A stretch of 64,000 bases of DNA from a candidate division WOR-3 bacterium (GTDB lineage: Bacteria; Hydrothermota; Hydrothermia; UBA1063), in NCBI GenBank assembly GCA_039803545.1, contig JBDRYS010000001.1, forward strand, positions 962,688 to 1,026,687, written 5' to 3'. The notes under the pieces are model-generated. The model saw only the letters and a list, made by a program, of their open reading frames with translations, searched no databases and was not told the origin of the DNA. The translations under genes were made by a program, and so were the position numbers. This document shows, piece by piece, positions 1 to 64,000 of the stretch (positions are counted from its first letter, which is position 1; the number at the start of each line of letters is the position of its first letter).

Positions 1-24
1 GGCGGAGAGGGTCTCGAACCCCCT

Positions 25-44
25 AATCCCCCGGATGGGGGATT
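25..44. repeat. palindrome, array copy A
   Basis: AATCCCCC and GGGGGATT form an 8-bp inverted repeat around GGAT. It stands where the 3' side of the tRNA-Asn anticodon stem and variable loop would be in the tRNA-like copy. The same palindrome occurs at 468-487. Confidence 0.75.
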
Positions 45-126
45 AACAGCCAGGTACTCTATCTTTAAGTATCTCTTTATGCAACCCCCAAATAAAAAAC
101 ACTCCCCGGGAGGGTCTCGAACCCCC

Positions 127-145
127 AATCCGCCTTAGGCGGATT
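127..145. repeat. palindrome, array copy B
   Basis: AATCCGCCTTAGGCGGATT is a 9-bp inverted repeat around one base. It replaces the eight tRNA bases at 572-579 of the intact tRNA-Asn. The flanks match the intact tRNA exactly (102-128 against 545-571; 144-161 against 580-597). It overlaps the stop codon of the GIY-YIG gene. Confidence 0.8.
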
Positions 146-413
146 AACAGCCAGGTGCTCTATCCTTAAGTATCTCTTTATGCAACCACTCTCTCCCCTT
201 CCCGCTCTTAAGTTGCTTCTCTCTCCTAACAGCCATAGCTCTGGTTTCATAGACTTCATAATAAGCAAGTTTCCATGGACCTGGGTTCCTTTTGGTATAA
301 AGAGTTAAATTACAATCTGGATTATTATGCTGCTTAAGCCGTTTTTGAAGGTCAGAGGTCTGACCAATGTATATTTTGCCCTTAGGATTTACAAGTACAT
401 AAACGTAAAACAT
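144..413 (-). CDS. small GIY-YIG nuclease inside the tRNA-Asn repeat array
   Basis: This 89-residue protein is a stand-alone GIY-YIG domain of the UvrC/YhbQ type. The first motif is YVYVL at residues 3-7 and the second is YIG at 15-17, followed by LQKRL..H (22-29) with the conserved arginine, and RREKQLKS near residue 62 that should carry the metal-binding glutamate. Family members cut DNA, and some are homing endonucleases. The last codons (R-A-P-G-C-stop) are read from sequence identical to the D-stem/anticodon region of tRNA-Asn, and the TAA stop covers the bases after the anticodon. Two gene-less copies of its 3' end lie on either side. There is no Shine-Dalgarno sequence; the start follows a T-rich leader shared with the deleted copies. 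Being a mobile-element nuclease is inference; a host repair role is the alternative. Confidence 0.8.
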   Translation of the reverse strand: MFYVYVLVNPKGKIYIGQTSDLQKRLKQHNNPDCNLTLYTKRNPGPWKLAYYEVYETRAMAVRREKQLKSGKGREWLHKEILKDRAPGC

Positions 414-435
414 TCCCCCAAAATAAAAACACTTC

Positions 436-448
436 CCGCCTCAGGCGG
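436..448. repeat. palindrome at the head of the GIY-YIG unit
   Basis: CCGCCTCAGGCGG, a 6-bp inverted repeat around one base, sits between the tRNA T-arm fragment (449-467) and the leader of the GIY-YIG gene. The first bases of the window (1-5) are the matching half of another copy. Confidence 0.7.
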
Positions 449-467
449 AGAGGGTCTCGAACCCCCT

Positions 468-487
468 AATCCCCCGGATGGGGGATT
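468..487. repeat. palindrome, array copy C
   Basis: Same inverted repeat as at 25-44 (AATCCCCC, GGAT, GGGGGATT), again replacing the anticodon-stem 3' side of a tRNA-Asn-like fragment. It is part of the 128-bp direct repeat. Confidence 0.75.
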
Positions 488-544
488 AACAGCCAGGTAC
501 TCTATCTTTAAGTATCTCTTTATGCAACCCCCAAATAAAAAACA

Positions 545-617
545 CTCCCCGGGAGGGTCTCGAACCCCCAACCCCCTGGTTAACAGCCAGGTGCTCTGCC
601 TGTTGAGCTACCGGGGA
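545..617 (-). tRNA. tRNA-Asn (anticodon GTT)
   Basis: The minus strand folds into a standard 73-base tRNA: acceptor TCCCCGG/CCGGGGA, D stem GCTC/GAGC, anticodon stem CCTGG/CCAGG with loop CTGTTAA (anticodon GTT), T arm with TTCGAGA, and discriminator G. No CCA is encoded. It follows recA by about 47 bases on the same strand and may be in the same transcript. Partial copies of it make up the array downstream. Confidence 0.95.
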
Positions 618-664
618 GTGTTATAGCTTAATTATATTTCACCACTTTTGCACAGTCAAGAAAA

Positions 665-1675
665 CTATGCAAGTCCAAGAGCCTTCTTAAGTTCCATTTC
701 TAACTCTTTCTTCACCTGGGGATTCTCCTTTAGGAAGAGCCTTGCTTTCTCTCTGCCTTGACCGAGTTGATAGTCCTTGAAACTGAACCAGGTTCCACTC
801 CTCTTAATTATGCCATGCTCAAGGCCCCAATCAATAAGTTCACCTTCGTAGGAAATTCCCTCTCCATAAATGATGTCAAATTCGGCACTCTTGTAAGGCG
901 GTGAAAGTTTGTTCTTTACAATACGCACCTTAACCCTGTTTCCTATGATGTCTTCACCCTGTTTAATAGAGGCAATCTTTCTAATCTCAACCCTCATTGA
1001 AGCATGGAATTTAAGGGCAAGTCCGCCGGGGGTTGTCTCCGGATTTCCAAAACCAAATCCCGTCTGAATTTGCTGTCTTATCTGGTTTATAAAGATGGCA
1101 CAGGTCTTCGATTTATTCAAAACTCCGACGAGTTTTCTCATTGCCTTTGACATCAATCGTGCCTGCAGGCCAACCTGGGCATCACCCATTTCCCCTTCGA
1201 TCTCGGCTCTTGGAACGAGGGCTGCAACGGAATCAATAACCACAAGGTCAATGGCGTTGCTTCTCACTAACATCTCAACGATTTCAAGGGCTTGCTCCCC
1301 CGTATCTGGCTGCGAAAGTATGAGGTCATCCACATTGACACCAAGGGCCTTTGCATAAGTGGGATCCAGGGCGTGCTCCGCATCTATAAAAGCCGCCTTA
1401 CCACCAAGTTTGTGGGTCTCGGCAATGGCATGAAGTGCCAATGTGGTTTTACCAGATGCTTCAGGTCCAAAGATTTCAATAATTCTTCCCCTTGGATAAC
1501 CTCCAACCCCCGTAATAATATCAAGGCCAAAAGAACCCGTTGGAATAACTTCCACCTTAATTTGAGTGGCTTCGCCCAGTTTCATTATGGAACCCGGGCC
1601 GTATTGTTTTTCTATCTGCTTTAGAGTTGCATCAAGTATTCGCTCTTTTTCCAGATCCTTGTCTTCTCCTGCCAT
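665..1675 (-). CDS. recA: recombinase RecA
   Basis: RecA is the DNA-dependent ATPase that forms filaments on single-stranded DNA, drives homologous strand exchange and triggers SOS-type self-cleavage. The 336-residue product shows Walker [10 protein letters not shown] near residue 70, the Walker B aspartate in [11 protein letters not shown], and the C-terminal lysine-rich tail. The ATG at 1675 is preferred over an upstream GTG because AGAGGTGAG lies just before it. The L2 loop region (about residues 200-217) reads [17 protein letters not shown]; the usual IRxKIGVMFGNPETT is two residues shorter, so this RecA carries a small L2 insertion. It lies 13 bases downstream of dcd, in the nrdJ-dcd-recA operon. 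I saw no LexA box. Confidence 0.97.
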
Positions 1676-1688
1676 ATCTCTCACCTCT

Positions 1689-2243
1689 TTAAACCTTGGG
1701 CGGGGTTACCCCCCTTTGCCCCTGGTATTTTCCTTTTCTATCTTTATATGATACAGTACAAAGCTCGTCCGATTCAATAAATATAAGCTGTGCAATTCCT
1801 TCGTTAGCATAAATTTTCGCAGGTAGAGGGGTTGTGTTGGAAATTTCAATGGTAAGATGGCCTTCCCATTCAGGTTCAAGAGGTGTAATGTTGACCACGA
1901 TACCGCAACGGGCATAAGTGCTCTTTCCGAGACATATCCCAATTACATTCCTCGGAATCCTGAAATATTCAAGACTTCTCGCAAGGCAAAAGGAATTTGG
2001 GGGAATGATGCATTCCGGACCTTTGATTTCAACAAAGGAACGGGGATCAAAGTTCTTAGGGTCAACAACGGTTTGGTAAACATCAGTGAAAACCCTGAAT
2101 TCGTCAGCGATGCGAATGTCATACCCATAGGATGAAAGCCCATAGGAGATAACACCGCTCGTTACCAGTTTTTCTTCAAAGGGTTCAATCATCTTATAAT
2201 TTAATGCCATTTCCTTTATCCAGCGATCAGACTTTACTGGCAT
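1689..2243 (-). CDS. dcd: dCTP deaminase
   Basis: The product converts dCTP to dUTP, feeding thymidylate synthesis. The 184-residue length and motifs fit the trimeric Dcd family: GKSTYAR near residue 106 (nucleotide binding) and [17 protein letters not shown] with the catalytic glutamate around residue 126. The C-terminal segment GKYQGQRG is the lid that closes over the triphosphate. Whether it is monofunctional or also has dUTPase activity cannot be told from the sequence. GGAGGAG stands five bases before the ATG. It begins 8 bases after nrdJ, so two deoxynucleotide enzymes and recA form one operon. Confidence 0.93.
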
Positions 2244-2251
2244 AGCTCCTC

Positions 2252-5200
2252 CTATTCACACTTTGAATAACCACAATCAATGCAAAGATAGCAACCTTCC
2301 TGGTAAATTAACCTTCCACCACATTCAGGGCAGATGTCATACTGTTTTTCCGCTTCTTCTGACTTCTTTGCCTTCTTATGGAGATCTATAATGGGCTTTA
2401 GTGTAGGACTTGCAGGCAGAAGCTCTAACTGAACACCTCTTTCTAAGTACTTTTCTATTGCCTTGGCTATCGCATCGGGCACGGAATAAACTACCTCACC
2501 ATTTTCCTGCCTTACAGGTGTAGAACTCTTGATACCCTTCAATTGTTTTACCACTTCACTTACCGGCACCCCGGAACGCAGAGCAAGGGAGATGAGCCTC
2601 CCAATGGCCTCGGTAAAGGCCATCGTTTGAGAGCCAGACTTTCCAAGGTATATGAAGACCTCAAAGATACCGTACTCATCTTCATTGATGGTAATGTAGC
2701 AATTTCCGAGATCTGTTACCATCTTAATGGTTCTGCCCTTGGTGACCTCTGGCCTTGGCCTCGGGGTTGTGAAAGGAGGCCTTTTCGTCTCTGCGGTTTC
2801 CTTAGCCACCTTGATCACCTGTTCTTCCCTTGAGCCATCCCGGTAAACCGTTAGGCCTTTAAGCCCCATGTAGTATGCTTCTCTATAAACCTTTGCAACA
2901 TCCTCAACAGTGGCACTATTAGGCATATTGATCGTTTTGGAAACCGCGTTATCCACATACTTCTGGAAGGCAGCCTGAATCCTCAAGTGTTGCATCGGTT
3001 CAATATCAAAGGTGGTATCAAAGACTTTCCTTATGGATTCTGGAATGCCTTTAAAATCTTTTATGCTTCTCGCGCCCGCAACTTCCTCCATTAACTCTCG
3101 GGAGTAAAAGCCAAGGGCTCTTGCCGCCCTTTCAAAATGGCTATTTATGTATAGCAGATTTTCACCACCAAGGACAGTCTTGGTATAGGCCAAGGAGAAA
3201 AGGGGTTCTATACCCGATGAAGTATCGGCAATCATGGAGATGGAACCTGTTGGAGCTATGGTCGTCAGCGTTGCGTTGCGCATCGGGTGCTTGTAAATAC
3301 TTTTATCGATATTCGGGAAAGATCCTTTGTATTCAGCAAGTTCCATTGATTTCTTTACCGCCTCTTCCTGTATAAACTTCATAACCTCTTCCGCAACCTT
3401 TACAGCATCCTGAGAGGAATAGGGGATTCCAAGTTGCAATAGCATATCCGCAAAGCCCATAACTCCAAGTCCAACTTTCCTGTTGGCCAAGGTCATATTC
3501 TTTATTTCTTCGAAGGGGAAATAGTTCACATCGATAACATTGTCCAGGAAATGAACGCTAAGATGCACAATCTCTCTCAATTTTTCCCAGTCAATCTTCT
3601 TTAAGGCTTCCTCAGCGGTGCTAACTTTACCCTCTTCATAGGCTGGTTTACCTTTTACAAATTTCGAAAGATTAATGGAGCCCAAATTGCAGGATTCGTA
3701 AGGCAGGAGTGGTTGTTCCCCACAGTTGTGGATATAGAGGCCATTCCCGTCGAAAGCGTTTATTCCAGGTACTTGAACATCATAAACTTCTTCGAATCCG
3801 TCTTCCTCAACCCTTTCCACCGTTGCCAAGAAGGACTCTTCTTTTGGCCCCCTCTTATAGGAAGAAAGTGCAGAATTCAACTTCCGCATCCTTTCATTGT
3901 CGCCGAAGCCGATTCTTTCCGCAAATACAATAATGTTATCACCGCTTATAACCAGCTCATATTGAGGTTCTAATTTGTAAGATGATTCAATGTTCTTGAC
4001 ACCTTCTAACTTTTCAAGCCTTGCATCCTCTCCCTTATAGTAAATCCTGCTTACGATCCCAAGCCTAAGAAGCATCCTTTGAACGGTCTTTAGAAGCTCG
4101 AAATCGCTATGGGAGAGTTTTATACTCACACCCTTTGACAGATTTCCACAAATATTGCCATTGGTATCAAATAGGCCTCGCAGGAAACCCTTATACCCTT
4201 CCGACGAAGCCCTTTCAATGGTAGACAATACAATCTCCTTTTCAGTTTCTATTCTAAATTTCCTCGAAAATTCCCTTAAAGTTTCAAAATTCAATCTATG
4301 ACCATTCCCACTTTTAACCTGTAACACACCTCTCGATTCTGAACAATGAGACATAGCCATTGCATAGGAGAGAACCTTCGTCAAAGCCTCGCCTTCTTCC
4401 AGTGCTTCCCTCTTCCCCTCCAAAGTTGATAGGACTGACGCCTCCTCCTCAATCTCAACACCTCCCATAAGGAGTCCCAAAAGATAGCCTTCCGATTTTG
4501 TGAGTTCACCGGGCCAGCTGCCTAAGGCACGATGGTTGTGAAGTACCACTTTATCTCCGGGCTTTAAATCTTGTGCCGAAACCCATTCATAGTTTTTCCG
4601 ATCCTTTCCTTTATTTGTAAGTTTCAAAACCTTATGATCGGGTGTTAATCTTAAGCTGTAACCCTCCTTAGTTTGTAATTTCAGAATGGGTTTAATTCCT
4701 GTGCTGAAAAATCCCTTACTTGTGGTCTCGTATAATGTTCCGTTTACGACCACGACAAAGGGCCTACCAAGCAAATCTTTGACCTGATAAGGGCCATCTG
4801 CAGTCATAACCCAGGTATCTCGTGTAACGCAGGGATTAGTGGATTCTATTTCTCCGGCACCGGGAACCGGGTGTTTCTTGTTAATAGTATCGATAAAGAT
4901 AACCCCCGGTTCGCCGTTCTTCCATGCGTAATAGACCATTTTGTCAAAAACTTCCTTTGCACTCAACTTACCCGTTACCTGCCCATTTCTCGGGTTTACA
5001 AGCTCATACTCTTCGCCCTTTTCCAAAGCCTCCATAAACCTATCAGTGACTGCTACCGAGATATTGAAATTGGCCAATTCTCCTTCCTTGGCTTTACACT
5101 CAATAAACTCAAGGATATCAGGGTGATCAACCCTCAAAATCCCCATATTGGCACCACGGCGCCTTCCACCCTGCTTTACCGCCTCCGTCGCCTCGTTGAA

Positions 5201-5653
5201 AACCCTCATAAAGGACACAGGTCCGCTGGCAACACCGCCGGTACTTCTTACAATATCATTTCTCGGCCTTAATCTTGAGAAAGAGAAGCCCGTTCCTCCG
5301 CCCGTTTTGTGAATGATGGCAGTTTTTTTAATTGCTTCGAAAATCTCCTCCATGGAATCACCAACGGGGAGCACGAAACAGGCGCTTAACTGACCAAGGG
5401 GGGTACCTGCATTCATTAAAGTGGGGGAATTGGGTAAAAAATAAAGCTGAGTCATTATTTCATAGAACTTTTCCTCTAATTCTTCGGCGGTAAAGGGGCT
5501 CTTAGGGTAGTTCCTCTCCGCTTCACTTATTGCCTTAGCAACCCTTCGAAACATCCCCTCCGGAGTTTCAATAACCTCTCCATTCTCATTCTTTAAAAGA
5601 TAACGCTTCTCCAGCACCTTCAGTGCATTTTCACTTAAAAATAAATCGCCCAT
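2252..5653 (-). CDS. nrdJ: adenosylcobalamin-dependent ribonucleotide reductase with intein
   Basis: This class II enzyme reduces ribonucleotides to deoxyribonucleotides using coenzyme B12 and needs no oxygen. The 1133-residue precursor contains a 369-residue intein (residues 275-643), leaving a mature enzyme of about 764 residues. Extein landmarks are [11 protein letters not shown] (first redox cysteine, near 92), [23 protein letters not shown] (active-site N-C-E cluster, split by the intein), PTGSIS, a TSCPD-type domain near residues 990-1060, and a C-terminal CxxC..CxxC zinc-ribbon-like tail that supplies the shuttling cysteines. It starts 12 bases after the lipoprotein gene and precedes dcd. 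There is no sign of a separate NrdR or of a class I/III enzyme in the window. Confidence 0.95.
3725..4831 (-). other. intein in nrdJ with decayed LAGLIDADG endonuclease
   Basis: The intein begins with Cys275 (CVTRDTWV) and ends ...GLYIHN (residue 643), followed by Cys644 as the +1 residue. Splicing elements look complete: Cys1, TPDH in block B (337-340), the penultimate His, the terminal Asn and Cys+1. The insertion sits in the active-site motif NPCGEQ. Two LAGLIDADG-like helices are visible: LLGLLMGGV (391-399) has lost both acidic positions, while LRGLFDTNG (491-499) keeps its aspartate. Splicing is therefore expected, but homing cleavage is probably lost. That last point is inference. Confidence 0.92.
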
Positions 5654-5665
5654 ATAAATCCCCCC

Positions 5666-6280
5666 TTATTTAAAAAATTGCTCAAGATGCAACTCCAAAG
5701 TATCGCCGTTATAAATTTTCTTAATATAAACAGGCCCCGTATCGGGCGCCAATTCATAAAAACAATAAATACTTTGCTTTTCTTCAATGCCACCCTTCTT
5801 AAGGGTTGCATTAATTGTAAAAAGAAGATTTTTCCTTTCACTCTTTCCTCTTGTAATCTGCGAAGTAAAGAGCCTGGTGTATCTAAAAGTATCTCCAAGG
5901 ACTACGCTGCGGCTTAAGGTATCGGCAAAAAACTCGTCCTTCAAAACAGGCTGATAGAAAAGGGGAAGGTCACTTTTTTCAAAAATTACCTCGTTACCGT
6001 TTATAAACTTACTATATTCATAGATTACCGAAACAAGATCGGGGCTTTTTTTATACTGTTCCATTTCACCCATCATCTCAATCTGCACCAGATTCAAAGA
6101 GGGTGAAACTTCCGAATCCTGTAAAACTTCCCTAACAACTAAAAGGCTATCGGGGGTCCTGTAGACCCATTTCATGCCGGTACTCGTCGGAAAGTAGTCA
6201 ATGTAAAGCTCATCAATAACTCTATTTGTCTGGGTACAGGAAGCCATCAAAATCGACAAAAGGAAAATCCACTTCTTCAT
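5666..6280 (-). CDS. putative lipoprotein of unknown function
   Basis: The 204-residue protein starts with a lipoprotein signal: MKKW, a hydrophobic stretch and the lipobox MASC with Cys15. The rest is a soluble, mostly beta-rich sequence (YFPTSTGMKWVYR near residue 30, several short strands) with no family I recognise. It is probably anchored in the cell envelope. It is the first gene of the nrdJ-dcd-recA operon although nothing links it to nucleotides. No Shine-Dalgarno sequence precedes the ATG; instead a promoter ends six bases before it. Confidence 0.75.
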   Translation of the reverse strand: MKKWIFLLSILMASCTQTNRVIDELYIDYFPTSTGMKWVYRTPDSLLVVREVLQDSEVSPSLNLVQIEMMGEMEQYKKSPDLVSVIYEYSKFINGNEVIFEKSDLPLFYQPVLKDEFFADTLSRSVVLGDTFRYTRLFTSQITRGKSERKNLLFTINATLKKGGIEEKQSIYCFYELAPDTGPVYIKKIYNGDTLELHLEQFFK

Positions 6281-6286
6281 AAAAAA

Positions 6287-6315
6287 ATTTTAAATGCAAC
6301 TTTGAAAAGTGTAAA
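6287..6315 (-). promoter_or_regulatory. leaderless promoter for the lipoprotein-nrdJ-dcd-recA operon
   Basis: On the minus strand: TTTACA (6310-6315), 17 bases, TAAAAT (6287-6292), then six bases to the ATG at 6280. There is no ribosome-binding site, so transcription should start at or next to the start codon. Confidence 0.65.
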
Positions 6316-6377
6316 GTGAAGGGGCAAACCCCTGTTAAACTCCGTGAAGGTGATTTATACCAGTTACTTAACCACCT

Positions 6378-6406
6378 TTGTCCAAACCTGTCTCAAAGAA
6401 TATAAT
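6378..6406 (+). promoter_or_regulatory. leaderless promoter for the polysaccharide operon
   Basis: TTGTCC (6378-6383), 17 bases, TATAAT (6401-6406), then six bases to the ATG at 6413. This decides the start of the glycosyltransferase gene, because an upstream in-frame ATG at 6344 would lie in front of the promoter. Confidence 0.65.
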
Positions 6407-6412
6407 TTTGCA

Positions 6413-7336
6413 ATGCTCGTGAGCGGCTTCACCTACATTAGAAACGCTGTGAAATACGATTTTCCTATCGTAGAGGCTATTTCCTCTTTACTTCCCTTAG
6501 TCGATGAATTTATTGTGAACGTTATCGAATCGGAAGACGAAACCTTAGATCTCGTAAAAACCATAAAAGACCCAAAAGTAAAAATCATAACAACCCCATG
6601 GTTTGAAGAGCTTAGAGGCGGTGGGAAGCCTCAGGTTCTTTTTGCCAGCAGGGCTATGATGGAGTGTAAGTCTCCATGGTGTTTTTATTTGCAAGGAGAT
6701 GAAGTAGTCCATGAAAAATACTTAGATTATATAAGGTCCGCCCTAACCGACTATCTTGAGGACGATAGGGTTGAGGGCTTCACCTTGAAATACAAACATT
6801 TTTACGGTAATTATTACCTGTACCACGAAGGAGAAGGTTGGGTTAGAAACGAAATAAGAATCGTAAGAAATGACCCTACCATAGCACCCTATAAAGACTC
6901 CCACAGTTTCAGGAAAAACGGAAAGAAGCTCCAGGTGATCTCCCTCGATGCTTACATATACCACTATGGTTGGGCAAGAAGAAAAAGTGTTTTAAAGGAT
7001 AAATTAATTGAACAGGCCCGCTGGCACTGGAAAGACGATAAAATTGTCAAGGAGAAATTTGTTGAAAAAAGCTTAGAGGAACTAATGCGTCACAAGGAAT
7101 CCCTCCACTTCTTCAAAGGCACCCACCCAAAGGTTATGTTAGAGAGGATAAACAAACAGGTCGCTGATAACGACTTTATTTTGCCCATTAAAGAAGAGTA
7201 TCTAAAAAGGAAATTTAAGTGGAAATTCAGGGACTTTATTGCGGATTTAACCGAGAAATTCACTAAGAGGAGATTTGGTGAATATGAAAACTTCAGGAGA
7301 ATCGGCTACTACCATCCTTTCCCGGGAGAGCATTAA
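6413..7336 (+). CDS. family 2-like glycosyltransferase
   Basis: The start at 6413 gives MLVSGFTYIRNAVKYDFPIVEAI, the typical opening of a GT2-type fold; the longer form from 6344 would place the promoter inside the gene. The acidic motif GDEV near residue 104 is a candidate for the nucleotide-sugar/metal site, and EGFTLKYKHFYGNYY further on resembles acceptor-side sequence of the small GT2 relatives. The 307-residue protein has no membrane segment and a basic C-terminal end. It begins an operon with an O-antigen ligase-like protein and a GT9 enzyme, so a role in LPS or capsule sugar assembly is likely. The sugar donor cannot be told. Confidence 0.8.
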   Translation: MLVSGFTYIRNAVKYDFPIVEAISSLLPLVDEFIVNVIESEDETLDLVKTIKDPKVKIITTPWFEELRGGGKPQVLFASRAMMECKSPWCFYLQGDEVVHEKYLDYIRSALTDYLEDDRVEGFTLKYKHFYGNYYLYHEGEGWVRNEIRIVRNDPTIAPYKDSHSFRKNGKKLQVISLDAYIYHYGWARRKSVLKDKLIEQARWHWKDDKIVKEKFVEKSLEELMRHKESLHFFKGTHPKVMLERINKQVADNDFILPIKEEYLKRKFKWKFRDFIADLTEKFTKRRFGEYENFRRIGYYHPFPGEH

Positions 7337-8498
7337 AAACATACTGACCTATGGTGCTCTCCTTTTCCCCTTTTTACCAAACGCATATAGAACCGTATAC
7401 CTTTCCATCGCACTTCTTACAGTCATCATAAATTATCGTGTGCTCTGGAGAAAAGAAAATTTACCCCTTTACATATTCTGGGGTGTTGCTGTTTTAACTT
7501 CCCTTTTCTCACCCATGCCCTTAAAGGCGATCATAAAAACAAAGGGAATAGTCTTTGACCTTATTGTTCCCTTTATTTTCTTTGCCTTTTCAGACCTGCT
7601 TAAAAGAGACCAATATTATAAGAGGTTCCCTTATTTTGCCATCCTGTTTACTTCCATAGCCCTTTTGGCTTACTTTTTACACCCTCACGGATGGCATTTT
7701 CTTAATCGGCAGAGCTGGTTAGTTGGATTTATGGGGGGAAAACTCACCTACGCAGGGGTTATTTCCTTCCTTTTTCCGCTTATTAACTTCCCTGAAGGTA
7801 GTAACCTAAGGAAACTCCTATCTCCTTTTTTGGCAAGTGTCTTAGTTCTAATAAGCCTCGCCATCAACAACTCAAGGAGCTACTACTTAGGCGTTTCTGT
7901 TTTTATGGTCCTTTTTATAATTTTTGCGAAAAGGTCCTTGAAGGTAATCTATTTTTTACTACTTGTGATATTTGCCTCAGCCGTATTTCTAAATCAGAAG
8001 AGTTACGATTATCTAAAAAGAAGCGCTCCCACCCCTCAAAATATGAGCACCTTCCTAAGGATCCAAATGTGGAAAACCGGTCTCAACATCTTTAAAGCAA
8101 GACCCTTAGCAGGAATTGGCTATGAGCTCTGGGGAGAGGAGAAGGTAAGGGAAGAATATCTCAGCAAATACGCAACGCCTAAATTAAAAGAAACATTGGA
8201 AAAATATCCCGATACAAAGAAACCGGTAAGTGGGCACCTCCATAGCAATTACATAATGGCCCTCGTCAATGGCGGAATCTTGCTTCTCATAGCCTACATT
8301 TTAATCTTTATCTATTATGGGCTCCTTTTCTTAAAAACGAAAAATGAATACAGCCTGTACGGTATAGGGCTTCTTCTAATAATGCTCATCGCTGGAGCCT
8401 TTGAATACAGTTTCAGTGATGCAGAGGTGGTCCAGACCTTTGCCCTTTCCCTTGGCCTACTTTTAAACAAGGCTAAAGGTGATGAAGGTAATCATTAG
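7278..8498 (+). CDS. O-antigen ligase/polymerase-like membrane protein
   Basis: About ten hydrophobic segments and the Wzy_C-type landmarks place this in the O-antigen ligase (WaaL)/polymerase (Wzy) superfamily: R.QMW..GLNIFKARPLAGIGYE after residue 265, and the long periplasmic loop ending HLHSNYIMALVNGG (about 325-338), with the conserved histidine. Such proteins join polysaccharide to lipid A-core or extend it, in the inner membrane facing the periplasm. GAGGAG at 7267-7272 favours GTG at 7278; TTG 7275 and ATG 7284 are alternatives. It overlaps the preceding glycosyltransferase by 59 bases and the next gene by 17. Ligase and polymerase cannot be separated by sequence alone. Confidence 0.8.
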   Translation: MNMKTSGESATTILSRESIKNILTYGALLFPFLPNAYRTVYLSIALLTVIINYRVLWRKENLPLYIFWGVAVLTSLFSPMPLKAIIKTKGIVFDLIVPFIFFAFSDLLKRDQYYKRFPYFAILFTSIALLAYFLHPHGWHFLNRQSWLVGFMGGKLTYAGVISFLFPLINFPEGSNLRKLLSPFLASVLVLISLAINNSRSYYLGVSVFMVLFIIFAKRSLKVIYFLLLVIFASAVFLNQKSYDYLKRSAPTPQNMSTFLRIQMWKTGLNIFKARPLAGIGYELWGEEKVREEYLSKYATPKLKETLEKYPDTKKPVSGHLHSNYIMALVNGGILLLIAYILIFIYYGLLFLKTKNEYSLYGIGLLLIMLIAGAFEYSFSDAEVVQTFALSLGLLLNKAKGDEGNH

Positions 8499-9429
8499 AA
8501 CGCCTAATTGGCTGGGAGATGCTGTTTTTAACCTGCCATTTATCATCGAGGTCTCAAAGAGGCACGATGTAAGTATAGTAACGAAGGAAACCATCAAAGA
8601 TTTGTTCTGGGGATTCCCTGTAATTACCTTCAAATCAAACGATGAACTTTACAAAAAACACTTAACCCTGTGGAAACAGTACGACTACTATATAGTGACG
8701 CCCATATCTTTCTCTTCTGCCTTAGCGGCCTTTCTTTCCCGAACCCCAAAAAGAATTGGCTTTTCCTTTGATGCAAGGGATTTTTTGCTCACAAAGCGGA
8801 TCAAAATTCCAAAAGACTGGAAAGAACGTCATACCACCGAGACCTACGCTTTGCTTTATCAGAATCTCATTGAAATAAAAGAAGTTAAATTCGAACTTGA
8901 AATACCAGAAAAATTCCAGGCCTCAGCTCTGGAAATTCTAAAAAACTTTGGACTGATTGATGAGCCCTACGTTTGCTTCTCCCCCTTTGCCCAGTTCGGA
9001 AGAGCAAAGGAGTGGGGAGAAGAGAATTTTATTGAGTTGGGTAAAATCCTTTTAAAACACGGAATAAAATCAGTAATTTTTGGAGGCAAGGGTGACTTAG
9101 AAAGGTCTAAGGTCTTCAAAGGGGAAAATTTTGTAAATTTAACCGGAAAAACATCTTTATGGGAAGCAGCTGCAATTGCGAAAAAAAGTCTGGCTTTCAT
9201 AGGCGGAGATTCCGGTCTCACACACCTTTCAGCCATTATCGGCGCTAAAACCCTTGCGATCTTCGGACCCACTCCTGTTTCCTGGACAAGACCACTGGGA
9301 AAGAATGTTATGGTCCTCTACAAAAAATTGAAATGTTCCCCCTGCGAGCAAAGGGAGTGCCCCCTCGGAACGAAAGAGTGCATGAAATCAGTAAAACCCG
9401 AGGAAGTGTTTGAAGTTATAAGAGAGTGA
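8482..9429 (+). CDS. family 9 glycosyltransferase (heptosyltransferase-like)
   Basis: The N-terminus KVIIRTPNWLGDAVFNLPF is the GT9 signature of ADP-heptose:LPS heptosyltransferases. The C-terminal half carries SPFAQFGRAKEW, the sugar-nucleotide region FIGGDSGLTHLSAIIGAKTLAIFGPT, and a cysteine pair C-x2-C in KCSPCEQRECPLG seen in many WaaF-type enzymes. At about 315 residues it is slightly short for WaaF but complete. ATG at 8482 is used; GTG at 8479 is also possible. It overlaps the end of the O-antigen ligase-like gene. It likely adds a heptose or related sugar to the LPS core in the cytoplasm. Confidence 0.88.
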   Translation: MKVIIRTPNWLGDAVFNLPFIIEVSKRHDVSIVTKETIKDLFWGFPVITFKSNDELYKKHLTLWKQYDYYIVTPISFSSALAAFLSRTPKRIGFSFDARDFLLTKRIKIPKDWKERHTTETYALLYQNLIEIKEVKFELEIPEKFQASALEILKNFGLIDEPYVCFSPFAQFGRAKEWGEENFIELGKILLKHGIKSVIFGGKGDLERSKVFKGENFVNLTGKTSLWEAAAIAKKSLAFIGGDSGLTHLSAIIGAKTLAIFGPTPVSWTRPLGKNVMVLYKKLKCSPCEQRECPLGTKECMKSVKPEEVFEVIRE

Positions 9430-9502
9430 CTTTAAAATTTTAACTAAAGGAGGCAAGTCCCGCTAAATTCTGGTTTCTGAAAAATTATTGCGGAGGGATA
9501 AA

Positions 9503-10537
9503 ATGACAAAACAACTCAAAAAATTGCTCTTTTCCCTTGCTGTCCTTGCAGGGATCGTAAAGGCTGACTCCTTTGATGCGGGAGTTCCCTTCCTTATGAT
9601 CTTCCCATCTCCGAGAGCAACAGGAATGGCGGCAGCCTTCTCAACTATTGCCGATGACCCATCAGCAACCTACTATAATCCCGCAGGATTGGGATTTATA
9701 CAAAGAGGAGAAATAATGGTGGTTCACACCCCTTGGCTTCGCGGGCTTGCTCCTGATATGTACCACGAATTCACCGCTTTCACTTACCCGCTACCCGTTG
9801 GAACCGTCGGGGCAAACATAATTTTTCTCTACTATGGCAAAATTGAGGGGGTTTCTGACGATCAATACTTAGGATCCTGGTCTCCTTATGACCTCCAAAT
9901 TCAGGTATCCTATGGTTACAAAATAAATGATAACCTAAGTATAGGAGGCGACATAAAATTCATTCACAGTTTCTTAGCACCAGAAGATGTGCTCTATCAG
10001 GCTACGGGTATAGAAGGTGGAGGAAGTGGCTCTACCTTCGCAGTGGGTGCAGGTCTTCTTTACAGAAAGCCTTTTACAATGGGTGAGAATAAACCGGAAT
10101 TTCGTTATTCCCTCTTCTTTGATAATTTTGGACCGGGGCTTGTGATTACTTCCACGGGCGAAAGGGATCCACTCCCTTACCATGTGAAGACCGGAGTTGC
10201 TTTCACCCCATTAAACATCAAAAATCACAAGATTTCTCTTGCCTTTGAAATAACAAAAGTGTTAGTTAACATTACCAATGACTACAGAGATAAAGGGATT
10301 GGTTATGTTCTTGATGATGCCTGGAAGCATGCGGGTTTAGAATACACCCTATTCGATTTAGCCTCTTTGAGATTTGGCTACTTCCATGACCAGCTTGGAG
10401 CAAGGAAGGGAATAACCTTTGGATTTGGTGTCAAATTTAAAGGTTTAAGCATTGACGTTTCCGATGACCACTACATCTACAGCTTTAAGCAAGGGCTTAA
10501 CGTACGTTATGGCCTGAGTTATGCTTTCAAGTTCTAA
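9503..10537 (+). CDS. PorV/PorQ-like outer-membrane beta-barrel protein
   Basis: After a signal peptide (MTKQLKK, hydrophobic core, cleavage near VKA-DS) comes the family's N-terminal signature PSPRATGMAAAFSTIADDPSATYYNPAGLGF. The remaining ~280 residues alternate like beta strands and end in an aromatic residue (AFKF), as expected for an outer-membrane barrel. Relatives in FCB-group bacteria include PorV/PorQ of type IX secretion and UPF0164 proteins, but no other Por component is visible here. ATG 9503 follows GGAGGG. It overlaps the solute-binding protein gene by 17 bases, so the two are coupled. Confidence 0.82.
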   Translation: MTKQLKKLLFSLAVLAGIVKADSFDAGVPFLMIFPSPRATGMAAAFSTIADDPSATYYNPAGLGFIQRGEIMVVHTPWLRGLAPDMYHEFTAFTYPLPVGTVGANIIFLYYGKIEGVSDDQYLGSWSPYDLQIQVSYGYKINDNLSIGGDIKFIHSFLAPEDVLYQATGIEGGGSGSTFAVGAGLLYRKPFTMGENKPEFRYSLFFDNFGPGLVITSTGERDPLPYHVKTGVAFTPLNIKNHKISLAFEITKVLVNITNDYRDKGIGYVLDDAWKHAGLEYTLFDLASLRFGYFHDQLGARKGITFGFGVKFKGLSIDVSDDHYIYSFKQGLNVRYGLSYAFKF

Positions 10538-11804
10538 GAAAGTTAAATACTATCTTACTTTAACTCTTTTTATCTTCCTTTCCTGCGCTGCGAAAAGGCA
10601 GGAGGGGACGGTTTTCTGGCACGCCATGGGTGGTCCCCTTGGCGATGCCTTGAAGACCATAGTAACCTGGTATTCCCAGTCCAACCCACCAATTACCCTT
10701 GTTAATCTGGGAAACTACAATACCCTTTCCCAGAAAATAATGGGTGCTGTAGCTGCCAATACGCCGCCAACGGCCTCTCAGCTTTATGAGTCGTGGGCTT
10801 CTGAACTCCTATCAGCAGGTAAAATAACCCCCATACAAAATTACTTGAGCCTTATTGACTCTACCAAGTTAAAAAATGTCTTTGACGTGCTGATAAAGGG
10901 AAACATGTGGTGTGACACCCTCGTGACCTTCCCCTTCAACAAGAGCGTTCCCGTTTTTTATTACAACATAGACCTCTTTGAAAAGTATGGAATCAAGAGA
11001 TTCCCTCAAACCTGGGACGAATTCAGAGAAGTTGCAAAAAAACTCACCATTGACGAAAATGGAGACGGCAAACCCGAGATCTACGGTACTGCTTTTACCA
11101 TAGATGTGTGGATTTTTGCTACCATACTCTATCAAAAGGGTGGCAGATTGCTTCAGGGCGATTCAGTACTTTTTGATTCAAAGGGAGGCATTGAAGCACT
11201 TACATTTCTTCAAGATCTAATCTTCAAAGATAAATGCGCCTACTTAGGGACTGGCTACTCCCATCAGGATGACTTTGCCAATGGAAGAGTTGCAATGATC
11301 TGGGGTACCATCGTCTCCTACGCCTTTATGAAAGATAAGATTAAGTTCCGATTAGGTGTGGCGCCTGTCCCCATTGACAAATACAAGACCGTTATCATTT
11401 CTGGAACCAATGTCGGTATATTCGAAAACGTACCCGAAAGCTATAAGAAAAATTTTGCTAATTTCCTTAATTACTTCTTAGAGGACAGCGTTCAAGCCTA
11501 TTGGTCGTCAAAAACGGGCTATATACCATTAACAAGAACGGCCTTTGATCATCCCATTTTAAAGCATTTCGTCGAATCAGTACCCGGGCTAAAAGAGGCC
11601 ATGTTGCAGGTAGAATACGGAGATTATGAGCCGCGGGATCCTGTGTGGTTCACAGGGAGAAGAATACTATCCGAAGAAGGGATAGAACCCGCCCTTAGAG
11701 GTTATGCAACGCCTGAAAAAAGCCTCAAAAGGGCAGCGGATTTAATCAGACAAGAAATAGCCAGGAGAAAATCCTACCAAGTTTATAGGCATTCCAAAAA
11801 GTGA
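10521..11804 (+). CDS. extracellular solute-binding lipoprotein (family 1, UgpB-like)
   Basis: A lipoprotein signal (lipobox FLSC, cysteine near residue 22) is followed by a family 1 periplasmic binding fold of about 400 residues: FWHAMGGPLGDAL at the start, PFNKSVPVFYYNIDLFEKYGI near 145, PQTWDEFREVAKKLTIDENGDGKPEIYG, and DFANGRVAMIWGT near 250. Relatives bind sugars or glycerol-3-phosphate for ABC importers. No permease or ATPase gene is adjacent; instead the gene overlaps the PorV-like barrel gene. Substrate unknown. DENGDGKPEIYG resembles a calcium-binding loop. Confidence 0.87.
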   Translation: MLSSSKKVKYYLTLTLFIFLSCAAKRQEGTVFWHAMGGPLGDALKTIVTWYSQSNPPITLVNLGNYNTLSQKIMGAVAANTPPTASQLYESWASELLSAGKITPIQNYLSLIDSTKLKNVFDVLIKGNMWCDTLVTFPFNKSVPVFYYNIDLFEKYGIKRFPQTWDEFREVAKKLTIDENGDGKPEIYGTAFTIDVWIFATILYQKGGRLLQGDSVLFDSKGGIEALTFLQDLIFKDKCAYLGTGYSHQDDFANGRVAMIWGTIVSYAFMKDKIKFRLGVAPVPIDKYKTVIISGTNVGIFENVPESYKKNFANFLNYFLEDSVQAYWSSKTGYIPLTRTAFDHPILKHFVESVPGLKEAMLQVEYGDYEPRDPVWFTGRRILSEEGIEPALRGYATPEKSLKRAADLIRQEIARRKSYQVYRHSKK

Positions 11805-11840
11805 TTTAAAAATTCACAAAAAAAAGCTTATTATAATCAC

Positions 11841-12080
11841 ATGTCCTTAGACGAAGTAAGAATAGATGATGTCGTAGTTGTCAAAAGTATTAACGCCGGG
11901 CAAAGGGCATTAAGGCGCCTTATGAGTTTAGGAATTAATATTGGAGATAGGGTGCGAGTTTTACACTTTGGACCTTTTAAAGGGGCCATCCTTGTAGAGG
12001 ACCTTGATTCAGGCGTCAAAGTGGCCTTAGGCAGGGGATTGGCAAGGAAAATAGTTGTAGAACATGCAAAATACAATTAG
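11841..12080 (+). CDS. feoA: ferrous iron transport protein A
   Basis: A 79-residue SH3-like FeoA protein: SINAGQRALRRLMSLGINIGDRVRVLHFGPFKGAILVEDLDSGVKVALGRGLARKIVVE. FeoA is a small cytosolic partner of FeoB. It overlaps feoB by 17 bases. No Shine-Dalgarno sequence; TATTAT (11829-11834) ends six bases before the ATG, as in the other leaderless units here, though its -35 is poor. Confidence 0.92.
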   Translation: MSLDEVRIDDVVVVKSINAGQRALRRLMSLGINIGDRVRVLHFGPFKGAILVEDLDSGVKVALGRGLARKIVVEHAKYN

Positions 12081-13968
12081 AATTGCCCTCGTTGGGCAGC
12101 CAAATTGTGGAAAAAGCACTTTTTTTAATCAGCTTGTAGGTTACAAAGCCCAAACCTCTAACTTTCCTGGTACTACCGTTGAATTCCTTACTGCAGAAGT
12201 AATCTACGAAGGTGTAAAACTTGTTATTACTGACCTTCCGGGTATTTATTCGCTCCTCGGTGAAGAACCTGCGGAGCGGGTTACCCTTAAATATTTACTG
12301 GAAAATCCCGTCGATGTAATAATAAATATCTTAGACAGCTCCGTTATCTCCAGAAGTCTTGAACTGACCATTGAACTTTCAACCCTCGGGATACCAATGG
12401 TACTGGTATTAAACATGAAAGATGAAGCTGAGAAAAAGGGTATTAAGATTGACACGAAAAAACTCGAGGAGATACTGGGTATAGATGTGGTTGAAACGGT
12501 GGCAACCCAGGGGAAAGGAATTGACCAGGTAATAAAGAAAGTCTTTAATCCCCAAAAGCCTTTCAAATTGTTAAGAATTGAACTGGGGCCCGAAGCAGAG
12601 GAGATAATTAAAGATGCAATTAAGAAAATCAAGGATAAATACCCAAAACTAAGTGAGGATGCTTGCAAAATCCTTGCCATTGCCAATGCTGATGGGCAAC
12701 TAAACATCTTGGAGAAAAAAGAAGCCGAAAGGATAAATAATTCTTTGTCTTCTTCTATGAAAGTTGAGTCGCCCTGGCTCCTGGTTCACCAAGAAAAACA
12801 CAAACTGGCAATGGAGATCTTCGAAAAATGTGCAAAGATAACCCATGTGAAAAAGCAAAAATTCATTGATTACAAAATGGATTCGATTGTTATGAACAGC
12901 TATGCAGGGCCTTTAATTGCCTTTCTTACATTGCTTGGAATATTTTTCCTTGTCCAGAAAGTGGGCGGTTTTCTAGCAGAAATCTTTGCCATTCCCTTTG
13001 ATAAGTTAAGCGAGATAATTGAACTTACAAAATGGGGTGGTTTTTTAAAAACCCTGATCCAATCCGTTGTTGATGGTTTAAACAGTGGAATCGGTATTGT
13101 ATTTCCTTACTTTATACCCTTTGTCTTTTTGCTGTCCATACTGGAAGACTTGGGATACCTTTCAAGGCTTGCCTTTGTTTTAGACCATTTTCTCCACCGT
13201 ATCGGTCTTCATGGAAAGAGCGTAGTTCCCTTTATCCTCGGCTATGGCTGCAATGTACCCGCAGTGTTTTCCACCCGGATAATTGAAAGCGAGCGAGAAA
13301 GAATCACTACAGCCTTTCTTATTCCCTTCATTCCCTGCTCGGCGAGGCTTGCCATAATTTTCGCTCTTTCGAACCTGTTTCTTGGTTTCAAATTTACTTT
13401 TACCCTCTTTGTCCTGAATATTTTCGTTATCGCAATCCTCGCAAAAATAGTGAGTCTTCTTTACAAATCGGAAGTTACCGACTTCATACTGGAAATACCA
13501 CCCTATCGCATTCCAACGGTGAAAGGCACTTTGAGCAAATTGTGGTATAAGCTCAAAGATTTTATTTTCTTCGCCTGGCCGATCATTGTTATTGGTAGCA
13601 TCATTCTAAGCTTAATGCAATATTTCGGCCTCGACACAGTTATTAACAGGGCTTTTTCACCCTTTGTTCATGGCATACTTGGAATTAACGAAAATCTCAG
13701 TGTAGTCTTGATTTTCGGCGTTTTAAGAAAGGAATTGGCTTTAATAATGGCTTCGGAGGCCCTTAAAGTTCCTGTAGAGCTTTTGAACACCGTTATGACC
13801 AAAAGGGAACTGGTGGTCTTTACCACCTTCGTGACCTTTTATACACCTTGTCTTTCAACGATCCTGGCACTGTGGAAAGAAATTGGTTTAACTAAAACCC
13901 TTATTCAAATAGCCGTCAGTTTAATCTTAGCGTCAATCCTCGGTCTTTTGATGGGTTTAATTTTCTAA
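12064..13968 (+). CDS. feoB: ferrous iron transporter FeoB
   Basis: FeoB is the inner-membrane Fe(II) transporter with an N-terminal G-protein domain. Visible GTPase motifs are G1 GQPNCGKST (11-19), G3 DLPG (about 58-61) and G4 NMKD (about 117-120). After a helical linker the membrane part (from about residue 275) holds two Gate motifs, with the conserved cysteines in GYGCNVPA and PCSARL. Length 634 is normal for a FeoB without a long cysteine-rich tail. It forms feoAB; no feoC is seen. The gene ends 4 bases inside the convergent PPDK-regulator gene. Fits an anaerobe living on ferrous iron. Confidence 0.96.
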   Translation: MQNTIRIALVGQPNCGKSTFFNQLVGYKAQTSNFPGTTVEFLTAEVIYEGVKLVITDLPGIYSLLGEEPAERVTLKYLLENPVDVIINILDSSVISRSLELTIELSTLGIPMVLVLNMKDEAEKKGIKIDTKKLEEILGIDVVETVATQGKGIDQVIKKVFNPQKPFKLLRIELGPEAEEIIKDAIKKIKDKYPKLSEDACKILAIANADGQLNILEKKEAERINNSLSSSMKVESPWLLVHQEKHKLAMEIFEKCAKITHVKKQKFIDYKMDSIVMNSYAGPLIAFLTLLGIFFLVQKVGGFLAEIFAIPFDKLSEIIELTKWGGFLKTLIQSVVDGLNSGIGIVFPYFIPFVFLLSILEDLGYLSRLAFVLDHFLHRIGLHGKSVVPFILGYGCNVPAVFSTRIIESERERITTAFLIPFIPCSARLAIIFALSNLFLGFKFTFTLFVLNIFVIAILAKIVSLLYKSEVTDFILEIPPYRIPTVKGTLSKLWYKLKDFIFFAWPIIVIGSIILSLMQYFGLDTVINRAFSPFVHGILGINENLSVVLIFGVLRKELALIMASEALKVPVELLNTVMTKRELVVFTTFVTFYTPCLSTILALWKEIGLTKTLIQIAVSLILASILGLLMGLIF

Positions 13969-14783
13969 GAACGTCCTTTTTTCCCAATTATCTCCATTAT
14001 GGCCGTAGCTGCCTCTTCAATAGACCGTGAAGTAACATCAAGGATTGTAAAATTGTGCTCACGGAAAAGGGTTAGGGCATAATTCACTTCTTTTTTGATT
14101 TCATCTAAATTTACGTATGGATCACTCAATTCCATCTTTAACCTACTTGCCCTTACTAACCTTATATCCCTTAAACGCTCAGGATCGACCGTAAGTCCTA
14201 TAATCTTAGATGAAGGAAGTCTTAAAACCTGTTCTGGCAGAGGCCTTCCGTAAACAACCGGGACGTTGGCCGTTTTTATTCCCCTGTAAGCCAAATAAAT
14301 CGATATCGGCGTTTTTGAAGTTCTGGAGACCCCTAAGAGAACGAGGTCTGCCTGGTCAATGTCTTTTATATTCCTTCCATCATCGTGCTTAACGGCAAAA
14401 TTTATGCACTCGATCCTTTCGTAGTAATCTTGATTCAAATGTCTGAAAAGCCCCGGCACAGCCATTGGAGAGAGTTCCAGAAGGTCCTGTAGACGCGAGA
14501 GTACAGGTCCCAAAATATCAATTACAGGAACACCAAGCTGCAGTGAAAGGGCGATGATTTCCTTCCTCAATTCAGTTATTACAAAGGTATAGGCAACAAC
14601 AGCCGTGTACTGTGCAGCCTCCTCCATTATTTCTCTCAATTGCTCAACGGTACGAACCTGAGAATACTTTTTGATATAAACATTTGTGGTTGTGAATTGG
14701 GTCAATGCAGCTTTAACAACGGTTTCACAGGTAAGGCCAGAAGAGTCCGATACAATAAATATCCACCTCTCCCTTGTTGCCAT
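13965..14783 (-). CDS. pyruvate,phosphate dikinase / PEP synthase regulatory protein
   Basis: This DUF299 (PPDK/PpsR regulatory) protein of 272 residues both phosphorylates (using ADP) and dephosphorylates a threonine of PPDK or PEP synthase, switching gluconeogenic PEP formation. The opening IFIVSDSSGLTCETVVKAALTQF and the P-loop-like GVSRTSKTP near residue 154 are diagnostic; KIIGLTVDPERLRDIRLVRA follows. The PPDK/PEP synthase gene is not in this window. No ribosome-binding site; a leaderless promoter precedes it. Confidence 0.92.
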   Translation of the reverse strand: MATRERWIFIVSDSSGLTCETVVKAALTQFTTTNVYIKKYSQVRTVEQLREIMEEAAQYTAVVAYTFVITELRKEIIALSLQLGVPVIDILGPVLSRLQDLLELSPMAVPGLFRHLNQDYYERIECINFAVKHDDGRNIKDIDQADLVLLGVSRTSKTPISIYLAYRGIKTANVPVVYGRPLPEQVLRLPSSKIIGLTVDPERLRDIRLVRASRLKMELSDPYVNLDEIKKEVNYALTLFREHNFTILDVTSRSIEEAATAIMEIIGKKGRS

Positions 14784-14789
14784 TTTATG

Positions 14790-14818
14790 ATTTTACAATC
14801 AACGCGAAAAAAATTCAA
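14790..14818 (-). promoter_or_regulatory. leaderless promoter for the PPDK regulator
   Basis: Minus strand: TTGAAT (14813-14818), 17 bases, TAAAAT (14790-14795), six bases, ATG at 14783. Confidence 0.6.
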
Positions 14819-14889
14819 CCTTCTTTGAGTCGGCTAAGGATATTCTCGTAAAAACATGCGATTTTTCTTTGGGCCATTTAGCTTGCTTT

Positions 14890-15633
14890 TCACACATACA
14901 AACGCTGACACTTTTCGCAGAAAAAGGTTTTTCGATGGCTCCTTCCAACGTACCTTACTTTAAGCTTGGAATCGCAAAGTGGGCAAAACTTTCTATTGTA
15001 TACAAGAAGAACTTTTTTTAGTGGCCAGCCCTTTTTCCTGTGTTCTAAAAAAACCTGGGAAAAGTAAACGCTCTTATCAATTAAATCCCTTGCTACATCA
15101 TCCGGTATTTTACTGGAAATGCTTTCTGGATGAACCTTCGCCAGGAAAAGAGCTTCATTTTTGATGATATTCCCAATTCCAGCAAAAATTTCTTGATCCA
15201 GAAGAACATCGCTTATAACCCTTTCGTCACTCTTAATTTTTTCCAGTGCCTTCTCCCTGTCGAAATTCTCACTTAAAACATCTACGGAATTGTCTAAATT
15301 AAGTTCACGGGGATCAACCAACCTCAAAGACGTATTGTAAAAATAGAGGTCAACAGGCCTTTTGCCATCATTATTGAACCTCAAAAGAAGACGAGGAACT
15401 TTATCCGGTTTAGGGTTATTAATACGAAAGGAACCATACATACCAAAATGGACCCTAAGGGCAACGCCTTCGAAGATTAGAAAAAGCTGCTTTCCTACGG
15501 AATCCACCGAGAGCAACTCTTTCCCAAGCAGTTTTTCCTTATCAATCTTTGAATTCCCGGAAACTCCAAACACAAAAGAACCTTTTAAAAAAGAGAGCTT
15601 CTCCTTAATGAGCTGAACACCTGGTCCTTCCAT
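14890..15633 (-). CDS. Fpg/Nei-family DNA glycosylase lacking the N-terminal proline
   Basis: The 247-residue protein has the Fpg/Nei architecture: beta-sandwich N-domain, helix-two-turn-helix region (LLDQEIFAGIGNIIKNEALFLAKVHPES, about 145-172) and a C-terminal zinc finger C-x2-C-x16-C-x2-C (CPLCDSKLKV...FFCEKC). The N-terminus is M-E-G-P-G, not M-P-E-G-P or M-P-E-L-P, so the proline that normally acts as nucleophile after Met removal is absent, and no upstream start restores it. Chemistry may therefore differ or rely on another residue. It removes oxidised bases if active. It lies downstream of tRNA-Val, with TAAATT/TATAAA just before the ATG. Confidence 0.85.
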   Translation of the reverse strand: MEGPGVQLIKEKLSFLKGSFVFGVSGNSKIDKEKLLGKELLSVDSVGKQLFLIFEGVALRVHFGMYGSFRINNPKPDKVPRLLLRFNNDGKRPVDLYFYNTSLRLVDPRELNLDNSVDVLSENFDREKALEKIKSDERVISDVLLDQEIFAGIGNIIKNEALFLAKVHPESISSKIPDDVARDLIDKSVYFSQVFLEHRKKGWPLKKVLLVYNRKFCPLCDSKLKVRYVGRSHRKTFFCEKCQRLYV

Positions 15634-15666
15634 AGAGGGAATTTATAAAAAAAACCCGGGATCAAA

Positions 15667-15740
15667 TGGGCGGTGGAGGACTCGAACCTCCGACCTCTGC
15701 CTTGTAAGGGCAGCGCTCTCACCAGCTGAGCTAACCGCCC
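15667..15740 (-). tRNA. tRNA-Val (anticodon TAC)
   Basis: A 74-base cloverleaf on the minus strand: acceptor GGGCGGT/ACCGCCC, D arm GCTC..GAGC, anticodon stem CTGCC/GGCAG with loop CTTACAA (anticodon TAC), T loop TTCGAGT, discriminator A. No CCA encoded. It lies directly after rpsT on the same strand. Confidence 0.96.
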
Positions 15741-15752
15741 TGCCAAAAGGTT

Positions 15753-16034
15753 CTACTTCTGAGCGGTTTGGCTCTGAATCGCTTGATTTAAAAGTTTTGC
15801 CAACTTACTCTTCTTTCTTGCCACCGTATTGGGGTGGTAAATCCTCTTATCGGCTGCTCTATCAAGGTATTTGTACAACTGATCAAGGAGTTCTTTCTTC
15901 TTTTCGATATTCTGTTCCGCTAAAAATTTCTTTGTCAGGGTTTTAACAAAACTTTTATAGGATTTGTTACGAAGTCTCCTTTTCTCATCCTTTCTTTGCT
16001 TTTTTAAAGCAGACTTATTTACACGAACTCCCAT
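15753..16034 (-). CDS. rpsT: 30S ribosomal protein S20
   Basis: A 93-residue, lysine/arginine-rich all-helical protein with the S20 pattern: SALKKQRKDEKRRLRNKSYKS near the start and the C-terminal AADKRIYHPNTVARKKSKLAKLLN. It binds 16S rRNA early in 30S assembly. AGGAGG stands before the ATG and TATAAT further upstream, so it has a short normal leader. tRNA-Glu lies 66 bases upstream and tRNA-Val 12 bases downstream on the same strand. Confidence 0.96.
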   Translation of the reverse strand: MGVRVNKSALKKQRKDEKRRLRNKSYKSFVKTLTKKFLAEQNIEKKKELLDQLYKYLDRAADKRIYHPNTVARKKSKLAKLLNQAIQSQTAQK

Positions 16035-16100
16035 TTCTCAATTTCCTCCTGTGCAGGTAAATTATAAATTCGTGCTACTGTACAGTCAAAAAAAATAAAG

Positions 16101-16173
16101 TGGCCCCAAGGGGACTCGAACCCCTACTGCCGCCTTGAAAGAGCGGTGTCCTAGCCTCTTAGACGATGGGGCC
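16101..16173 (-). tRNA. tRNA-Glu (anticodon TTC)
   Basis: A 73-base cloverleaf: acceptor GGCCCCA/TGGGGCC, anticodon stem CCGCT/GGCGG with loop CTTTCAA (anticodon TTC), T arm AGGGG-TTCGAGT-CCCCT, discriminator A. No CCA encoded. Confidence 0.96.
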
Positions 16174-16220
16174 TGTAGTGCTTATATTATCACATAAAAG
16201 CTTTGAATAGTCAACTTGTA

Positions 16221-17804
16221 TCAGCCACCCATCATCTTTATGTAGGACTCACATTTATCGAGGTAGAACTTTGCTTCTTTGTTGTTGGGCTCAAGCTTCA
16301 AGGCCTTTTCAAAGTAAGTTTTTGCATCCCTGTATTTTCCTTCAAAGAAGAGTTTCTTTCCCCTATCAATAAGTTCAGGAACCGAAATCTGCTCTTCCTT
16401 CGGAGCTGGCTTGGGTTTCGCAGCCGGAGGCGGAGTAATCACTGGCTGCTGAGCAGGTGCGGGAGTTTCCCTCTTCCTCTCTTCGAGCATAACAACCCTA
16501 ATGCTGTCAATTCTCTTTCTTACATCATCATTCTGCGGGTCAAAGGTCAAAATTCTCTGAAGCTCGGCTATTGCATCTTGATACCTTTTATTCCTTAAAT
16601 AGTTGTCCGCTCGAGAACTTATCTCTTTAATCATTGCAGACTTAACAGCATATAATGAATCTCTTACCTTCAGACCTTCTTCATCGTTGGGGAAAAGTTT
16701 CAGCGCCTTGTTAACTTCGATTTCAGCATTTTTTATGTCCTTCTTATTGATTAAGTCCCTCGTCCTATCGAGTATAGCAAGATAGTCCATGTACTCAGTG
16801 CTGTACCTCAGCTTTATTTCAACGGTTACACTTTTTTGTTTAGGCTGAATTTCAAACATGCTGCTTAGAGGGGCATACTTGCTATTCCCAGTAACCCTGA
16901 AGGGATAGATTCCCGGTTTTAGGGCAGTGGTCACCTCGCCGTTTTCGTTGGAGACAAGGGTCGGGAATTTGCCCTCGGTGGAGACAATCTGCGCACCTTT
17001 AACGGGTTTCCCCGTGGCCTGTTCTTTGATTATAAGCTTAACTTCCGAAATCGCTGGTTTAAAAATGGCCTTACCCGGTATTTCTGCCCTTATTCCAACA
17101 AAGCCCTGCTGAATGAAAAACTTATCCTGAGGGGGATAGGCACAATACCTGAAGGCTGTGACAAATTCTATCCCTTTGAAGGGACCAATTGCGATACCCA
17201 GATTCCTCCTCCAGGTCGATGTGTAACCTTCCCAATAAAATTTAACAAAGTCAACGGGTTTGATTGCAACGGTAGCGAAGAAACCAGGGACCTTTAAAGG
17301 CTGTTGTAAGTATTTATTTTGTGCAAACCTCCCAAGACCGATTCCTATACCTGCTTCAAGGTATTTTATTGGCTTCATATAGAATTCGGCAAAGAATGGA
17401 ACGCGAAGGAACTTGGATGTGGATTCTGAAGGAATGTACTGGGTCCCTTCCGATTCAACATCCGGTAAGATAAGTCCGTTTATACCCCACAAGGCATAAA
17501 ATTTCCCGTTATTCCAAATCGTATGTTGTAGCGTGAGATCTAAATTTCTATTCTGGGCATAACCTAAATGGAAATACACATCCCTATAAGCTAACCCTAA
17601 AGAAAGTCCAAAGGGCGGAAGAATGCTCTTATAGGCTTCTGAGGAATATAATCCGGAACCGAGTTTAGAGCCTCCGAAACCCGAAACATAGAAGGTTAAA
17701 TCCTTGGAGACTACAGGGACTGGTACGTCGCTCTGGTTACCAGTAAAAATTTGTGCACTAATAAATCCAACTAATAAGAGAATTCCTGTAAACACCTTTT
17801 TCAC
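16221..17804 (-). CDS. outer-membrane barrel protein with TPR repeats
   Basis: A signal peptide (MKKVFTGILLLVGFISA) leads into about 250 residues of alternating, aromatic-rich strands that look like an outer-membrane barrel. From about 270 to 345 comes a carboxypeptidase-regulatory-like beta sandwich (KEQATGKPVKGAQIVS...GEVTTALKPGIYPFRVTG). Then follow TPR-type helices (350-440), a Pro/Ala-rich linker (about 445-475) and another TPR hairpin (FFEGKYRDAKTYFEKALKLEPNNKEAKFYL). The order resembles Caldithrix/WOR-3-type envelope scaffolds, but I cannot name it. GGAGGAG precedes the start. It is followed by tRNA-Glu and rpsT on the same strand. Confidence 0.75.
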   Translation of the reverse strand: MKKVFTGILLLVGFISAQIFTGNQSDVPVPVVSKDLTFYVSGFGGSKLGSGLYSSEAYKSILPPFGLSLGLAYRDVYFHLGYAQNRNLDLTLQHTIWNNGKFYALWGINGLILPDVESEGTQYIPSESTSKFLRVPFFAEFYMKPIKYLEAGIGIGLGRFAQNKYLQQPLKVPGFFATVAIKPVDFVKFYWEGYTSTWRRNLGIAIGPFKGIEFVTAFRYCAYPPQDKFFIQQGFVGIRAEIPGKAIFKPAISEVKLIIKEQATGKPVKGAQIVSTEGKFPTLVSNENGEVTTALKPGIYPFRVTGNSKYAPLSSMFEIQPKQKSVTVEIKLRYSTEYMDYLAILDRTRDLINKKDIKNAEIEVNKALKLFPNDEEGLKVRDSLYAVKSAMIKEISSRADNYLRNKRYQDAIAELQRILTFDPQNDDVRKRIDSIRVVMLEERKRETPAPAQQPVITPPPAAKPKPAPKEEQISVPELIDRGKKLFFEGKYRDAKTYFEKALKLEPNNKEAKFYLDKCESYIKMMGG

Positions 17805-17926
17805 TGCACTCCTCCTGTTAATGTAAATATTCTAATTCGCAAACCATAACAAGTCAAGAACTTCTATGATAAGAATTTAAAAAATCCGCACAGAGCTAAA
17901 AATGCAGGGCAACCGAAAATTAATTC

Positions 17927-19720
17927 CTACTTTAATCCCAGTCTTTTTAGAGTCTCCTCTGTGGGTATCCCGTTCTGGTCCCATCCCCTCAATGCGTAAT
18001 ACTCATCAAGCATCTTATTCAGTATCTCGCTGGTAATAACTTTGCCCTCAGCTGGCCCTGCAGGAGATGGCTCTTCCATAATACGAGGAGGTAGAGTATC
18101 GTCCTTCCTTGAGATCCCCTCTCTGACATTAAAAAGCCTTGTAAGATTCCAGATCCTCTCACCGGTAACCATATATTCTTCGGGGTTCAAATCAATTCCC
18201 GTTGCGTTGTATAAAAGTTCCGCAAAATCTTCCACAGTGAAAGGAACAAAATCGCACAAAACCAAGGAGAAACAAACTGCCCTTTCGTCTTGTGTTTCTT
18301 TTACAAACTTGGCCATACCCTCAGTAGAGAACCTTTGTAGAATACCCTTTAATTCCGCTGTCGGCGTCCAGGCCCTCTGATGACATCCTCCTCTATCAGC
18401 CGTTGCAAAAGCGAGGGCCATTCCCCATGAACCCCTCGGCTCTACCCCAGGAAGTTCGAGCCCCTTAACGTGGATAGCAAATTTCTCACTTCCCTGTCCA
18501 ATTCTTTCTGCTGCTTTCCTAACACCTTGGGCAAAAGTCTCCCCTATGCCTTCGCGATATGCAATTTTCCGCAAAAGCTCTGCAGCAACGTCTACATTCC
18601 CAAAATTGAGCTTTAAACCATCGGTATCCTTTAACAAACCTCTTTCATAACACTCCATGGCAAAAGCGACAACTCCGCCAGAGGATATGGTGTCAAGACC
18701 CAGGTTATCGCAAATCCTGTTTAAGTAGGCTACACTCTCAATGGGAGTAATTTCGCAGTTAGAACCAAGTAAGGCTATGGTTTCATACTCAGGTCCCTCT
18801 ACTTCATTACATTTGTATTTTCCTTCTTTGACGTGGGTCAATTTACCACAGGCAATGGGGCATCCAAAACAGGCTTTATTCCTCACCCAAATCCTTTCTT
18901 TCATCGTTTCACCTGAGATTTCGTTGGCTTTCTCGAATACACCCCTTGAAAAATTCCTCGTTGGCAAAAATCCGCCTTCATTTGCCATCCTGACCCACAT
19001 GGGCGTTCCTATCTCAGTCCTTCTTTTCATGACTGGATGTTCTTTTATAAGCTTTAGGAGCCTCGAAACAGTCTCTTTCATACCCTTTTCATCAAAGTAT
19101 TTTATTTCACCGGTAGGCTTTGCAACGACCGCTTTGAGATTTTTTGAACCCATTACAGCCCCGGCTCCACCCCTACCTGCCTGCCTGTAGTAATCGAATC
19201 CAATGATAGCAAAAGTAACCAAATTCTCACCAGCAGGGCCAATGGAGCCAACCTTTGCCCCAGGGTGGACTCTTTTCAGCTCGTCTTCCGTTTCAAAAAT
19301 GGTCTTACCCCACAAGGGAGTAGCATCCAGTATTTGAACTTCACCATTTTCTATGTATAAGTACACAGGTTTTTCAGCCTTTCCTCTTACAATTAAAATA
19401 TCAACACCCGCCCTTCGAAGGGTAGCGCCAAAATGTCCACCCACTTGTGAGTCGAGAAAAAGGTTAGTGTGTGGTGATTTGGTGACCACTGCCCATCTAC
19501 CTGAAGTGGGTGCAATCGTTCCCGTTAAAGGGCCTGGGGCAAAAATTAAAAGGTTTTCCGGTGAGAGTGGATCAACTTTCGGTGCTAACTCATCATAAAG
19601 AATCTTAGCTCCAATTCCCTTGCCGCCGATGAATTCCCTTATCATCTTTTCGGGAAGCTCATAATACCTTAAGTTCTTGGTTGTAAGATCCACATCTGCA
19701 ACCCTGCCATAAAAGGGCAT
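17927..19720 (-). CDS. aor: aldehyde:ferredoxin oxidoreductase (tungsten-dependent)
   Basis: AOR-family enzymes oxidise aldehydes to acids, passing electrons to ferredoxin through a tungsto-bispterin cofactor and a [4Fe-4S] cluster. The 597-residue protein is full length. The cluster ligands are C-x2-C-x3-C in NKACFGCPIACGK (284, 287, 291) plus the later cysteine in SLVLCDF. Pterin-binding sequences are seen at SPHTNLFLDSQVGGHFG (82-98), RQAGRGGAGAVMGSKNLKA (179-197) and EPRGSWGMALAFATADRGGCHQRAW. AAGGAGGTG sits before the ATG. No ferredoxin, MoaD or tungsten transporter gene is next to it. Peptide or amino-acid fermentation is a plausible context but is inference. Confidence 0.93.
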   Translation of the reverse strand: MPFYGRVADVDLTTKNLRYYELPEKMIREFIGGKGIGAKILYDELAPKVDPLSPENLLIFAPGPLTGTIAPTSGRWAVVTKSPHTNLFLDSQVGGHFGATLRRAGVDILIVRGKAEKPVYLYIENGEVQILDATPLWGKTIFETEDELKRVHPGAKVGSIGPAGENLVTFAIIGFDYYRQAGRGGAGAVMGSKNLKAVVAKPTGEIKYFDEKGMKETVSRLLKLIKEHPVMKRRTEIGTPMWVRMANEGGFLPTRNFSRGVFEKANEISGETMKERIWVRNKACFGCPIACGKLTHVKEGKYKCNEVEGPEYETIALLGSNCEITPIESVAYLNRICDNLGLDTISSGGVVAFAMECYERGLLKDTDGLKLNFGNVDVAAELLRKIAYREGIGETFAQGVRKAAERIGQGSEKFAIHVKGLELPGVEPRGSWGMALAFATADRGGCHQRAWTPTAELKGILQRFSTEGMAKFVKETQDERAVCFSLVLCDFVPFTVEDFAELLYNATGIDLNPEEYMVTGERIWNLTRLFNVREGISRKDDTLPPRIMEEPSPAGPAEGKVITSEILNKMLDEYYALRGWDQNGIPTEETLKRLGLK

Positions 19721-19806
19721 ATTGCACCTCCTTGAAATAAATTATAACCCGCAATCTGTACCTCCCAAAAATTTGGCTACTTGAAAGATCGTTTATTGTA
19801 GTTCTG

Positions 19807-20370
19807 ATGCCCATTCGAGCCTTCTCTTGTTATAAGCCCTGTCAAGCTCGCATTGTAATTGGATTTACTCACATAAAGAAAGCACTTGAAAATGGAAAGC
19901 ACGTTATAACAACAAATAAAGGGCCCATTGCTCTTTTCTACAGAGAACTAAAAGCAATAGCCGATAGAAAAGGAGTTCAACTCAAATTTGAAGGCACTGT
20001 ACTTTCAGGAACACCAGCAATCCAATTTGCTTTAAAAGAACTTGCTGGATGCGAAATTATTGAAATCCGTGGAATTGTAAACGGCACTACCAATTACATT
20101 CTCACAAAAATGGCTGAAGGTATTCCGTATGAAGAAGCCCTAAAAGAAGCCCAGAAAAAAGGATATGCTGAAACGAATCCTTCAGTTAAACCCGAACTTG
20201 TCGATTATAACGACCCACTCTACCATGTAGATGGGATTCTCAATGGACTTATATTCACAACAGATCATCTTGGCGATGTTTTCATAATGGGACTAGGGGC
20301 AGGAAAAATCGAGACAGGACAGGCAATTTTGCACGATCTCTATTCTATCCTGGAGGATCTTAGAAAGTAA
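19807..20370 (+). pseudogene. homoserine dehydrogenase remnant
   Basis: The reading frame keeps FTHIKKALENGKHVITTNKGPIALFYRELKAIA and GTVLSGTPAIQF...IRGIVNGTTNYILTKMAEG, clear homoserine dehydrogenase catalytic sequence. The NAD-binding N-terminal ~100 residues are missing, and after GYAETNPS the frame jumps to VDYNDPLYHVDGILNGLIF...GLGAGKIETGQAILHDL, which in intact enzymes lies roughly 60-70 residues later. So it is 5'-truncated and has an internal in-frame deletion (187 codons against about 340 in short forms). It has no ribosome-binding site. A functional dehydrogenase is very unlikely. Confidence 0.8.
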
Positions 20371-20424
20371 AGAAATAACGAGGCCAAACTTTTTATAAAT
20401 TTCTTTTCCGGATTTGTCGTTTAA

Positions 20425-20453
20425 TTGAGAGTTTTAAGGTCCTACTTTATAAT
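20425..20453 (+). promoter_or_regulatory. promoter of the adenosine kinase-transglycosylase unit
   Basis: TTGAGA (20425-20430), 17 bases, TATAAT (20448-20453); a Shine-Dalgarno GGAGGTGG follows at about 20460-20467 and the ATG is at 20472. The leader would be only about 12 bases long. Confidence 0.6.
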
Positions 20454-20471
20454 TGACCACGGAGGTGGAGT

Positions 20472-20957
20472 ATGTTACGTTTCGAAGTTGTCAAAATTCA
20501 AAAACCTGACGATGTGAATGCAATTCTCGGACAATCACATTTTATCAAGACTGTAGAAGATATTGAGGAAATCCTTGTTACTTCTGTACCCGGTATCAAA
20601 TTTGGGCTTGCCTTTTGTGAATCGTCGGGACCAAGGCTTATCCGCTATACGGGCAATGATGAAGAGCTTGTAAATCTCGCCATTGAAAATGCAAAGAACG
20701 TTGCTTCTGGTCATTTTTTCATCTTACTTCTCAGGAATGCTTACCCGATAAACGTTCTAAATGCCATAAAACAATGCCAAGAAGTGGTGAATATCTATTG
20801 TGCCTCAGCCAACCCAATAGAGGTTGTCGTAGCGGAGACAGAACAGGGAAGGGGCGTAATGGGTGTCGTAGATGGACTAACACCTCTTGGTGTTGAAGGC
20901 CCTGATGACAAAAAAGCCCGCCATGAATTTCTAAGGAAAATAGGGTACAAGAAGTGA
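20472..20957 (+). CDS. adenosine-specific kinase (DUF355)
   Basis: At 161 residues with the conserved segments [20 protein letters not shown] (about 47-66), [23 protein letters not shown] (76-98), [28 protein letters not shown] (105-131) and [21 protein letters not shown] at the end, this is a DUF355 protein, a family described in archaea and thermophiles as adenosine-specific kinase. It would return adenosine to AMP. A good GGAGGTGG site precedes the ATG. The transglycosylase gene begins inside its last codons (GTGA overlap), so the two are translationally coupled although functionally unlike. Confidence 0.88.
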
Positions 20958-22372
20958 AGAAGGTCCTGATAATTGTAAGTTTAGTTTTACTTTTGCAACC
21001 ATCCTGTTCTACAAGAAAAGGCTTAAAGAATATTGTACCCCGTGTAGAGTTCACTTTCGAAGACTTCGAATATGGAGACGGCTTTATTGATGAGGATACC
21101 TTAGAGTTAGAAATAGGGAACATTCCACAGAAATACCTTAAAGAGGACCTCAAAAAAGTAGAGTACGCTTTAAAAGGACGTCTTGCCCATTTTGGACTGA
21201 TCCTTTCCGACGAAGAAGAAATGGAAATTGCCAAATGGTACTACTTCTACAACACAAGAGGGAGGGAAAGAGTAATTAGAGCGTTAACAAAAGGGGCTCC
21301 ATATTTCAAAAAAATCACTGAAATTATTAGTAGCTACGGACTCCCGGAGGACCTCGCCTTCCTTCCGGTGATCGAAAGTGGGTTCAATTTACAGGCAGTT
21401 TCCAGAAGAAAAGCTATTGGACCCTGGCAATTCATGGCCTTCACGGCAAAAAAATATGGTCTCATCGTAGATTGGTGGGTGGATCAACGTTTAGACCCTA
21501 TATATTCTACCCATGCTGCCTGTAAATACTTAAAAGACCTTTTTGACATCTTTGGAAGGTGGGACCTTGCCATAGCGGCTTACAACGCAGGAGAAGGAAA
21601 AGTTTATTCAAAGCTGGTAAAGACAAATGGTGAGAAATTCTGGGACATTAGAAGGCAATTAAAAAGAGAAACGAGAAATTACGTTCCTTCTTTTCTTGCA
21701 TTAATAATGTTTATTAATGACAACAAGGACCTCGTAGATTCCGTTTTAGATGTTCCAGAATTCACTTACGATAGCGTCTTAGTGCCTTCACAAGCCAACA
21801 TAAAACAGCTTGCATCCTGGGCAGGAATAAGCGAAAGCGAATTTAGATTCTACAATCCCTCCTTCCATAGATTTGCCACCCCACCATACCTAAGAAACTA
21901 CTATGTACGAATACCTGTTGGTAAGGCAGAAGAATTTATAGCGCGTATGAATAGCACCCCAAAGGAAGAATGGTTTAAAGCAGAAGCTCATGTAGTAAGA
22001 AGAGGTGAAACTTTATCCAAAATAGCGAGAAAATACGGAGTATCAGTAACAGCCCTAATTCAAGCCAACAATAACATCAACCCCAGAAGATTAAGACCGG
22101 GTATGGTGCTCGTAATCCCATACGGTCCTTCTGCTTCTGTAAAAAGCTTTAGCTATTCATCAACTATAAAGAATAGATCTAAAATAGACCATGCAAAAGT
22201 TGCATCAACTAACGATCCGAAAGGAATTATCAAGTACAGAGTAAGGCCCGGAGATACCCTTTACTCCATTTCAAAAAGATATGGAATACCTATAAATCAA
22301 CTGAAAGAATGGAACAACCTTAATTCCAATTATATCAGGTCTGGCCAGACCCTTATTATCTATACCAATTAA
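20954..22372 (+). CDS. MltD-like lytic transglycosylase lipoprotein with two LysM domains
   Basis: The protein cleaves peptidoglycan glycan strands non-hydrolytically. It begins with a lipoprotein signal (lipobox QPSC, Cys near residue 18). The SLT domain (about 110-260) shows the catalytic glutamate in [14 protein letters not shown], and [12 protein letters not shown]. Two LysM peptidoglycan-binding domains follow: [19 protein letters not shown]...RPGMVLVIP (about 336-380) and [19 protein letters not shown]...RSGQTLIIY (about 428-471). The start is GTG, overlapping the stop of the kinase gene. 472 residues is close to the usual MltD length. It ends head-on against the rubredoxin gene with no gap. 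Confidence 0.92.
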
Positions 22373-22534
22373 CTATTCTATTGGTTCAAAATCTTCCTTA
22401 GAAGCGCCGCAAACCGGGCAAACCCAGTCATCGGGTATTTGTTCAAAGGGCGTACCAGGGGCTATCCCGCCATCAGGATCGCCAACAGCAGGGTCATACA
22501 CATAACCGCATATTGTACATCTGTACTTTTTCAC
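22373..22534 (-). CDS. rubredoxin
   Basis: A 53-residue rubredoxin: [18 protein letters not shown] with CxxC near residues 6-9, and [17 protein letters not shown] with the second CxxC, together holding one Fe(Cys)4. GTG at 22534 is chosen because GAGGTGG lies three bases before it and because it gives the exact family start; longer frames add an unrelated tail. It lies just after the superoxide reductase gene and is its likely electron donor. Confidence 0.95.
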
Positions 22535-22542
22535 GTTCCACC

Positions 22543-22908
22543 TCACTCTGTAACCTTGATCTGTTTGTAATTTTCCCAAACTCCATGGAGATTGCAGTAT
22601 TCAAGGACAAAGAGCGTGGCATTCGCATCCAATTTCATACGGAAAGTCACCTTAGGATCACCATAGGTTGGGCCTAAATCAAAGGTAGCCACATGTACAG
22701 GATTATAGGCGCGCCCTTCTATAACCGCGAAAACTTGAATCCACTTAATGTGATGTTCTACGGTATTAGGATGGGGCACGTCTTTTCCGACAACAACAGT
22801 AACTTCGAAAAATTCACCTTTTTTCACATTCTCAGGTGCCTCAATGTAAGGTACATGTTTTTCTTTACCCTCTTTTTCTGCTGGCATTATGAAATCTCCA
22901 AACCTCAT
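22543..22908 (-). CDS. superoxide reductase (neelaredoxin type)
   Basis: The protein reduces superoxide to hydrogen peroxide without making oxygen. At 121 residues it lacks the N-terminal desulforedoxin domain, so it is a one-iron (class II) enzyme. Iron ligands are visible in EKHVPYIE (first His, next to the catalytic Lys), [16 protein letters not shown] (His cluster) and the C-terminal CNLHGVWEN (Cys and His). AAGGAGG precedes the ATG. It sits between a small winged-helix protein and rubredoxin, in the oxygen-defence operon. Confidence 0.95.
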
Positions 22909-22921
22909 AACAATACCTCCT

Positions 22922-23155
22922 TTATGCCACCTTTTTACCTTCTTCTGTAATCACGTACTTCCCTTTTTCAGGGCTATCTACAAGCCCCTTTGTTTTCATG
23001 CCTCTCAGTTTTCCCATAACTTTTGCAACTTCCACGTTTAAGGCTTTTGCGATATCTCCGCACCCCATCGGTTGGGATGCATTTTTTAGCACCCCGAGTA
23101 TTTTCTTTTCCATATCATCTGGGCCTTCTGCCTTAGGCTTTCTTGCACAAGGCAT
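22922..23155 (-). CDS. small winged helix-turn-helix protein
   Basis: The 77-residue protein has a lysine-rich N-terminus with one cysteine (MPCARKPK), then a compact winged-helix domain: ILGVLKNASQPMGCGDIAKALNVEVAKVMGKLRGMKTKGLV, with the recognition helix about residues 41-55 and the wing VDSPEKGKYVIT. A second cysteine lies in the turn before the helix (QPMGCGD). It is encoded between rubrerythrin and superoxide reductase on one transcript. A redox-responsive regulator of the operon is plausible but not shown; the two cysteines could also be incidental. Confidence 0.72.
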   Translation of the reverse strand: MPCARKPKAEGPDDMEKKILGVLKNASQPMGCGDIAKALNVEVAKVMGKLRGMKTKGLVDSPEKGKYVITEEGKKVA

Positions 23156-23171
23156 CCTTAAAACCCCCTTT

Positions 23172-23675
23172 TTAAAACTTTACAAATTTTTCTTTAGAAA
23201 CCCCACAAATTGGGCACTTATCGGGTGCTTCACCCTCTACTGTATAACCGCAAACGGGACAAATATAAATATCTCCAATCTGTATATCTTCTTTCTTCTC
23301 AGCCTTCTCTTTGGCATCAGCGTACATTGCCCTGTGAATCTTCTCCGCTTCAAGAGCATAAACAATGCCTCTAAGTGCCTGTTTCTCTTCCTGCAATTCA
23401 GCCACTGCTTTATATGCAGGGTACATCTCCTCCACTTCAAAGGTTTCACCCTCGTACCCTGTTTGTAGATTATGGGCAGTATCCTTCACCTTTCCGAGAG
23501 CATTTAAATGATTTTTGGCATGAACCAGCTCAGCATAAGCAATTGCACGAAACAGCCTTGCAATATTCGGGAACCCCTCACGTTCAGCGATTTCTGCAAA
23601 GATCATATATTTCATGTGCGCCATACTTTCTCCTGCAAAGGCGCTGTTTAAGAATTCTTCAGTCATTTTACGCAT
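23172..23675 (-). CDS. rubrerythrin
   Basis: Rubrerythrin reduces hydrogen peroxide to water. The 167-residue protein has the diiron four-helix domain (AFAGESMAHMKYMIFAE with its EXXH-type ligands near 15-20, YAELVHAKNH near 47-56, and ALEAEKIHRAMYADA near 107-121) and a C-terminal rubredoxin-like domain with two CxxC pairs (YICPVCGYTVEG, DKCPICGVSKEKF). GGAGGTG precedes the ATG. It follows a shorter diiron protein by one base. With superoxide reductase upstream in the pathway it completes superoxide to water conversion without releasing oxygen. Confidence 0.95.
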   Translation of the reverse strand: MRKMTEEFLNSAFAGESMAHMKYMIFAEIAEREGFPNIARLFRAIAYAELVHAKNHLNALGKVKDTAHNLQTGYEGETFEVEEMYPAYKAVAELQEEKQALRGIVYALEAEKIHRAMYADAKEKAEKKEDIQIGDIYICPVCGYTVEGEAPDKCPICGVSKEKFVKF

Positions 23676-23676
23676 A

Positions 23677-24087
23677 TTACACCTCCTTCCTTGCCTCTTC
23701 CAGTTTCCTCAAATGGCCATCTTCAAAATTTATGAGCTGCAAAACAACTTCCTTGTCTTCAAAACTGTCAAGCTTGCAGAAGAGGTCCATATAAAACCTC
23801 TTCGACTCCCTTTCCTTTTCAATCCCTATTTCTATAAGCTCTTCAATAGCTTTAACCTCAACTTCGGGCATTTCATATTCACCGGCCTCTGATACTTCTT
23901 CTGGCTCTCGATTAAACATCCGCCTATAGAGATTTCTAAGAAATTTCTCGTGTCCCATCTCTTCCGTTGACATATACTCTAAAAGAAGCTTTAAATCACC
24001 TTTTACCCTCTTGCTTAGCCTTTTATAAAACTCAGCAGAGACCTTTTCTCTCCAGATCCCTGCTTCCAGAATTTCCCTCAAGTCCAT
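23677..24087 (-). CDS. ferritin-like diiron protein (rubrerythrin fold without rubredoxin domain)
   Basis: The 136 residues form two helix pairs with iron-ligand motifs: REKVSAEFYKRL, STEEMGHEKFL (E..EE..H), IEELIEIGIEKERESKRFY and FEDGHLRKLEE (ED.H). This is the ferritin-like/rubrerythrin fold; the rubredoxin domain is missing. It may store iron or scavenge peroxide. It is the first gene of the oxygen-defence operon and begins without a Shine-Dalgarno sequence, six bases after a consensus promoter. Confidence 0.87.
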   Translation of the reverse strand: MDLREILEAGIWREKVSAEFYKRLSKRVKGDLKLLLEYMSTEEMGHEKFLRNLYRRMFNREPEEVSEAGEYEMPEVEVKAIEELIEIGIEKERESKRFYMDLFCKLDSFEDKEVVLQLINFEDGHLRKLEEARKEV

Positions 24088-24093
24088 AGTTCA

Positions 24094-24122
24094 ATTTTAA
24101 CAATTTTTTCATAGCCTGTCAA
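24094..24122 (-). promoter_or_regulatory. consensus leaderless promoter of the oxygen-defence operon
   Basis: Minus strand: perfect -35 TTGACA (24117-24122), 17 bases, TAAAAT (24094-24099), then exactly six bases to the ATG at 24087. This is the clearest example of the leaderless design in the window. Confidence 0.75.
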
Positions 24123-24195
24123 ATGACTTAAATAATTTCAACATTGTATTGATTATAAATTGAACGTACCTGCATCGCATTGAATAATTATTGCA

Positions 24196-24636
24196 ATGAA
24201 AACGGTTTTTGAAATCTCCGCCGGTGGTATAGTTTATAAGAAGGATGAGACAGGATATTGGTTTCTCCTCATTTCGGTCAAAGATGGAAAGGTTTGGACC
24301 CTTCCCAAAGGTCTTGTGGAGAAGGGGGAAAAGCCGGAAAACGCTGCCCTAAGAGAGATTAAAGAAGAAACTGGAGTCTCAGGTCGAATCGAGACCTTCC
24401 TCGATAAGGTTGAGCTGTGGTTTTTCCAGAAGGAAAATGGAGAAACGATAAGGCACCACAAAATTATTTACCACTATCTTGTTGAATACATGGAGGGCGA
24501 CATATCTCACCACGACTTTGAGGTCAATGAGGTCAAATGGTTCAGACCCGAAGAGGCATTAAAAAAGGCAAGTTACGAGAAGGATAAAAAAATCATCGAA
24601 AAGGCAATAGAATATTTGAGGTCAAAAGATGCTTGA
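24196..24636 (+). CDS. Nudix hydrolase
   Basis: A 146-residue Nudix protein with an exact Nudix box, GLVEKGEKPENAALREIKEETGV (about 36-58; G-x5-E-x7-REU-x-EE-x-GU). The opening ISAGGIVYKK and WTLPKGLVEKGE resemble bacterial Ap4A/ADP-ribose type hydrolases, so removal of dinucleoside polyphosphates or oxidised nucleotides is likely; substrate not assignable. A weak TTGAAC-17-AATAAT promoter ends seven bases before the ATG and no ribosome-binding site is seen. It overlaps the histidine kinase gene by 8 bases. Confidence 0.9.
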   Translation: MKTVFEISAGGIVYKKDETGYWFLLISVKDGKVWTLPKGLVEKGEKPENAALREIKEETGVSGRIETFLDKVELWFFQKENGETIRHHKIIYHYLVEYMEGDISHHDFEVNEVKWFRPEEALKKASYEKDKKIIEKAIEYLRSKDA

Positions 24637-25957
24637 AACTTCTGATTTATTAAAAACAGTAAATACCTTAGCCAGTGTCCTTGAGGAATCCACAGATCTA
24701 AATGAAATCCTCTTTGCGACCCTTACCGCCATAACATCAGGAGAAAGTTTTGGCTTTAACAGAGCCTTCGTAATGCTATTTGAAAACGGTGTGCTTAGGC
24801 CTGTCTTCGCTTTGGGTCCAAAGGACAGGGAAGATGCAGAACGAATCTGGCAAGAACTGGCACAGAAAAACTTAACTCTCGATGACCTGATACGTGGATA
24901 CTCCGTTCAAAAGTTTCAGAAGGAATGGGAAAAATTGAAACCAATTTTTGAAAATATTACCATAACAAGAGAAGAACTCATAAGAGAGAACTCTGAAATT
25001 GAGCGGGCTTTAACGGAGAGAAAGGCGCGGGTCTTTCGCCTTGATAATCCCGATCTCCTTGAATACAGGAAATTTAAAGACCTTGGAGCCAAGGAGTTCG
25101 CCGTTGCCCCAATAGTTACTTTAAAGAAGGAACTGGGGGTGATAGTAGCCGACAACTTTTTAACAGAAACCCCTATAAATAGAAGTAAACTTATGGCATT
25201 AGAAACCTTCGTCGCACAAGCCTCAATGGCCATATCAAGAGCTCTCCTCTTCAAACAACTGGAAGAAAAAGACCGTATGATCCTTGAACTTCAAAGAAAA
25301 GCAATCTACCAGGAGCTTATCTTCCAATTAAGTCACGCGATCAAAAACCCACTCACGGTACTGGGTGGCGTTGCGGCAATTTTGAAGGAAGAAATTGGAC
25401 CAGACCATCCCCTAAGAATTTACGTCGATGCCATTGTGAACAATGTCATCAAAATGGAAAATATTTTGAAGGAAACCATGGAGAGTCTTAAATCTCAGAT
25501 AAATACTAAGAGAGAAAGGACCAATTTAAACGAACTCATTTCTTCTAAACTTAGCGAAATTAGCGGACTCTTCAAGGCCCATAAGATAGAGGTTGAATTT
25601 AAACCCTTACCTGAAGTTCCAGACCTCCTTCTTCCTAAGGGTCAGTTGTCGGAGGTGCTGGAATACATTATTTTTAACGCCGTTGAGGCAATGCCCAACG
25701 GTGGGAAACTTGAAATATGGCTTGAAAGGGAAAAGAATGGCGTTTCAATCTATGTGAGAGACCATGGTGTAGGTATTCCACCCGATGTTCTACCCAGAAT
25801 TTTTGACCCGTTCTTCAGCACTAAGAAAGAGGGATACGGTCTTGGACTCTATAATGCAAAACAAATCCTTCTTGGACTTGGGGGAGATATCGATTGTCAA
25901 TCAGAAGTAGGAAAAGGTACGACTTTCCGCATATTTATTCCAATCCCAGTCCCCTGA
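24629..25957 (+). CDS. soluble GAF-domain sensor histidine kinase
   Basis: A 442-residue kinase with no membrane segment. The N-terminal two fifths (about 1-210) look like a GAF domain ([46 protein letters not shown]). The dimerisation helix has the phospho-acceptor in [16 protein letters not shown] (about residue 235), and the ATPase domain shows [10 protein letters not shown] (N box), DHGVGIPP (G1), FDPFFSTKK (F box) and [10 protein letters not shown] (G2). The signal is presumably a small cytoplasmic molecule. No response regulator gene adjoins; it overlaps the Nudix gene. Its partner must be encoded elsewhere. Confidence 0.88.
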
Positions 25958-26007
25958 TTTTATTGAGCGGGGCGTAAATATTATAATTTAGCCAAGAGGG
26001 AGGAGTA

Positions 26008-27663
26008 ATGAGGAGAATAATTGAATGTGTTCCAAATTTTTCCGAAGGACGGGACCCATCGGTGATAAATGCCATTGCGAAAGAGATTGAAAGTGTTGCT
26101 GGAGTTAAATTGCTGGACATCGATCAGGGGTACGCTGCAAATAGAACAGTCTTTACCTTCGCAGGAGAACCAGAAGCAGTCAAATTAGCAGCGATGAAAG
26201 CAATTAAAAAGGCTACTGAACTTATAGATATGACAAAGCATAAGGGAGAACATCCAAGGATCGGTGCTTGCGATGTGGTGCCCTTCGTACCCATAAGCGG
26301 CGTATCAATGGAAGAGTGTGTTCAAATTGCCCATGAAGTAGGAAAATGGGTAGCTGAAGAATTGAAGGTGCCCGTTTATATGTATGAAGAAGCGGCAACC
26401 AGACCCGAAAGAAAAAGCTTGCCAAACATAAGAAAAGGTGAATACGAAGGACTCCCTGAAAAATTAAAAGACCCCGAGTGGTACCCAGATTACGGAAAAC
26501 CAGAATTTAATCCAAAATCAGGCGCTTATGTTATAGGCGCAAGAGAATTCCTCATAGCATACAACGTCAATTTAAACACAAAAGATAAAAGACTTGCCAA
26601 TAATATTGCAAAACGAATCAGAGAAACGGGATACACCATTAAAGACGAGAACGGCGAGACAAAACAGATCCCAGGACTTTTACCTTACGTTAGGGCTATT
26701 GGGTGGTACATTGATGAGTATGGAATTGCACAGATTTCTATAAATTTGACAAATTATAAAAAGACTCCCCTCTGGAAAGTATTTGAAACCTGCGCGGAGG
26801 AAGCCCAGAAGGAGGGTCTCCGGGTCACGGGAAGTGAAATAGTAGGCCTTGTTCCAAAAGATGCCCTATTAGAAGTAGGTAGATACTATTTAAAAAAGCA
26901 GGGTAAAAATACTGGAATCCCTGAAAAGGAAATTATCCATATTGCGATAAAATCGCTCGGACTCAACGATGTTGCAAAATTTGAGCCTGAGAAAAAGATC
27001 ATTGAATATCTCCTTGAAAATCCAGAGGAATCTAAACTCCAGAATATGACTCTTCGTGAATTCGCCGATGAACTCTCCACCGATTCTCCAGCCCCTGGAG
27101 GTGGTAGCGTTTCTGCTTTATCCGGTGCCCTTTCCGCAGCCCTTACCTCAATGGTCGCAAATCTTACCCACGGAAAAAAGGGCTATGAGGAAGTAAAAGA
27201 TTTAATGGAAGAAGTGTCCAACAAAGCTCAGACATTAAAGGATACACTAATTAGAATCATCGATGAAGATACCCAGGCCTTCAATAGAGTAATGTCCGCC
27301 TTTTCTTTACCTAAAAAGACTGAGGAAGAAATAAAAATAAGGGACGAGGCCATTGAAAAGGCAAGTCAGGAAGCTTCTTTAGTACCTCTAAAAGTGATGG
27401 AACTTAGCGAAAAGCTCGTTGAGATCGCAAAGAAAATCGCAGAAAAGGGAAATAAGAATGCACTGAGCGATGCTGGATGTGCGCTGATTCAGGCAAGAAG
27501 CGCCTGTGAGGGGGCATACCTCAACGTCATGATAAACCTGAAAAGCCTTAAGGACGAAAACTTTAAAAAGGAAGTCTCAAGGAAGGCCGAAAGCATACTG
27601 ATGAGTGTAAGGAAAGAGGTTGAAGAGAATCTAAAAAAGATTGAGGAAACTCTGAAGAGTTAA
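26008..27663 (+). CDS. glutamate formimidoyltransferase / formimidoyltetrahydrofolate cyclodeaminase fusion
   Basis: Two enzymes are fused in 551 residues, as in animal FTCD. Residues 1-180 and about 180-330 are the N- and C-subdomains of formimidoyltransferase (ECVPNFSEGRD at the start; HPRIGACDVVPFVPI near 80; GLLPYVRAIGWYIDEYGIAQISINLTNY near 220). From about 350 comes the cyclodeaminase (STDSPAPGGGSVSALSGALSAAL, then a helical bundle). Together they move the formimino group of formiminoglutamate to tetrahydrofolate and release ammonia, giving methenyl-THF. It has a GGGAGGAG site. hutH lies 24 kb away; hutU and hutI are not in the window. Confidence 0.95.
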   Translation: MRRIIECVPNFSEGRDPSVINAIAKEIESVAGVKLLDIDQGYAANRTVFTFAGEPEAVKLAAMKAIKKATELIDMTKHKGEHPRIGACDVVPFVPISGVSMEECVQIAHEVGKWVAEELKVPVYMYEEAATRPERKSLPNIRKGEYEGLPEKLKDPEWYPDYGKPEFNPKSGAYVIGAREFLIAYNVNLNTKDKRLANNIAKRIRETGYTIKDENGETKQIPGLLPYVRAIGWYIDEYGIAQISINLTNYKKTPLWKVFETCAEEAQKEGLRVTGSEIVGLVPKDALLEVGRYYLKKQGKNTGIPEKEIIHIAIKSLGLNDVAKFEPEKKIIEYLLENPEESKLQNMTLREFADELSTDSPAPGGGSVSALSGALSAALTSMVANLTHGKKGYEEVKDLMEEVSNKAQTLKDTLIRIIDEDTQAFNRVMSAFSLPKKTEEEIKIRDEAIEKASQEASLVPLKVMELSEKLVEIAKKIAEKGNKNALSDAGCALIQARSACEGAYLNVMINLKSLKDENFKKEVSRKAESILMSVRKEVEENLKKIEETLKS

Positions 27664-27742
27664 TAGCGCAAAAAATTTCACATCTTTTCCAGTTTCTGGC
27701 AAGATTTCCGACTTCCTTATGTGGAATGTAGAATTTTATCCG

Positions 27743-28408
27743 ATGAAAATAAAAGAGCTCCCAGAAGAAGCAAGACCAAGAGAGAAACTAATGTTATTCG
27801 GCCCCTCCTCGCTCAAAAACTATGAGCTCCTTGCCTGTGTCTTAGGAAAAGGGACTGTAAAAGAAGATGTTATCACGCTTTCTAAAAGGATTATAGAGCA
27901 ATACGGAAACAGTCTGTTTTTACAAAATTTTAAAGTTAAAGACTTCCAGGAGTTATTCGAAATAGGGTTTGTTCAAGCATGCCAGATCACCGCTATGGTT
28001 GAACTCTCGAGGCGACTTTTTAAGGAAAAATCGACAAACCAGTTTTTAAAGCCTCAGGATGTGTTTGAATACTGTAAGAACATGCAATTTTTGAAAAAGG
28101 AGCACTTAAGAGGGCTGTTTTTAGACGTGAAAAATAAGCTTTTGAGAGATGAGATAATCTCGGTCGGTACTGTGGATAGAACTCTCTCCCACCCTCGGGA
28201 GATTTTCCGTCCCGCCATAGAGGTTTCCGCCGTTTCCTTTATTCTCGTTCATAACCATCCGTCCGGCGATCCCACCCCCTCAGTGGAGGACATTGAATTT
28301 ACAAAGAAAATTAAACAGGTTTCCGAAATCATGGAAATTGATTTCCTCGATCATATCATCATCGGTGACAACATCTTCGTGAGTTTAAAGGAGCTACTCA
28401 AGCTCTAA
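27743..28408 (+). CDS. RadC-like JAB/MPN domain protein
   Basis: The C-terminal half carries the RadC-type MPN core: HLRGLFLDVKNKLLRDEIISVGTV..HPREIFRPAI and the metal-site motif HNHPSGDPTPSVEDIEF (HxHP-x7-S-x2-D). The N-terminal half has the helix-hairpin-helix-like UPF0758 region (PREKLMLFGPSSLKNYELLACVLG). The family is named after DNA repair but its role is not settled. The ATG at 27743 (MKIKELPEEARP) is preferred to 27719 because it matches the family start; TAGAAT ends eight bases before it and there is no Shine-Dalgarno sequence. Confidence 0.87.
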   Translation: MKIKELPEEARPREKLMLFGPSSLKNYELLACVLGKGTVKEDVITLSKRIIEQYGNSLFLQNFKVKDFQELFEIGFVQACQITAMVELSRRLFKEKSTNQFLKPQDVFEYCKNMQFLKKEHLRGLFLDVKNKLLRDEIISVGTVDRTLSHPREIFRPAIEVSAVSFILVHNHPSGDPTPSVEDIEFTKKIKQVSEIMEIDFLDHIIIGDNIFVSLKELLKL

Positions 28409-28412
28409 AACT

Positions 28413-28441
28413 TTGTAAATTCAGACCTTAGATTTTAAAAT
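28413..28441 (+). promoter_or_regulatory. leaderless promoter of the HIT-ribBA-ribH-trmI operon
   Basis: TTGTAA (28413-28418), 17 bases, TAAAAT (28436-28441), six bases, ATG at 28448. No ribosome-binding site and no room for an FMN riboswitch between radC and this operon. Confidence 0.68.
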
Positions 28442-28447
28442 TTCCCT

Positions 28448-28915
28448 ATGAAAAGATTGTGGGCGCCCTGGCGCATGGAATACATAAGAGTTGCAAATAA
28501 AACAAAGGGCTGCATTTTTTGCGAAAGAAATCAATTTGTTTTAAAAGAAACTCCTCATGCCTTTGCTATGTTGAATCTCTTCCCTTACAATCCAGGCCAC
28601 TTTATGGTGGCCCCCAAAAGGCACATCAAAGATACAACGGAGCTAACCCTCGACGAAATTAAAGAGATCTTTGAACTGATAAACCTTGGAATTGAGGCAC
28701 TGAAGAAAGAGGCAAGCCCCGATGGCTTCAACATTGGAGCAAACATCGGGAAAGTGGCCGGTGCAGGATTTGAAGGGCATCTTCACTTTCACATAGTCCC
28801 AAGATGGAACGGCGATACCAACTTTATGCCCGTAATAGGAGAAGTTAGGGTCGTTCCTGAAGGGATAGAAAAAACCTATGAAAAACTCAAAAAATACTTT
28901 GAAAGCGAGGAATAA
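28448..28915 (+). CDS. HIT-family nucleotide hydrolase/phosphorylase
   Basis: A 155-residue histidine-triad protein. GCIFCERN near residue 20 supplies a CxxC, and [20 protein letters not shown] (about 111-130) is the HxHxH catalytic triad followed by the segment typical of Ap4A phosphorylase-type HIT proteins ([13 protein letters not shown] at the N-terminus is also typical). It likely splits Ap4A or related dinucleotides. It leads the riboflavin operon, two bases before ribBA. Confidence 0.9.
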
Positions 28916-28917
28916 AC

Positions 28918-30138
28918 ATGCCTTTTGCCACCGTTGAAGAAGCCATTGAAGATATCAGGCAAGGTAAAATTGTAATCGTCGTTGACGATGAAGATAGAGA
29001 AAATGAGGGCGATTTTGTCGTAGCAGCGGAAAGAGTCACTCCCGAACATATCAATTTTATGACAAAGGAAGGGAGGGGACTCGTTTGCTTGGCATTACCG
29101 GAAGACAGATTCCACGAGCTGGAATTGGACCTGCCCATTTCAAACACCTCAAAACATGGAACCAACTTCGGAATCCCAATAGATGCCAAGGAAGGTACTA
29201 CGACGGGAACCTCTGCCTTTGACAGAGCTTTAACCATCAGATTTGCCATTGATAAAACTAAAAAGGCGGATGATTTTGCAAAACCCGGACACGTTTATAC
29301 CCTAATGGCTAAAAATGGCGGAGTTTTAAGAAGGGCTGGGCACACTGAGGCCTCCGTTGATCTGGCAAGGTTAGCAGGTCTTTACCCTGCCGGAGTAATT
29401 TGCGAGATTATGGATGAAGACGGCAGTATGATGAGGTTGCCTAAACTGGAAAAACTGGCAGAGAAATATAACCTGAAGATTATAACGGTAAAGGATATCA
29501 TTGCCTACAGGATGAGGCACGAAAAATTGGTAGAAAAAATCGCAGATGCCAATTTACCAACCAAGTGGGGACAATTCCGCATCGTAGGATATAAAGACAA
29601 ATTGACGGGGGAAGTCCATGTTGCCCTTGTTAAGGGAAACATTAAGGAAAAAGACAGTGTATTAGTTAGGGTTCACTCAGAGTGCTTGACGGGTGACGTT
29701 TTTGGATCTTATCGATGCGATTGCGGCGATCAGCTACACAAAGCAATGGAAATGATAAACAATGAAGGCACCGGTGTTCTCCTTTATATGAGACAGGAAG
29801 GCAGAGGAATAGGCCTTGAGAACAAACTAAAAGCCTACCAGCTTCAAGATCAGGGTTACGACACCGTTGAAGCAAACGAAAAACTTGGTTTCCCCGCAGA
29901 TTTAAGAGATTACGGCATAGGGGCGCAGATCCTTGTAGACCTTGGCCTTAAAAACATCAGATTAATGACCAACAACCCTAAAAAAATCGTAGGGCTTGAA
30001 GGCTTTGGCTTAAAGGTTGTTGAGAGAGTTCCAATCGTTATAAAGCCAAGGCCTGAAAACCTGAGATATCTTATGGTAAAAAAAGAAAAGTTAGGGCACC
30101 TCTTCAATGAAGAGGATTTTGAAATAACAGGAGAGTAA
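28918..30138 (+). CDS. ribBA: bifunctional 3,4-dihydroxy-2-butanone-4-phosphate synthase / GTP cyclohydrolase II
   Basis: The protein makes both riboflavin precursors. Residues 1-200 are the RibB domain ([17 protein letters not shown] near 22-38; [25 protein letters not shown]). Residues about 205-400 are the RibA domain with the zinc site C-x10-C-x-C in [19 protein letters not shown], and [30 protein letters not shown]. Length 406 is normal. It is followed by ribH three bases later. ribD and riboflavin synthase (ribE) are not in the window. Confidence 0.97.
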
Positions 30139-30140
30139 AA

Positions 30141-30605
30141 ATGGAATACATTGGTGAAATTTCGGGAAAGGGAAAAAAAGTGGCCATAGTGGTCTCAAGA
30201 TTCAACGAATTTGTGACGGAAAGGCTTGTAAAAGAGGCCGTTGAAGAACTGATTCAGAACGGAGTAGAAAAGAACGACATCGACGTTTACAAAGTACCGG
30301 GGTCCTTCGAAATCACCGTTGTAATAAAGAGATTGCTGGAAAAGAAAAAATATCACGGTATATTAGCCCTCGGTGCGGTCATAAGAGGCGACACACCCCA
30401 CTTTGAGTACGTGGCCGGCGAAGTTACAAGGGGAATTGGAAGATTAACCCTCGACTATGGAATCCCCATTGCCTTTGGAATCATTACAGCCGACACTATG
30501 GATGACGCCATTGAGAGGGCAGGAGGAAAGAAAGGTAACAAAGGAAGGGATTCGGCAAGGGCGCTTCTCGAAATCCTTGGTCTCTTAGAAAAAGCCCAGC
30601 TTTAA
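30141..30605 (+). CDS. ribH: 6,7-dimethyl-8-ribityllumazine synthase
   Basis: The penultimate enzyme of riboflavin synthesis, joining the ribityl pyrimidine with dihydroxybutanone phosphate; it usually forms 60-subunit capsids. The 154 residues show SRFNEFVTERLV (21-32), VPGSFEI (55-61), ALGAVIRGDTPHFEYVAGEVTRGI with the catalytic His (79-102), and IPIAFGIITADTMDDAIERAG. GGAGAG precedes the ATG. It overlaps the start of trmI by one base. Confidence 0.97.
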   Translation: MEYIGEISGKGKKVAIVVSRFNEFVTERLVKEAVEELIQNGVEKNDIDVYKVPGSFEITVVIKRLLEKKKYHGILALGAVIRGDTPHFEYVAGEVTRGIGRLTLDYGIPIAFGIITADTMDDAIERAGGKKGNKGRDSARALLEILGLLEKAQL

Positions 30606-31366
30606 TGATAAAAGAAGGGGATTTTGTTATTCTCCACGGTGGGCGGAAGGCCCACTATTTTCTTCAATACAAACCAGGCCTAAAATTTTCCTCCCACCTC
30701 GGAGAAATTATTCTAAAAGAGGGACTTAAATACGGGGATGTCATTGAGTCCCATACAGGTCATAAATTTCTGGTATTGAAACCCTCCACCTCCGACCTGA
30801 TTTTAAACATTAAGAGAAAAACCACGATTATGTATCCCAAGGATATCGGTTATCTAATCCTTGAAACAGGGCTGAGAGAGGGTTCCATCGTGGCTGAAGT
30901 GGGTTCTGGTTCTGGCGGACTAACGGTGGTTCTTGCCAGCATAGTCGGCGACAGGGGCAGGGTATACTCCTTCGAAAGGCGGGAGGAGTTCCACAAACTG
31001 GCAAAGGAAAACATTGAAAAATACGGACTCTCCGAAAGGGTGACCTTTTTCCTTAGAGATGTAGCAAAAGAGGGTTTCGGAGTAACCGAAGTAGATATCA
31101 TTTTCGTAGATGTCCCTGAACCATGGGAAATTGTTAGGTGGGCTAAGGAATCTTTAAAAGGAGGTGGATTCTGGGCTTCCCTCTCACCAAACCTTGAACA
31201 GGTTCAAAAAACGGTATTCGAACTTTCAAATCACAATTTTGCCCTGATAAAGACCGTTGAAATTCTTGAAAGGGAGATTCTTGTGAGAGAAGTGGGCACA
31301 AGGCCAAAAGAGATTATGATCTCCCACACCGGCTACCTAACCGTCGCAAGAAAGGTAAATCTTTAA
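30605..31366 (+). CDS. trmI: tRNA (adenine-58-N1)-methyltransferase
   Basis: A class I SAM methyltransferase that makes m1A58 in the tRNA T-loop, common in thermophiles. The N-terminal barrel-like domain (about 1-75) is followed by the SAM motif EVGSGSGGLTVVLASIVGDRGRVYSFERREEF (about 98-129), RDVAKEGFGVTEVDIIFVDVPEPWE with the DVPEPW catalytic motif (about 153-178), and a C-terminal domain with EVGTRPKEIMISHTGYLTVARK. Length 253 matches bacterial TrmI. It ends the HIT-rib operon. Confidence 0.93.
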   Translation: MIKEGDFVILHGGRKAHYFLQYKPGLKFSSHLGEIILKEGLKYGDVIESHTGHKFLVLKPSTSDLILNIKRKTTIMYPKDIGYLILETGLREGSIVAEVGSGSGGLTVVLASIVGDRGRVYSFERREEFHKLAKENIEKYGLSERVTFFLRDVAKEGFGVTEVDIIFVDVPEPWEIVRWAKESLKGGGFWASLSPNLEQVQKTVFELSNHNFALIKTVEILEREILVREVGTRPKEIMISHTGYLTVARKVNL

Positions 31367-31466
31367 CCCCGCCCTTCAAGGAAAAATTTATGTAAACACA
31401 AAGTAAAGCCAATTAGTCCTTACTCTGCTGATTCAAATTCACAAGCTCACCTAACATAATTACCTT

Positions 31467-32765
31467 TTAAAATTCCGTCTTAGAAGTGAAATTAAAACCT
31501 TTAACTAAAAGCGCGGGCATATACATAGCAAAACTTGCCTCTTCACCCACAACCCTCTTGCCTTTTCCTATGTCGATGAGACTTGCCAAAACACGAGCTG
31601 GGGACTCGTTGAATCTAAGGTTCTTAACAGGATACTTAATCTCGCCCTTTTCAATATAGAAAAGGCCATCCCTCGTCATACCCGTTATAGTTATACTCTT
31701 TCTGTCAACGTAACGGATGTACCAGAACCTCGTAACCAAGAGCCCTTTCTCCACCTGTTTAACGAGATCATTAACTGATTTTTGAGAGTCTTCGAAAATC
31801 ATCGCAAAGGGCCGACCTGTTGGTTTTTTATTTTGCTTCATAGCCCAATAGCGGTCATAGTAAAGATTCTCCAACACGCCTCTTTTTATCCAGTCTATCC
31901 TTCTAAGTAAAAGACCGTCACTATCAAAGGGAATGGAAGGATTTAAAGGAGACATGGGATCTGAGTACATGTTCACCCTTTCGTCGAAGATCTTCTGACC
32001 AAGTTTACCTGAGAAATAGGTGATTCCCTCATCTGCCCCCCTTGCATCCATCGTCCACAACATAAAAACAAGAAAGTCCGCAACGGCAAGAGGTTCCAGC
32101 ACCACATCGTACTGGCCTGGTTCTAAGTCCCTCGGATTCTGACCTAAAAGGGCCTTCTCCTTTGCAATCTTGTAAATTTCTTGAGGCACAAGATTTTTCA
32201 CATCTTCCTGCTGATCACTTGCATATCCAGAAGAAGTCTCCGTTTGAACGGTGTTTGAAAAACTGGCCATTGTCGTCTCGTAATAAGCCTCAAGGCCATT
32301 GGAATTAAAAACCCCATATTGGTAGAGACCATTGGTAAAGAGCCCTGCCACTTTTAGATTATTCCTTTTTGCATCCTCAAAGATCTCTTTTAAAATCTCC
32401 GCCTTGCTCTTCGGAGAGAGTTCTTCTGTCTCTTTAAAGGCTCGGGAGATAAGAGGTATATCCTGTTTTTCTACCGGTGGAACGTACTCGGGGTCCTCTA
32501 CACTACTCTTTGCGATGTCCATAGCCCTTGAGAGAATTTCGCCAACCTTAAGGTCCTCATTTAGGGTTACCTGGACCGCTCCTGTCTTTTTTCCAAGATG
32601 GACCTTAAGGGTCAATTGAGTAATATCCTTTGCCATATTTTGAGTAATTCTTGACTCGCCAAAACGGGTATTATCCTCTTTTAAGCGGTAAAAAAAGACC
32701 TCTGTATGGTCTGCCCTTGAATTTTCAATGATCTTCTTTGCCACATCTCTAAATTTTTCCATCAT
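31467..32765 (-). CDS. pmbA: TldE/PmbA-family protein
   Basis: The 432-residue partner of TldD in the heterodimeric TldD/TldE peptidase; TldE itself lacks the metalloprotease motif. Family features are the N-terminal ADHTEVFFYRLKEDNTRFGESRITQN, and GQYDVVLEPLAVADFLVFML...FDERVNMYSDPMSP in the middle. The closing region has GRPFAMIFEDSQKSVNDLVKQVEKGLLVTRFWYIRYVDRKSITITGMTRDGLFYIEKGEI. ATG overlaps the tldD stop (ATGATG), so the two subunits are made together. In other bacteria the complex degrades or matures small peptides; the target here is unknown. Confidence 0.9.
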   Translation of the reverse strand: MMEKFRDVAKKIIENSRADHTEVFFYRLKEDNTRFGESRITQNMAKDITQLTLKVHLGKKTGAVQVTLNEDLKVGEILSRAMDIAKSSVEDPEYVPPVEKQDIPLISRAFKETEELSPKSKAEILKEIFEDAKRNNLKVAGLFTNGLYQYGVFNSNGLEAYYETTMASFSNTVQTETSSGYASDQQEDVKNLVPQEIYKIAKEKALLGQNPRDLEPGQYDVVLEPLAVADFLVFMLWTMDARGADEGITYFSGKLGQKIFDERVNMYSDPMSPLNPSIPFDSDGLLLRRIDWIKRGVLENLYYDRYWAMKQNKKPTGRPFAMIFEDSQKSVNDLVKQVEKGLLVTRFWYIRYVDRKSITITGMTRDGLFYIEKGEIKYPVKNLRFNESPARVLASLIDIGKGKRVVGEEASFAMYMPALLVKGFNFTSKTEF

Positions 32766-34207
32766 CTTCTACCCCTCCCCACTTTTACATTTCTAAACCT
32801 GGCATAAGGTGCACCGTTGGTCATCTGGGCGCTCTGAGTGGGCTCGCCCTTTCCACAGGTTAGGAACCCCCTTGGTTCCCAGAACCTTTCGTCGGTGACA
32901 CCATCCATGGAATTCCAGAACTGGGGTGTAATAGATTGATAAATTACATTTTTCAAAACTCTGCCTTTTTTACCATCTTTGATTTCGTAGAACATATCAC
33001 CACCAAACTGGAAGTTGAGCCTCATCTGGTCTATGGAAAAACTTCCCCTTCCTTCGATATAGATCCCTTTTTTAACACCCGCTATAAGGTCTTCAGGGGT
33101 TACTGGATCTTTGCCTGGCATGAGACAGAGATTGGGAATTCGGTTTATAGGGAAGGAGGCGAAGCTATCAGCCCTTGCAGAGCCCCTTGATCTCGGAAAG
33201 CCAAGAATCGAGGCAACTTCCCTTGTGGAACTGTAGTCCACTAAGATACCTTCTTTGATTATAAACCATTTCTGGCACTCAACCCCCTCATCGTCATAAC
33301 CTGTTGTGGCAAGACCCCCAGGCAATGTATTATCAGCAATGAAGTTAACAAGGGGAGAGCCGTATCTAAAATTGCCGAGTTTTTCAGGTGTCGCAAAGCT
33401 TCTTCCAGCGTAGTTGGCCTCATAACCCAGCACCCTATCGAGCTCCGTTGGATGGCCAACAGATTCGTGGATCGTTAGAGAAAGGTGCGCAGGGTCAAGA
33501 ACAAGGTCCATTATTCCCTCATCAGGTTCATCGGCGTAGAGTTTCATAACCGCTTCATTTGCAATCCTTTCAGCATTATCCAAAAGTCCAAGGCTTTTAA
33601 TATGTTCATATCCCTTGTTGAGTGGATAATCTTGAAAACTGCGGGATTGGGAATCGTTGTTGCCAACTGCAAAAGCGGTATAGCCCGCATTGGATGTAAA
33701 AATGGTAGTCTCAATTAAAGAACCCTCGGTGGAGGCGAAGACCTGGTCTCTCCTGCGGAATTCCATGTGGGAGAAGGTTTTAACAATGCCTTTAACCTTC
33801 AGCATCCTTTCATTAATCCGGTAAAGAAGGTCAATCTGCTCTTCCAAAGGGACTGAAAATGGGTCAATTTCAATGGGTGTAACGTATTTGTCGATATGTA
33901 CTGGTTCCGGTGCGAGTTTGACCTTGTAATCCCCCCTTACCATGCTGGATGCCTTAGCAATTTCAATAGCCCTTTTAAGGACAGCCTCGATCTCATCCTT
34001 TGTTACCTTTGTAGAAGAAGCAAATCCCCACGCCCCATCGTAGAGTACCCTTATTCCCAATCCGAATCTTTCCTCATCCACAATGGCCTTGGGACTGAGA
34101 TCCTGGAAAAAGAGATCTCGAATGCGATAACGGCCGATTCTTATATCGGCATACTCAATCTTTTCACTTTTCGCTATATCCTGAAAATATTGTGCCAACT
34201 CTTTCAT
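32762..34207 (-). CDS. tldD: TldD-family metallopeptidase
   Basis: The catalytic subunit of TldD/TldE. The zinc motif HExxxH is seen in LTIHESVGHPTELDRVLGYEANYAGRSF, with the downstream region RADSFASFPINRIPNLCLMPGKDP and the C-terminal FLTCGKGEPTQSAQMTNGAPYARFRNVKVG, where the cysteine is a likely additional zinc ligand. ATG at 34207 is chosen because GGAGGG lies just before it, giving 481 residues; the frame extends 43 codons upstream but without family similarity. TATAAA further upstream gives a normal leader. It faces the divergent MFS gene. Confidence 0.92.
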   Translation of the reverse strand: MKELAQYFQDIAKSEKIEYADIRIGRYRIRDLFFQDLSPKAIVDEERFGLGIRVLYDGAWGFASSTKVTKDEIEAVLKRAIEIAKASSMVRGDYKVKLAPEPVHIDKYVTPIEIDPFSVPLEEQIDLLYRINERMLKVKGIVKTFSHMEFRRRDQVFASTEGSLIETTIFTSNAGYTAFAVGNNDSQSRSFQDYPLNKGYEHIKSLGLLDNAERIANEAVMKLYADEPDEGIMDLVLDPAHLSLTIHESVGHPTELDRVLGYEANYAGRSFATPEKLGNFRYGSPLVNFIADNTLPGGLATTGYDDEGVECQKWFIIKEGILVDYSSTREVASILGFPRSRGSARADSFASFPINRIPNLCLMPGKDPVTPEDLIAGVKKGIYIEGRGSFSIDQMRLNFQFGGDMFYEIKDGKKGRVLKNVIYQSITPQFWNSMDGVTDERFWEPRGFLTCGKGEPTQSAQMTNGAPYARFRNVKVGRGRR

Positions 34208-34305
34208 AAACCCTCCTGGACTATTTATATAGTTCACAATGCGAACAATCAAATTTTGGCAGGACACGTTAGAAATACGAACAACTGGATTTATCATATT
34301 GTGCA

Positions 34306-35547
34306 GTGAAAAAGAGACTCGGCTTGCGAATCTCAACCACCTTTAGGTCCCTCAAATATTACAATTTCCGACTCTACTTTATCGGTCAATCCATTTCCCT
34401 CATCGGAACCTGGATGCAAAGGGTAACAGTGCCATGGGTAGTTTATAGATTAACTGGCTCTTCCCTTCTCCTTGGAGTTTCGGGGTTTGCCAGCCAGCTT
34501 CCCACCTTTCTCTTTGCACCCTTTGCAGGAACCGTAGTTGACAGAGTAAATCGATACAAATTGCTCTTCATTACCCAGAGTATTGCAATGGCTCAGGCCC
34601 TTGCCCTGTATATTCTCTACGTGACCCACCACATAAGCGTACCCCTTATAATTTTTCTCAATACGATCCTTGGCACGGTCAATGCCTTTGATATGCCCGC
34701 AAGACAATCCCTCCTTGTTTATCTCGTGGAAGGGAAAGAAGACCTGAACAATGCCATTGCCTTAAATTCTTCGATGGTAAATTTGGCAAGACTTGTGGGA
34801 CCCTCCATAGCAGGAATTATCATTTCCACAAAAGGAGAGGCTACCTGTTTCCTCATTAACGCTATAAGCTACCTATTCGTAATAGTGTGTCTAATTTTGA
34901 TGAAACTCAATCTCCCTGAACCCCAAAGGACATCCCAGCATATCATTGAGGACCTAAAAGAAGGAATCTCTTATATTAGACAAAACAGTACCCTCTCCCA
35001 TGTGATTGTCCTTCTTGCCATTGTAAGCCTGATCGGGATGCCCTATACCGTTCTGTTACCTGTTTATGCGAAAGAGGTCCTAAGAGGTGGCGCCCACACC
35101 TATGGATTCTTAATGGGATGTTTAGGTGCGGGTGCCTTAGTAGGAGCCCTTTCTATGGCTTCAAGGAAAAGCGTTAAAGGAATCGGTAAAACAATTCCTT
35201 ACGCCTGCTTGACCTTTGGCAGTGCCCTAATTTTCGTTTCCTTTGCAAGCAAATTCTACATTGCAGCCGCGTTAATAGCAATAGCCGGTTTTGGAATGGT
35301 TTCAGAGACGATCACCAGCAATACCGTTTTGCAGATAACAACAGAAGAGAAAAAGAGAGGTAGGGTTATGAGCTTCTATACCCTCGCCTTTAACGGTATG
35401 ACGCCCTTTGGAAGCCTCCTTGCAGGATGGTTATCCCAGAACTTCGGGGTCAGAAAAGCCTTCTTAATCAGCGGACTTGTGCTGATTGCTGGAGGGCTTT
35501 TCTTTTACAGTAAAATGAAAGATTTCAAGGAAAAAGAGTACTTTTAA
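34306..35547 (+). CDS. MFS transporter (drug/siderophore exporter type)
   Basis: A 413-residue protein with about twelve hydrophobic helices, of the MFS_3/EntS-like group: FRLYFIGQSISLIGTWMQRVTVPWVVYRLTGSSLLLG at the N-terminus, loop motif AGTVVDRVNRYKL between helices 2 and 3, and GTVNAFDMPARQSLLVYLVE. Such proteins export drugs or metabolites across the inner membrane by proton antiport. The start is GTG at 34306; TTAGAA-17-TATCAT ends eight bases before it and there is no Shine-Dalgarno sequence. Substrate cannot be told. Confidence 0.88.
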   Translation: MKKRLGLRISTTFRSLKYYNFRLYFIGQSISLIGTWMQRVTVPWVVYRLTGSSLLLGVSGFASQLPTFLFAPFAGTVVDRVNRYKLLFITQSIAMAQALALYILYVTHHISVPLIIFLNTILGTVNAFDMPARQSLLVYLVEGKEDLNNAIALNSSMVNLARLVGPSIAGIIISTKGEATCFLINAISYLFVIVCLILMKLNLPEPQRTSQHIIEDLKEGISYIRQNSTLSHVIVLLAIVSLIGMPYTVLLPVYAKEVLRGGAHTYGFLMGCLGAGALVGALSMASRKSVKGIGKTIPYACLTFGSALIFVSFASKFYIAAALIAIAGFGMVSETITSNTVLQITTEEKKRGRVMSFYTLAFNGMTPFGSLLAGWLSQNFGVRKAFLISGLVLIAGGLFFYSKMKDFKEKEYF

Positions 35548-35570
35548 AGGATTTAGACCCTTTAGAAAAT

Positions 35571-36446
35571 TTAACGGCTCTCAGCTTTTTGGCCCCTTCC
35601 CATAAAAGTTAAATTGCTCGTAGTCCTAACATTTCCCGCCTCATCCACATAAAATTCACCGCCGTATGGATCCTTAGGAATGGAACTCAAGAAACCAGTT
35701 TTAACAAGTTCCTCAAGATTTACCGGATTCCTTCCCATTTTTTCCCTGAAAGCCTCCACCGCTTTCTCGATAGTGTAAATTGCTTCAAGGGCCTCCAGCC
35801 TTATTTTAAGGTTCTTCCTCCAGCCCTCATCCCTTGTGTTTTCTAACATGTTCTTTACAATAGCGATGGCCATTTCCGTCCTTCCAGAAGCGTAGAGTAA
35901 CTTTGCTGCAAGATGAGCATAAAAAGGCCTTCCAGAGAGTTCACTGGCTTTTATAAGATAATAAGCACCCTGCCCCGAATCCTTCAAAAAGTAGAAATAA
36001 TTGAATCCAAGGTAAAGGTAGAAAATCCACCTCTGGGGATAATACTCAATACCCTTCTCAAGAAAGCTGTTAGCCGTTTCAACATCATTGAAGTCCCAGG
36101 CAAGGTATCCATTGGCAATGTAGTAAATATCGTAGTAGTAAGGGCAAAGTCTTGTAACAACCTCGGTTGTTCTCACAATAGGATCTTTGGCAAAGGTAGG
36201 TACGCTTAAATATTTTTCCGAAAGTTTTCCCAAATAAACCCTTAATGAAAGGGTATAATAGAAGGCTTTTAAGAAGCTAAACTCAAAACTCGACCACTTT
36301 TCAAAACCAGGGCGCGCGTAGAGCCTGAAGCTTTCCGACTCTTCACTTTTAAAGTGGCTCCTCACCTTCGTATCAAAGATGAAGTTTACAAAAACCAATG
36401 AGGCTAAAAGGATTAGAAGGCTGAAAATCCAGGTCTTTCTTTTCAT
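35571..36446 (-). CDS. membrane-anchored TPR protein, last gene of the pilus locus
   Basis: A single N-terminal membrane anchor (residues 5-24) is followed by TPR-like helices (about 100-220: NGYLAWDFNDVETANSFLEKGIEYYPQ; LLYASGRTEMAIAIVKNMLENT). The C-terminal piece FREKMGRNPVNLEELVKTGFLSSIPKDPYGGEFYVDEAGNVRT looks like the C-terminal domain of major pseudopilins (GspG), where it forms the calcium-site region. It starts 6 bases after the ABC permease gene. By position it could correspond to PilG of the Myxococcus pilGHI set; this is inference and sequence similarity to PilG is not established. Confidence 0.65.
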   Translation of the reverse strand: MKRKTWIFSLLILLASLVFVNFIFDTKVRSHFKSEESESFRLYARPGFEKWSSFEFSFLKAFYYTLSLRVYLGKLSEKYLSVPTFAKDPIVRTTEVVTRLCPYYYDIYYIANGYLAWDFNDVETANSFLEKGIEYYPQRWIFYLYLGFNYFYFLKDSGQGAYYLIKASELSGRPFYAHLAAKLLYASGRTEMAIAIVKNMLENTRDEGWRKNLKIRLEALEAIYTIEKAVEAFREKMGRNPVNLEELVKTGFLSSIPKDPYGGEFYVDEAGNVRTTSNLTFMGRGQKAESR

Positions 36447-36452
36447 TTCAAT

Positions 36453-37253
36453 TTACAGTATCTCTTTTCTTTCAAAAAGAACCACGGCAAGGCAAAGGAC
36501 GACAAGGCCGTAAAGGATACCGTAAACAGCTGACAGTGCAAGGAAAGTAGGATTTATCCCCACATTGTAAATGAAATTAGTCTTTAAATCAAAGAGGGCG
36601 AGATTGGGGAAAAGATAGCGCGCAATGTTTATAATTACCTTAGAAAATGCAGGCATATTCGTTCCCATTCGCGTTCTGAGAAATTCCGAAACTTCGTCAA
36701 TTGTGTGACCAACAATGTAAGTTCCAACTACACCAAACATTGAGACAACTGCCCTTGATGTCAGAGAAATAAAGAAGAGAGCAAAGGCCACAAGGATCTG
36801 AATTTCAATAAGGAGAAAAACACCGTAAAGAAAGTAATACCCAGCGTAGAAAGGGGCATCGGGCCTTACCCTGGAAAAATAACAGATAAATGGGAAAAGC
36901 AGAACAAGAACAAGGTAAATCAAAAAGGCTGAAAAAGCAAAAAAGCCCACATATCTTCCAACTACATAATCCTTCCGCCTAATGGGAAGGGAAATCACAT
37001 ATTGCAGTGTCTTTCTCTCAAGGTCAGTCTGGATTAAGCCCAAAATCAGAAAGAGCAGAAGAATTAAAACCACAGAATTAGCAAAGGAAAGGGCAAATCC
37101 CGTCAGTATCCGAGGTATTTCAAACATCGTAAAACTGTAGAGCACAGGCATTCCAACCATTGCAAGAAGAAGGAGTACAAGGATTATGTAAAAACTCCTC
37201 TCCCTCAGAGCCTGCTTAAAGGTGATTTTGGCAATTTCAAGAGCTCGCTTCAT
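36453..37253 (-). CDS. ABC-2 type permease in the pilus locus
   Basis: A 266-residue inner-membrane permease with six hydrophobic helices, starting with the cytoplasmic segment MKRALEIAKITFKQALRERSFY typical of ABC-2 permeases. The segment RKTLQYVISLPIRRKDYVVGRYVG follows the second helix. It overlaps the ATPase gene by 17 bases. In Myxococcus xanthus the matching PilH/PilI ABC transporter, beside pilA, is needed for pilus assembly; the same job is likely here from position. Substrate unknown. Confidence 0.82.
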   Translation of the reverse strand: MKRALEIAKITFKQALRERSFYIILVLLLLAMVGMPVLYSFTMFEIPRILTGFALSFANSVVLILLLFLILGLIQTDLERKTLQYVISLPIRRKDYVVGRYVGFFAFSAFLIYLVLVLLFPFICYFSRVRPDAPFYAGYYFLYGVFLLIEIQILVAFALFFISLTSRAVVSMFGVVGTYIVGHTIDEVSEFLRTRMGTNMPAFSKVIINIARYLFPNLALFDLKTNFIYNVGINPTFLALSAVYGILYGLVVLCLAVVLFERKEIL

Positions 37254-37974
37254 AGTCCTCTAAGGTTTCGATAAACTCCTCCTCAAGACTTTCCACCTCT
37301 TTGGTTTCAACAAACTTAAGAATTTTTCCCTTATGGATGATACAAACCCTATCGCAGATCTTCTCAATATCCTCAAGGATGTGAGAGGTGAAAAAGATGG
37401 TGGCTCCATTATTTAACGCCTCGGCAATCAGGTCTCTCGCCATCTTTCTTCCAAGGGGATCAAGACCATTCAAGGGTTCGTCGAGGATGACAAGTTCGGG
37501 ATTTCCAATAAATGCCTGGGCAAGGCCAAGCCTCTGTACCATACCGCGAGAATACTTTTTGATAAGCTTTCCACCATCCTTTTCAAGACCTACTTTAAAA
37601 AGCCATTTCTCTATTTCTTCTCTGAGCCTCTTTCCCGAAAGTCCCCTCAGCCTGCCAACCCAATCGAGAAGTTCAACCCCATTTAAGTTTTCATAAAAAT
37701 TTGGGCTTTCCGGCAAATAAGACAATCTTCTTTTAACCTCTTCATCAAAAGGCGACTTTCCAAAAACCTTGACTTCCCCTCTATCGGGAAAAATAAGACC
37801 GAGAATAATTTTAATCGTGGTACTTTTTCCAGCACCATTAAGGCCAATAAGACCAAAGGATTTATTTTTTTCAATTTCAAAAGATATGTCTTCTAAAGCT
37901 CTGAAGGGCCTTTCGAAGAGTTCACCTTTATAAGTCTTGTAAATTCCCTTAAGTTCAAGAACTTTATCGGACAT
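37237..37974 (-). CDS. ABC transporter ATPase in the pilus locus
   Basis: A CcmA/NatA-type ATP-binding subunit with Walker A GLNGAGKSTT (about 43-52), signature YSRGMVQRLGLAQA, Walker B LVILDEPLNGLDPLG and the switch histidine in FFTSHILEDIE. ATG at 37974 is used; the frame opens five codons earlier. Its first 11 bases overlap the stop region of the second pilin gene, so it is translationally coupled to it. It probably pairs with the next permease to form a PilHI-like transporter. Confidence 0.88.
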   Translation of the reverse strand: MSDKVLELKGIYKTYKGELFERPFRALEDISFEIEKNKSFGLIGLNGAGKSTTIKIILGLIFPDRGEVKVFGKSPFDEEVKRRLSYLPESPNFYENLNGVELLDWVGRLRGLSGKRLREEIEKWLFKVGLEKDGGKLIKKYSRGMVQRLGLAQAFIGNPELVILDEPLNGLDPLGRKMARDLIAEALNNGATIFFTSHILEDIEKICDRVCIIHKGKILKFVETKEVESLEEEFIETLEDYEASS

Positions 37975-38467
37975 TCCAAGTATTGTCAAAATCTACGGTT
38001 CCTATTTGTGGATCAGGAAAAGCAACGTTATCCACGTGCCCCACATAACTTCGATTTTTCTTATAGTATAAAAGGGGACTATCTGAATCAACACCGTAAT
38101 AAGTATCACCATCAATGTGCTTAGCAATGGCAACATATGTTATTCGATCTGCATCGGTTTTATAGCCAATATATACTTTGGTACTCGTTAAAAATCGTAC
38201 ACTGTCATAAGGAGCTTCCGGTAGAGTAAAAACTACTTCACCTGTTGTCATATTTCTCTGAATTAAAGGATAATGCTGGTGATCTGCATAAACAAGTTCT
38301 AAAAAAGTTCTGAAATTGGCAATATCAGCTTCTGCGGTTGAGTTAAAGGCTTTTATACGGGAATTCCAATGATATGGAATTGCAATGGATGCGAGAATCG
38401 ACAGCACTGTAATTACAACAAGGAGCTCGATTAATGTGAAGGCTTTTTTAAGATTTTTCTTTAGCAT
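37964..38467 (-). CDS. second type IV pilin-like protein
   Basis: A 167-residue type IV pilin: prepilin leader MLKKNLKKA, cleavage before FTLIELLVVITVLSILASIAIPYH with Glu5 conserved. The globular part parallels that of the neighbouring PilA: ADHQHYPL against ADWQHYPD, and IDGDTYYGVDSDSPLLYYKKNRSYVGHVD against TQGDTGFGADSDVQGIFYWRDRNFIGVD, so the two arose by duplication. It is a minor pilin or an alternative major subunit. It begins only seven bases after a strong hairpin, and its start codon ATG lies next to the T-tract. Confidence 0.87.
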   Translation of the reverse strand: MLKKNLKKAFTLIELLVVITVLSILASIAIPYHWNSRIKAFNSTAEADIANFRTFLELVYADHQHYPLIQRNMTTGEVVFTLPEAPYDSVRFLTSTKVYIGYKTDADRITYVAIAKHIDGDTYYGVDSDSPLLYYKKNRSYVGHVDNVAFPDPQIGTVDFDNTWNVR

Positions 38468-38473
38468 AAAAAC

Positions 38474-38500
38474 TTTGGGGGTCCCGAAGGGACCCCCAAA
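38474..38500 (-). terminator. hairpin between the two pilin genes
   Basis: TTTGGGGGTCCC (38474-38485), GAA, GGGACCCCCAAA (38489-38500): a perfect 12-bp stem. On the minus strand it is followed by GTTTTTAT, so it fits a rho-independent terminator after pilA. As the next gene's ATG is only a few bases on, it probably acts as a partial terminator or an RNA-stabilising stem that makes pilA mRNA more abundant than the downstream genes. Confidence 0.82.
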
Positions 38501-38519
38501 AATGCACCTAATTGCGTCT

Positions 38520-39026
38520 TTACTGAAGTGTCCAGTTTCCTACACCCGTGAAATCATCATGTTGTGGAACAGATGTTGGTGGTGCAATTTCTGCTGGAAA
38601 ATCTACCCCTATGAAATTTCTGTCTCTCCAGTAGAAAATACCCTGTACATCTGAATCAGCACCAAACCCCGTATCACCCTGGGTATGGTGAGTAGACATT
38701 GTATAAGAAGAATTCTGATCGTCTGTTAAAGCCTGGAAGAAAACAGATGTGGAAAGGTTGAAAGTATCAACTGCATTCGCAGGGCCACCTGTCCAAGCAA
38801 CGGCAATTTGCCCTGAATCCGGAGCACCTAAACCATCAGGATAGTGTTGCCAATCTGCAAAAAACGCTTCATACGTTGTTCTTGCATTCCTTATATCACT
38901 CTCTGCAGACCCGTTGTATGCTCTGACTCTGTATCTTGCGAACTGTGGTATAGCGATGGCGGCAAGGATCGCTATGATAGCGATCACTATGAGCAGCTCT
39001 ATCAGTGTGAAGCCTTTACGCCTCAT
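38520..39026 (-). CDS. pilA: major type IV pilin PilA
   Basis: The pilus fibre subunit: leader MRRKG, cleavage before FTLIELLIVIAIIAILAAIAIPQFARYR (Glu5 present), then a ~135-residue globular domain with SAESDIRNARTTYEAFFADWQHYPDG. ATG at 39026 is chosen because AGGAGGT lies just upstream and the prepilin leader then has normal length; the frame extends 48 codons upstream through the promoter. No cysteine pair is seen in the C-terminal part. A sigma-54 promoter and twin operators lie upstream, next to pilR. Confidence 0.93.
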   Translation of the reverse strand: MRRKGFTLIELLIVIAIIAILAAIAIPQFARYRVRAYNGSAESDIRNARTTYEAFFADWQHYPDGLGAPDSGQIAVAWTGGPANAVDTFNLSTSVFFQALTDDQNSSYTMSTHHTQGDTGFGADSDVQGIFYWRDRNFIGVDFPAEIAPPTSVPQHDDFTGVGNWTLQ

Positions 39027-39065
39027 ATTTTGTACCTCCTGTTTAAGGTTTTGTACTTTTCTATC

Positions 39066-39082
39066 TGCAAAAATTGTGCCAA
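39066..39082 (-). promoter_or_regulatory. sigma-54 promoter of pilA
   Basis: Minus strand TTGGCACAATTTTTGCA matches the -24/-12 consensus TGGCAC-N5-TTGCA in full. The GC at -12 is 39067-39068, placing the start of transcription near 39055 and giving a leader of about 29 bases with AGGAGGT before the pilA ATG. PilR, encoded immediately upstream, is a sigma-54 activator. Confidence 0.88.
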
Positions 39083-39124
39083 AGCAAAACCCTTTATTTT
39101 CAAGGTTTTTTGCAGCCCGATTTT

Positions 39125-39156
39125 TTGCATTTTGCAAATTGTTTTGCAAAATGCAA
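39125..39156. promoter_or_regulatory. twin palindromic operators upstream of pilA (putative PilR sites)
   Basis: Two copies of a palindrome, TTGCATTTTGCAA (39125-39137) and TTGCAAAATGCAA (39144-39156), lie 19 bp apart centre to centre, on the same helix face, and together form a 14-bp inverted repeat around TTGT. They sit about 75 and 95 bp upstream of the predicted pilA start, right for enhancer sites of a sigma-54 activator. No T-tract follows on either strand, so a terminator is unlikely. PilR binding is inference. Confidence 0.75.
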
Positions 39157-40488
39157 TTATTTTCCTTCATATCCTATCTCCTTTAACTTCCTGTAAAGGG
39201 TTGAGAGATCGATGCCGAGGATGTTAGCCGCCTCCCTTTTGTTGTAACCCGTAGATCTTAACACATTTAAAATATGCTCCCTTTCTACCTCCTTTAAGCT
39301 CTTAACTCTTCCAACCTCTGCAGGTTTTACAAGGAGTTTTTTCACATCTTCGACCTTTATCACTCTCCCCTCTTCCGCAGTAATAACCAGTTGTTCAACA
39401 AGGTGCTCCAATTCCCTTACGTTGCCAGGCCAATCATAAGATTCAAGGAGTGTAACCACCTCCTCGTCCACCTTTATTTTCTTACCGTATTTCTTAGTGA
39501 ATCTGTTCAAAAAATAGTTGAACAAGAGACCAATGTCCTCCCTTCTCTCCCTCAAAGGTGGAAGGTGAATAGTCATAACATTCAGTCTGTAATAAAGGTC
39601 TTCACGGAATTTCCCCTCCTTGACGAGTTTAAGCAAATCCCTATTAGTGGCAGCGATGATTCTAACATCAACTTTCTCCTCCTTTGTAGCGCCTAAGGGA
39701 GTTATCACCTTAAAATCGAGAACCCTTAATAGTTTGGCCTGTAATTTTGGGGAGGCTTCGGAAATCTCATCCAAGAATAACGTTCCTCCCTCAGCTACTT
39801 TGAAAAGACCGTCTTTATCGTAGAAAGCACCGGTAAAAGCCCCCTTTTTGTAACCGAAAAGTTCACTTTCCACCAGTTCCTCGGGCATTGCCGCCATATT
39901 AATTGCGATGAAGGGCTTGTCCTTTCTTGGAGAATTATAGTGAATTGCCCTTGCTACCAGTTCCTTCCCGGTGCCCGTTTCCCCGTAAATAAGGCAAGTA
40001 GTATCGTAAGGCGCAATCTGCTTGATCTTATCAAGAACCTCCAGTAAAGGCTTTGACTTGCCAACTATTTCATACTCTTTTAAAAACTGAATCTCCTCTT
40101 TGAGACGAACATTCTCTTCCTTCAGGGACAGAAATCTTTCCGCACGAGTCAACGCCGCTTCAAGGTCCTGGAGTTTAAAGGGTTTAAGTAGAAAATCATC
40201 AGCCCTTCTCCTTATTGCTTCGATGGCAGAATCAAGAGTCCCGTAGGCAGTTATTAGAATTACATAGATCTCCGGATTGGCCTTTTTAATTTCACTCAGA
40301 AGGTCCATCCCACTCATTTCAGGCATCCTTAGATCCAGTATCGCAAGGTCAGGCACGATTTTTTCAAGCTCTTTAAGGGCATTCAATGGATTTTCAAAGG
40401 AAAAGACCTCATATCCAGAAGCAACAAGATACTTTTCTAAGCTAACAAGAATACCTTTATCGTCATCCACGACCAATACTCTTCTCAT
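39157..40488 (-). CDS. pilR: sigma-54-dependent response regulator PilR
   Basis: An NtrC-type regulator of 443 residues: receiver domain (RRVLVVDDDKGI; phospho-Asp in DLAILDLRMPEMSG near residue 50), AAA+ domain with Walker A GETGTGKE, the sigma-54 contact loop GAFTGAF and GGTLFLDEI, and a C-terminal Fis-type helix-turn-helix (NKREAANILGIDLSTLYRKLKEIGY). ATG at 40488 overlaps the pilS stop (ATGA) and starts the protein exactly at the receiver. Its place between pilS and pilA, with a sigma-54 promoter at pilA, supports the PilR assignment. Confidence 0.92.
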   Translation of the reverse strand: MRRVLVVDDDKGILVSLEKYLVASGYEVFSFENPLNALKELEKIVPDLAILDLRMPEMSGMDLLSEIKKANPEIYVILITAYGTLDSAIEAIRRRADDFLLKPFKLQDLEAALTRAERFLSLKEENVRLKEEIQFLKEYEIVGKSKPLLEVLDKIKQIAPYDTTCLIYGETGTGKELVARAIHYNSPRKDKPFIAINMAAMPEELVESELFGYKKGAFTGAFYDKDGLFKVAEGGTLFLDEISEASPKLQAKLLRVLDFKVITPLGATKEEKVDVRIIAATNRDLLKLVKEGKFREDLYYRLNVMTIHLPPLRERREDIGLLFNYFLNRFTKKYGKKIKVDEEVVTLLESYDWPGNVRELEHLVEQLVITAEEGRVIKVEDVKKLLVKPAEVGRVKSLKEVEREHILNVLRSTGYNKREAANILGIDLSTLYRKLKEIGYEGK

Positions 40489-42005
40489 AGAATGCCAAAC
40501 TCCAGGACTACATCCGTTCCCTTTTCCCAAAGGGAGTGGATCAAAAGATTTCCCTTGTGAGCCTTCATTATCCTCTCACAGATAGCAAGTCCAAATCCCG
40601 TTCCACCCTTTTTCGTAGAAAAAAAGAGCTCCTTAGCCCTCTTGAGGGTCTCACTCTCCATACCGGTGCCGTAGTCCCTCACGATAACCGTTGGACCTTT
40701 CGCAGTGTAAAGATAACCATCCACGAGTTCCATTGTTTCCTGAGGCCTTAAGAAGAAAACATCTATATACTCCCTTGTATCTGCCTCTATGCCATTACGA
40801 AAAAGATTAAGGAAAAGTTCCTCTAACTTTGTGCCATCGGCCGTTATAATAAAGTCGGGTGGCACATAGTTTCTAAGGTTGTAATTACCTTGATAGAGCT
40901 TTACTACATTATCGAACGCCCTATTTATAACCTCGGCAACCTTTACTTCCGAAATCCTGAGTTCAGGAATTTTTGCATATTCCAAAAAACGATTTACTAC
41001 TTCTGAAAGTCTCTCGGCATCGTACATTACACTTTTTAAAAGCTGCTCATCGGGATTGACTTTCTTTGACAAAATAAGCTCCATCGCCATATTGATAGCC
41101 TGGACTGGATTACGGATTTCATGGGCAAGATTGGCCGAAAGTTCACCGAGGAAGGCAAGCCTTTCCAGTTCCCTCCTCTCCTCTTCAAGTTTCTTCACCT
41201 CACTTAAATCCTGAAATACCACCGTCCTCGTGCCATCATCCAGAATCTTTACTGAATAACCGAGGGTTTTGTTTCCTACTTTAACTTCGCTTCTTAGAGT
41301 TGAAGGCTCCTCTAAAACAAAGCGAAGAAACTCTGACAATTCCTCTTCGGTCAAAATCTCTTTTGCGCTTCTGTTGGCGAAAAGGATTTCTCCTTTTGGT
41401 GAAACTGTTAAAATCCCGCTGGGTACGGTGTTTAAAATCTCTTCACTGGAAAGACGATACTTTATAAAATCCCTTTCCTGACGTTTTAAAAGATTACTGA
41501 AATAAAGGGTAACACCCGTTAAAGAGGCAAAGATCAAAGCATAAACCAGGAAATAGGTCAGATTCTTTGTAAAGGGAGAAGGCATTATGAAAAATTGCTC
41601 TCCCGGGACACGATATTGAAATTGGGTCAAAAGATAAAGCAAAAGAAGGGCAATAAGTGTTTGAACTACTCCCCCTCTTAACCCTTGAAAATAAACTACA
41701 AACACTAAAGGCAGCACAAAGAGGGAAGTGATCCTCGACTCGATTCCTCCTGTAGCGATAGACATAATTGTTATCACAACATCGAAGAGGATTAGGGAAA
41801 TCCAGAAGGGCAAAGCGGTCTTCCTCGGGAATGCAAAGTACAAAGTCAGATTGAGCAGTATCGTAAGAAAAGAAATAGCTAAGAATAGTTTGATTACTGG
41901 CTCAATACCGATGCCCTTCAAATAAATAAGAGCAACTAAGGATATGAACAATACTACAAAAGAATTAACGCTTAAAAAATACCTTAGTTCTCGCCTTCCC
42001 AGCAA
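40485..42005 (-). CDS. pilS: sensor histidine kinase PilS
   Basis: The 506-residue kinase has about six N-terminal membrane helices (residues 8-180) and hardly any periplasmic domain, as in PilS. A PAS domain follows (ILNTVPSGILTVSPKGEILFANRSAKEIL, about 190-290). Next comes the dimerisation helix with HEIRNPVQAINMAM and the ATPase domain (FLNLFRNGIEA; DYGTGM; FFSTKKGGTGFGLAICERIM). It phosphorylates PilR to control pilA. In other bacteria PilS senses pilin in the membrane. It begins one base after pilC and overlaps pilR. Confidence 0.9.
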   Translation of the reverse strand: MLGRRELRYFLSVNSFVVLFISLVALIYLKGIGIEPVIKLFLAISFLTILLNLTLYFAFPRKTALPFWISLILFDVVITIMSIATGGIESRITSLFVLPLVFVVYFQGLRGGVVQTLIALLLLYLLTQFQYRVPGEQFFIMPSPFTKNLTYFLVYALIFASLTGVTLYFSNLLKRQERDFIKYRLSSEEILNTVPSGILTVSPKGEILFANRSAKEILTEEELSEFLRFVLEEPSTLRSEVKVGNKTLGYSVKILDDGTRTVVFQDLSEVKKLEEERRELERLAFLGELSANLAHEIRNPVQAINMAMELILSKKVNPDEQLLKSVMYDAERLSEVVNRFLEYAKIPELRISEVKVAEVINRAFDNVVKLYQGNYNLRNYVPPDFIITADGTKLEELFLNLFRNGIEADTREYIDVFFLRPQETMELVDGYLYTAKGPTVIVRDYGTGMESETLKRAKELFFSTKKGGTGFGLAICERIMKAHKGNLLIHSLWEKGTDVVLEFGIL

Positions 42006-42006
42006 G

Positions 42007-43206
42007 TTATTTTATTGTACCTGCGAGTCCGAAAATAGGCAGATACATTGCAATGAGCATCCCGCCGACGAAAACACCGATAATAACGATCATTAATGGC
42101 TCAATGGTTGACGCCAATGTTGATACCGCCGTATCTACTTCGTCGTCATAAAAGTCTGCGATCTTAGACAACATTTCTCCAAGCCTTCCACTCTCTTCTC
42201 CAACGGAGATTAGGTGTACTACAAGGGGAGGGAAAATGCCCACCTCTTGAATAGGCTTTGTTATTGTCTCACCTGCTGCGATCTTTTGCGCCACCTTTTC
42301 CAATCCCTTTTCCAGAACCTTATTTCCACTTGCTTTACCTGTAATCTTTAAACTCTGTAAAATCTCCACACCACTTGATATAAGAATGGAAAAGGTCCTC
42401 GCAAAACGAGCAACAGCTACTTTCTTAATTAGAGGGCCGAAGATAATTACCCTCATAAGAAAGTTATCCCAAACGAATTTACCTTGTTCGGTGCGAATGA
42501 ACCGCCTGAGAATTATAATTGCAGCAATAATTGCGCCCAAAATGATTAGAAAATACCTCTGTAAGAATTTACTCAGTCCAATTACAAAAAGAGTAGGGCC
42601 TGGTAACTTTGCACCCACATCCTCGTACATTTTTGCGAAAGATGGTATAACAAAGAGCAACATTGCAGTAGAGACGACAACCAAAACCATGAAAACCACC
42701 GCCGGGTAAGCCATAGCAGAAACTACTTTCCTCCTTATGGAATCCATCTTCTCATAAAAGGTTGCCGCCTGCTTTAGCGTATTCACAAGCTGACCGGATT
42801 GTTCACCCACAGTAACCATCTGAACAATTAAATCAGGGAATATCTTGGGATGCTCTTTCAAAGCCTCACCAAGGCTCTTACCGCCTTCTACATCCCGCTT
42901 TACCTTGAGTATTGTATCTCTTAACTTTCTCTTCTCTGTCTGCTCACTGAGAATTTCAAGGGCACGGGTCATGGAAACTCCCGCTTCAATCATAACTGCA
43001 AACTGTCTGCAAAAGATCGCTAAATCTTTAAAGCCCGGCTTTCCTCCGAAGGGCAAGCTGAATCCTCTTCTTTCCTCCTCAATTTTAACAACCATTAGTC
43101 CGACATTCCTGAGCCTTGCTACTACTTCGTCACTGCTTCTGGCATTTACCACGCCCGTTCTTATCTTTCCCTCCTTATCTTTTGCAGTATATATAAAACG
43201 TGCCAT
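42007..43206 (-). CDS. pilC: type IV pilus inner-membrane platform protein PilC
   Basis: A 399-residue T2SF/PilC protein with two repeated T2SF domains (about 68-191 and 270-392; both contain a G-x-P/G-E-S-G type motif, TVGEQSGQL and SVGEESGRLGEML) and three membrane helices. It is the platform on which PilB and PilT act. The N-terminus ARFIYTAKDKEGKIRTGVV is typical. AGGAGG precedes the ATG. Lies between pilT and pilS. Confidence 0.95.
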   Translation of the reverse strand: MARFIYTAKDKEGKIRTGVVNARSSDEVVARLRNVGLMVVKIEEERRGFSLPFGGKPGFKDLAIFCRQFAVMIEAGVSMTRALEILSEQTEKRKLRDTILKVKRDVEGGKSLGEALKEHPKIFPDLIVQMVTVGEQSGQLVNTLKQAATFYEKMDSIRRKVVSAMAYPAVVFMVLVVVSTAMLLFVIPSFAKMYEDVGAKLPGPTLFVIGLSKFLQRYFLIILGAIIAAIIILRRFIRTEQGKFVWDNFLMRVIIFGPLIKKVAVARFARTFSILISSGVEILQSLKITGKASGNKVLEKGLEKVAQKIAAGETITKPIQEVGIFPPLVVHLISVGEESGRLGEMLSKIADFYDDEVDTAVSTLASTIEPLMIVIIGVFVGGMLIAMYLPIFGLAGTIK

Positions 43207-43219
43207 AAAAAACCTCCTT

Positions 43220-44302
43220 TTATCTTCCTGCTCTGGGTACCGTACTTACCATCTTTTTCAATTCCTCAGGTCGAGGTGAGGCAAGTAACGCAGTCTGGAG
43301 AGTTATAAGACCCTGCATAAACAGACTTGCTAAGGACATATTCATTGTCTGCATTCCGAAGGCCTGGCTTGACTGTATAATACTGTACATCTCGTGAGTC
43401 CTGGATTCGCGGATGAGAGTTTGAACAGCAGGTGTAGCAAGCAACACTTCCGCTGCAAGCACCATCCCTTTTCCACCAGCCCTTGGAAGGAGCTTCTGAG
43501 AAATCACCGCTTCAAGCACACTGGCAAGTTGAACCCGCACCTGATCCTGTTGGTAAGGAGGAAATACATCGATGATTCTGTTCACCGATTCAATGGCGGT
43601 ACCTGTGTGCAATGTTGCAAGGACTAAGTGGCCTGTTTCTGCGGCAATCAAGGCAGACTGAATAGTTTCAAGGTCTCTCATCTCACCCACCATTATCACA
43701 TCAGGATCTTGCCTTAGGACATATTTCAGAGCGGTGGCAAAAGATTTAGTATCCTGTCCTACTTCCCTCTGAGCAATCACCGCCTTTTTGTTTCTGTGAA
43801 GATACTCAATGGGGTCTTCAAGGGTTATAATATGGCAGGCCCTCATCTGGTTTATCCTATCAATCATCGCAGCGAGGGTTGTTGACTTGCCACTTCCCGT
43901 TGGACCCGTAACCAGGATCAATCCTTTGTCCTTTTCAACTAAGGATTGGACCACTGGGGGCAAACCAAGGGATTCTAAGGGTGGTATTTTGAATGGAATT
44001 CTCCTTATTGCGCAGGCTACCGTACCCCTCTGGAAGAAGGCATTGCATCTAAACCTTGATAAACCCTCGATAGAGATTGCAAAATCAAGTTCCAGTTCAT
44101 TCTCTAATTTTGCTCTCTGGCTTTCAGAAAGAAGGCTGTACACGAGATTTTTCACCTCAAGGGGTGTAAGGACCTTGTATCCTGAAGGTACAAGTGTCTT
44201 GTCGATTCGGAAATAGGGCTCTGCTCCTGCTGATAGATGCAAATCGGTTGCATTTCGCCTTACCATTTCTTCTAAAAGTTCTTTTATTGTAACATCGGGC
44301 AT
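43220..44302 (-). CDS. pilT: pilus retraction ATPase PilT
   Basis: A 360-residue hexameric ATPase that depolymerises the pilus. Walker A GPTGSGKSTTLAAMID (about 129-144), Asp box, Walker B VGEMRDLETIQSA, His box HTGTAIESVNRIIDVFP, and the PilT-specific AIRNLIRE-like segment AVQTLIRESRTHEMYSIIQSS near residue 285, which separates PilT from PilB. Three bases after pilB. Confidence 0.95.
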   Translation of the reverse strand: MPDVTIKELLEEMVRRNATDLHLSAGAEPYFRIDKTLVPSGYKVLTPLEVKNLVYSLLSESQRAKLENELELDFAISIEGLSRFRCNAFFQRGTVACAIRRIPFKIPPLESLGLPPVVQSLVEKDKGLILVTGPTGSGKSTTLAAMIDRINQMRACHIITLEDPIEYLHRNKKAVIAQREVGQDTKSFATALKYVLRQDPDVIMVGEMRDLETIQSALIAAETGHLVLATLHTGTAIESVNRIIDVFPPYQQDQVRVQLASVLEAVISQKLLPRAGGKGMVLAAEVLLATPAVQTLIRESRTHEMYSIIQSSQAFGMQTMNMSLASLFMQGLITLQTALLASPRPEELKKMVSTVPRAGR

Positions 44303-44305
44303 AAA

Positions 44306-46030
44306 TTATCCCTCCATTGTTACCCTAATAACTTCCTCAAGGGAAGTTATTCCTCTCTGGAACTTGAGGAGGGCAGCTTCTCTCAAGGTCAACATGCCCT
44401 CTTCCCTTGCTTTTTCCCTAATTTCATGAATTGGACGCTGTTCAAGGATCATCTCCCTTATGGATGGAGTGACCAACATAACTTCGTAAATACCTTCTCT
44501 GCCTTTATATCTGGAGCCACGACAAACATCACAGTTCCCTTCACCCTCACCATATACAACCTTACCCGCCAGAAAACTCGGATCTAAGCCAACTAACCTA
44601 AGTTTTTCTGCATTGGGTTGAACAGGCTTCTTGCACTGCGGACAAAGTTTCCTAACCAAACGCTGAGCCATTACCAAGATCAACGAATCTGCAATGAGGT
44701 AAGGCGGAATCCCCATGTCAACAAGACGGGCAATGGTACTTGGGGCATCATTGGTATGCAAAGTAGAAAGTACTAAGTGACCCGTTAATGCCGCCTTAAC
44801 TGCAATAGAGGCAGTCTCACTGTCACGAATCTCTCCCACCATTATGATATCTGGGTCTTGACGCAGGAAGGACCTAAGGGCCGCAGCAAAGGTTAGCCCA
44901 ATCTCCTCCTTAACCTGAACCTGGTTGATTCCTTCAAACTCAAATTCTACTGGGTCTTCCGCGGTCATAATATTTACTTCTGGCTTGTTTAGAATAGAAA
45001 GGGCTGAATACAAAGTAGTAGTTTTACCGCTTCCCGTAGGACCAGTCACCAAGATCATGCCGTAAGGTCTTGTAATAGCATACTCAAACTTTTGCAAAGC
45101 ATCGGGCTCAAAACCAAGCTTCTTAAGATCTAAGGTTAGACTGCTTTTATCAAGTATCCTCAAAACGACCTTCTCGCCATGCTTCACAGGAAGAGTAGAA
45201 ACACGGAAATCAATAACCCTCCCCGCTTTATCCTTCATCTTGAGGTGACCATCTTGCGGCAATCTTCTCTCTTCAATTTTCAAATTAGACATGATTTTGA
45301 TTACGGAAACTATACCCCGTGCGTATTTGTGTGGAGGGGGTTCTACCTCCCTCAGTGTTCCGTCGATCCTGAATCTTATTCTCAATTTTTTCTCAAAGGG
45401 CTCAATATGGATATCACTGGCCCTTCTCTCAATAGCCTCCCTCAGAAGGGTCGTCACATAACGTTGAACCGCGGAATCCTTTGCAGCTACCGTAGCATCC
45501 ACTTGGTCCTCTTCTTCTTTCTCCTCAACAAACTGTAACTCTTCAACTTCGGATTCTTCAGCAAGCTCCTTCACAATTTCCGATACCTCAGACTTCTCAC
45601 CATAAGCTTTTACTATTAAATTTTGAATTTTTTCAGGGCTCATCAAAAGGGGTTCAACGCTAAAATTCGTTAAAAATCTCAAGTTATCAAGAACATCCCA
45701 CTTTGTAGGGTCTGCCATTGCAACAAACAAAACTCTACCCTTTCTCTTCAATGGAAATACTTCGTTCTTTTCACAAAAATCCCGCGGCACTAACTGTACA
45801 AGGGTAGGATCTATTGGTTCCTCTCCCAGTTCTGCAATTTGCACCTTAAATTCTCTCGACAGAATTTTTAAAAGTTGTTCCTCTGTCATCAACCCCATTT
45901 CTTGAATCACTTTATACGGTGACTTATTGGTCCTCTTAACCTCTTCCCTGATCTTCATTGCTGTGGCTTCATCAATCAACCTATACTTCAACAGCACTGA
46001 AACTACTTTTCCTACATCCATCCCACTCAC
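44306..46030 (-). CDS. pilB: pilus extension ATPase PilB
   Basis: A 574-residue GspE/PilB ATPase that powers pilin polymerisation. The N-terminal part (1-150) is a GspE_N/MshEN-like region, but the RLG motif used by c-di-GMP-binding MshEN domains is not evident. The core has Walker A GPTGSGKTTTLYSAL, Asp box, Walker B VGEIRDSETASIA and His box HTNDAPSTIARLVDMG. A zinc tetracysteine is formed by CPQC near residue 450 and CDVC about 40 residues later. AGGAGG precedes the ATG and a TTGACA promoter lies upstream. First gene of the pil operon. Confidence 0.95.
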   Translation of the reverse strand: MSGMDVGKVVSVLLKYRLIDEATAMKIREEVKRTNKSPYKVIQEMGLMTEEQLLKILSREFKVQIAELGEEPIDPTLVQLVPRDFCEKNEVFPLKRKGRVLFVAMADPTKWDVLDNLRFLTNFSVEPLLMSPEKIQNLIVKAYGEKSEVSEIVKELAEESEVEELQFVEEKEEEDQVDATVAAKDSAVQRYVTTLLREAIERRASDIHIEPFEKKLRIRFRIDGTLREVEPPPHKYARGIVSVIKIMSNLKIEERRLPQDGHLKMKDKAGRVIDFRVSTLPVKHGEKVVLRILDKSSLTLDLKKLGFEPDALQKFEYAITRPYGMILVTGPTGSGKTTTLYSALSILNKPEVNIMTAEDPVEFEFEGINQVQVKEEIGLTFAAALRSFLRQDPDIIMVGEIRDSETASIAVKAALTGHLVLSTLHTNDAPSTIARLVDMGIPPYLIADSLILVMAQRLVRKLCPQCKKPVQPNAEKLRLVGLDPSFLAGKVVYGEGEGNCDVCRGSRYKGREGIYEVMLVTPSIREMILEQRPIHEIREKAREEGMLTLREAALLKFQRGITSLEEVIRVTMEG

Positions 46031-46059
46031 CTCCTAAAACCGATTTCATAAACTATATA

Positions 46060-46088
46060 AATTTAATTCAAAATCTGGTTACTGTCAA
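46060..46088 (-). promoter_or_regulatory. promoter of pilB-T-C-S-R
   Basis: Minus strand: perfect TTGACA (46083-46088), 17 bases, TAAATT (46060-46065), followed by a leader of about 25 bases with AGGAGG before the pilB ATG at 46030. It is back to back with the pilD promoter. Confidence 0.65.
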
Positions 46089-46102
46089 GAACAAGCTCTT
46101 TT

Positions 46103-46130
46103 TTGATAAACACAGGCAACCGTTTAAAAT
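46103..46130 (+). promoter_or_regulatory. leaderless promoter of pilD
   Basis: TTGATA (46103-46108), 16 bases, TAAAAT (46125-46130), seven bases, ATG at 46138. No ribosome-binding site. This supports the 46138 start over an in-frame ATG at 45958 inside pilB. Confidence 0.6.
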
Positions 46131-46137
46131 TTTTTTT

Positions 46138-46860
46138 ATGACACTTTTTGCCATCTTTTTCTTTTTGGTTGGACTTGCGGTCGGTAGCTTTCTTAATGTG
46201 GTCATTTACAGATTACCAAGGGGAATGTCAATAATTAAGCCACCTTCCCACTGCCCATCCTGCGGTAACAAAATCAAATTTTACGATAATATACCCTTGA
46301 TTTCTTATGCCATTCTAAGGGGGAAATGCAGGTACTGCGGCGCTAAAATTTCACCTATCTATCCGGCAGTTGAGGGCTTAACAGGCATAGCCTTTTTACT
46401 CATTTATCTTAAATTTCATTTTAACACCCTCATTGCCCTCAAATTTATGATACTTACTGCACTTCTTGTAGCCATTTCTTTTATCGACTTTAAAGAAAAG
46501 GTCATCTTTGATAGCCTGACCGTACCGTGGATTGGCATTGGACTCTTACTTACCTTACTCCTTAAAGACATTCCCTTTCTAAATGCACTCCTCACCACGG
46601 TTATCTCGGGCTTTTTATTCTGGATTTTAAGGCTCAGTTTTTCCAAAATTCTTAAAAGAGAAGCTATGGGCGAAGGAGACATCCTCCTCATCATGCTCAT
46701 AAGCGCTTTTACGGGATTCAAAGGAGCCTATTTCTCTATGCTCTTTGGTTCGATTCTTGCACTCCTTGCGCATTTTATCTTCCCGGATAAAATAAAAGAT
46801 GAGATACCCTTCGGTCCTTTCCTTTCTCTTGGTGCCTTTATCGGTATTTTTACCCTTTAA
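46138..46860 (+). CDS. pilD: prepilin peptidase PilD
   Basis: An A24 aspartic peptidase that cleaves prepilin leaders and N-methylates the new Phe1. The 240 residues show the N-terminal DiS_P_DiS domain (GSFLNVVIYRLPRGMSIIKPPSHCPSC..I..YDNIPLISYAILRGKCRYCG, two CxxC pairs) and the two catalytic aspartates in SFIDFKEKVIFDS and MGEGDILLI, with about seven membrane helices. It is divergent from pilB. Shorter than Pseudomonas PilD (~290) but within the bacterial range. It processes the two pilins of this locus. Confidence 0.94.
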   Translation: MTLFAIFFFLVGLAVGSFLNVVIYRLPRGMSIIKPPSHCPSCGNKIKFYDNIPLISYAILRGKCRYCGAKISPIYPAVEGLTGIAFLLIYLKFHFNTLIALKFMILTALLVAISFIDFKEKVIFDSLTVPWIGIGLLLTLLLKDIPFLNALLTTVISGFLFWILRLSFSKILKREAMGEGDILLIMLISAFTGFKGAYFSMLFGSILALLAHFIFPDKIKDEIPFGPFLSLGAFIGIFTL

Positions 46861-46872
46861 AAGGGGGAAATT

Positions 46873-47295
46873 ATGGAAGGCAAGGTTTTAGCCTGTTGCA
46901 TAGCAGACAAGAAGGGGGTACCAAAACGGGAGGTTCCGGAAATAACACTCGTGGAGAACTTTGGGGTTTTAGGGGATATCCACGCAGGTGGCGAGAGACA
47001 GGTGAGTCTCCTTGCTAAAGAAAGTGTTGAAAAATCCGGGCTTAAGGTTCCACCAGGGGCCTTCGGTGAAAATATCCTCGTAGAGGGAGTTAATTTAAGC
47101 GAAATCCAGATTGGAGACAAAATTATAATCGAAGACACACTCTTAGAGGTAACCCATAAGGGGAAAAAGTGCCACACAAAGTGTGCGATCTTCTACAAGA
47201 CTGGTAAATGTATAATGCCTGTGGAAGGTGTTTTCGCAAAGGTTTTAAAGGGTGGTAAAATCAAAAAGGGAGCAGTGGTAAAGATTGAAAAGTAA
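46873..47295 (+). CDS. MOSC-domain protein
   Basis: A 140-residue stand-alone MOSC domain: VLACCIADKKGVPKREVPE at the N-terminus, LGDIHAGGERQVSLLAKES (about 34-52), PPGAFGENILVEGV and KCHTKCAIFYKTGKCIM with the family's conserved cysteines. MOSC domains occur in molybdenum-cofactor sulfurases and in YiiM-type proteins; single-domain forms are linked to pterin or sulfur handling. The organism has a pterin enzyme (AOR), which fits but is not proof. It follows pilD by 12 bases. Confidence 0.85.
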   Translation: MEGKVLACCIADKKGVPKREVPEITLVENFGVLGDIHAGGERQVSLLAKESVEKSGLKVPPGAFGENILVEGVNLSEIQIGDKIIIEDTLLEVTHKGKKCHTKCAIFYKTGKCIMPVEGVFAKVLKGGKIKKGAVVKIEK

Positions 47296-47827
47296 AGCAA
47301 AATTCTTGTTCAGACTTCTGCTCTCTTTGAGCATCTTTGTTTTTGCGACCAATCAGGTCATTTATGGAGTTGAGAACCGGGACCTTATTATTCTCGTCAT
47401 AGCCGCCGTCATTGGATTAATTTTTGCGCAATATTCTATTTTAAACTTAACCTACCTCTTCGCTAAACATGAATTAGAGCACATTAACGGTAAGCTTCTC
47501 ATTAAAGTTGGCAACCTTGAAGCCTCTGTAGAACCTTCAAAAATCGCTATTTATAGAATCAAAAATATCGGCTTTCTCTTGCTAAAAGACGCCGATGTTA
47601 AGCTTTCTAAGTATCCATTCCTTGCAAACTTTATCGTAAAATCGCCCTTCTTGTTCCACTTTTCCTTCTTCGGGTGTCACTCCTACCCCATGTTTTTTAG
47701 AGATAACAAAGCACTTGAGAAGTTTCGTGAAATAAATAGAAACGTTTTTGGCGAAGAAATAGTGATAAGCGCAGAGCTACTAAGTTTAAAGGAAATCAGT
47801 GCCTTTCTTCAAGACCATACTCTTTGA
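47285..47827 (+). CDS. small membrane protein of unknown function
   Basis: A 180-residue protein with two hydrophobic helices near the start (about 6-26 and 33-58) and a soluble basic part. I recognise no family. The soluble part is rich in beta-forming stretches (LLIKVGNLEASVEPSKIAIYRIKN). The start is TTG overlapping the MOSC gene; it has no ATG until late. Its last 32 bases overlap the convergent response regulator gene, so the 3' ends of both transcripts are complementary. Real-gene status rests on length and membrane pattern. Confidence 0.6.
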   Translation: MKSKAKFLFRLLLSLSIFVFATNQVIYGVENRDLIILVIAAVIGLIFAQYSILNLTYLFAKHELEHINGKLLIKVGNLEASVEPSKIAIYRIKNIGFLLLKDADVKLSKYPFLANFIVKSPFLFHFSFFGCHSYPMFFRDNKALEKFREINRNVFGEEIVISAELLSLKEISAFLQDHTL

Positions 47828-49115
47828 TTTTCAATCTCAGGGTATTCCTGTGAATTCCCAGAAGTTCTGACGCCTTAGACAAATTCCAGTCCACAAGCTC
47901 AAGTACCCTTCGAATATGCTCTTTTTCAACATCCTTTAGTTTCATAGAGACAGATTCACCGATTTGAGGCAAAAAGAGGAGGTCTCTTGTAATAAATTCG
48001 CCCTTACATAACACGCAAGCTCTCTCAATCACATTTTGTAATTCTCTTACATTTCCAGGCCACTTATAAAGTAAAAGAGCGGACTGTGCCTCCTCGGTAA
48101 AACCTTTTATAGGCTTATTAAGTTCTCTGCTAAACTTCTTTAGAAAGTAATGGGCAAGGGGGATTATATCCTCCACCCTTTCCCTTAAAGGCGGAATTTT
48201 GATGTGAAAGACGTTAATTCTATAGTAGAGATCCTCCCTAAAAGCGCCTTCTTTGACCATTTTTTCAAGATCTCTGTTGGTTGCAAACAGATATCTTACA
48301 TTGATCTTCTTCGTTTTCGTAGAACCAAGCCTTGTAACCTCTTTATCTTCAAGAACTCTTAGAATCTTTGCCTGTAAAAGGGGAGACAGTTCACCGACTT
48401 CGTCTAAGAAAAGGGTACCGCCATCGGCAAGCTCTATCTTCCCGGGCTTTTCCGCCACAGCACCAGTAAAAGCCCCCTTCTCATAACCAAAAAGTTCTGC
48501 CTCTAACAGCGTCTCTGGTATCGCCGCGCAGGATATAGGCACAAAACTTCCAATCCTTCCCGAATGTTCGTGGATAAATCTTGCGAGCACCTCTTTCCCC
48601 GTTCCACTTTCACCAGTTATCAAAACAGAAGTATTGGCAGGGGCGACTTCTTTCGCCATCTCAATAATCTCTTTCATCGGTTTTGATTCTGCTATAATAG
48701 TTCCTTTTGAATACCTTATCTCACTCTCAACTTGCTCCAATTTTCGAATCAAGGCAAGTTTTTCATCAACGTGTTTCAACTTTAGCAGAAGTTCCTCTAA
48801 ATTCAGGGGCTTTAAAAGGTAGTCATAGGCACCTTTCTTCATTGCCTCCACTGCACTGCTGACATCGCCATAGGCGGTAACAATAATAAATTCTACTCGA
48901 GGATTTAAAGCCTTAACCTTTTGAAGTAAATCAATACCACTCAAACCTGGCAGTCTTAAATCGGAAATTACCACATCCACAGAGTTTTTTTCTAAAAAAT
49001 CAAAGGATTCTTCTGAAGACTCAAAATCAAAGACGATGTATCCCTTCTTCCTCAGAAAATCCGAGAGGATCCACCTCTCACTTTTATCGTCTTCAACAAC
49101 GGCGATCCTTAGCAT
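47796..49115 (-). CDS. sigma-54-dependent response regulator
   Basis: An NtrC-family regulator of 439 residues: receiver (LRIAVVEDDKSERWIL; phospho-Asp in DVVISDLRLPGLSGIDLL near residue 53), AAA+ domain (Walker A GESGTGKEVL; GYEKGAFTGAVAEKPGKIELADGGTLFLDEVGEL with the GAFTGA loop; RVEDIIPLAHYFL), and a Fis-type helix-turn-helix (WNLSKASELLGIHRNTLRLKIKEYGL). It overlaps the kinase gene by 23 bases, so the two form a pair. Its target promoters are not identified; the only clear sigma-54 promoter in the window is at pilA. Confidence 0.92.
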   Translation of the reverse strand: MLRIAVVEDDKSERWILSDFLRKKGYIVFDFESSEESFDFLEKNSVDVVISDLRLPGLSGIDLLQKVKALNPRVEFIIVTAYGDVSSAVEAMKKGAYDYLLKPLNLEELLLKLKHVDEKLALIRKLEQVESEIRYSKGTIIAESKPMKEIIEMAKEVAPANTSVLITGESGTGKEVLARFIHEHSGRIGSFVPISCAAIPETLLEAELFGYEKGAFTGAVAEKPGKIELADGGTLFLDEVGELSPLLQAKILRVLEDKEVTRLGSTKTKKINVRYLFATNRDLEKMVKEGAFREDLYYRINVFHIKIPPLRERVEDIIPLAHYFLKKFSRELNKPIKGFTEEAQSALLLYKWPGNVRELQNVIERACVLCKGEFITRDLLFLPQIGESVSMKLKDVEKEHIRRVLELVDWNLSKASELLGIHRNTLRLKIKEYGLEERH

Positions 49116-50976
49116 AAGGAATCCTCATAACTACTACTGTACCACGGTCCTTCACACTTTTTAGAATTAATTCACCACCGTGGGCTTCTACCACCTTCCT
49201 CACGAAGAATAATCCAAAACCGGAACCCTTTGCCTTAGTTGTGTAAAAAGGATTACCTGCCTTCATCAACTCTTCTTTGCTCATCCCCACGCCGCTATCC
49301 CCAACGATAACATCTACAAACTCGCCCTTCGAAACGAGCGCCACCTTAATTTCTCCATTCTGTGAAACCGCCTCTACAGAATTTCTTATCAAGTTTCTCA
49401 ATGCCTCTTTAAAACGAAATCTGTCTATTAAAATTCTCGGACAGGCTTTATAAACGGTTCTGAAAGCGATCTCCCGAGCCCTAAACTCAGGGAGGAACTC
49501 CGCAAGAACCTCTTCGACTATTTCGCAAAGATCAACGCATTCCCAGTTTATCTTTAAAGGTGCCATAATGGAGACAAAACGGTTTACAATTTCCTTAATC
49601 TTCTCCGTCTCCTTAGACAAAATAGTTAGAAGCTCCCTCGATTCCATCTCAGGCTGGATTACAAATTCAGAACTTAGCCTTTGAACGATCATACTTATCG
49701 AATTGAGGGGATTCTTTATTTCATGAGCCACCTGGGCAGACATTTCTCCAAGGAGCTCAATCCTCTCGGCCCTCTCAACCTTCTCTTCAAAAACCGTGCT
49801 TTCTACAATTAACAAGGTTGCCACCCTTTTATTGTTGTGGGAAAGGACTGGGACCGCGGTATATCTGAGCCTTTTAAGGGTATCCTTCTTAACGTAAACT
49901 TCCAAGACCGGTAAATCGGGCAAGATTTCACTTAACTTTAATTCCCTCGCTTTCTGTTTTGAAACCCTTAAAATTCTATAAAACTCTTCATTGGCAAAGA
50001 TGAGACTGTCATCCTTTGCAAAAATTGCCACCCCAAGGGGTACATTACTTAGAAGGGTGTCAAAGCTTGAAAGTTTGAGCTGAAGGCGTTTCCTTGAATA
50101 GATAAGAGAAAGCGCAATATAAAGGAGTACGAACAAAAGGAGATGAAGAAATGCGAGATTTCTTACAAAACCCTTGTATGCTGAGGTATAGTAAGACCTC
50201 GATATGCCAAGTCTAATAATGCCTTTGTAAATACCAGGCAGTTCAAAAGGCATTGAAATTTCAAGTACCTCTTCTCCTGAAACCTTCACCACCCTTGAGT
50301 ATGACTTCTTCCCTTCAAAGACTTTCTTAAGAGGAGGGTCTTCATCAATATCGCTTATATCCTCAGGCACCTTTACACCAAACCATACCCCCTGCGTATC
50401 CTGAATTGCAAGATAGGCTATCTTCCTATCATTTTCAAGAGAATTCAAAAGCTCGCTCGTGCCGACGCTTAAACGACGATTCATTATATCTCCTCTTACC
50501 ACATAAAAGACTGCGATTCTATTTCCAATTCTCGAAGCGAGATTGACGGAATAATCATTTTCGTAAGGGTAAAGATCCTGTTGGCTAAATACCTGTTTAT
50601 CAAATCCAAGTAAGATCGAATCAGCCTTAGGATTTGGCGGAAAAGCATCTACCACGTTAAGATTTGCATCAAGGAACAATATACCGGAGATCTCTGTTAC
50701 CTCTTTAAGCCATTTCAAATTCTGCAAATTATAAGAGGGATTCTCCGAAAGCCATTCTTCTGCCTTCAAAAGATTTTTTACCACATAAAATTCCTGTTCC
50801 TTCTGAGTCCTGATCACCGTCTGAAGCGAGGTGACAAGAATACTCCTCAAAGTCTTGACATCCTCAAAAACCACGTGATCCACACTACTCTTTAGAAACC
50901 GTAAATTCAATGAAAAGGAAAGGACTAATACGACAAAAGAAATGAGCAAGGCAACGTAAAAATTCCGCTCCTTCAT
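49093..50976 (-). CDS. membrane sensor histidine kinase (NtrB-like)
   Basis: A 627-residue kinase. A membrane helix (about 8-28) and a second (about 270-292) enclose a ~240-residue periplasmic sensor domain. A PAS domain follows (LLSNVPLGVAIFAKDDSLIFANEEFYRIL, about 308-395), then the dimerisation helix with HEIKNPLNSISMIVQRL (about 418-434) and the ATPase domain (NLIRNSVEAV; GDSGVGMS; FYTTKAKGSGFGLFFVRKVV). The ligand is unknown. It starts the operon without a ribosome-binding site. It partners the sigma-54 regulator gene overlapping its end. Confidence 0.9.
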   Translation of the reverse strand: MKERNFYVALLISFVVLVLSFSLNLRFLKSSVDHVVFEDVKTLRSILVTSLQTVIRTQKEQEFYVVKNLLKAEEWLSENPSYNLQNLKWLKEVTEISGILFLDANLNVVDAFPPNPKADSILLGFDKQVFSQQDLYPYENDYSVNLASRIGNRIAVFYVVRGDIMNRRLSVGTSELLNSLENDRKIAYLAIQDTQGVWFGVKVPEDISDIDEDPPLKKVFEGKKSYSRVVKVSGEEVLEISMPFELPGIYKGIIRLGISRSYYTSAYKGFVRNLAFLHLLLFVLLYIALSLIYSRKRLQLKLSSFDTLLSNVPLGVAIFAKDDSLIFANEEFYRILRVSKQKARELKLSEILPDLPVLEVYVKKDTLKRLRYTAVPVLSHNNKRVATLLIVESTVFEEKVERAERIELLGEMSAQVAHEIKNPLNSISMIVQRLSSEFVIQPEMESRELLTILSKETEKIKEIVNRFVSIMAPLKINWECVDLCEIVEEVLAEFLPEFRAREIAFRTVYKACPRILIDRFRFKEALRNLIRNSVEAVSQNGEIKVALVSKGEFVDVIVGDSGVGMSKEELMKAGNPFYTTKAKGSGFGLFFVRKVVEAHGGELILKSVKDRGTVVVMRIPYAKDRRC

Positions 50977-50983
50977 CGATTTA

Positions 50984-51012
50984 ATGATAATTTACAAAAG
51001 GCGTAAAGGCAA
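50984..51012 (-). promoter_or_regulatory. leaderless promoter of the second two-component operon
   Basis: Minus strand: TTGCCT (51007-51012), 17 bases, TATCAT (50984-50989), seven bases, ATG at 50976. It is back to back with the promoter at 51021-51049, only eight bases apart. Confidence 0.58.
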
Positions 51013-51020
51013 AGGTAATT

Positions 51021-51049
51021 TTGTCTTTACAGCTGCATTATTATAAAAT
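51021..51049 (+). promoter_or_regulatory. leaderless promoter of the TIGR00725-hutH operon
   Basis: TTGTCT (51021-51026), 17 bases, TAAAAT (51044-51049), six bases, ATG at 51056. No ribosome-binding site. Confidence 0.68.
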
Positions 51050-51055
51050 TTCAAA

Positions 51056-51514
51056 ATGCGCAAGTTGATTGGTGTGATTGGACCTTCGGAACCTACCGAA
51101 GACGCGAAGGAATTTGCAGAGGAGTTGGGAAAACTTATAGCAAAGGAGGGATGGGTATTACTCACGGGAGGGAAAGGCGGCGTAATGGAATATGCCTCAA
51201 AAGGCGCTAAGGAAGCTGGAGGGTTAACAGTGGGTATCCTTCCTGAGTCTAACAAAAATTTTGCAAACAGATACGTAGACATTGCTATAACTACTGGGAT
51301 GGGGGAAGCCCGAAATATAATTTTGGTAAATTCTTCCGATGCTGTTGTCGCAGTAACCCTTTCGGCTGGGACACTCATAGAGATCGCAACAGCATCAAAA
51401 ATTGGGAAAATTCTTCTGGTGTACAAAGTCCCTGAAATACCAGGAGTAGATTTGTTAAGGGTTTCATCTCCCGAAGAAGCAATTGAAATTTTGAAAAAAT
51501 CTTTAAAGGAGTAA
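51056..51514 (+). CDS. TIGR00725-family protein (LOG/DprA-like Rossmann fold)
   Basis: A 152-residue Rossmann-type protein: KLIGVIGPSEPTEDAKEFAEELGKLIAKEGWVLLTGGKGGVMEYASKGAKEAGG at the start, then GMGEARNIILVNSSDAVVAVTLSAGTLIEIATASKIGK. It resembles LOG/lysine-decarboxylase-like nucleotide-binding proteins, but the PGGxGTxxE motif of cytokinin-activating LOG enzymes is replaced by SAGTLIEI. Function unknown; nucleotide or cofactor binding is likely. It precedes hutH by four bases on the same transcript. Confidence 0.83.
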   Translation: MRKLIGVIGPSEPTEDAKEFAEELGKLIAKEGWVLLTGGKGGVMEYASKGAKEAGGLTVGILPESNKNFANRYVDIAITTGMGEARNIILVNSSDAVVAVTLSAGTLIEIATASKIGKILLVYKVPEIPGVDLLRVSSPEEAIEILKKSLKE

Positions 51515-51518
51515 AAAT

Positions 51519-52997
51519 ATGATCGAAGTTGATGGCCACCACCTTGATCTTGAGCAGGTTTATCAAGTTGCAGTTAAAAGGGAAAAAGTAAAACTCTCCG
51601 AGAAGGCCATTGAGAGGATAAAGGCTGGAAGAAAAATAGTAGCTGAAATGCTAAAGAGTGGAAAGCCTTACTACGGAATAAACACAGGCGTAGGAAAGCT
51701 CGCAGAGGTCAGAATTGAAAGCAAGGACATTGATGAACTTCAAAGGAATATTGTAAGGTCACACGCCGTTGGTGTGGGTGAACCCCTTTCCGAGGAGTAT
51801 GTAAGGGCCTGCATGCTCCTGCGGGCAAATACCTTAGCCTCAGGCCACTCGGGAGTTAGGGTGGAAGTAGTTGAGAAGCTTTTAGAATTTTTAAACAACG
51901 ATATAACGCCCTTCGTGCCCTCTAAAGGTTCAGTTGGAGCTTCGGGCGACCTTGCACCTCTTTCCCACATTGCCCTGACCTTGATAGGAGAAGGATACTG
52001 TTTAAAAAATGGTGGGAAAGTTGAGACATCAAAGGTTCTCGAGGAAAAAGGGATAAAACCACTAACCCTTAAATCAAAAGAGGGGCTCGCTTTAATAAAC
52101 GGTACCCAGGCGACATCGGCAATCATATCTTTGATTCTTTATTACTCCTACATTCTAACCTACAATGCGGACCTAATTGCGGGAATGACCTTTGAAGCTT
52201 TGAGGGGAGTCGCAGAAGAGCTCGATTTGAGAATCGGGGACATCCGACCCCATCCCGGGATAAAAGCCACCTTAAACAACTTGCAAAACTTCGTTAAAGA
52301 TTCAAAACTCATTCAAAGAGATAAGAAAAGGGTTCAGGATGCATATTCCTTGAGGTGTACTCCCCAGGTTCATGGGGCGGTTTGGGATGTTTTAGATTTT
52401 TCAAGAAAAATAATGGAAATCGAGATCAACTCGGTTACCGATAATCCCGTAATCTTTGAAAATGGCGACATAATTTCCAACGGCAATTTCCACGGGCAAC
52501 ATCCGGGCATAGTTGCAGATTTCCTTGGAATTGCACTCTCAATACTGGGAAATATCTCAGAAAGACGCAGCTTCCGCCTCATAACCCCAGAGCTGAGTGG
52601 ACTTCCGCCCTTCCTTGTAAAAGAAAGTGGGCTGTTCTCTGGATTTATGATGCATCAGGTAACCCAGGCAAGTCTCGTCTCATTGAACAAAATCCTGGGC
52701 CATCCTGCCACCGTGGACTCCATTCCCACATCAGGGAATCAGGAGGACTTTGTCTCTATGGCTATGAATTCGGCGCTTAAATTAAAGGAAATCTATTCAA
52801 ACACAGAAAAAATCCTGGCTATAGAATATGTGATGAGCGCCCAGGCCATTGAAATCCAGGGTATAGAAATGGCCTCCACTACCTCACAAAGGCTTATCAA
52901 AAAGTTGCGTCAGCACGTTCCATTCCTCGATAAAGATAGGTTTATGCACGAAGACATCATAAAAGCTGAAAATCTCTTAAAGGAAAAGTTGCTTTAA
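51519..52997 (+). CDS. hutH: histidine ammonia-lyase
   Basis: The enzyme converts histidine to urocanate and ammonia. Its cofactor MIO forms from Ala-Ser-Gly at residues 141-143 in SVGASGDLAPLSH. Other family features: YYGINTGVGKLAEV (51-64, Tyr active site), RSHAVGVGEP, INGTQATSAI (Asn active site), DNPVIFENGDIISNGNFHGQ and the Phe/Met region near residue 370. Length 492 is close to the usual ~510. Most likely a histidine, not a phenylalanine, lyase because of the SHAVG motif. The FTCD fusion at 26008 is the end of the same pathway; hutU/hutI are elsewhere or absent. Confidence 0.93.
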   Translation: MIEVDGHHLDLEQVYQVAVKREKVKLSEKAIERIKAGRKIVAEMLKSGKPYYGINTGVGKLAEVRIESKDIDELQRNIVRSHAVGVGEPLSEEYVRACMLLRANTLASGHSGVRVEVVEKLLEFLNNDITPFVPSKGSVGASGDLAPLSHIALTLIGEGYCLKNGGKVETSKVLEEKGIKPLTLKSKEGLALINGTQATSAIISLILYYSYILTYNADLIAGMTFEALRGVAEELDLRIGDIRPHPGIKATLNNLQNFVKDSKLIQRDKKRVQDAYSLRCTPQVHGAVWDVLDFSRKIMEIEINSVTDNPVIFENGDIISNGNFHGQHPGIVADFLGIALSILGNISERRSFRLITPELSGLPPFLVKESGLFSGFMMHQVTQASLVSLNKILGHPATVDSIPTSGNQEDFVSMAMNSALKLKEIYSNTEKILAIEYVMSAQAIEIQGIEMASTTSQRLIKKLRQHVPFLDKDRFMHEDIIKAENLLKEKLL

Positions 52998-53001
52998 GAA
53001 G

Positions 53002-53529
53002 TTAAATCCCTGCAGCAACAGGGCAAATTATTTTAAGCTCCTTGAATTCGGCTTCGTTAGCGAGTTCAAAGGCTTTAACTTCAATGTTCAAACCCCACAC
53101 CGTTCCCCTAACACCTTTGCCTTCTTTGAGGTAACTCCATTTAGAAAAGGCCTGGGACCTAAATTTAGATTCATTCACAGAAATCACTATGTAGACTTTC
53201 CCCCTCTCCATGGTATCAAGGTCCTCAAGCGAAGGAACAGCCTCCGCAGGTAGATTTTTTAAACCGGTATGGGAGTGAAAGTCACCGATCACTTCAAGAC
53301 CCATTTGAAGATTCTTTATAATTTCATCCACTCTCCTCTCCCTCTTCCTGTTGAGCTCTACTGAAAAAGGGCTCCTCTTGGCACTTATAATTGGTACAGC
53401 ATGTTCAACCACATAACCATAATTGAGCTTGTATCCCAAAAGTAATCCGTAGTTCTCTAACTTGTAGGTTTCAACGGTAGAAATTATCATGCTCAAAAAG
53501 GCAGGCGGTTCAATGACCACTCTTTTCAT
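53002..53529 (-). CDS. JAMM/MPN-domain protein
   Basis: A 175-residue stand-alone JAMM domain. The metal site is visible as the Glu in TYKLENYGLLLG (about residue 26) and FHSHTG...PSLEDLDTM (HxH, then a Ser and Asp, about 83-104; the spacing between HxH and the Ser-x2-Asp is slightly long). Relatives cut isopeptide bonds (deubiquitinase-like, sulfur-carrier processing) in other systems; no ubiquitin-like or ThiS/MoaD gene adjoins. It overlaps the histidine kinase gene by 20 bases and has GAGGTGAG before its ATG, so it is made together with the kinase. Confidence 0.8.
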   Translation of the reverse strand: MKRVVIEPPAFLSMIISTVETYKLENYGLLLGYKLNYGYVVEHAVPIISAKRSPFSVELNRKRERRVDEIIKNLQMGLEVIGDFHSHTGLKNLPAEAVPSLEDLDTMERGKVYIVISVNESKFRSQAFSKWSYLKEGKGVRGTVWGLNIEVKAFELANEAEFKELKIICPVAAGI

Positions 53530-54697
53530 TCAGTCTCACCTCAAAAACGGTTTCCACAAAAGGTTCCGATCTTATCAGCCTTATTTTTCCACCATGAATT
53601 TCCTCAACAATCCTTCTCGCAAGAAGTAGCCCAATTCCCCAACCATGCTCTTTGGTTGAAAAGGACTCTCTGAAAACCTTTTTTGCCATTTTTGCATCCA
53701 GTCCTTTGCCGTTATCGACGAATCTAACTACAACCTCTCTACCCTCTTTGAAAGCCTTAACCAGAATCTTCCCATTGGGCCCAAGGGCCTCATAAGAGTT
53801 CTTAATCAAATTTTCAAAAGCCCAGGCAAGGAGCTCTCTATCGGCTTCAACCACAAGGTTACTCTCGCATTCTAATGATACATCGATGTTTTTCAGAAAT
53901 CTCTCCTTTAACTCTTCAATAAGCCCCTTGAGCAATTCATCAACATAAACCACATCTTTCTTTACTTCTCCACCCACGCGGGAAAATCTTTGTAAAATCG
54001 ACCTAAGCCTTAAGACATCCTTTTCCATTGCCGTTATAACTCTATCACTGCAATTTCCTGCCTTCAGAAACTCAAGCCATCCCATTAAGGCTGAGACAGG
54101 AGTACCCATCTGATGAGCGAGCCCCCTCGCGAAGTTCGCCCATATAGTTTCAATTTCGTAAGTATGGATCACCCTTCCCGCTTCGACTAAAAAGATCGAA
54201 GCTACAAGGCTAATCACCAAAACAACGAAAGGAAGCAACCTTATCCAGGACGTATACTTCGGGTATCCGTAATAGATGTATCCCACAACCTCCTCACCCT
54301 TTCTAACTTCGTATGGATCATGTTTTTCACCGAGTTTTCCCATCCAGGAGATGAGTTTCAAATAATCGGGATCATCCTTTAAAAGGTCGGGTCGGTAAAG
54401 CATATTGAGGGTATATTTCTCTGCTGGAACATCTATGGAAGCCCATGCTATTGGCAAACCAAGCTCATTTGTCATAACTAAGGGAAAATTAACTTCACGA
54501 AGGATCTCTTTTATCTCTTTGAAAGCCGACTCCATATTGTCAGAATGGGCAATTATTGAGGAAACTAACAGAGTAATCGCCTTTGATTCAGCATCAACCC
54601 CCTTCTCAATTTTCTTCGAAACAGGGAAAATCAGCGCGAGAGAAAGGATAAACAGAATTCCTGCAAAAATGACGATTCTGTAGCTTACTCCTCTCAT
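53510..54697 (-). CDS. membrane sensor histidine kinase
   Basis: A 395-residue kinase with membrane helices at about 8-25 and 150-175 enclosing a periplasmic domain of ~120 residues. The dimerisation helix carries the phospho-acceptor in FARGLAHQMGTPVSALMGWLEFLK, an HQMGTP variant in place of HELxxP, and the ATPase domain shows FENLIKNSYEALG, DNGKGL, FRESFSTKEHGWGIGLLLARRIV. No response regulator gene is near; the adjoining genes are a JAMM protein (overlapping by 20 bases) and an MsbA-like exporter (overlapping by 4). Confidence 0.86.
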   Translation of the reverse strand: MRGVSYRIVIFAGILFILSLALIFPVSKKIEKGVDAESKAITLLVSSIIAHSDNMESAFKEIKEILREVNFPLVMTNELGLPIAWASIDVPAEKYTLNMLYRPDLLKDDPDYLKLISWMGKLGEKHDPYEVRKGEEVVGYIYYGYPKYTSWIRLLPFVVLVISLVASIFLVEAGRVIHTYEIETIWANFARGLAHQMGTPVSALMGWLEFLKAGNCSDRVITAMEKDVLRLRSILQRFSRVGGEVKKDVVYVDELLKGLIEELKERFLKNIDVSLECESNLVVEADRELLAWAFENLIKNSYEALGPNGKILVKAFKEGREVVVRFVDNGKGLDAKMAKKVFRESFSTKEHGWGIGLLLARRIVEEIHGGKIRLIRSEPFVETVFEVRLNEKSGH

Positions 54698-56493
54698 AGT
54701 GAGTATTGGAATTGGGCGTCAAAAAGTCTTTTGTATAATTCACAACTCTGATAGAGTTCGTGGTGCTTTCCCACAGCAATAACTCTCCCGTCATCCATTA
54801 CCACTATCTTATCTGATGATAAAACCGTTGCAAGACGGTGCGCGATAGTGATCACCGTCGTATCCTTTCCCATCTCCATTAAGGCCTCTTTAATTGCCTC
54901 TTCTGTTTCTGAATCGAGGGCTGAAGTGGCCTCGTCAAGGACAAGCAGAGAAGGATTCCTTAATAGGGCTCTGGCAAGGGCAATTCTTTGCCTCTCTCCC
55001 CCTGAAAGGGTAGTGCCCCTTTCTCCAACATTAGCATTTAATCCTTCAGGGAACCTCTCATAAATTTCTTCTACCCTTGTTTTTTTGCAAATATCGATTA
55101 AAATCTCCTCATCAACCCTTTCAACTGCATACAGCAGGTTATCCCTGATAGTCCCACCAAACAATAATACTTCCTGAGGCACAACGGCCACCTTTGCCCT
55201 GAAGGAGTCATAATCGTATTCATAAAGGCTTATTCCATCTATGAGAATTTCACCTTCATCCACTTTATAAAAGCCAAGAATAAGATCAACTAAGGTTGTC
55301 TTACCGGCACCCGTGGGACCTACAATTGCCACCTTTTCTCCCTTTTTAATCTCGAGATTTATGTTTCTCAAAGTGAAACCAGTTTCGGGGTAAGAAAAGC
55401 TGACATTTTTAAGCTCAATTCTGTCCTTAATCCCTTGAAAGGGAATTTTCCCCTCCCACTTATACTCAGGCAAATCGAAAATTTCTAAAAGCCTTTTCGA
55501 GGCGGCTGCGCCTTCCTGCAAATAAACATTGATCTGAGACAAATGTTTAAGGGGTGAGATCATCATAAGGGCTGCTGCAAGAAAGACAAAGAATCTGTCA
55601 GGGGTCAAAATGTGTAACTTAAAGATGAGAACGCCACCATATACGAGAAGCATCGCAGCCACCGTCATTGTGAGGAACTCTGTCAAGGGTGAAGCTAAGG
55701 CTCCAAGGTAATGAAACCGGAGAACCGACCGGAAATAGTCCTTAGAACTTTTATTGAATCTTTCCTCCTCTTTTTTCTCAGTTCCAAAACTTTTCACCAC
55801 TTTAATACCGGTAAGAGTTTCGTAAAGCACCGTTGCAATGTTGCCCATCTTCTCCTGAGATATTCTCGACCTTTTACGCAATTTTCTACCCACAGCTGTT
55901 ATAACAAGAAGGGTAGCAGGAATCACCAGAAGGGCAAAAAGGGTCAGATGCCAGCTGGCTAAAAAGGCAAGAATCAAATAGGCAATTAAAGTTGAAGTTT
56001 CGCTAATAAGGACGTAAATACCATGAGTTATAGAGGTTTTCAGTAGGTTGATATCATTTATAAAATGAGAAATAACCTCTCCGGAACTTTTCCTGTGAAA
56101 AAAGGAAAGAGGTAAGGAGAGTATTTTTTTAAAAAGGGCCTCCCTCAGGTCCTTTACAACCTTCTCCTGGACATAAACCCCTGACAACTTTTGAAAATAA
56201 GTAATGATGGCTTTTACAAAGTAAAAGGCAATGATTAATATGGCAAGATTCCTAACAGCCTCTAAGGGTGGAACCTGAAGTATAAATCTGTTGAATAATT
56301 TTCCTATGATGGGCAGTTTTTTCTCTGAATAAGGCGGGGCTTTTTCACCGTAAAAGAGCATTTTGAGAACCGGCGAAACAACTCCCAAAGAAAAGCCGTT
56401 AAGCATCGAAGAAATTGTTAATAGGAGAAAGGCAACGATAAATGAAGCTAAATTTCTACGGACAAAACGAAGCATTCTAAGATATTCTTTCAT
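54694..56493 (-). CDS. MsbA-like ABC exporter
   Basis: A 599-residue half-transporter: six membrane helices in residues 1-320 and a C-terminal ATPase (about 350-590) with Walker A GPTGAGKTTLVDLILGFY, Q-loop VVPQEVLLFGGTIRDNLLY, signature LSGGERQRIALARALL, Walker B SLLVLDEATSALD and switch His in IAHRLATV. Best guess is lipid A/LPS flipping from the inner membrane, because a GT-like gene starts the operon and LPS genes exist at 6413-9429. A drug or peptide exporter remains possible. Confidence 0.88.
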   Translation of the reverse strand: MKEYLRMLRFVRRNLASFIVAFLLLTISSMLNGFSLGVVSPVLKMLFYGEKAPPYSEKKLPIIGKLFNRFILQVPPLEAVRNLAILIIAFYFVKAIITYFQKLSGVYVQEKVVKDLREALFKKILSLPLSFFHRKSSGEVISHFINDINLLKTSITHGIYVLISETSTLIAYLILAFLASWHLTLFALLVIPATLLVITAVGRKLRKRSRISQEKMGNIATVLYETLTGIKVVKSFGTEKKEEERFNKSSKDYFRSVLRFHYLGALASPLTEFLTMTVAAMLLVYGGVLIFKLHILTPDRFFVFLAAALMMISPLKHLSQINVYLQEGAAASKRLLEIFDLPEYKWEGKIPFQGIKDRIELKNVSFSYPETGFTLRNINLEIKKGEKVAIVGPTGAGKTTLVDLILGFYKVDEGEILIDGISLYEYDYDSFRAKVAVVPQEVLLFGGTIRDNLLYAVERVDEEILIDICKKTRVEEIYERFPEGLNANVGERGTTLSGGERQRIALARALLRNPSLLVLDEATSALDSETEEAIKEALMEMGKDTTVITIAHRLATVLSSDKIVVMDDGRVIAVGKHHELYQSCELYKRLFDAQFQYSL

Positions 56494-57338
56494 TTCTTGG
56501 GGCTAATTAAAGGGGCAAGGCCTTTTTTAAAATCGCCCTTGTCAATGACAAGCCTGCCCATTTCCCTTGGCAGGTACTTTGATTTTTCAGGGAAAAGATA
56601 GGTTTTAATACCAAGTACCTGGGCGGGATAGGTGTATATTGAAGCCTCTGACAGGAATAGGTCCGCCAAGGACAAAACCGCCAAAATAAGCTTAGAATCC
56701 ATTACCAAGAGAGAACCCCTATCAATGAAGGTCAACCTCTCTTTTGTAATGTAAGCCAGATACTCCTTTACAAGAGCCTCCCGCTTTGGATTAAGATCAC
56801 TTACAACAAGGATATTCTTCTCACTGTGTCCTTTAAACTTTATATAATCCCTGGCCTTTGCCTTCTCTTCGTTTGTAAGAGAAATTTGGAACTCCCTATG
56901 AGGAATACCAAGGGTTGAGGCAAAATTCCGATAAATTGTATCCGCTTGTTCAGTTAGCGGCTTAAATACTACTGTAAAATTCTTTAAGTCTTCCTTGGAG
57001 ACTGCAAAAGAATTTACAGGATACTGAAAATCATACCTTTTGGGGTTCTCATAATCGAGGTTTATCAACGCAGTTATCCCCCTCTCATTATGGACCGCTT
57101 TAAGAAAGTCTTTCTCTTTCTTAAACTTAAACCAGTATATGTGCTCTGGAAAAATGGCTTTAATAAGTTCAACCTTACCATCTACAGGATAAAAAACGTG
57201 GCTGGCCTTCTTAAAATAATGGATGAAATTCCATAGAGAAAATAGAGAATAGGAGAAAAGCAAGGGGTTCTCGGGAATTGTAAACACACACCGTTGTTCC
57301 TGGCTAATCTTCCCGTTAAAAAAGAACTTCGACTGCAT
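56490..57338 (-). CDS. glycosyltransferase-like protein (weak GT9 resemblance)
   Basis: I do not recognise this 282-residue protein with certainty. It is soluble. Its last third, SKLILAVLSLADLFLSEASIYTYPAQVLGIKTYLFPEKSKYLPR, has the layout of the GT9 C-terminal sugar-nucleotide region (dl.ig.dsg..H.A.alg.kt...f) but without the usual histidine. LINLDYENPKRYDF lies in the N-terminal half. The start at 57338 (MQSKFFFNG) is preferred over 57383 because a promoter ends six bases before it. It overlaps the MsbA-like gene by 4 bases, so a role in lipid or polysaccharide synthesis is plausible. Confidence 0.6.
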   Translation of the reverse strand: MQSKFFFNGKISQEQRCVFTIPENPLLFSYSLFSLWNFIHYFKKASHVFYPVDGKVELIKAIFPEHIYWFKFKKEKDFLKAVHNERGITALINLDYENPKRYDFQYPVNSFAVSKEDLKNFTVVFKPLTEQADTIYRNFASTLGIPHREFQISLTNEEKAKARDYIKFKGHSEKNILVVSDLNPKREALVKEYLAYITKERLTFIDRGSLLVMDSKLILAVLSLADLFLSEASIYTYPAQVLGIKTYLFPEKSKYLPREMGRLVIDKGDFKKGLAPLISPKK

Positions 57339-57344
57339 AGGAAA

Positions 57345-57373
57345 ATGATAAAATATAAGGTAGATTAAATCAA
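57345..57373 (-). promoter_or_regulatory. leaderless promoter of the GT-msbA-kinase-JAMM operon
   Basis: Minus strand: TTGATT (57368-57373), 17 bases, TATCAT (57345-57350), six bases, ATG at 57338. Confidence 0.62.
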
Positions 57374-57383
57374 GAAAAAACAT

Positions 57384-57412
57384 TTGATTGATTGTGAAAA
57401 ATATGCTATAAT
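57384..57412 (+). promoter_or_regulatory. promoter of tRNA-Leu
   Basis: TTGATT (57384-57389), 17 bases, extended -10 TGCTATAAT with hexamer 57407-57412; the tRNA begins 20 bases later. Back to back with the leaderless promoter at 57345-57373. Confidence 0.7.
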
Positions 57413-57431
57413 TTTTTTACTCTTTAAAAAC

Positions 57432-57516
57432 GCCGGGGTGGCGGAATTGGCAGACGCACATGGTTGAGGGCCATGCGGGAGCTAATCCCATGCGGGTTCA
57501 AATCCCGCCCCCGGCA
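57432..57516 (+). tRNA. tRNA-Leu (anticodon GAG)
   Basis: An 85-base type II tRNA: acceptor GCCGGGG/CCCCGGC, anticodon stem CATGG/CCATG with loop TTGAGGG (anticodon GAG), long variable arm GGGA-GCTAA-TCCC, T arm GCGGG-TTCAAAT-CCCGC, discriminator A. No CCA encoded. It ends three bases before the convergent HD-GYP gene. Confidence 0.96.
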
Positions 57517-57519
57517 TGT

Positions 57520-59199
57520 TCATAATTCACCCAAACCTTCGTATGGATCACCTTTAGAACAGACCTTCAGAAAAATACTAAAGATCTTGGGATCGAAATG
57601 GGAAGGCCGTGTTTTCTTATCACCAACGAGCAAAATTTTTAAAGCCGCTTCATGGGATAGCCCCTTTTTATAAGGCCTATCGCTTCTCAAAACATCGTAT
57701 GTATTAACAACTTTAACGACCCTTGCCGGGAAGGGAATCTCATCACCTTTAAGTCCAAAAGGATATCCTGTGCCGTCGTAATTTTCGTGGTGATAAACCG
57801 CAATCTCCCGAGCAATTTTTAACTCTGGATGGGACAGCAGCTTTTCTGCATAAATAGTGTGCTTCCTTACCAATTCTCTTTCTTCCTCAGTGAGTGGCCC
57901 ACTTTTATTTAAAAGAGAAGCAGGAATAAAAATCTTACCAATATCATGCAAAATAGAAAACTCAACGATGGAGTTTTTATAATCTTCGTCGATTTCCATA
58001 TTGTCAAGGATCAATTTCGTTAGATACCTTACCCTTTTCAGGTGTCCTACATCCTCAGGATCAAATCTTTCGGCAAGAATCGCTAATTTTTCAGAAAAGT
58101 TATAAAAAGCCCCTTTGAACTTCTTTAACAAAACTTCATTCTCCTTGATTATTTCTTTTGTTCTCACAACATAGGTATGTAAAACCCTTATTAAGTCAAA
58201 AACTTCTTCCGTATAGATTTTTTTCTCGATTTTTTTAGGATCCTCGAGATTCTTCACCATTTCAGTTAAATTGGTTAAAGTCGAACTCTCCTCTATTACC
58301 AACTTTTCAAAATACCTCGCCACCACACTAAGGGTGGTAATTAAAATCGCATAAACCAGCAAGTTAAACAAAAAGACAGAGAAAAGAGGGTAAAAATCAA
58401 GTCTTACAAACAATAAACCCTGTAATTTGTTTGAACCTACGTAAAAATACATTGTTTCTTCGAGATCCCTGTAAAACGGGTGGCTTCTAAAGGTTCTCTC
58501 AGGATAAGGTGGAAAATACTCTAAAAGAGGCTTTTTCCCGACACTGTAAATGCCGATATCCTTCATAAAAACCGATAGTTTTCTTAGCCGCTCAATACTT
58601 GCCTTATACACTGTAGGGTTTACATCCAAAGAAAGATCCAGATAATATTTTGAGTTTATCCTTGTGTATAAATAGGTTCGCATTTTGGCATCCCGGGAAG
58701 AAAAACTCACGGGCATGAAATAGGTGGCTCCCTTAATTAAATTCCTTACACTGTCCCATAAGGTACCAAATTCTTTCAAATCCAGATTTAGAAATTCTTT
58801 CTTTGTAGAATAGACAACAACCCCATTGCTATCGATTACTGAAAGCTCAATGTTATTGTAAAAAGAGTCGGGTAAAGAATTCAAAAATTGGTTTTTCAAT
58901 ACAATAAGTACGTTGCTTATGTTTTCGGGACTAACCCTCATCAGATCCTCAAAGATCTGTACATTAGATAGTATCAAGCTATCAAAATACTGCCTTCTTC
59001 CTTTAGACCCGGTATAAATCTCATTAATGGTCTGATTTAAAATAAGTTCAACCCTTCCCGGAATCTTCCGCTCTATGTTAACCGCAAGACGGTTAATTCT
59101 ATCTTCGGCATAGTACAGGTGCAGGACGCCAAAGGTAATTATAACGGGGATCAAAATCCCTCCGAGAACTATTGCTACCCTCTTCCTTATCGGCTTCAT
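57520..59199 (-). CDS. membrane HD-GYP domain protein 1
   Basis: A 559-residue signalling protein: one membrane helix at about 8-28, an extracytoplasmic sensor domain (about 30-270), a second helix (about 273-295), a linker and an HD-GYP phosphodiesterase domain (about 365-535). Motifs are EFSILHDIGKIFIP (HD), RKHTIYAEKLL, AVYHHENYDGTGYPFGL (HH and GYP) and RVVKVVNTYDVLRSDRPYKKG. The family degrades c-di-GMP (or cGAMP) to regulate motility and surface life. Its ATG overlaps the stop of the next paralog by 4 bases. No GGDEF protein is in the window. Catalytic activity is expected since all metal ligands seem present. Confidence 0.88.
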   Translation of the reverse strand: MKPIRKRVAIVLGGILIPVIITFGVLHLYYAEDRINRLAVNIERKIPGRVELILNQTINEIYTGSKGRRQYFDSLILSNVQIFEDLMRVSPENISNVLIVLKNQFLNSLPDSFYNNIELSVIDSNGVVVYSTKKEFLNLDLKEFGTLWDSVRNLIKGATYFMPVSFSSRDAKMRTYLYTRINSKYYLDLSLDVNPTVYKASIERLRKLSVFMKDIGIYSVGKKPLLEYFPPYPERTFRSHPFYRDLEETMYFYVGSNKLQGLLFVRLDFYPLFSVFLFNLLVYAILITTLSVVARYFEKLVIEESSTLTNLTEMVKNLEDPKKIEKKIYTEEVFDLIRVLHTYVVRTKEIIKENEVLLKKFKGAFYNFSEKLAILAERFDPEDVGHLKRVRYLTKLILDNMEIDEDYKNSIVEFSILHDIGKIFIPASLLNKSGPLTEEERELVRKHTIYAEKLLSHPELKIAREIAVYHHENYDGTGYPFGLKGDEIPFPARVVKVVNTYDVLRSDRPYKKGLSHEAALKILLVGDKKTRPSHFDPKIFSIFLKVCSKGDPYEGLGEL

Positions 59200-60881
59200 T
59201 TCTCCCCGTAAAGTTTTTGATGATCGATCTTTTCAATCTCTTCAATAAATATTGCCAATAATTGAGGATCAAAATCGGCTGGTTTAGTTCTATCATCACC
59301 TTCCGTCATTATTTTGAGAGCTTTAGAGTGGGAATACGCCTTTTTGTATGGTCTTTCACTCCTTAATGCATCATAAACATCAACAATTCTCACAATTCTT
59401 CCAGGTAAAGGGATCTCTTCACCTTTGAGCCCGAAGGGGTAACCACTACCATCGTAGTTTTCGTGATGATACAGGCAAATTTCCTTAGCTACCCGAAACT
59501 CATCATCCGAAAAGAGATTTGCGCCCAGAATAGTATGTTTCTTCACCAACTCCCATTCCTCGGAATTTAGCTCCCTTTGCATTTTCAGGATATCAAGGGG
59601 AATGTAGATTTTCCCGATATCATGTAGAACTGAGTAATTAATTATTTCATCTGCGTAATCCCTGTCAATTCTGAGTCTATTTACAATTATGCTTGTTAAA
59701 TATTTTACCCTCATCAAATGCTCGCCTGTCATGTGTTCATAACTTTCTGCAACCACCGCCAATTTTTCAGCAAAATCAAAAAAGGCCTCTTTCGTTCTAG
59801 TTATAAGACTTACGGACCTAATTTCCTCTTCTTTCAACCTATCCACCAGAGAATTCAGTGTAAGAGTGACATCATGAATCTCTTTTAACTTAAAACCTTT
59901 GATTTCACCTCTTGGAAGCTCAGATGAATCAACGGTAGAAATCCAACTTTGAATTTTACTTAAATCCTTCTTCACAATCGAATATTCATTCAACGCAACA
60001 CCGTAAGTTAAAAGGAACACTACAAGGAAAATGATCACGCCCAGTAAAAAAATGGAATACATTTCGAAAAAATTTAATCGAAGCAGCACATTCAGCTTTT
60101 CTGACCAGGCACCAAAGGCAGGTATGGATAGAGTAGCTTTCAAATCGCGCTTATAAAACTCCCACCATTTCAAAGGGGTCAACAAGGATGAATCAACGGA
60201 AAGTAAGGAAACTCCCTCGGCATTAAGAATCTTTATCGATTGGATAAAAACAGAAAGGTCTTTGATTCTTTTAATCTGGGGGAGATAAAGACCGGGGTTC
60301 AATATAAAAGCGGCACCGATAATGTCACCTTTACTTAACCTTTTGAAAACAAAGGTTCTTCCAACACCTAAATTCCCAACAAAAGTAAAGGGATACAAAC
60401 ACGTTCCTCTTTCATCCAGTTCCATCTTTAAAGCAGACAAAAATTCACGGTCCTTTAGAAAAGTTGAGATTCCAGAGTCTGGTTCAGTTACCCACTTAAT
60501 ATTGCCCTCTTGATCAAATACATAAAAAGCAACGTCAGTGAAAGGTGTATCCTTTAATAGGATCCTCGTTTTCTCTTTAACCAATTGCCCATCGACCGTC
60601 TCGTAACCCTTAGCATTAATGATAGCCCGATCAAACTCGATCTGTCCTTCGAGTAAGATTCTTTCAATAGTTTTTCTTTCCAAAAATACTTCCTCCGAAA
60701 TTGAAGAAACCAAAGAATTGATAACTGCCTCGACCCTTGGCTTGATTTCCTTAGACACACGAGAAGAAATATTTGTGATGTTTTTCCACGAATAAAAACA
60801 AGACAAAGAGGCTGAAATGAGTAATACAGGGAAAATAATGCCAAAAAACAATAGACGATAATAATACTTAATCGGCTTCAA
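59196..60881 (-). CDS. membrane HD-GYP domain protein 2
   Basis: A 561-residue paralog with the same plan: N-terminal helix (about 9-29), periplasmic domain, second helix (about 270-292), HD-GYP domain with NYSVLHDIGKIYIP, KKHTILGANLF, CLYHHENYDGSGYPFGL and RIVRIVDVYDALRSERPYKKAYS. The start is TTG at 60881, supported by TGGAG a few bases upstream and by the MKPIRK/MKPIKY match with its neighbour. The sensor domains of the three paralogs are much less alike than their HD-GYP domains, suggesting different signals feeding one output. Confidence 0.88.
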   Translation of the reverse strand: MKPIKYYYRLLFFGIIFPVLLISASLSCFYSWKNITNISSRVSKEIKPRVEAVINSLVSSISEEVFLERKTIERILLEGQIEFDRAIINAKGYETVDGQLVKEKTRILLKDTPFTDVAFYVFDQEGNIKWVTEPDSGISTFLKDREFLSALKMELDERGTCLYPFTFVGNLGVGRTFVFKRLSKGDIIGAAFILNPGLYLPQIKRIKDLSVFIQSIKILNAEGVSLLSVDSSLLTPLKWWEFYKRDLKATLSIPAFGAWSEKLNVLLRLNFFEMYSIFLLGVIIFLVVFLLTYGVALNEYSIVKKDLSKIQSWISTVDSSELPRGEIKGFKLKEIHDVTLTLNSLVDRLKEEEIRSVSLITRTKEAFFDFAEKLAVVAESYEHMTGEHLMRVKYLTSIIVNRLRIDRDYADEIINYSVLHDIGKIYIPLDILKMQRELNSEEWELVKKHTILGANLFSDDEFRVAKEICLYHHENYDGSGYPFGLKGEEIPLPGRIVRIVDVYDALRSERPYKKAYSHSKALKIMTEGDDRTKPADFDPQLLAIFIEEIEKIDHQKLYGEK

Positions 60882-61018
60882 TCGGGCTCCACAGTAATTT
60901 TATAGAAATATTTGCGTAAACTCCAGTGAGCGGGAATAACCTTGTTGATCTTTAAGAAAATAAACGTTTTTTCAACCTCACAACAATACGCTAAAGGAGG
61001 TAAAAACCAAGAGAAAAT

Positions 61019-62536
61019 TTAAAATATCGATGATAAATCAGCTTTTTCCAGGGCTTCGAGAAATTTCTTGAGCAAAACGGGATCAAAATGTTCCGGCTTC
61101 GTTCTATTATCACCATGAAGAAGAATCTTTACCACCTCCTCGTGAGAAAGCGGCTTCTTATAAGGTCTTTCACTCCTTAGGGCTTCGTAGACATCGACAA
61201 CTTTTATGATTCTTCCTGTAATGGGTATTGCCTCTCCAGAAAGCCCAAAGGGATAACCCGTCCCATCGTAGTTCTCATGATGATATAGGGCAATTTCAAG
61301 GGCAATTTTAAATCTTGGATGGGTGAGAAGGCGTTTCGCAAAAATTGTATGCTGTTTCATCAATTCCCATTCCTGTGGGTCAAGGGGTCCTGGCTTGGTA
61401 AGGATATTAAGCGGAATGAAGATTTTACCAACATCATGAAGAACGGAATAGTTTATAATCTCTTCTTTCAAACCCTCTGGCATTTCCAAATTCTCTACCA
61501 GCAACCGGGTCAAAAATTTCACCCTCTGCAAATGTTTCCCTGTCTCCGTATCGTAACCTTCGGCTGCAAGGGCAAGCTTCTCAGCAAAATCAAAGAAAGC
61601 TTCCTTCAGTTCTTTTACGTACGCCTGATTCTTCGTTAGCTCACTACTTATTCCCAGAGCAGCCTCCTTTAAGGTAGATAACAATCCCCTCACCTCGACC
61701 GTGCGAGAGATATCGGCATCGAAATTGATTGACTTATATTTCCTAAAATCCTCTAAAGCCTCTTTTATGTATCCTGTCTCCCTCTTTACCCATTTGGATA
61801 AATGAAGAGAGGCTAAGGCCGTCACAAAAAAGAGAAAAACAAACATTGTGAGATTAAAAATCAATATTTTGAAAAGGCTGTAGAAATTGAGTCTCGCATA
61901 AACCAGCAGTTTTTGCTCATAAGGAGGAAAATCTTCAATAGCAATCTCCCCTACTAAGTCTCTTTTATATGGGTGAAATTTCAAAAGTTTCTTAGGATAT
62001 GGAGGAAAGTCTGAAAGGATGGGTAGGTGTGCAACATTATAAACTCCTATATTTTCCAGAAAAATCGAAAGTCCCTTTAATTTCCTCAAATTCTCAACGA
62101 AATCTCTATCATTAAGCAGGAGTCCGATTTCGAGGATGTCTCCGTTGGGTAGCCTCCTATAGGCATAAACCCGCATTTTTCCAGTCATTACTTCAATACC
62201 CATTCTATGAAGCACCAGGCCTTTTTCAAGGGCTACATTCAAACTCTTCCAGAAATCTTCAAATTTTGACAAATCAAGCCCCAAATCCTCTTTGTAATCC
62301 GTCCAGATTATTTTCCCACTTTTACTTATTATGTAATAGTTAATATCCTCAAAAAGCTCGGAAGGGAACCTTTTCCTGTATTTTTCGATGACCCCTTCGA
62401 AATTTATCTGTGGATAAGATTTACCGGCAATCACTTCTTTCTCTACCTGCGCATAGAGCTCATTTAGCATTCTAATTATGTCTTTCTCGTAATAGCTCGT
62501 AGCCTTTCTAATACCACTAACGGATTCGGTGACCAA
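61019..62536 (-). CDS. membrane HD-GYP domain protein 3 (N-terminus cut off by a stop)
   Basis: The 505-codon open part, from a TTG at 62536, holds most of the periplasmic domain, one membrane helix (about 225-247) and an intact HD-GYP domain (NYSVLHDVGKIFIP, KQHTIFAKRLL, ALYHHENYDGTGYPFGL, RIIKVVDVYEALRSERPYKK). The expected N-terminal helix lies upstream in the same frame, but a TAA at 62591-62593 separates them. There is no Shine-Dalgarno sequence at the TTG, so this part may not be translated unless the stop is bypassed, translation restarts, or the stop is a sequencing error. Confidence 0.75.
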   Translation of the reverse strand: MVTESVSGIRKATSYYEKDIIRMLNELYAQVEKEVIAGKSYPQINFEGVIEKYRKRFPSELFEDINYYIISKSGKIIWTDYKEDLGLDLSKFEDFWKSLNVALEKGLVLHRMGIEVMTGKMRVYAYRRLPNGDILEIGLLLNDRDFVENLRKLKGLSIFLENIGVYNVAHLPILSDFPPYPKKLLKFHPYKRDLVGEIAIEDFPPYEQKLLVYARLNFYSLFKILIFNLTMFVFLFFVTALASLHLSKWVKRETGYIKEALEDFRKYKSINFDADISRTVEVRGLLSTLKEAALGISSELTKNQAYVKELKEAFFDFAEKLALAAEGYDTETGKHLQRVKFLTRLLVENLEMPEGLKEEIINYSVLHDVGKIFIPLNILTKPGPLDPQEWELMKQHTIFAKRLLTHPRFKIALEIALYHHENYDGTGYPFGLSGEAIPITGRIIKVVDVYEALRSERPYKKPLSHEEVVKILLHGDNRTKPEHFDPVLLKKFLEALEKADLSSIF

Positions 62537-62725
62537 AACATCTGCTCTTCTATTGATACCGTTAAAGACAAGGTCACCAATTTTTCTATATTAAACAATA
62601 GAGTAGGTAAAGCTCAGAAGAGCTGCAATAATGGTCGCAGGGAGTATTACTCGGAAAAGAATGGCCCTAAGGTGATAATCGATGGGTTGCGCTTTTCTAC
62701 TTAAATATTCTGGTAAAAAGCGCAT
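62537..62725 (-). other. upstream in-frame part of HD-GYP gene 3 with in-frame TAA
   Basis: From ATG 62725 the frame reads MRFLPEYLSRK..., then a membrane helix (AILFRVILPATIIAALLSFTYSIV), a TAA at 62591-62593, and continues YRKIGDLVFNGINRRADV straight into HD-GYP protein 3. Length and layout match the N-termini of paralogs 1 and 2. On the minus strand a promoter (TTGAAA 62754-62759, 16 bases, TAATAT 62732-62737) ends six bases before the ATG, as in the leaderless genes. So 62725 is the original start and the stop is a single-codon lesion. Confidence 0.8.
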
Positions 62726-62892
62726 GCTTAAAATATTATATACCGATCGCTGCTTTCAAACAAATTTTAGATTTGGAGGCTCTCTTGGAACCGTGTAAGA
62801 ACACTTCACTTTGTCTTTTTAAGGCTTTTCGCCCTGAACATCGGAAAATTAGGATAACTTCTTTTTAATGCCCAAGATGCCAGACTAAAGAA

Positions 62893-63669
62893 TTATCTCT
62901 TTCTTTTATCCACTTCTAAGCATGCAAAGGCGTTGTGGTTGTGAATACTCTCATAGCTCTTTACATTAATCTTATACCATAAAATCCTTGGGTCTTTGTT
63001 GAGTTTTATAGCCACCTCCCTCGCCACATCTTCAACAAAGCGGGGAGTATCATAAGCCCTTTCAGTAACATGCTTCTCATCGACCCTCTTTAACAGGGCA
63101 AATAGAGGCGATGAAGCGGAACTCTCAGCGATTTCCACAAGTTCTTCGATCCATACAAGTTTTAAAGTCCGTACCTGAATCTGAACCTCTGCCCTCTGGT
63201 TATGGGCTCCTCTCTCGGATATCTCCTTAGAGCACGGGCACAGTGTATGAACAGGCACATTAACCTCAAGTACAAAATCGAACTCGGTTCCCTTTGATGC
63301 AATAAACTTACACAAATAATTCATGTAAGATTCCAGCCTTGAGACTGGTGCTTTCTTCTTTATAAAATAAGGAAATTCCAGCTCAAGATAAGCCTTTTCA
63401 GCTTTTAGCACCTTCTTAAGCTCATCGAGAATATTTTCGATATTCTGTAAAGTGATGTTGTTGGAATGTTTATTCAAGACCTCAACAAACCTGGACATGT
63501 GAGTGCCTCTAAAGTTGTGAGGTAATTCCACAGCCAATTTGACCCTTGCAGTAGTGTGCTGGAGTACATTCGCCCTATCCATTACCCTTATCGGATAGAG
63601 TAGATCCTCTATACCCACCTTATCTATTGGGATTTTCCTTGGATCGTATTGATTCTGAACATCCTTCAT
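62893..63669 (-). CDS. folE2: GTP cyclohydrolase FolE2 (type IB)
   Basis: The enzyme converts GTP to 7,8-dihydroneopterin triphosphate, the first step to folate and to queuosine precursors, and works with metals other than zinc. The 258 residues carry family motifs: VPVHTLCPCSKEISERGAHNQRAEV with the catalytic cysteine near residue 147, TPRFVEDVAREVA and ESIHNHNAFACLE at the C-terminus. It starts two bases after the archease gene. No other folate gene is in the window. Confidence 0.95.
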   Translation of the reverse strand: MKDVQNQYDPRKIPIDKVGIEDLLYPIRVMDRANVLQHTTARVKLAVELPHNFRGTHMSRFVEVLNKHSNNITLQNIENILDELKKVLKAEKAYLELEFPYFIKKKAPVSRLESYMNYLCKFIASKGTEFDFVLEVNVPVHTLCPCSKEISERGAHNQRAEVQIQVRTLKLVWIEELVEIAESSASSPLFALLKRVDEKHVTERAYDTPRFVEDVAREVAIKLNKDPRILWYKINVKSYESIHNHNAFACLEVDKRKR

Positions 63670-63671
63670 TT

Positions 63672-64000
63672 TTAAACGTCGCAGATGAGGTTGGTTTCAA
63701 AACCTTCCGGTGTTTTCCTTATCTCTAAATTATGGTAAGTAACACTTTTGATTTCCTTCTTTAAACGGTGCCTTTCAGGATCGTAGTCTTCGTAGAAAAG
63801 TTTTGCATTAATAGAAGTATCCTCAATCTTTAGCTCACAATCAGTGAAAATCTTACCTTCCACGATGGTTCTGAAAATGACTTCACTTAGAAAATCAACC
63901 AGCAAATCTTCTAAGGTCTCCGCCTTATCGGTGTACAAAAGTTCCTTTTGTTCGCCTTTCTCTTTAATCTCCACCATCGCATTCATTATTGCCTCAAAAC
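63672..64000 (-). CDS. archease (partial, 5' end outside the window)
   Basis: Archease activates the RNA ligase RtcB for tRNA splicing or RNA repair. The visible part matches the C-terminal two thirds: AETLEDLLVDFLSEVIFR, LKKEIKSVTYHNLEIRKTPEGFETNLICDV with the conserved metal-site His and terminal Asp. An ATG at 63986 could be taken as start, but the frame stays open to the window edge (F-E-A-I before it, as in full archeases), and the HTADIG-type N-terminus must lie beyond 64000. RtcB is not in the window. Confidence 0.9.
   Translation of the reverse strand, partial: FEAIMNAMVEIKEKGEQKELLYTDKAETLEDLLVDFLSEVIFRTIVEGKIFTDCELKIEDTSINAKLFYEDYDPERHRLKKEIKSVTYHNLEIRKTPEGFETNLICDV

Follow-up and report, generated by a model that had tools for sequence, protein, structure and literature searches.

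Why should the gene for a small GIY-YIG nuclease lie among broken copies of the tRNA gene that it adjoins, and what part do the palindromes inside those copies play? The window, which is the whole stretch of 64,000 nucleotides that was analysed, corresponds to C1:962688-1026687 of the 1.67 Mb WOR-3 genome G000, and the array that raises this question lies at its very start, with all of its features on the minus strand. Following that strand, an intact host tRNA-Asn (GTT) gene heads the array (544-618; ARAGORN, Rfam RF00005 64.7 bits) and is followed by a short unit, a complete unit and a second short unit (97-1).

The complete unit starts with a leader, TTTATTTTGGGGGAATG, which ends in the ATG of the ORF (411-427). 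The nuclease ORF of 89 amino acids (144-413) is followed by the 5' part of tRNA-Asn up to the anticodon loop, GCACCTGGCTGTTAA (144-158), a palindrome, AATCCGCCTAAGGCGGATT, that replaces the 3' anticodon stem (127-145), and the T-arm with the 3' strand of the acceptor (98-126). As the ORF ends at 144 and the tRNA 5' part occupies 158-144, the nuclease gene and the tRNA remnant overlap, with the stop codon located within the tRNA copy. In the first short unit, the leader is joined to the last bases of a deleted ORF (501-543; junction 539-516, repeat D1), and next come the 5' part of tRNA-Asn as far as the anticodon loop (GTACCTGGCTGTTAA; 486-500), the palindrome TAATCCCCCATCCGGGGGATTA, which here replaces both the 3' anticodon stem and the variable loop (467-488), the T-arm, GGGGGTTCGAGACCCTC (450-466), and an extra palindrome, CCGCCTGAGGCGG, inserted in the 3' strand of the acceptor (436-448). 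The second short unit has the leader joined to the ORF tail (58-97; junction 96-73), the tRNA-Asn 5' part (43-57), the palindrome TAATCCCCCATCCGGGGGATTA (24-45), and the T-arm with the start of the acceptor (1-23). In both short units the leader (ending in TTTGGGGG) runs straight into the last coding bases of the ORF, TTGCATAAAGAG, which are also found at the end of the full ORF, and the rest of the ORF is missing. The direct repeats at 1-131 and 444-574 share 99% identity, which is not due to chance.

Every unit therefore ends in a tRNA-Asn copy that retains the T-arm as well as the 5' portion as far as the anticodon loop, and the palindromes take the place of tRNA positions 39-47 or 39-49, the 3' anticodon stem. 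The first-pass annotation of this DNA had described an intact tRNA-Asn with tRNA-Asn-derived segments and one complete GIY-YIG gene (the tRNA at 544-618 and the ORF at 413-144 were both found by tools), two copies retaining only the leader and the ORF end, and a 3' anticodon stem exchanged for a palindrome, and all of this was recovered. The tandem array that it reported is real but larger than noted, since it extends past the window edge through a run of 99 N and into further units (C1 about 962150-962590). In total, one intact tRNA-Asn and seven remnants were found, the outermost being the most decayed. The run of N (C1 about 962589-962687; L005 5590-5688) stops exactly at base 1 of the window, inside the array, and its flanks imply that it probably hides another complete GIY-YIG unit; the copy number here is therefore uncertain. 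The palindromes had also been taken for hairpin-forming ends of an element, a description that did not find support; they are located within the duplicated tRNA, and their positions recur within an isotype.

The unit thus consists of a GIY-YIG nuclease gene and a duplicate of the resident tRNA gene, of which one short and defined part has been exchanged for a palindrome. It is about 300-440 bp long, with the GIY-YIG ORF as its sole gene, and one tRNA copy is altered by the palindrome while the intact copy still adjoins. A tRNA-integrating genomic island was rejected because the unit has no integrase gene. The ORF lies in no intron or intein, and a group I or group II intron was rejected, as no intron RNA family in Rfam matched window positions 1-1000 and the tRNA beside the ORF is intact. 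Elsewhere in the window, a ribonucleotide reductase ORF of 1133 amino acids (2252-5653, minus strand) seemingly carries an in-frame intein-like insert, judging the translation by eye.

The protein itself is a minimal GIY-YIG domain (PF01541, E=2.8e-16), in which Y5, Y15, G17, R25, H29 and E65 are invariant in 31 relatives. Its structure was predicted with a mean pLDDT of 86, and the nearest solved structures are the UPF0213 proteins BH0048 (1zg2) and EF2693 (1ywl), then Slx1, a structure-specific nuclease (E=2e-8, 3e-7 and 0.0016, respectively), with which the predicted fold agrees. Classical GIY-YIG homing enzymes carry an added DNA-binding domain, whereas the window nuclease has no separate domain of this kind. 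The homing-type nuclease proposed at first therefore holds at the level of the superfamily, but for a minimal Slx1/UPF0213-like domain the word homing is an analogy. Although UPF0213 and Slx1 resemble the window nuclease in sequence and predicted fold, no role in a mobile element has been described for them in the literature examined, and the tRNA-linked subclass differs from both in a distinct C-terminal motif (REK..KS..GR..L). Ortholog pairs gave dN/dS values of 0.04-0.19 (0.04 for the window ORF against its G004 ortholog), or upper bounds up to 0.11 where dS was saturated. Such low values indicate purifying selection, and therefore that the nuclease proteins are maintained.

The same build occurs once more in G000, at a tRNA-Asp gene. 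The locus, at C4:45.4-45.9 kb, is the one further small GIY-YIG locus of the genome and has one complete and one truncated copy, in the order intact tRNA-Asp, ORF (starting 13 bases on), a tRNA-Asp copy lacking its 5' end, and the truncated second ORF. The anticodon arm of this tRNA-Asp copy is TCCCCCGTCACGGGGGA. Palindromes of the array class are few elsewhere in the genome and nearly confined to tRNA arrays, and the idea that they are general repeats of this genome was rejected. Two further matches were stems of 23S rRNA, and others lie at C1:212252, C1:444827 and C4:488.

When the two sites were compared in close relatives, filled, empty and scarred states were found. The tRNA-Asp site is filled in G002, where the palindrome is as in the window genome but with the central base inverted; in G001 the ORF lies at a contig end, and in seven genomes the site is empty (G004, G005, G006, G007, G009, G010 and G012). 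At the tRNA-Asn site, one complete unit is present in G004, which belongs to the same family as the window genome, while G001 and G002 keep a solo, decayed tRNA copy without the ORF, and G005 and G007 are empty. The arrangement is therefore not fixed, and the suggestion that a tRNA gene serves as the target is supported.

To determine how widespread the unit is, 170 small GIY-YIG loci were collected, 93 of them in a survey of the phylum and the other 77 by scanning GTDB genomes for Asn-type proteins. Of these, 89 had a same-strand tRNA no more than 260 bases from the ORF; for control positions over 900 bases distant, the figure was 3.8%. At 57 of the 89 tRNA-adjacent loci, there was a second tRNA copy that was broken and contained foreign sequence (0/89 with shuffled flanks), and in 47 of the 57 the foreign stretch contained a palindrome with arms of at least 6 bases (3.0% in shuffles). 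The isotypes seen include Asn, Asp, Lys, Arg, Pro, Thr, His, Ser, Ile and Val, and the hosts include WOR-3/Hydrothermota, Patescibacteria, Omnitrophota, Elusimicrobia, Bacteroidota, Deltaproteobacteria, Zixibacteria and Verrucomicrobia. Recurrence of a like architecture at so many isotypes and in so many phyla bears out the earlier suggestion of an autonomous nuclease unit with deletion derivatives. The unit was also present in a named isolate, Luteirhabdus pelagi (L155), and on Mb-scale contigs (L344 and L345). Phage or plasmid cargo was rejected: the plasmid search gave no match and the phage search one weak match. Among viral contigs, the scan yielded a single close relative, which lies at a contig end and likewise has a tRNA-Asn copy with a palindrome.

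As a held-out set, 300 Flavobacteriaceae genomes were searched with an Arg-type profile, and 67 of them carried the nuclease, showing a patchy distribution. Among the held-out loci (L321-L347), 26 of 27 were at a tRNA (Arg, Met or Ala), against the 3.8% background, with the tRNA mostly starting at -22 to +6 relative to the ORF end. Offsets of -9 and -22 recur, placing the stop codon within the tRNA sequence. In several of the genomes, two or three ORFs with equal or near-equal scores follow one another every 300-370 bases, forming tandem arrays like that of the window.

About half of the 170 loci had no detected tRNA nearby. As far as they could be assigned, these were mostly other GIY-YIG subclasses, decayed copies and contig edges. 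In L036 (tmRNA 1819-2172), L046 (1095-1420) and L074 (1814-2163), the gene immediately downstream of the tmRNA belongs to another small GIY-YIG subclass; it is flanked by short direct repeats or by pieces of the tmRNA 3' end, and is possibly the same kind of element on tmRNA. A further subclass, ending in ..NPxWxDLY.., was seen in L075, L087, L101, L104, L106 and L112 among dispersed GTCATTGCGAG..GCAATCTC palindromic repeats. Repeats of the GTCATTGCGAG type were found at 7 of 15 loci of this subclass, against 3 of 139 of the tRNA-linked or other class, which suggests a wider association of GIY-YIG nucleases with palindromic repeats.

Target specificity was assessed from the nuclease phylogeny. 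In a tree of 79 tRNA-linked nucleases, which is based on about 84 columns and has few strong supports, 31 isotype changes were counted compared with 59.1 when isotypes were shuffled (0/200 as low), and Asp, Lys, Arg, Asn and Thr were strongly clustered. The Lys rows with a named host were all Patescibacteria, and so the host could confound these rows; the phylum set was therefore tested again by itself, with each combination of host family and isotype represented by a single row. Here, 8 isotype changes were needed (the minimum being 6) against 15.8 (0/1000), while host family was not clustered (9 changes against 8.1). On these trees, the nuclease phylogeny follows the tRNA isotype and not the host.

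The position of the swap also recurs within isotypes. In Lys it is mostly from 22-23 to 30-33, in Asp the anticodon arm, and in Asn mostly 38-49 or 24-35; in WOR-3, the anticodon arm is exchanged in Thr and the T-arm in His, and in Pro the D-, anticodon or T-arm. One palindrome class, P1 (CCTGCCTGCCGGCAGGCAGG), lies in the D-stem region in tRNAs for Arg, Thr and His and goes mainly with one nuclease clade (4 changes against 9.3, 0/1000); this test covers P1 only, the P2 class being defined too broadly, and one of its 10 P1 rows (L081) was labelled through a neighbouring repeat. P1 is also dispersed, with 14-87 copies each, in seven genomes (G045, G070, G090, G062, G074, G078 and G054), while 139 of 150 relatives lack it. 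As each of the seven also has Y1 transposases, the dispersal cannot be credited to the nuclease.

Taken together, these comparisons of sequence make it probable that the unit is a miniature, nuclease-driven mobile element that targets tRNA genes, probably selfish and with a homing-like logic, in which the palindrome-bearing tRNA copy is an integral part. We infer its movement from the presence and absence of the unit and from the phylogeny. The nuclease would cut a tRNA gene that lacks the element and belongs to the nuclease's own isotype class, close to the stretch where the palindrome later stands. Repair of this break from an element-bearing copy, with the two tRNA halves as homology arms, would install the nuclease gene and the palindrome-bearing copy, leaving one intact tRNA so that the host would live. 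Recombination between the repeated tRNA pieces could then be the cause of the tandem arrays that are observed, and deletion of the ORF and further decay could lead to short derivatives and finally to a solo palindromic tRNA scar; these products were all found, and the order is the one we propose.

The palindrome would be a working part of this element, most likely a form of the nuclease-recognised site that can no longer make a tRNA. It recurs across phyla and is linked to a nuclease clade, which argues for its recognition by the enzyme, and its position within the tRNA copy suggests a mark for the target stretch. It is also the least understood part of the element. The main difficulty for homing is that the intact tRNA stays beside the nuclease gene and the presumed target is uninterrupted, whereas in classical homing the target site is interrupted by the element. 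Either cutting depends on a context that is missing from the carrier, or the palindromic form and not the intact gene is what the enzyme acts on, as in the hairpin exchange considered below.

Several known systems share some of this logic. REP/RAYT pairs also join a small enzyme to a palindrome. RAYTs are Y1 (HuH) transposases, however, and a RAYT-driven REP was rejected, as no Y1 (PF01797) transposase is present in G000, G001, G002 or G004, where the palindromes are also not dispersed. SegB of T-even phages is a free-standing GIY-YIG homing endonuclease whose gene lies beside tRNA genes; it is reported to act on tRNA-containing sequences and to drive tandem amplification of the tRNA-nuclease segment through recombination at short shared sequences, with no isotype preference shown (PMC13096335). 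The adjoining tRNA genes and the tandem amplification are alike, but SegB is phage-borne and no palindrome-bearing broken tRNA copy has been described for it, whereas the unit studied here is chromosomal, tracks the isotype and has such a copy. In fungal mitochondria, the mORFs of Allomyces atp6 and of Glomus atp6, atp9, cox2 and nad3 are endonuclease ORFs inserted with a duplicate of part of the gene, so that one functional gene copy is kept and a displaced partial copy remains (PMC3630166). This resembles the two-sided tRNA copies at 57 of our 89 loci, although mORFs lie in mitochondrial protein genes and not in tRNA genes, are usually LAGLIDADG, and have a partial copy without a palindrome.

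In rRNA genes of CPR bacteria, GIY-YIG ORFs occur in insertions of no intron class, often at the top or base of a stem-loop; the authors place these outside spread by homing and mention neither tRNA nor palindromes (PMC11270868). They are like the window element in having GIY-YIG ORFs, outside any intron, in structured RNA genes and may possibly be the same element family on another target. None of these systems has been described with a palindrome-substituted tRNA copy or with isotype-tracking clades. The element was described nowhere in the literature searched (open-licence papers, with subscription papers and preprints outside the scope), in agreement with the first impression that its build was new.

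Another explanation, which we consider unlikely, is that a structure-specific, Slx1-like nuclease acts on hairpins or cruciforms, with the palindrome as both its cognate hairpin and the part that moves, put into tRNA genes in place of an arm or part of one, with the gene travelling along, as a GIY-YIG counterpart of REP/RAYT. tRNA genes are strings of hairpins, and the nearest folds are UPF0213 and Slx1. Clean swaps of a whole arm for a hairpin are seen in Asp, Ile, Val, Thr, Pro and His cases; in Lys, some Asn cases and the window, however, the replaced stretch spans two half-stems and not a whole arm. The palindrome class tracks the nuclease clade across Arg, Thr and His, and the palindromes of G000 and G002 are identical save for the inverted central base, as would suit a moving hairpin. 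The association of the ..NPxWxDLY.. subclass with dispersed palindromic repeats and the dispersal of P1 in genomes with P1-type nucleases also point this way, but the Y1 transposases of the latter genomes may account for that dispersal, and the palindromes of the window genome are nearly confined to its tRNA arrays. A broader version, somewhat less doubtful but still tentative, would be a new class of element in which a stand-alone GIY-YIG nuclease recognises its own palindrome and exchanges it, hairpin for hairpin, into tRNA (perhaps also tmRNA and rRNA) genes, carrying its gene along and leaving one tRNA intact, with clades specialised by isotype and palindrome class across phyla.

Explanations without a mobile element fare worse. 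Unequal exchange can yield tandem repeats at tRNA genes and the GIY-YIG family includes repair enzymes, so a resident repair gene could by chance have come to lie beside a tRNA, whose repeats then drove tandem duplication and decay with no mobility. This is very improbable, as nuclease and tRNA are found together at many isotypes and across many phyla, showing the same ORF/tRNA overlap and a palindrome in the copy, sister genomes have empty sites, and the nuclease clades track the isotype and not the host. We give just as little weight to a domesticated function, where the host would keep the unit and the nuclease and arrays would tune tRNA dosage or counter tRNA-cutting toxins or phage defences, as SegB amplification does in phages. 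Purifying selection, tandem arrays and the SegB precedent would fit such a function, but the distribution is patchy, units decay to scars, and the duplicated tRNA copies cannot raise the functional tRNA dosage because they are broken by the palindrome. The 99-N run within the array at the window edge could point to an assembly artefact, which can practically be dismissed, as the unit recurs in independent genomes, including that of L. pelagi and the Mb-scale contigs.

The palindrome-bearing copies can be mistaken for real tRNAs: ARAGORN called them as such in L221 (245-329) and L034 (1418-1494 and 1733-1810), reporting a tRNA-Asn copy as tRNA-Cys and D-arm-swapped copies as tRNA-Pro, which is a source of false tRNA annotation. 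In practice, the unit accounts for such spurious extra tRNA calls (tRNA-Pro and tRNA-Cys) and for protein predictions with tRNA-encoded tails.

If the reading as a tRNA-targeting mobile element is true, it would be among the smallest autonomous mobile elements known, living at essential RNA genes of many uncultured bacteria and of cultured Flavobacteriaceae, and many small proteins that are annotated merely as GIY-YIG nucleases would be genes of this element. It would also join free-standing homing nucleases, palindromic repeats and broken tRNA copies, which are usually studied apart. The isotype switches, arrays and scars could then serve as natural experiments on what allows a parasite to live on an essential gene.

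Follow-up and report, generated by a model that had tools for sequence, protein, structure and literature searches.

A premature in-frame TAA, probably a recent nonsense mutation, in the first gene of a tandem HD-GYP trio of a candidate division WOR-3 bacterium

Three HD-GYP genes lie in tandem in a candidate division WOR-3 bacterium. We found a single in-frame stop codon in the first of them, and consider it probable that a recent and otherwise ordinary nonsense mutation has inactivated this gene. The gene lies on the minus strand of the window (the whole stretch of DNA analyzed, 64,000 nucleotides). A first-pass annotation, made from the DNA letters and a list of their open reading frames (ORFs), had described it as the third HD-GYP gene. 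The label HD-GYP is correct, but in the reading direction the gene is the first of the three. The same annotation described the frame accurately: the 568 codons opened by the ATG at 62725-62723 contain one stop, a TAA at codon 45 (62593-62591), and are open elsewhere. The features discussed below are the following.

62758-62763, minus strand: possible -35 element TTGTTT, with a spacing of 17 nt to the TATAAT (sequence)
62735-62740, minus strand: -10-like TATAAT, its end 9 nt ahead of the ATG, in a leaderless arrangement (sequence, conservation)
62723-62725, minus strand: ATG start lacking a Shine-Dalgarno sequence (start-site scan)
61019-62725, minus strand: gene of 568 codons plus stop, broken at codon 45, for an HD-GYP phosphodiesterase whose sensor is membrane-bound
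62594-62665, minus strand: first membrane helix, residues 21-44, which ends the predicted 44-residue stub (sequence; helix in the model)
62591-62593, minus strand: in-frame TAA, codon 45, a glutamine codon in three same-genus orthologues (sequence and orthologue alignment)
62534-62536, minus strand: TTG, codon 64, the first in-frame start-type codon past the stop, lacking a ribosome-binding site (start-site scan)
61883-62488, minus strand: extracytoplasmic sensor region, spanning about residues 80-281 and modeled as CACHE-like (structure model and structural matches)
61112-61549, minus strand: HD-GYP domain, residues 393-538 by Pfam HD_5, both the HD and the GYP motif being intact (profile and alignment)
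59196-60881, minus strand: second tandem HD-GYP gene, intact, with a 4-nt overlap with the next gene (ORF list, profile)
57520-59199, minus strand: third tandem HD-GYP gene, intact (ORF list, profile)

Judged by profile and motifs, the interrupted gene encodes an HD-GYP phosphodiesterase of the cyclic-di-GMP (c-di-GMP) type. The HD_5 profile (PF13487) gives 107.4 bits, well over the cut-off of 27.2, and H430 D431, H482 H483 E484, G488, and G490 Y491 P492 are invariant in all 10 aligned sequences; we take these residues to be the HD and HHExxDGxGYP motifs. In the predicted structure (mean pLDDT 83, pTM 0.51), a long first helix leads into an extracytoplasmic alpha/beta domain, and a second membrane helix and a linker helix then connect this domain to the HD-GYP domain. 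Because the pTM is low, the relative placement of the domains is uncertain. The top structural matches are the HD-GYP domains 4mcw, 4r8z, and 9rbz, and the sensor part has weaker matches to ligand-binding domains of chemoreceptors and kinases, which are presumably of the CACHE type. In this predicted fold, the TAA is directly 3' of the first membrane helix and ahead of the extracytoplasmic domain. This agrees with the earlier description of an intact membrane helix and of a stop between helix and sensor: the hydrophobic helix ends at residue 44, and the stop comes right behind it.

The region upstream of the ATG is conserved among the orthologues. A -10-like hexamer is found shortly before this codon in all four of them: TATAAT at 9 nt in our gene and at 6 nt in the relative G002, TACAAT at 5 nt in G003, and, in G001, TATAAT 6 nt ahead of the ATG that forms the tenth codon of its listed ORF. 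Hence, with a hexamer 5 to 9 nt before the ATG in 4/4 orthologues, the gene looks leaderless, and the ATG is its native and still intact start codon, as had been proposed. The accompanying claim of an intact promoter stands as far as the conservation of the hexamer goes, but the promoter scan alone is weak: its 7 promoter-like sites do not differ significantly from the 4.7 (sd 2.3) obtained with shuffled sequences. Leaderless-type starts seem to be common in this genome. Among the 688 gene starts that agree with those of G002, 93 are preceded by a -10-like hexamer that ends at a distance of 4 to 10 nt, the distance being exactly 6 nt in 49 cases; five equally wide windows placed farther upstream have counts of 21 to 49.

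The gene is uninterrupted in the related genomes. The family search covered the five genomes that the collection has for this family, four of which have a match at the threshold used (G004, from another genus, has none), and it revealed a stop inside our gene and in none of the matches of the relatives. The comparison with close relatives, suggested by the first-pass annotation, gave a uniform answer: the same-genus orthologues of G001, G002, and G003 are intact, all three have glutamine in the stop column, and none shares the stop. They are, respectively, 54%, 69%, and 59% identical to the part of our protein that follows the TTG at 62536. Among the six paralogous genes in the alignment, the stop column varies. 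When the intact G002 protein is used as the query, it aligns across the stop (residues 14-570, 66% identity, reported with "1 TAA" inside), and thus the stop-interrupted gene is not the product of chance. A mechanical ORF call begins only past the stop, at the TTG at 62536, and yields 505 residues, an ORF that annotation pipelines may well report. The annotation should mark the gene as interrupted instead of listing a 505-residue HD-GYP protein.

The part of the gene downstream of the stop has no signs of relaxed selection. Over 564 columns, there are 21 lineage-specific residues in our gene and 21 in that of G002, the closest relative (confidence interval of the share, 0.34-0.66). Five neighboring genes served as controls (own/G002, 37/51, 39/36, 5/6, 17/16, and 6/7), and four of them are about as even, the exception being the one with 37 residues in our genome versus 51 in G002. 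Single-base changes that would create a stop are 244 of the 5103 possible ones, and no second stop is present; assuming equal rates and no selection, the neutral drift after the stop arose can thus amount to about 0.037 substitutions per site at most. The synonymous divergence from G002 is saturated (pS 0.81). The even residue counts and the lack of a second stop imply that the stop is young at the scale of the genus, or that the gene is still used, or that the base is wrong. They also fit the earlier remark that nothing else hints at decay, since the gene has no further lesion. Old decay was considered as a separate candidate and rejected on the even counts of lineage-specific residues.

The undiminished conservation past the stop would be equally expected of a functional gene that is still translated. 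This could happen by read-through of the TAA or by a restart of translation downstream, such that a useful HD-GYP protein would still be made. We regard this as very improbable, even if the lack of relaxed selection in the downstream frame speaks for it. The stop is shared by none of the three orthologues, a stop-reading anticodon was not found among the 46 tRNA genes (a tmRNA was also identified), and TAA is the commonest terminator of the genome (402 of 825 genes, with 290 TGA and 133 TAG). These checks of TAA use and suppressor tRNAs, both proposed in the first-pass annotation, thus disfavor the read-through that it had listed among its options. An altered code or a suppressor tRNA was rejected on the basis of the tRNA set and the terminator use. 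The two other clean nonsense genes of the genome (see below) carry TAG and TGA, and hence no single codon is being reassigned. Both types of release factor are present, RF1, which scores over the cut-off, and an RF2-like gene whose frame is open. An interruption of release factor 2 ("1 TAG") was considered and rejected, because its frame is open from MFKDP to the terminal TAG. As for a restart, codons 64 (TTG), 86 (ATG), and 98 (GTG) lack a Shine-Dalgarno match, and at the TTG the duplex energy is -2.1, whereas the median for the genome is -5.95; the leaderless ATG, for its part, reaches only -3.0. A restarted protein would also omit the first membrane helix and would be expected to misplace the sensor.

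Phase variation is known to target surface-related signaling genes, and a phase-variant state had been among the explanations first offered for this stop. That the TAA represents such a switchable state is nonetheless hardly credible. The lesion is a substitution, which slippage or inversion does not yield, and between 62300 and 62900 we found neither a tandem repeat that could serve as a slip tract nor an inverted repeat; the one repeat seen is an imperfect direct one of 12 nt that lies outside the gene.

The base could also be wrong, as the first-pass annotation had allowed, which would leave the gene intact in the organism. We consider such a sequencing or assembly error unlikely, but with a chance that is far from negligible. 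To place the stop among other lesions, we compared 968 ORFs from 1.16 Mb of G002 with our genome, 883 of which found a best hit with 45% identity or more. The raw output for our genome, 24 in-frame stops and nine split-frame pairs, was filtered by eye. The stops that we dropped were in frames that seemed to run antisense to genes, or in extensions of low identity beyond the gene. The dropped pairs were g2_C1_43429 (over a tRNA), g2_C6_73943 (46% identity), g2_C11_40854 (lesion in an apparently non-coding N-terminal stretch), and g2_C15_39106 (a run of N in G002). Eight of the 883 compared genes (about 1%) were kept as having clean lesions, three by nonsense changes and five by frameshifts (C1, C2, and C4 are contigs of our genome).

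62591-62593 of the window, minus strand: nonsense, HD-GYP gene, TAA at codon 45
C1:789681-790145: nonsense, membrane GGDEF protein (diguanylate cyclase), TAG at about 790013, glutamate in G002, 71% identical overall
C2, 356144: nonsense, rhomboid protein, TGA, tryptophan in G002, 84% identical overall
C4:60918-64339: frameshifted, GGDEF-AAA-TPR protein (long GGDEF-TPR gene), lesion at 63569
Frameshifted: ArsP-type permease, two shifts
Frameshifted: ABC2_membrane_6 protein
Frameshifted: nucleotidyltransferase/phosphomutase, residue 781 of 835
Frameshifted: radical SAM protein

Part of this pattern is what errors would produce. The TAA is a lone lesion within an otherwise conserved gene, clean 1-nt frameshifts also occur in the genome (one within eight consecutive T, two close to stretches of five A), and G002 carries similar single lesions. 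The quality of the assembly also counts against a real mutation, with 99 N in contig 1 and a contig 4 that begins inside a 16S gene. On the other hand, the nonsense changes are substitutions that affect three genes with three different stop codons and are not of the indel type. Judging from their names, the eight broken genes include no obvious core housekeeping gene, and three of them are c-di-GMP genes, which is unlike random error. As a side observation, the 3' end of the 16S-like sequence is at the start of contig 4 (C4:577), and the break of this contig is probably at an rRNA operon.

The c-di-GMP genes are over-represented among the lesions (3/8 genes; 0.0006 by length share), also when the HD-GYP gene under study is left out (2/7; 0.0095). 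Both values are post hoc: the events are few and the trend was spotted after the fact. They use a length share of 0.022, computed across all 968 G002 ORFs, 12 of which are c-di-GMP ORFs. A frameshift near position 91280 of C2 divides a second GGDEF-TPR gene (C2:90633-93996), in the vicinity of a possible nucleotide-binding motif. This gene is not among the eight and remained outside the enrichment test because its likely G002 copy is not in the compared set. GGDEF proteins of 1122-1123 residues are open in G001 and G002, and we infer that they are its orthologues. Our genome has 21 full-size c-di-GMP genes (12 GGDEF and 9 HD-GYP), of which four are broken. It also has a short HD_5 remnant with a TAA inside (C2:37083-37298), apparently an old decay. 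G003 has only 7 GGDEF and 2 HD-GYP matches, where the other three genomes have 11-12 and 10, and at the locus of our gene it lacks two of the three tandem HD-GYP genes. The domain searches flagged no stops inside the matched GGDEF and HD-GYP domains of G001, G002, and G003, where frameshifts were checked for some. Counter to the trend, G002 has one GGDEF remnant and a decayed copy of another GGDEF gene. It is tempting to suggest that the lineage is currently losing its c-di-GMP network through independent fresh hits, with a sister species (G003) whose network has already shrunk, but we hold this to be rather doubtful.

Hence, of the options first put forward, a sequencing error survives as the less likely one and a recent nonsense mutation as our preferred explanation: the orthologues have a sense codon and no decay has ensued. 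A recent mutation would have changed the conserved glutamine codon into TAA. Translation of the leaderless mRNA would begin at its 5' AUG and stop after 44 codons, and the predicted product is a 44-residue membrane stub devoid of sensor and phosphodiesterase. The two intact HD-GYP genes downstream would probably take over part of its role. The second has TGGAG ahead of its TTG start and, at a greater distance, a possible TATAAA, which suggests that it may not depend on the translation of the first. That the base is real and that function is lost is what we infer. By itself, the HD-GYP stop matters little. If the base is real, this gene and the three other broken c-di-GMP genes would make the genus a small natural case of a signaling network at an early stage of loss.

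Among solved structures, the nearest HD-GYP domain is that of 4mcw, presumably PmGH. The likeness to chain 4mcw_B is in the HD-GYP domain (37% identity over 229 columns), and the match covers only this part of our chain (TM-score 0.32 by query length). Compared with it and with membrane-bound HD-GYP phosphodiesterases, our protein is predicted to add two membrane helices and a CACHE-like sensor, and its gene is interrupted. The HD-GYP stop described here is ordinary, and of a kind already in print. Natural stops and frameshifts in c-di-GMP genes have been described in Escherichia coli isolates (PMC5635171). That report concerns EAL/GGDEF proteins with a measured phenotype, whereas our case is known from sequence; the likeness is in the single lesions that affect several c-di-GMP genes per strain, including a C-to-T change giving TAA. 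Closer still to our gene is VC1295 of Vibrio cholerae, which has a premature stop in strain C6706 and was hence taken from strain N16961 (PMC4212101). Both are HD-GYP genes with a stop in one lineage and an intact form elsewhere, in different organisms, the intact allele being found within the same species in V. cholerae and only in sister species here.
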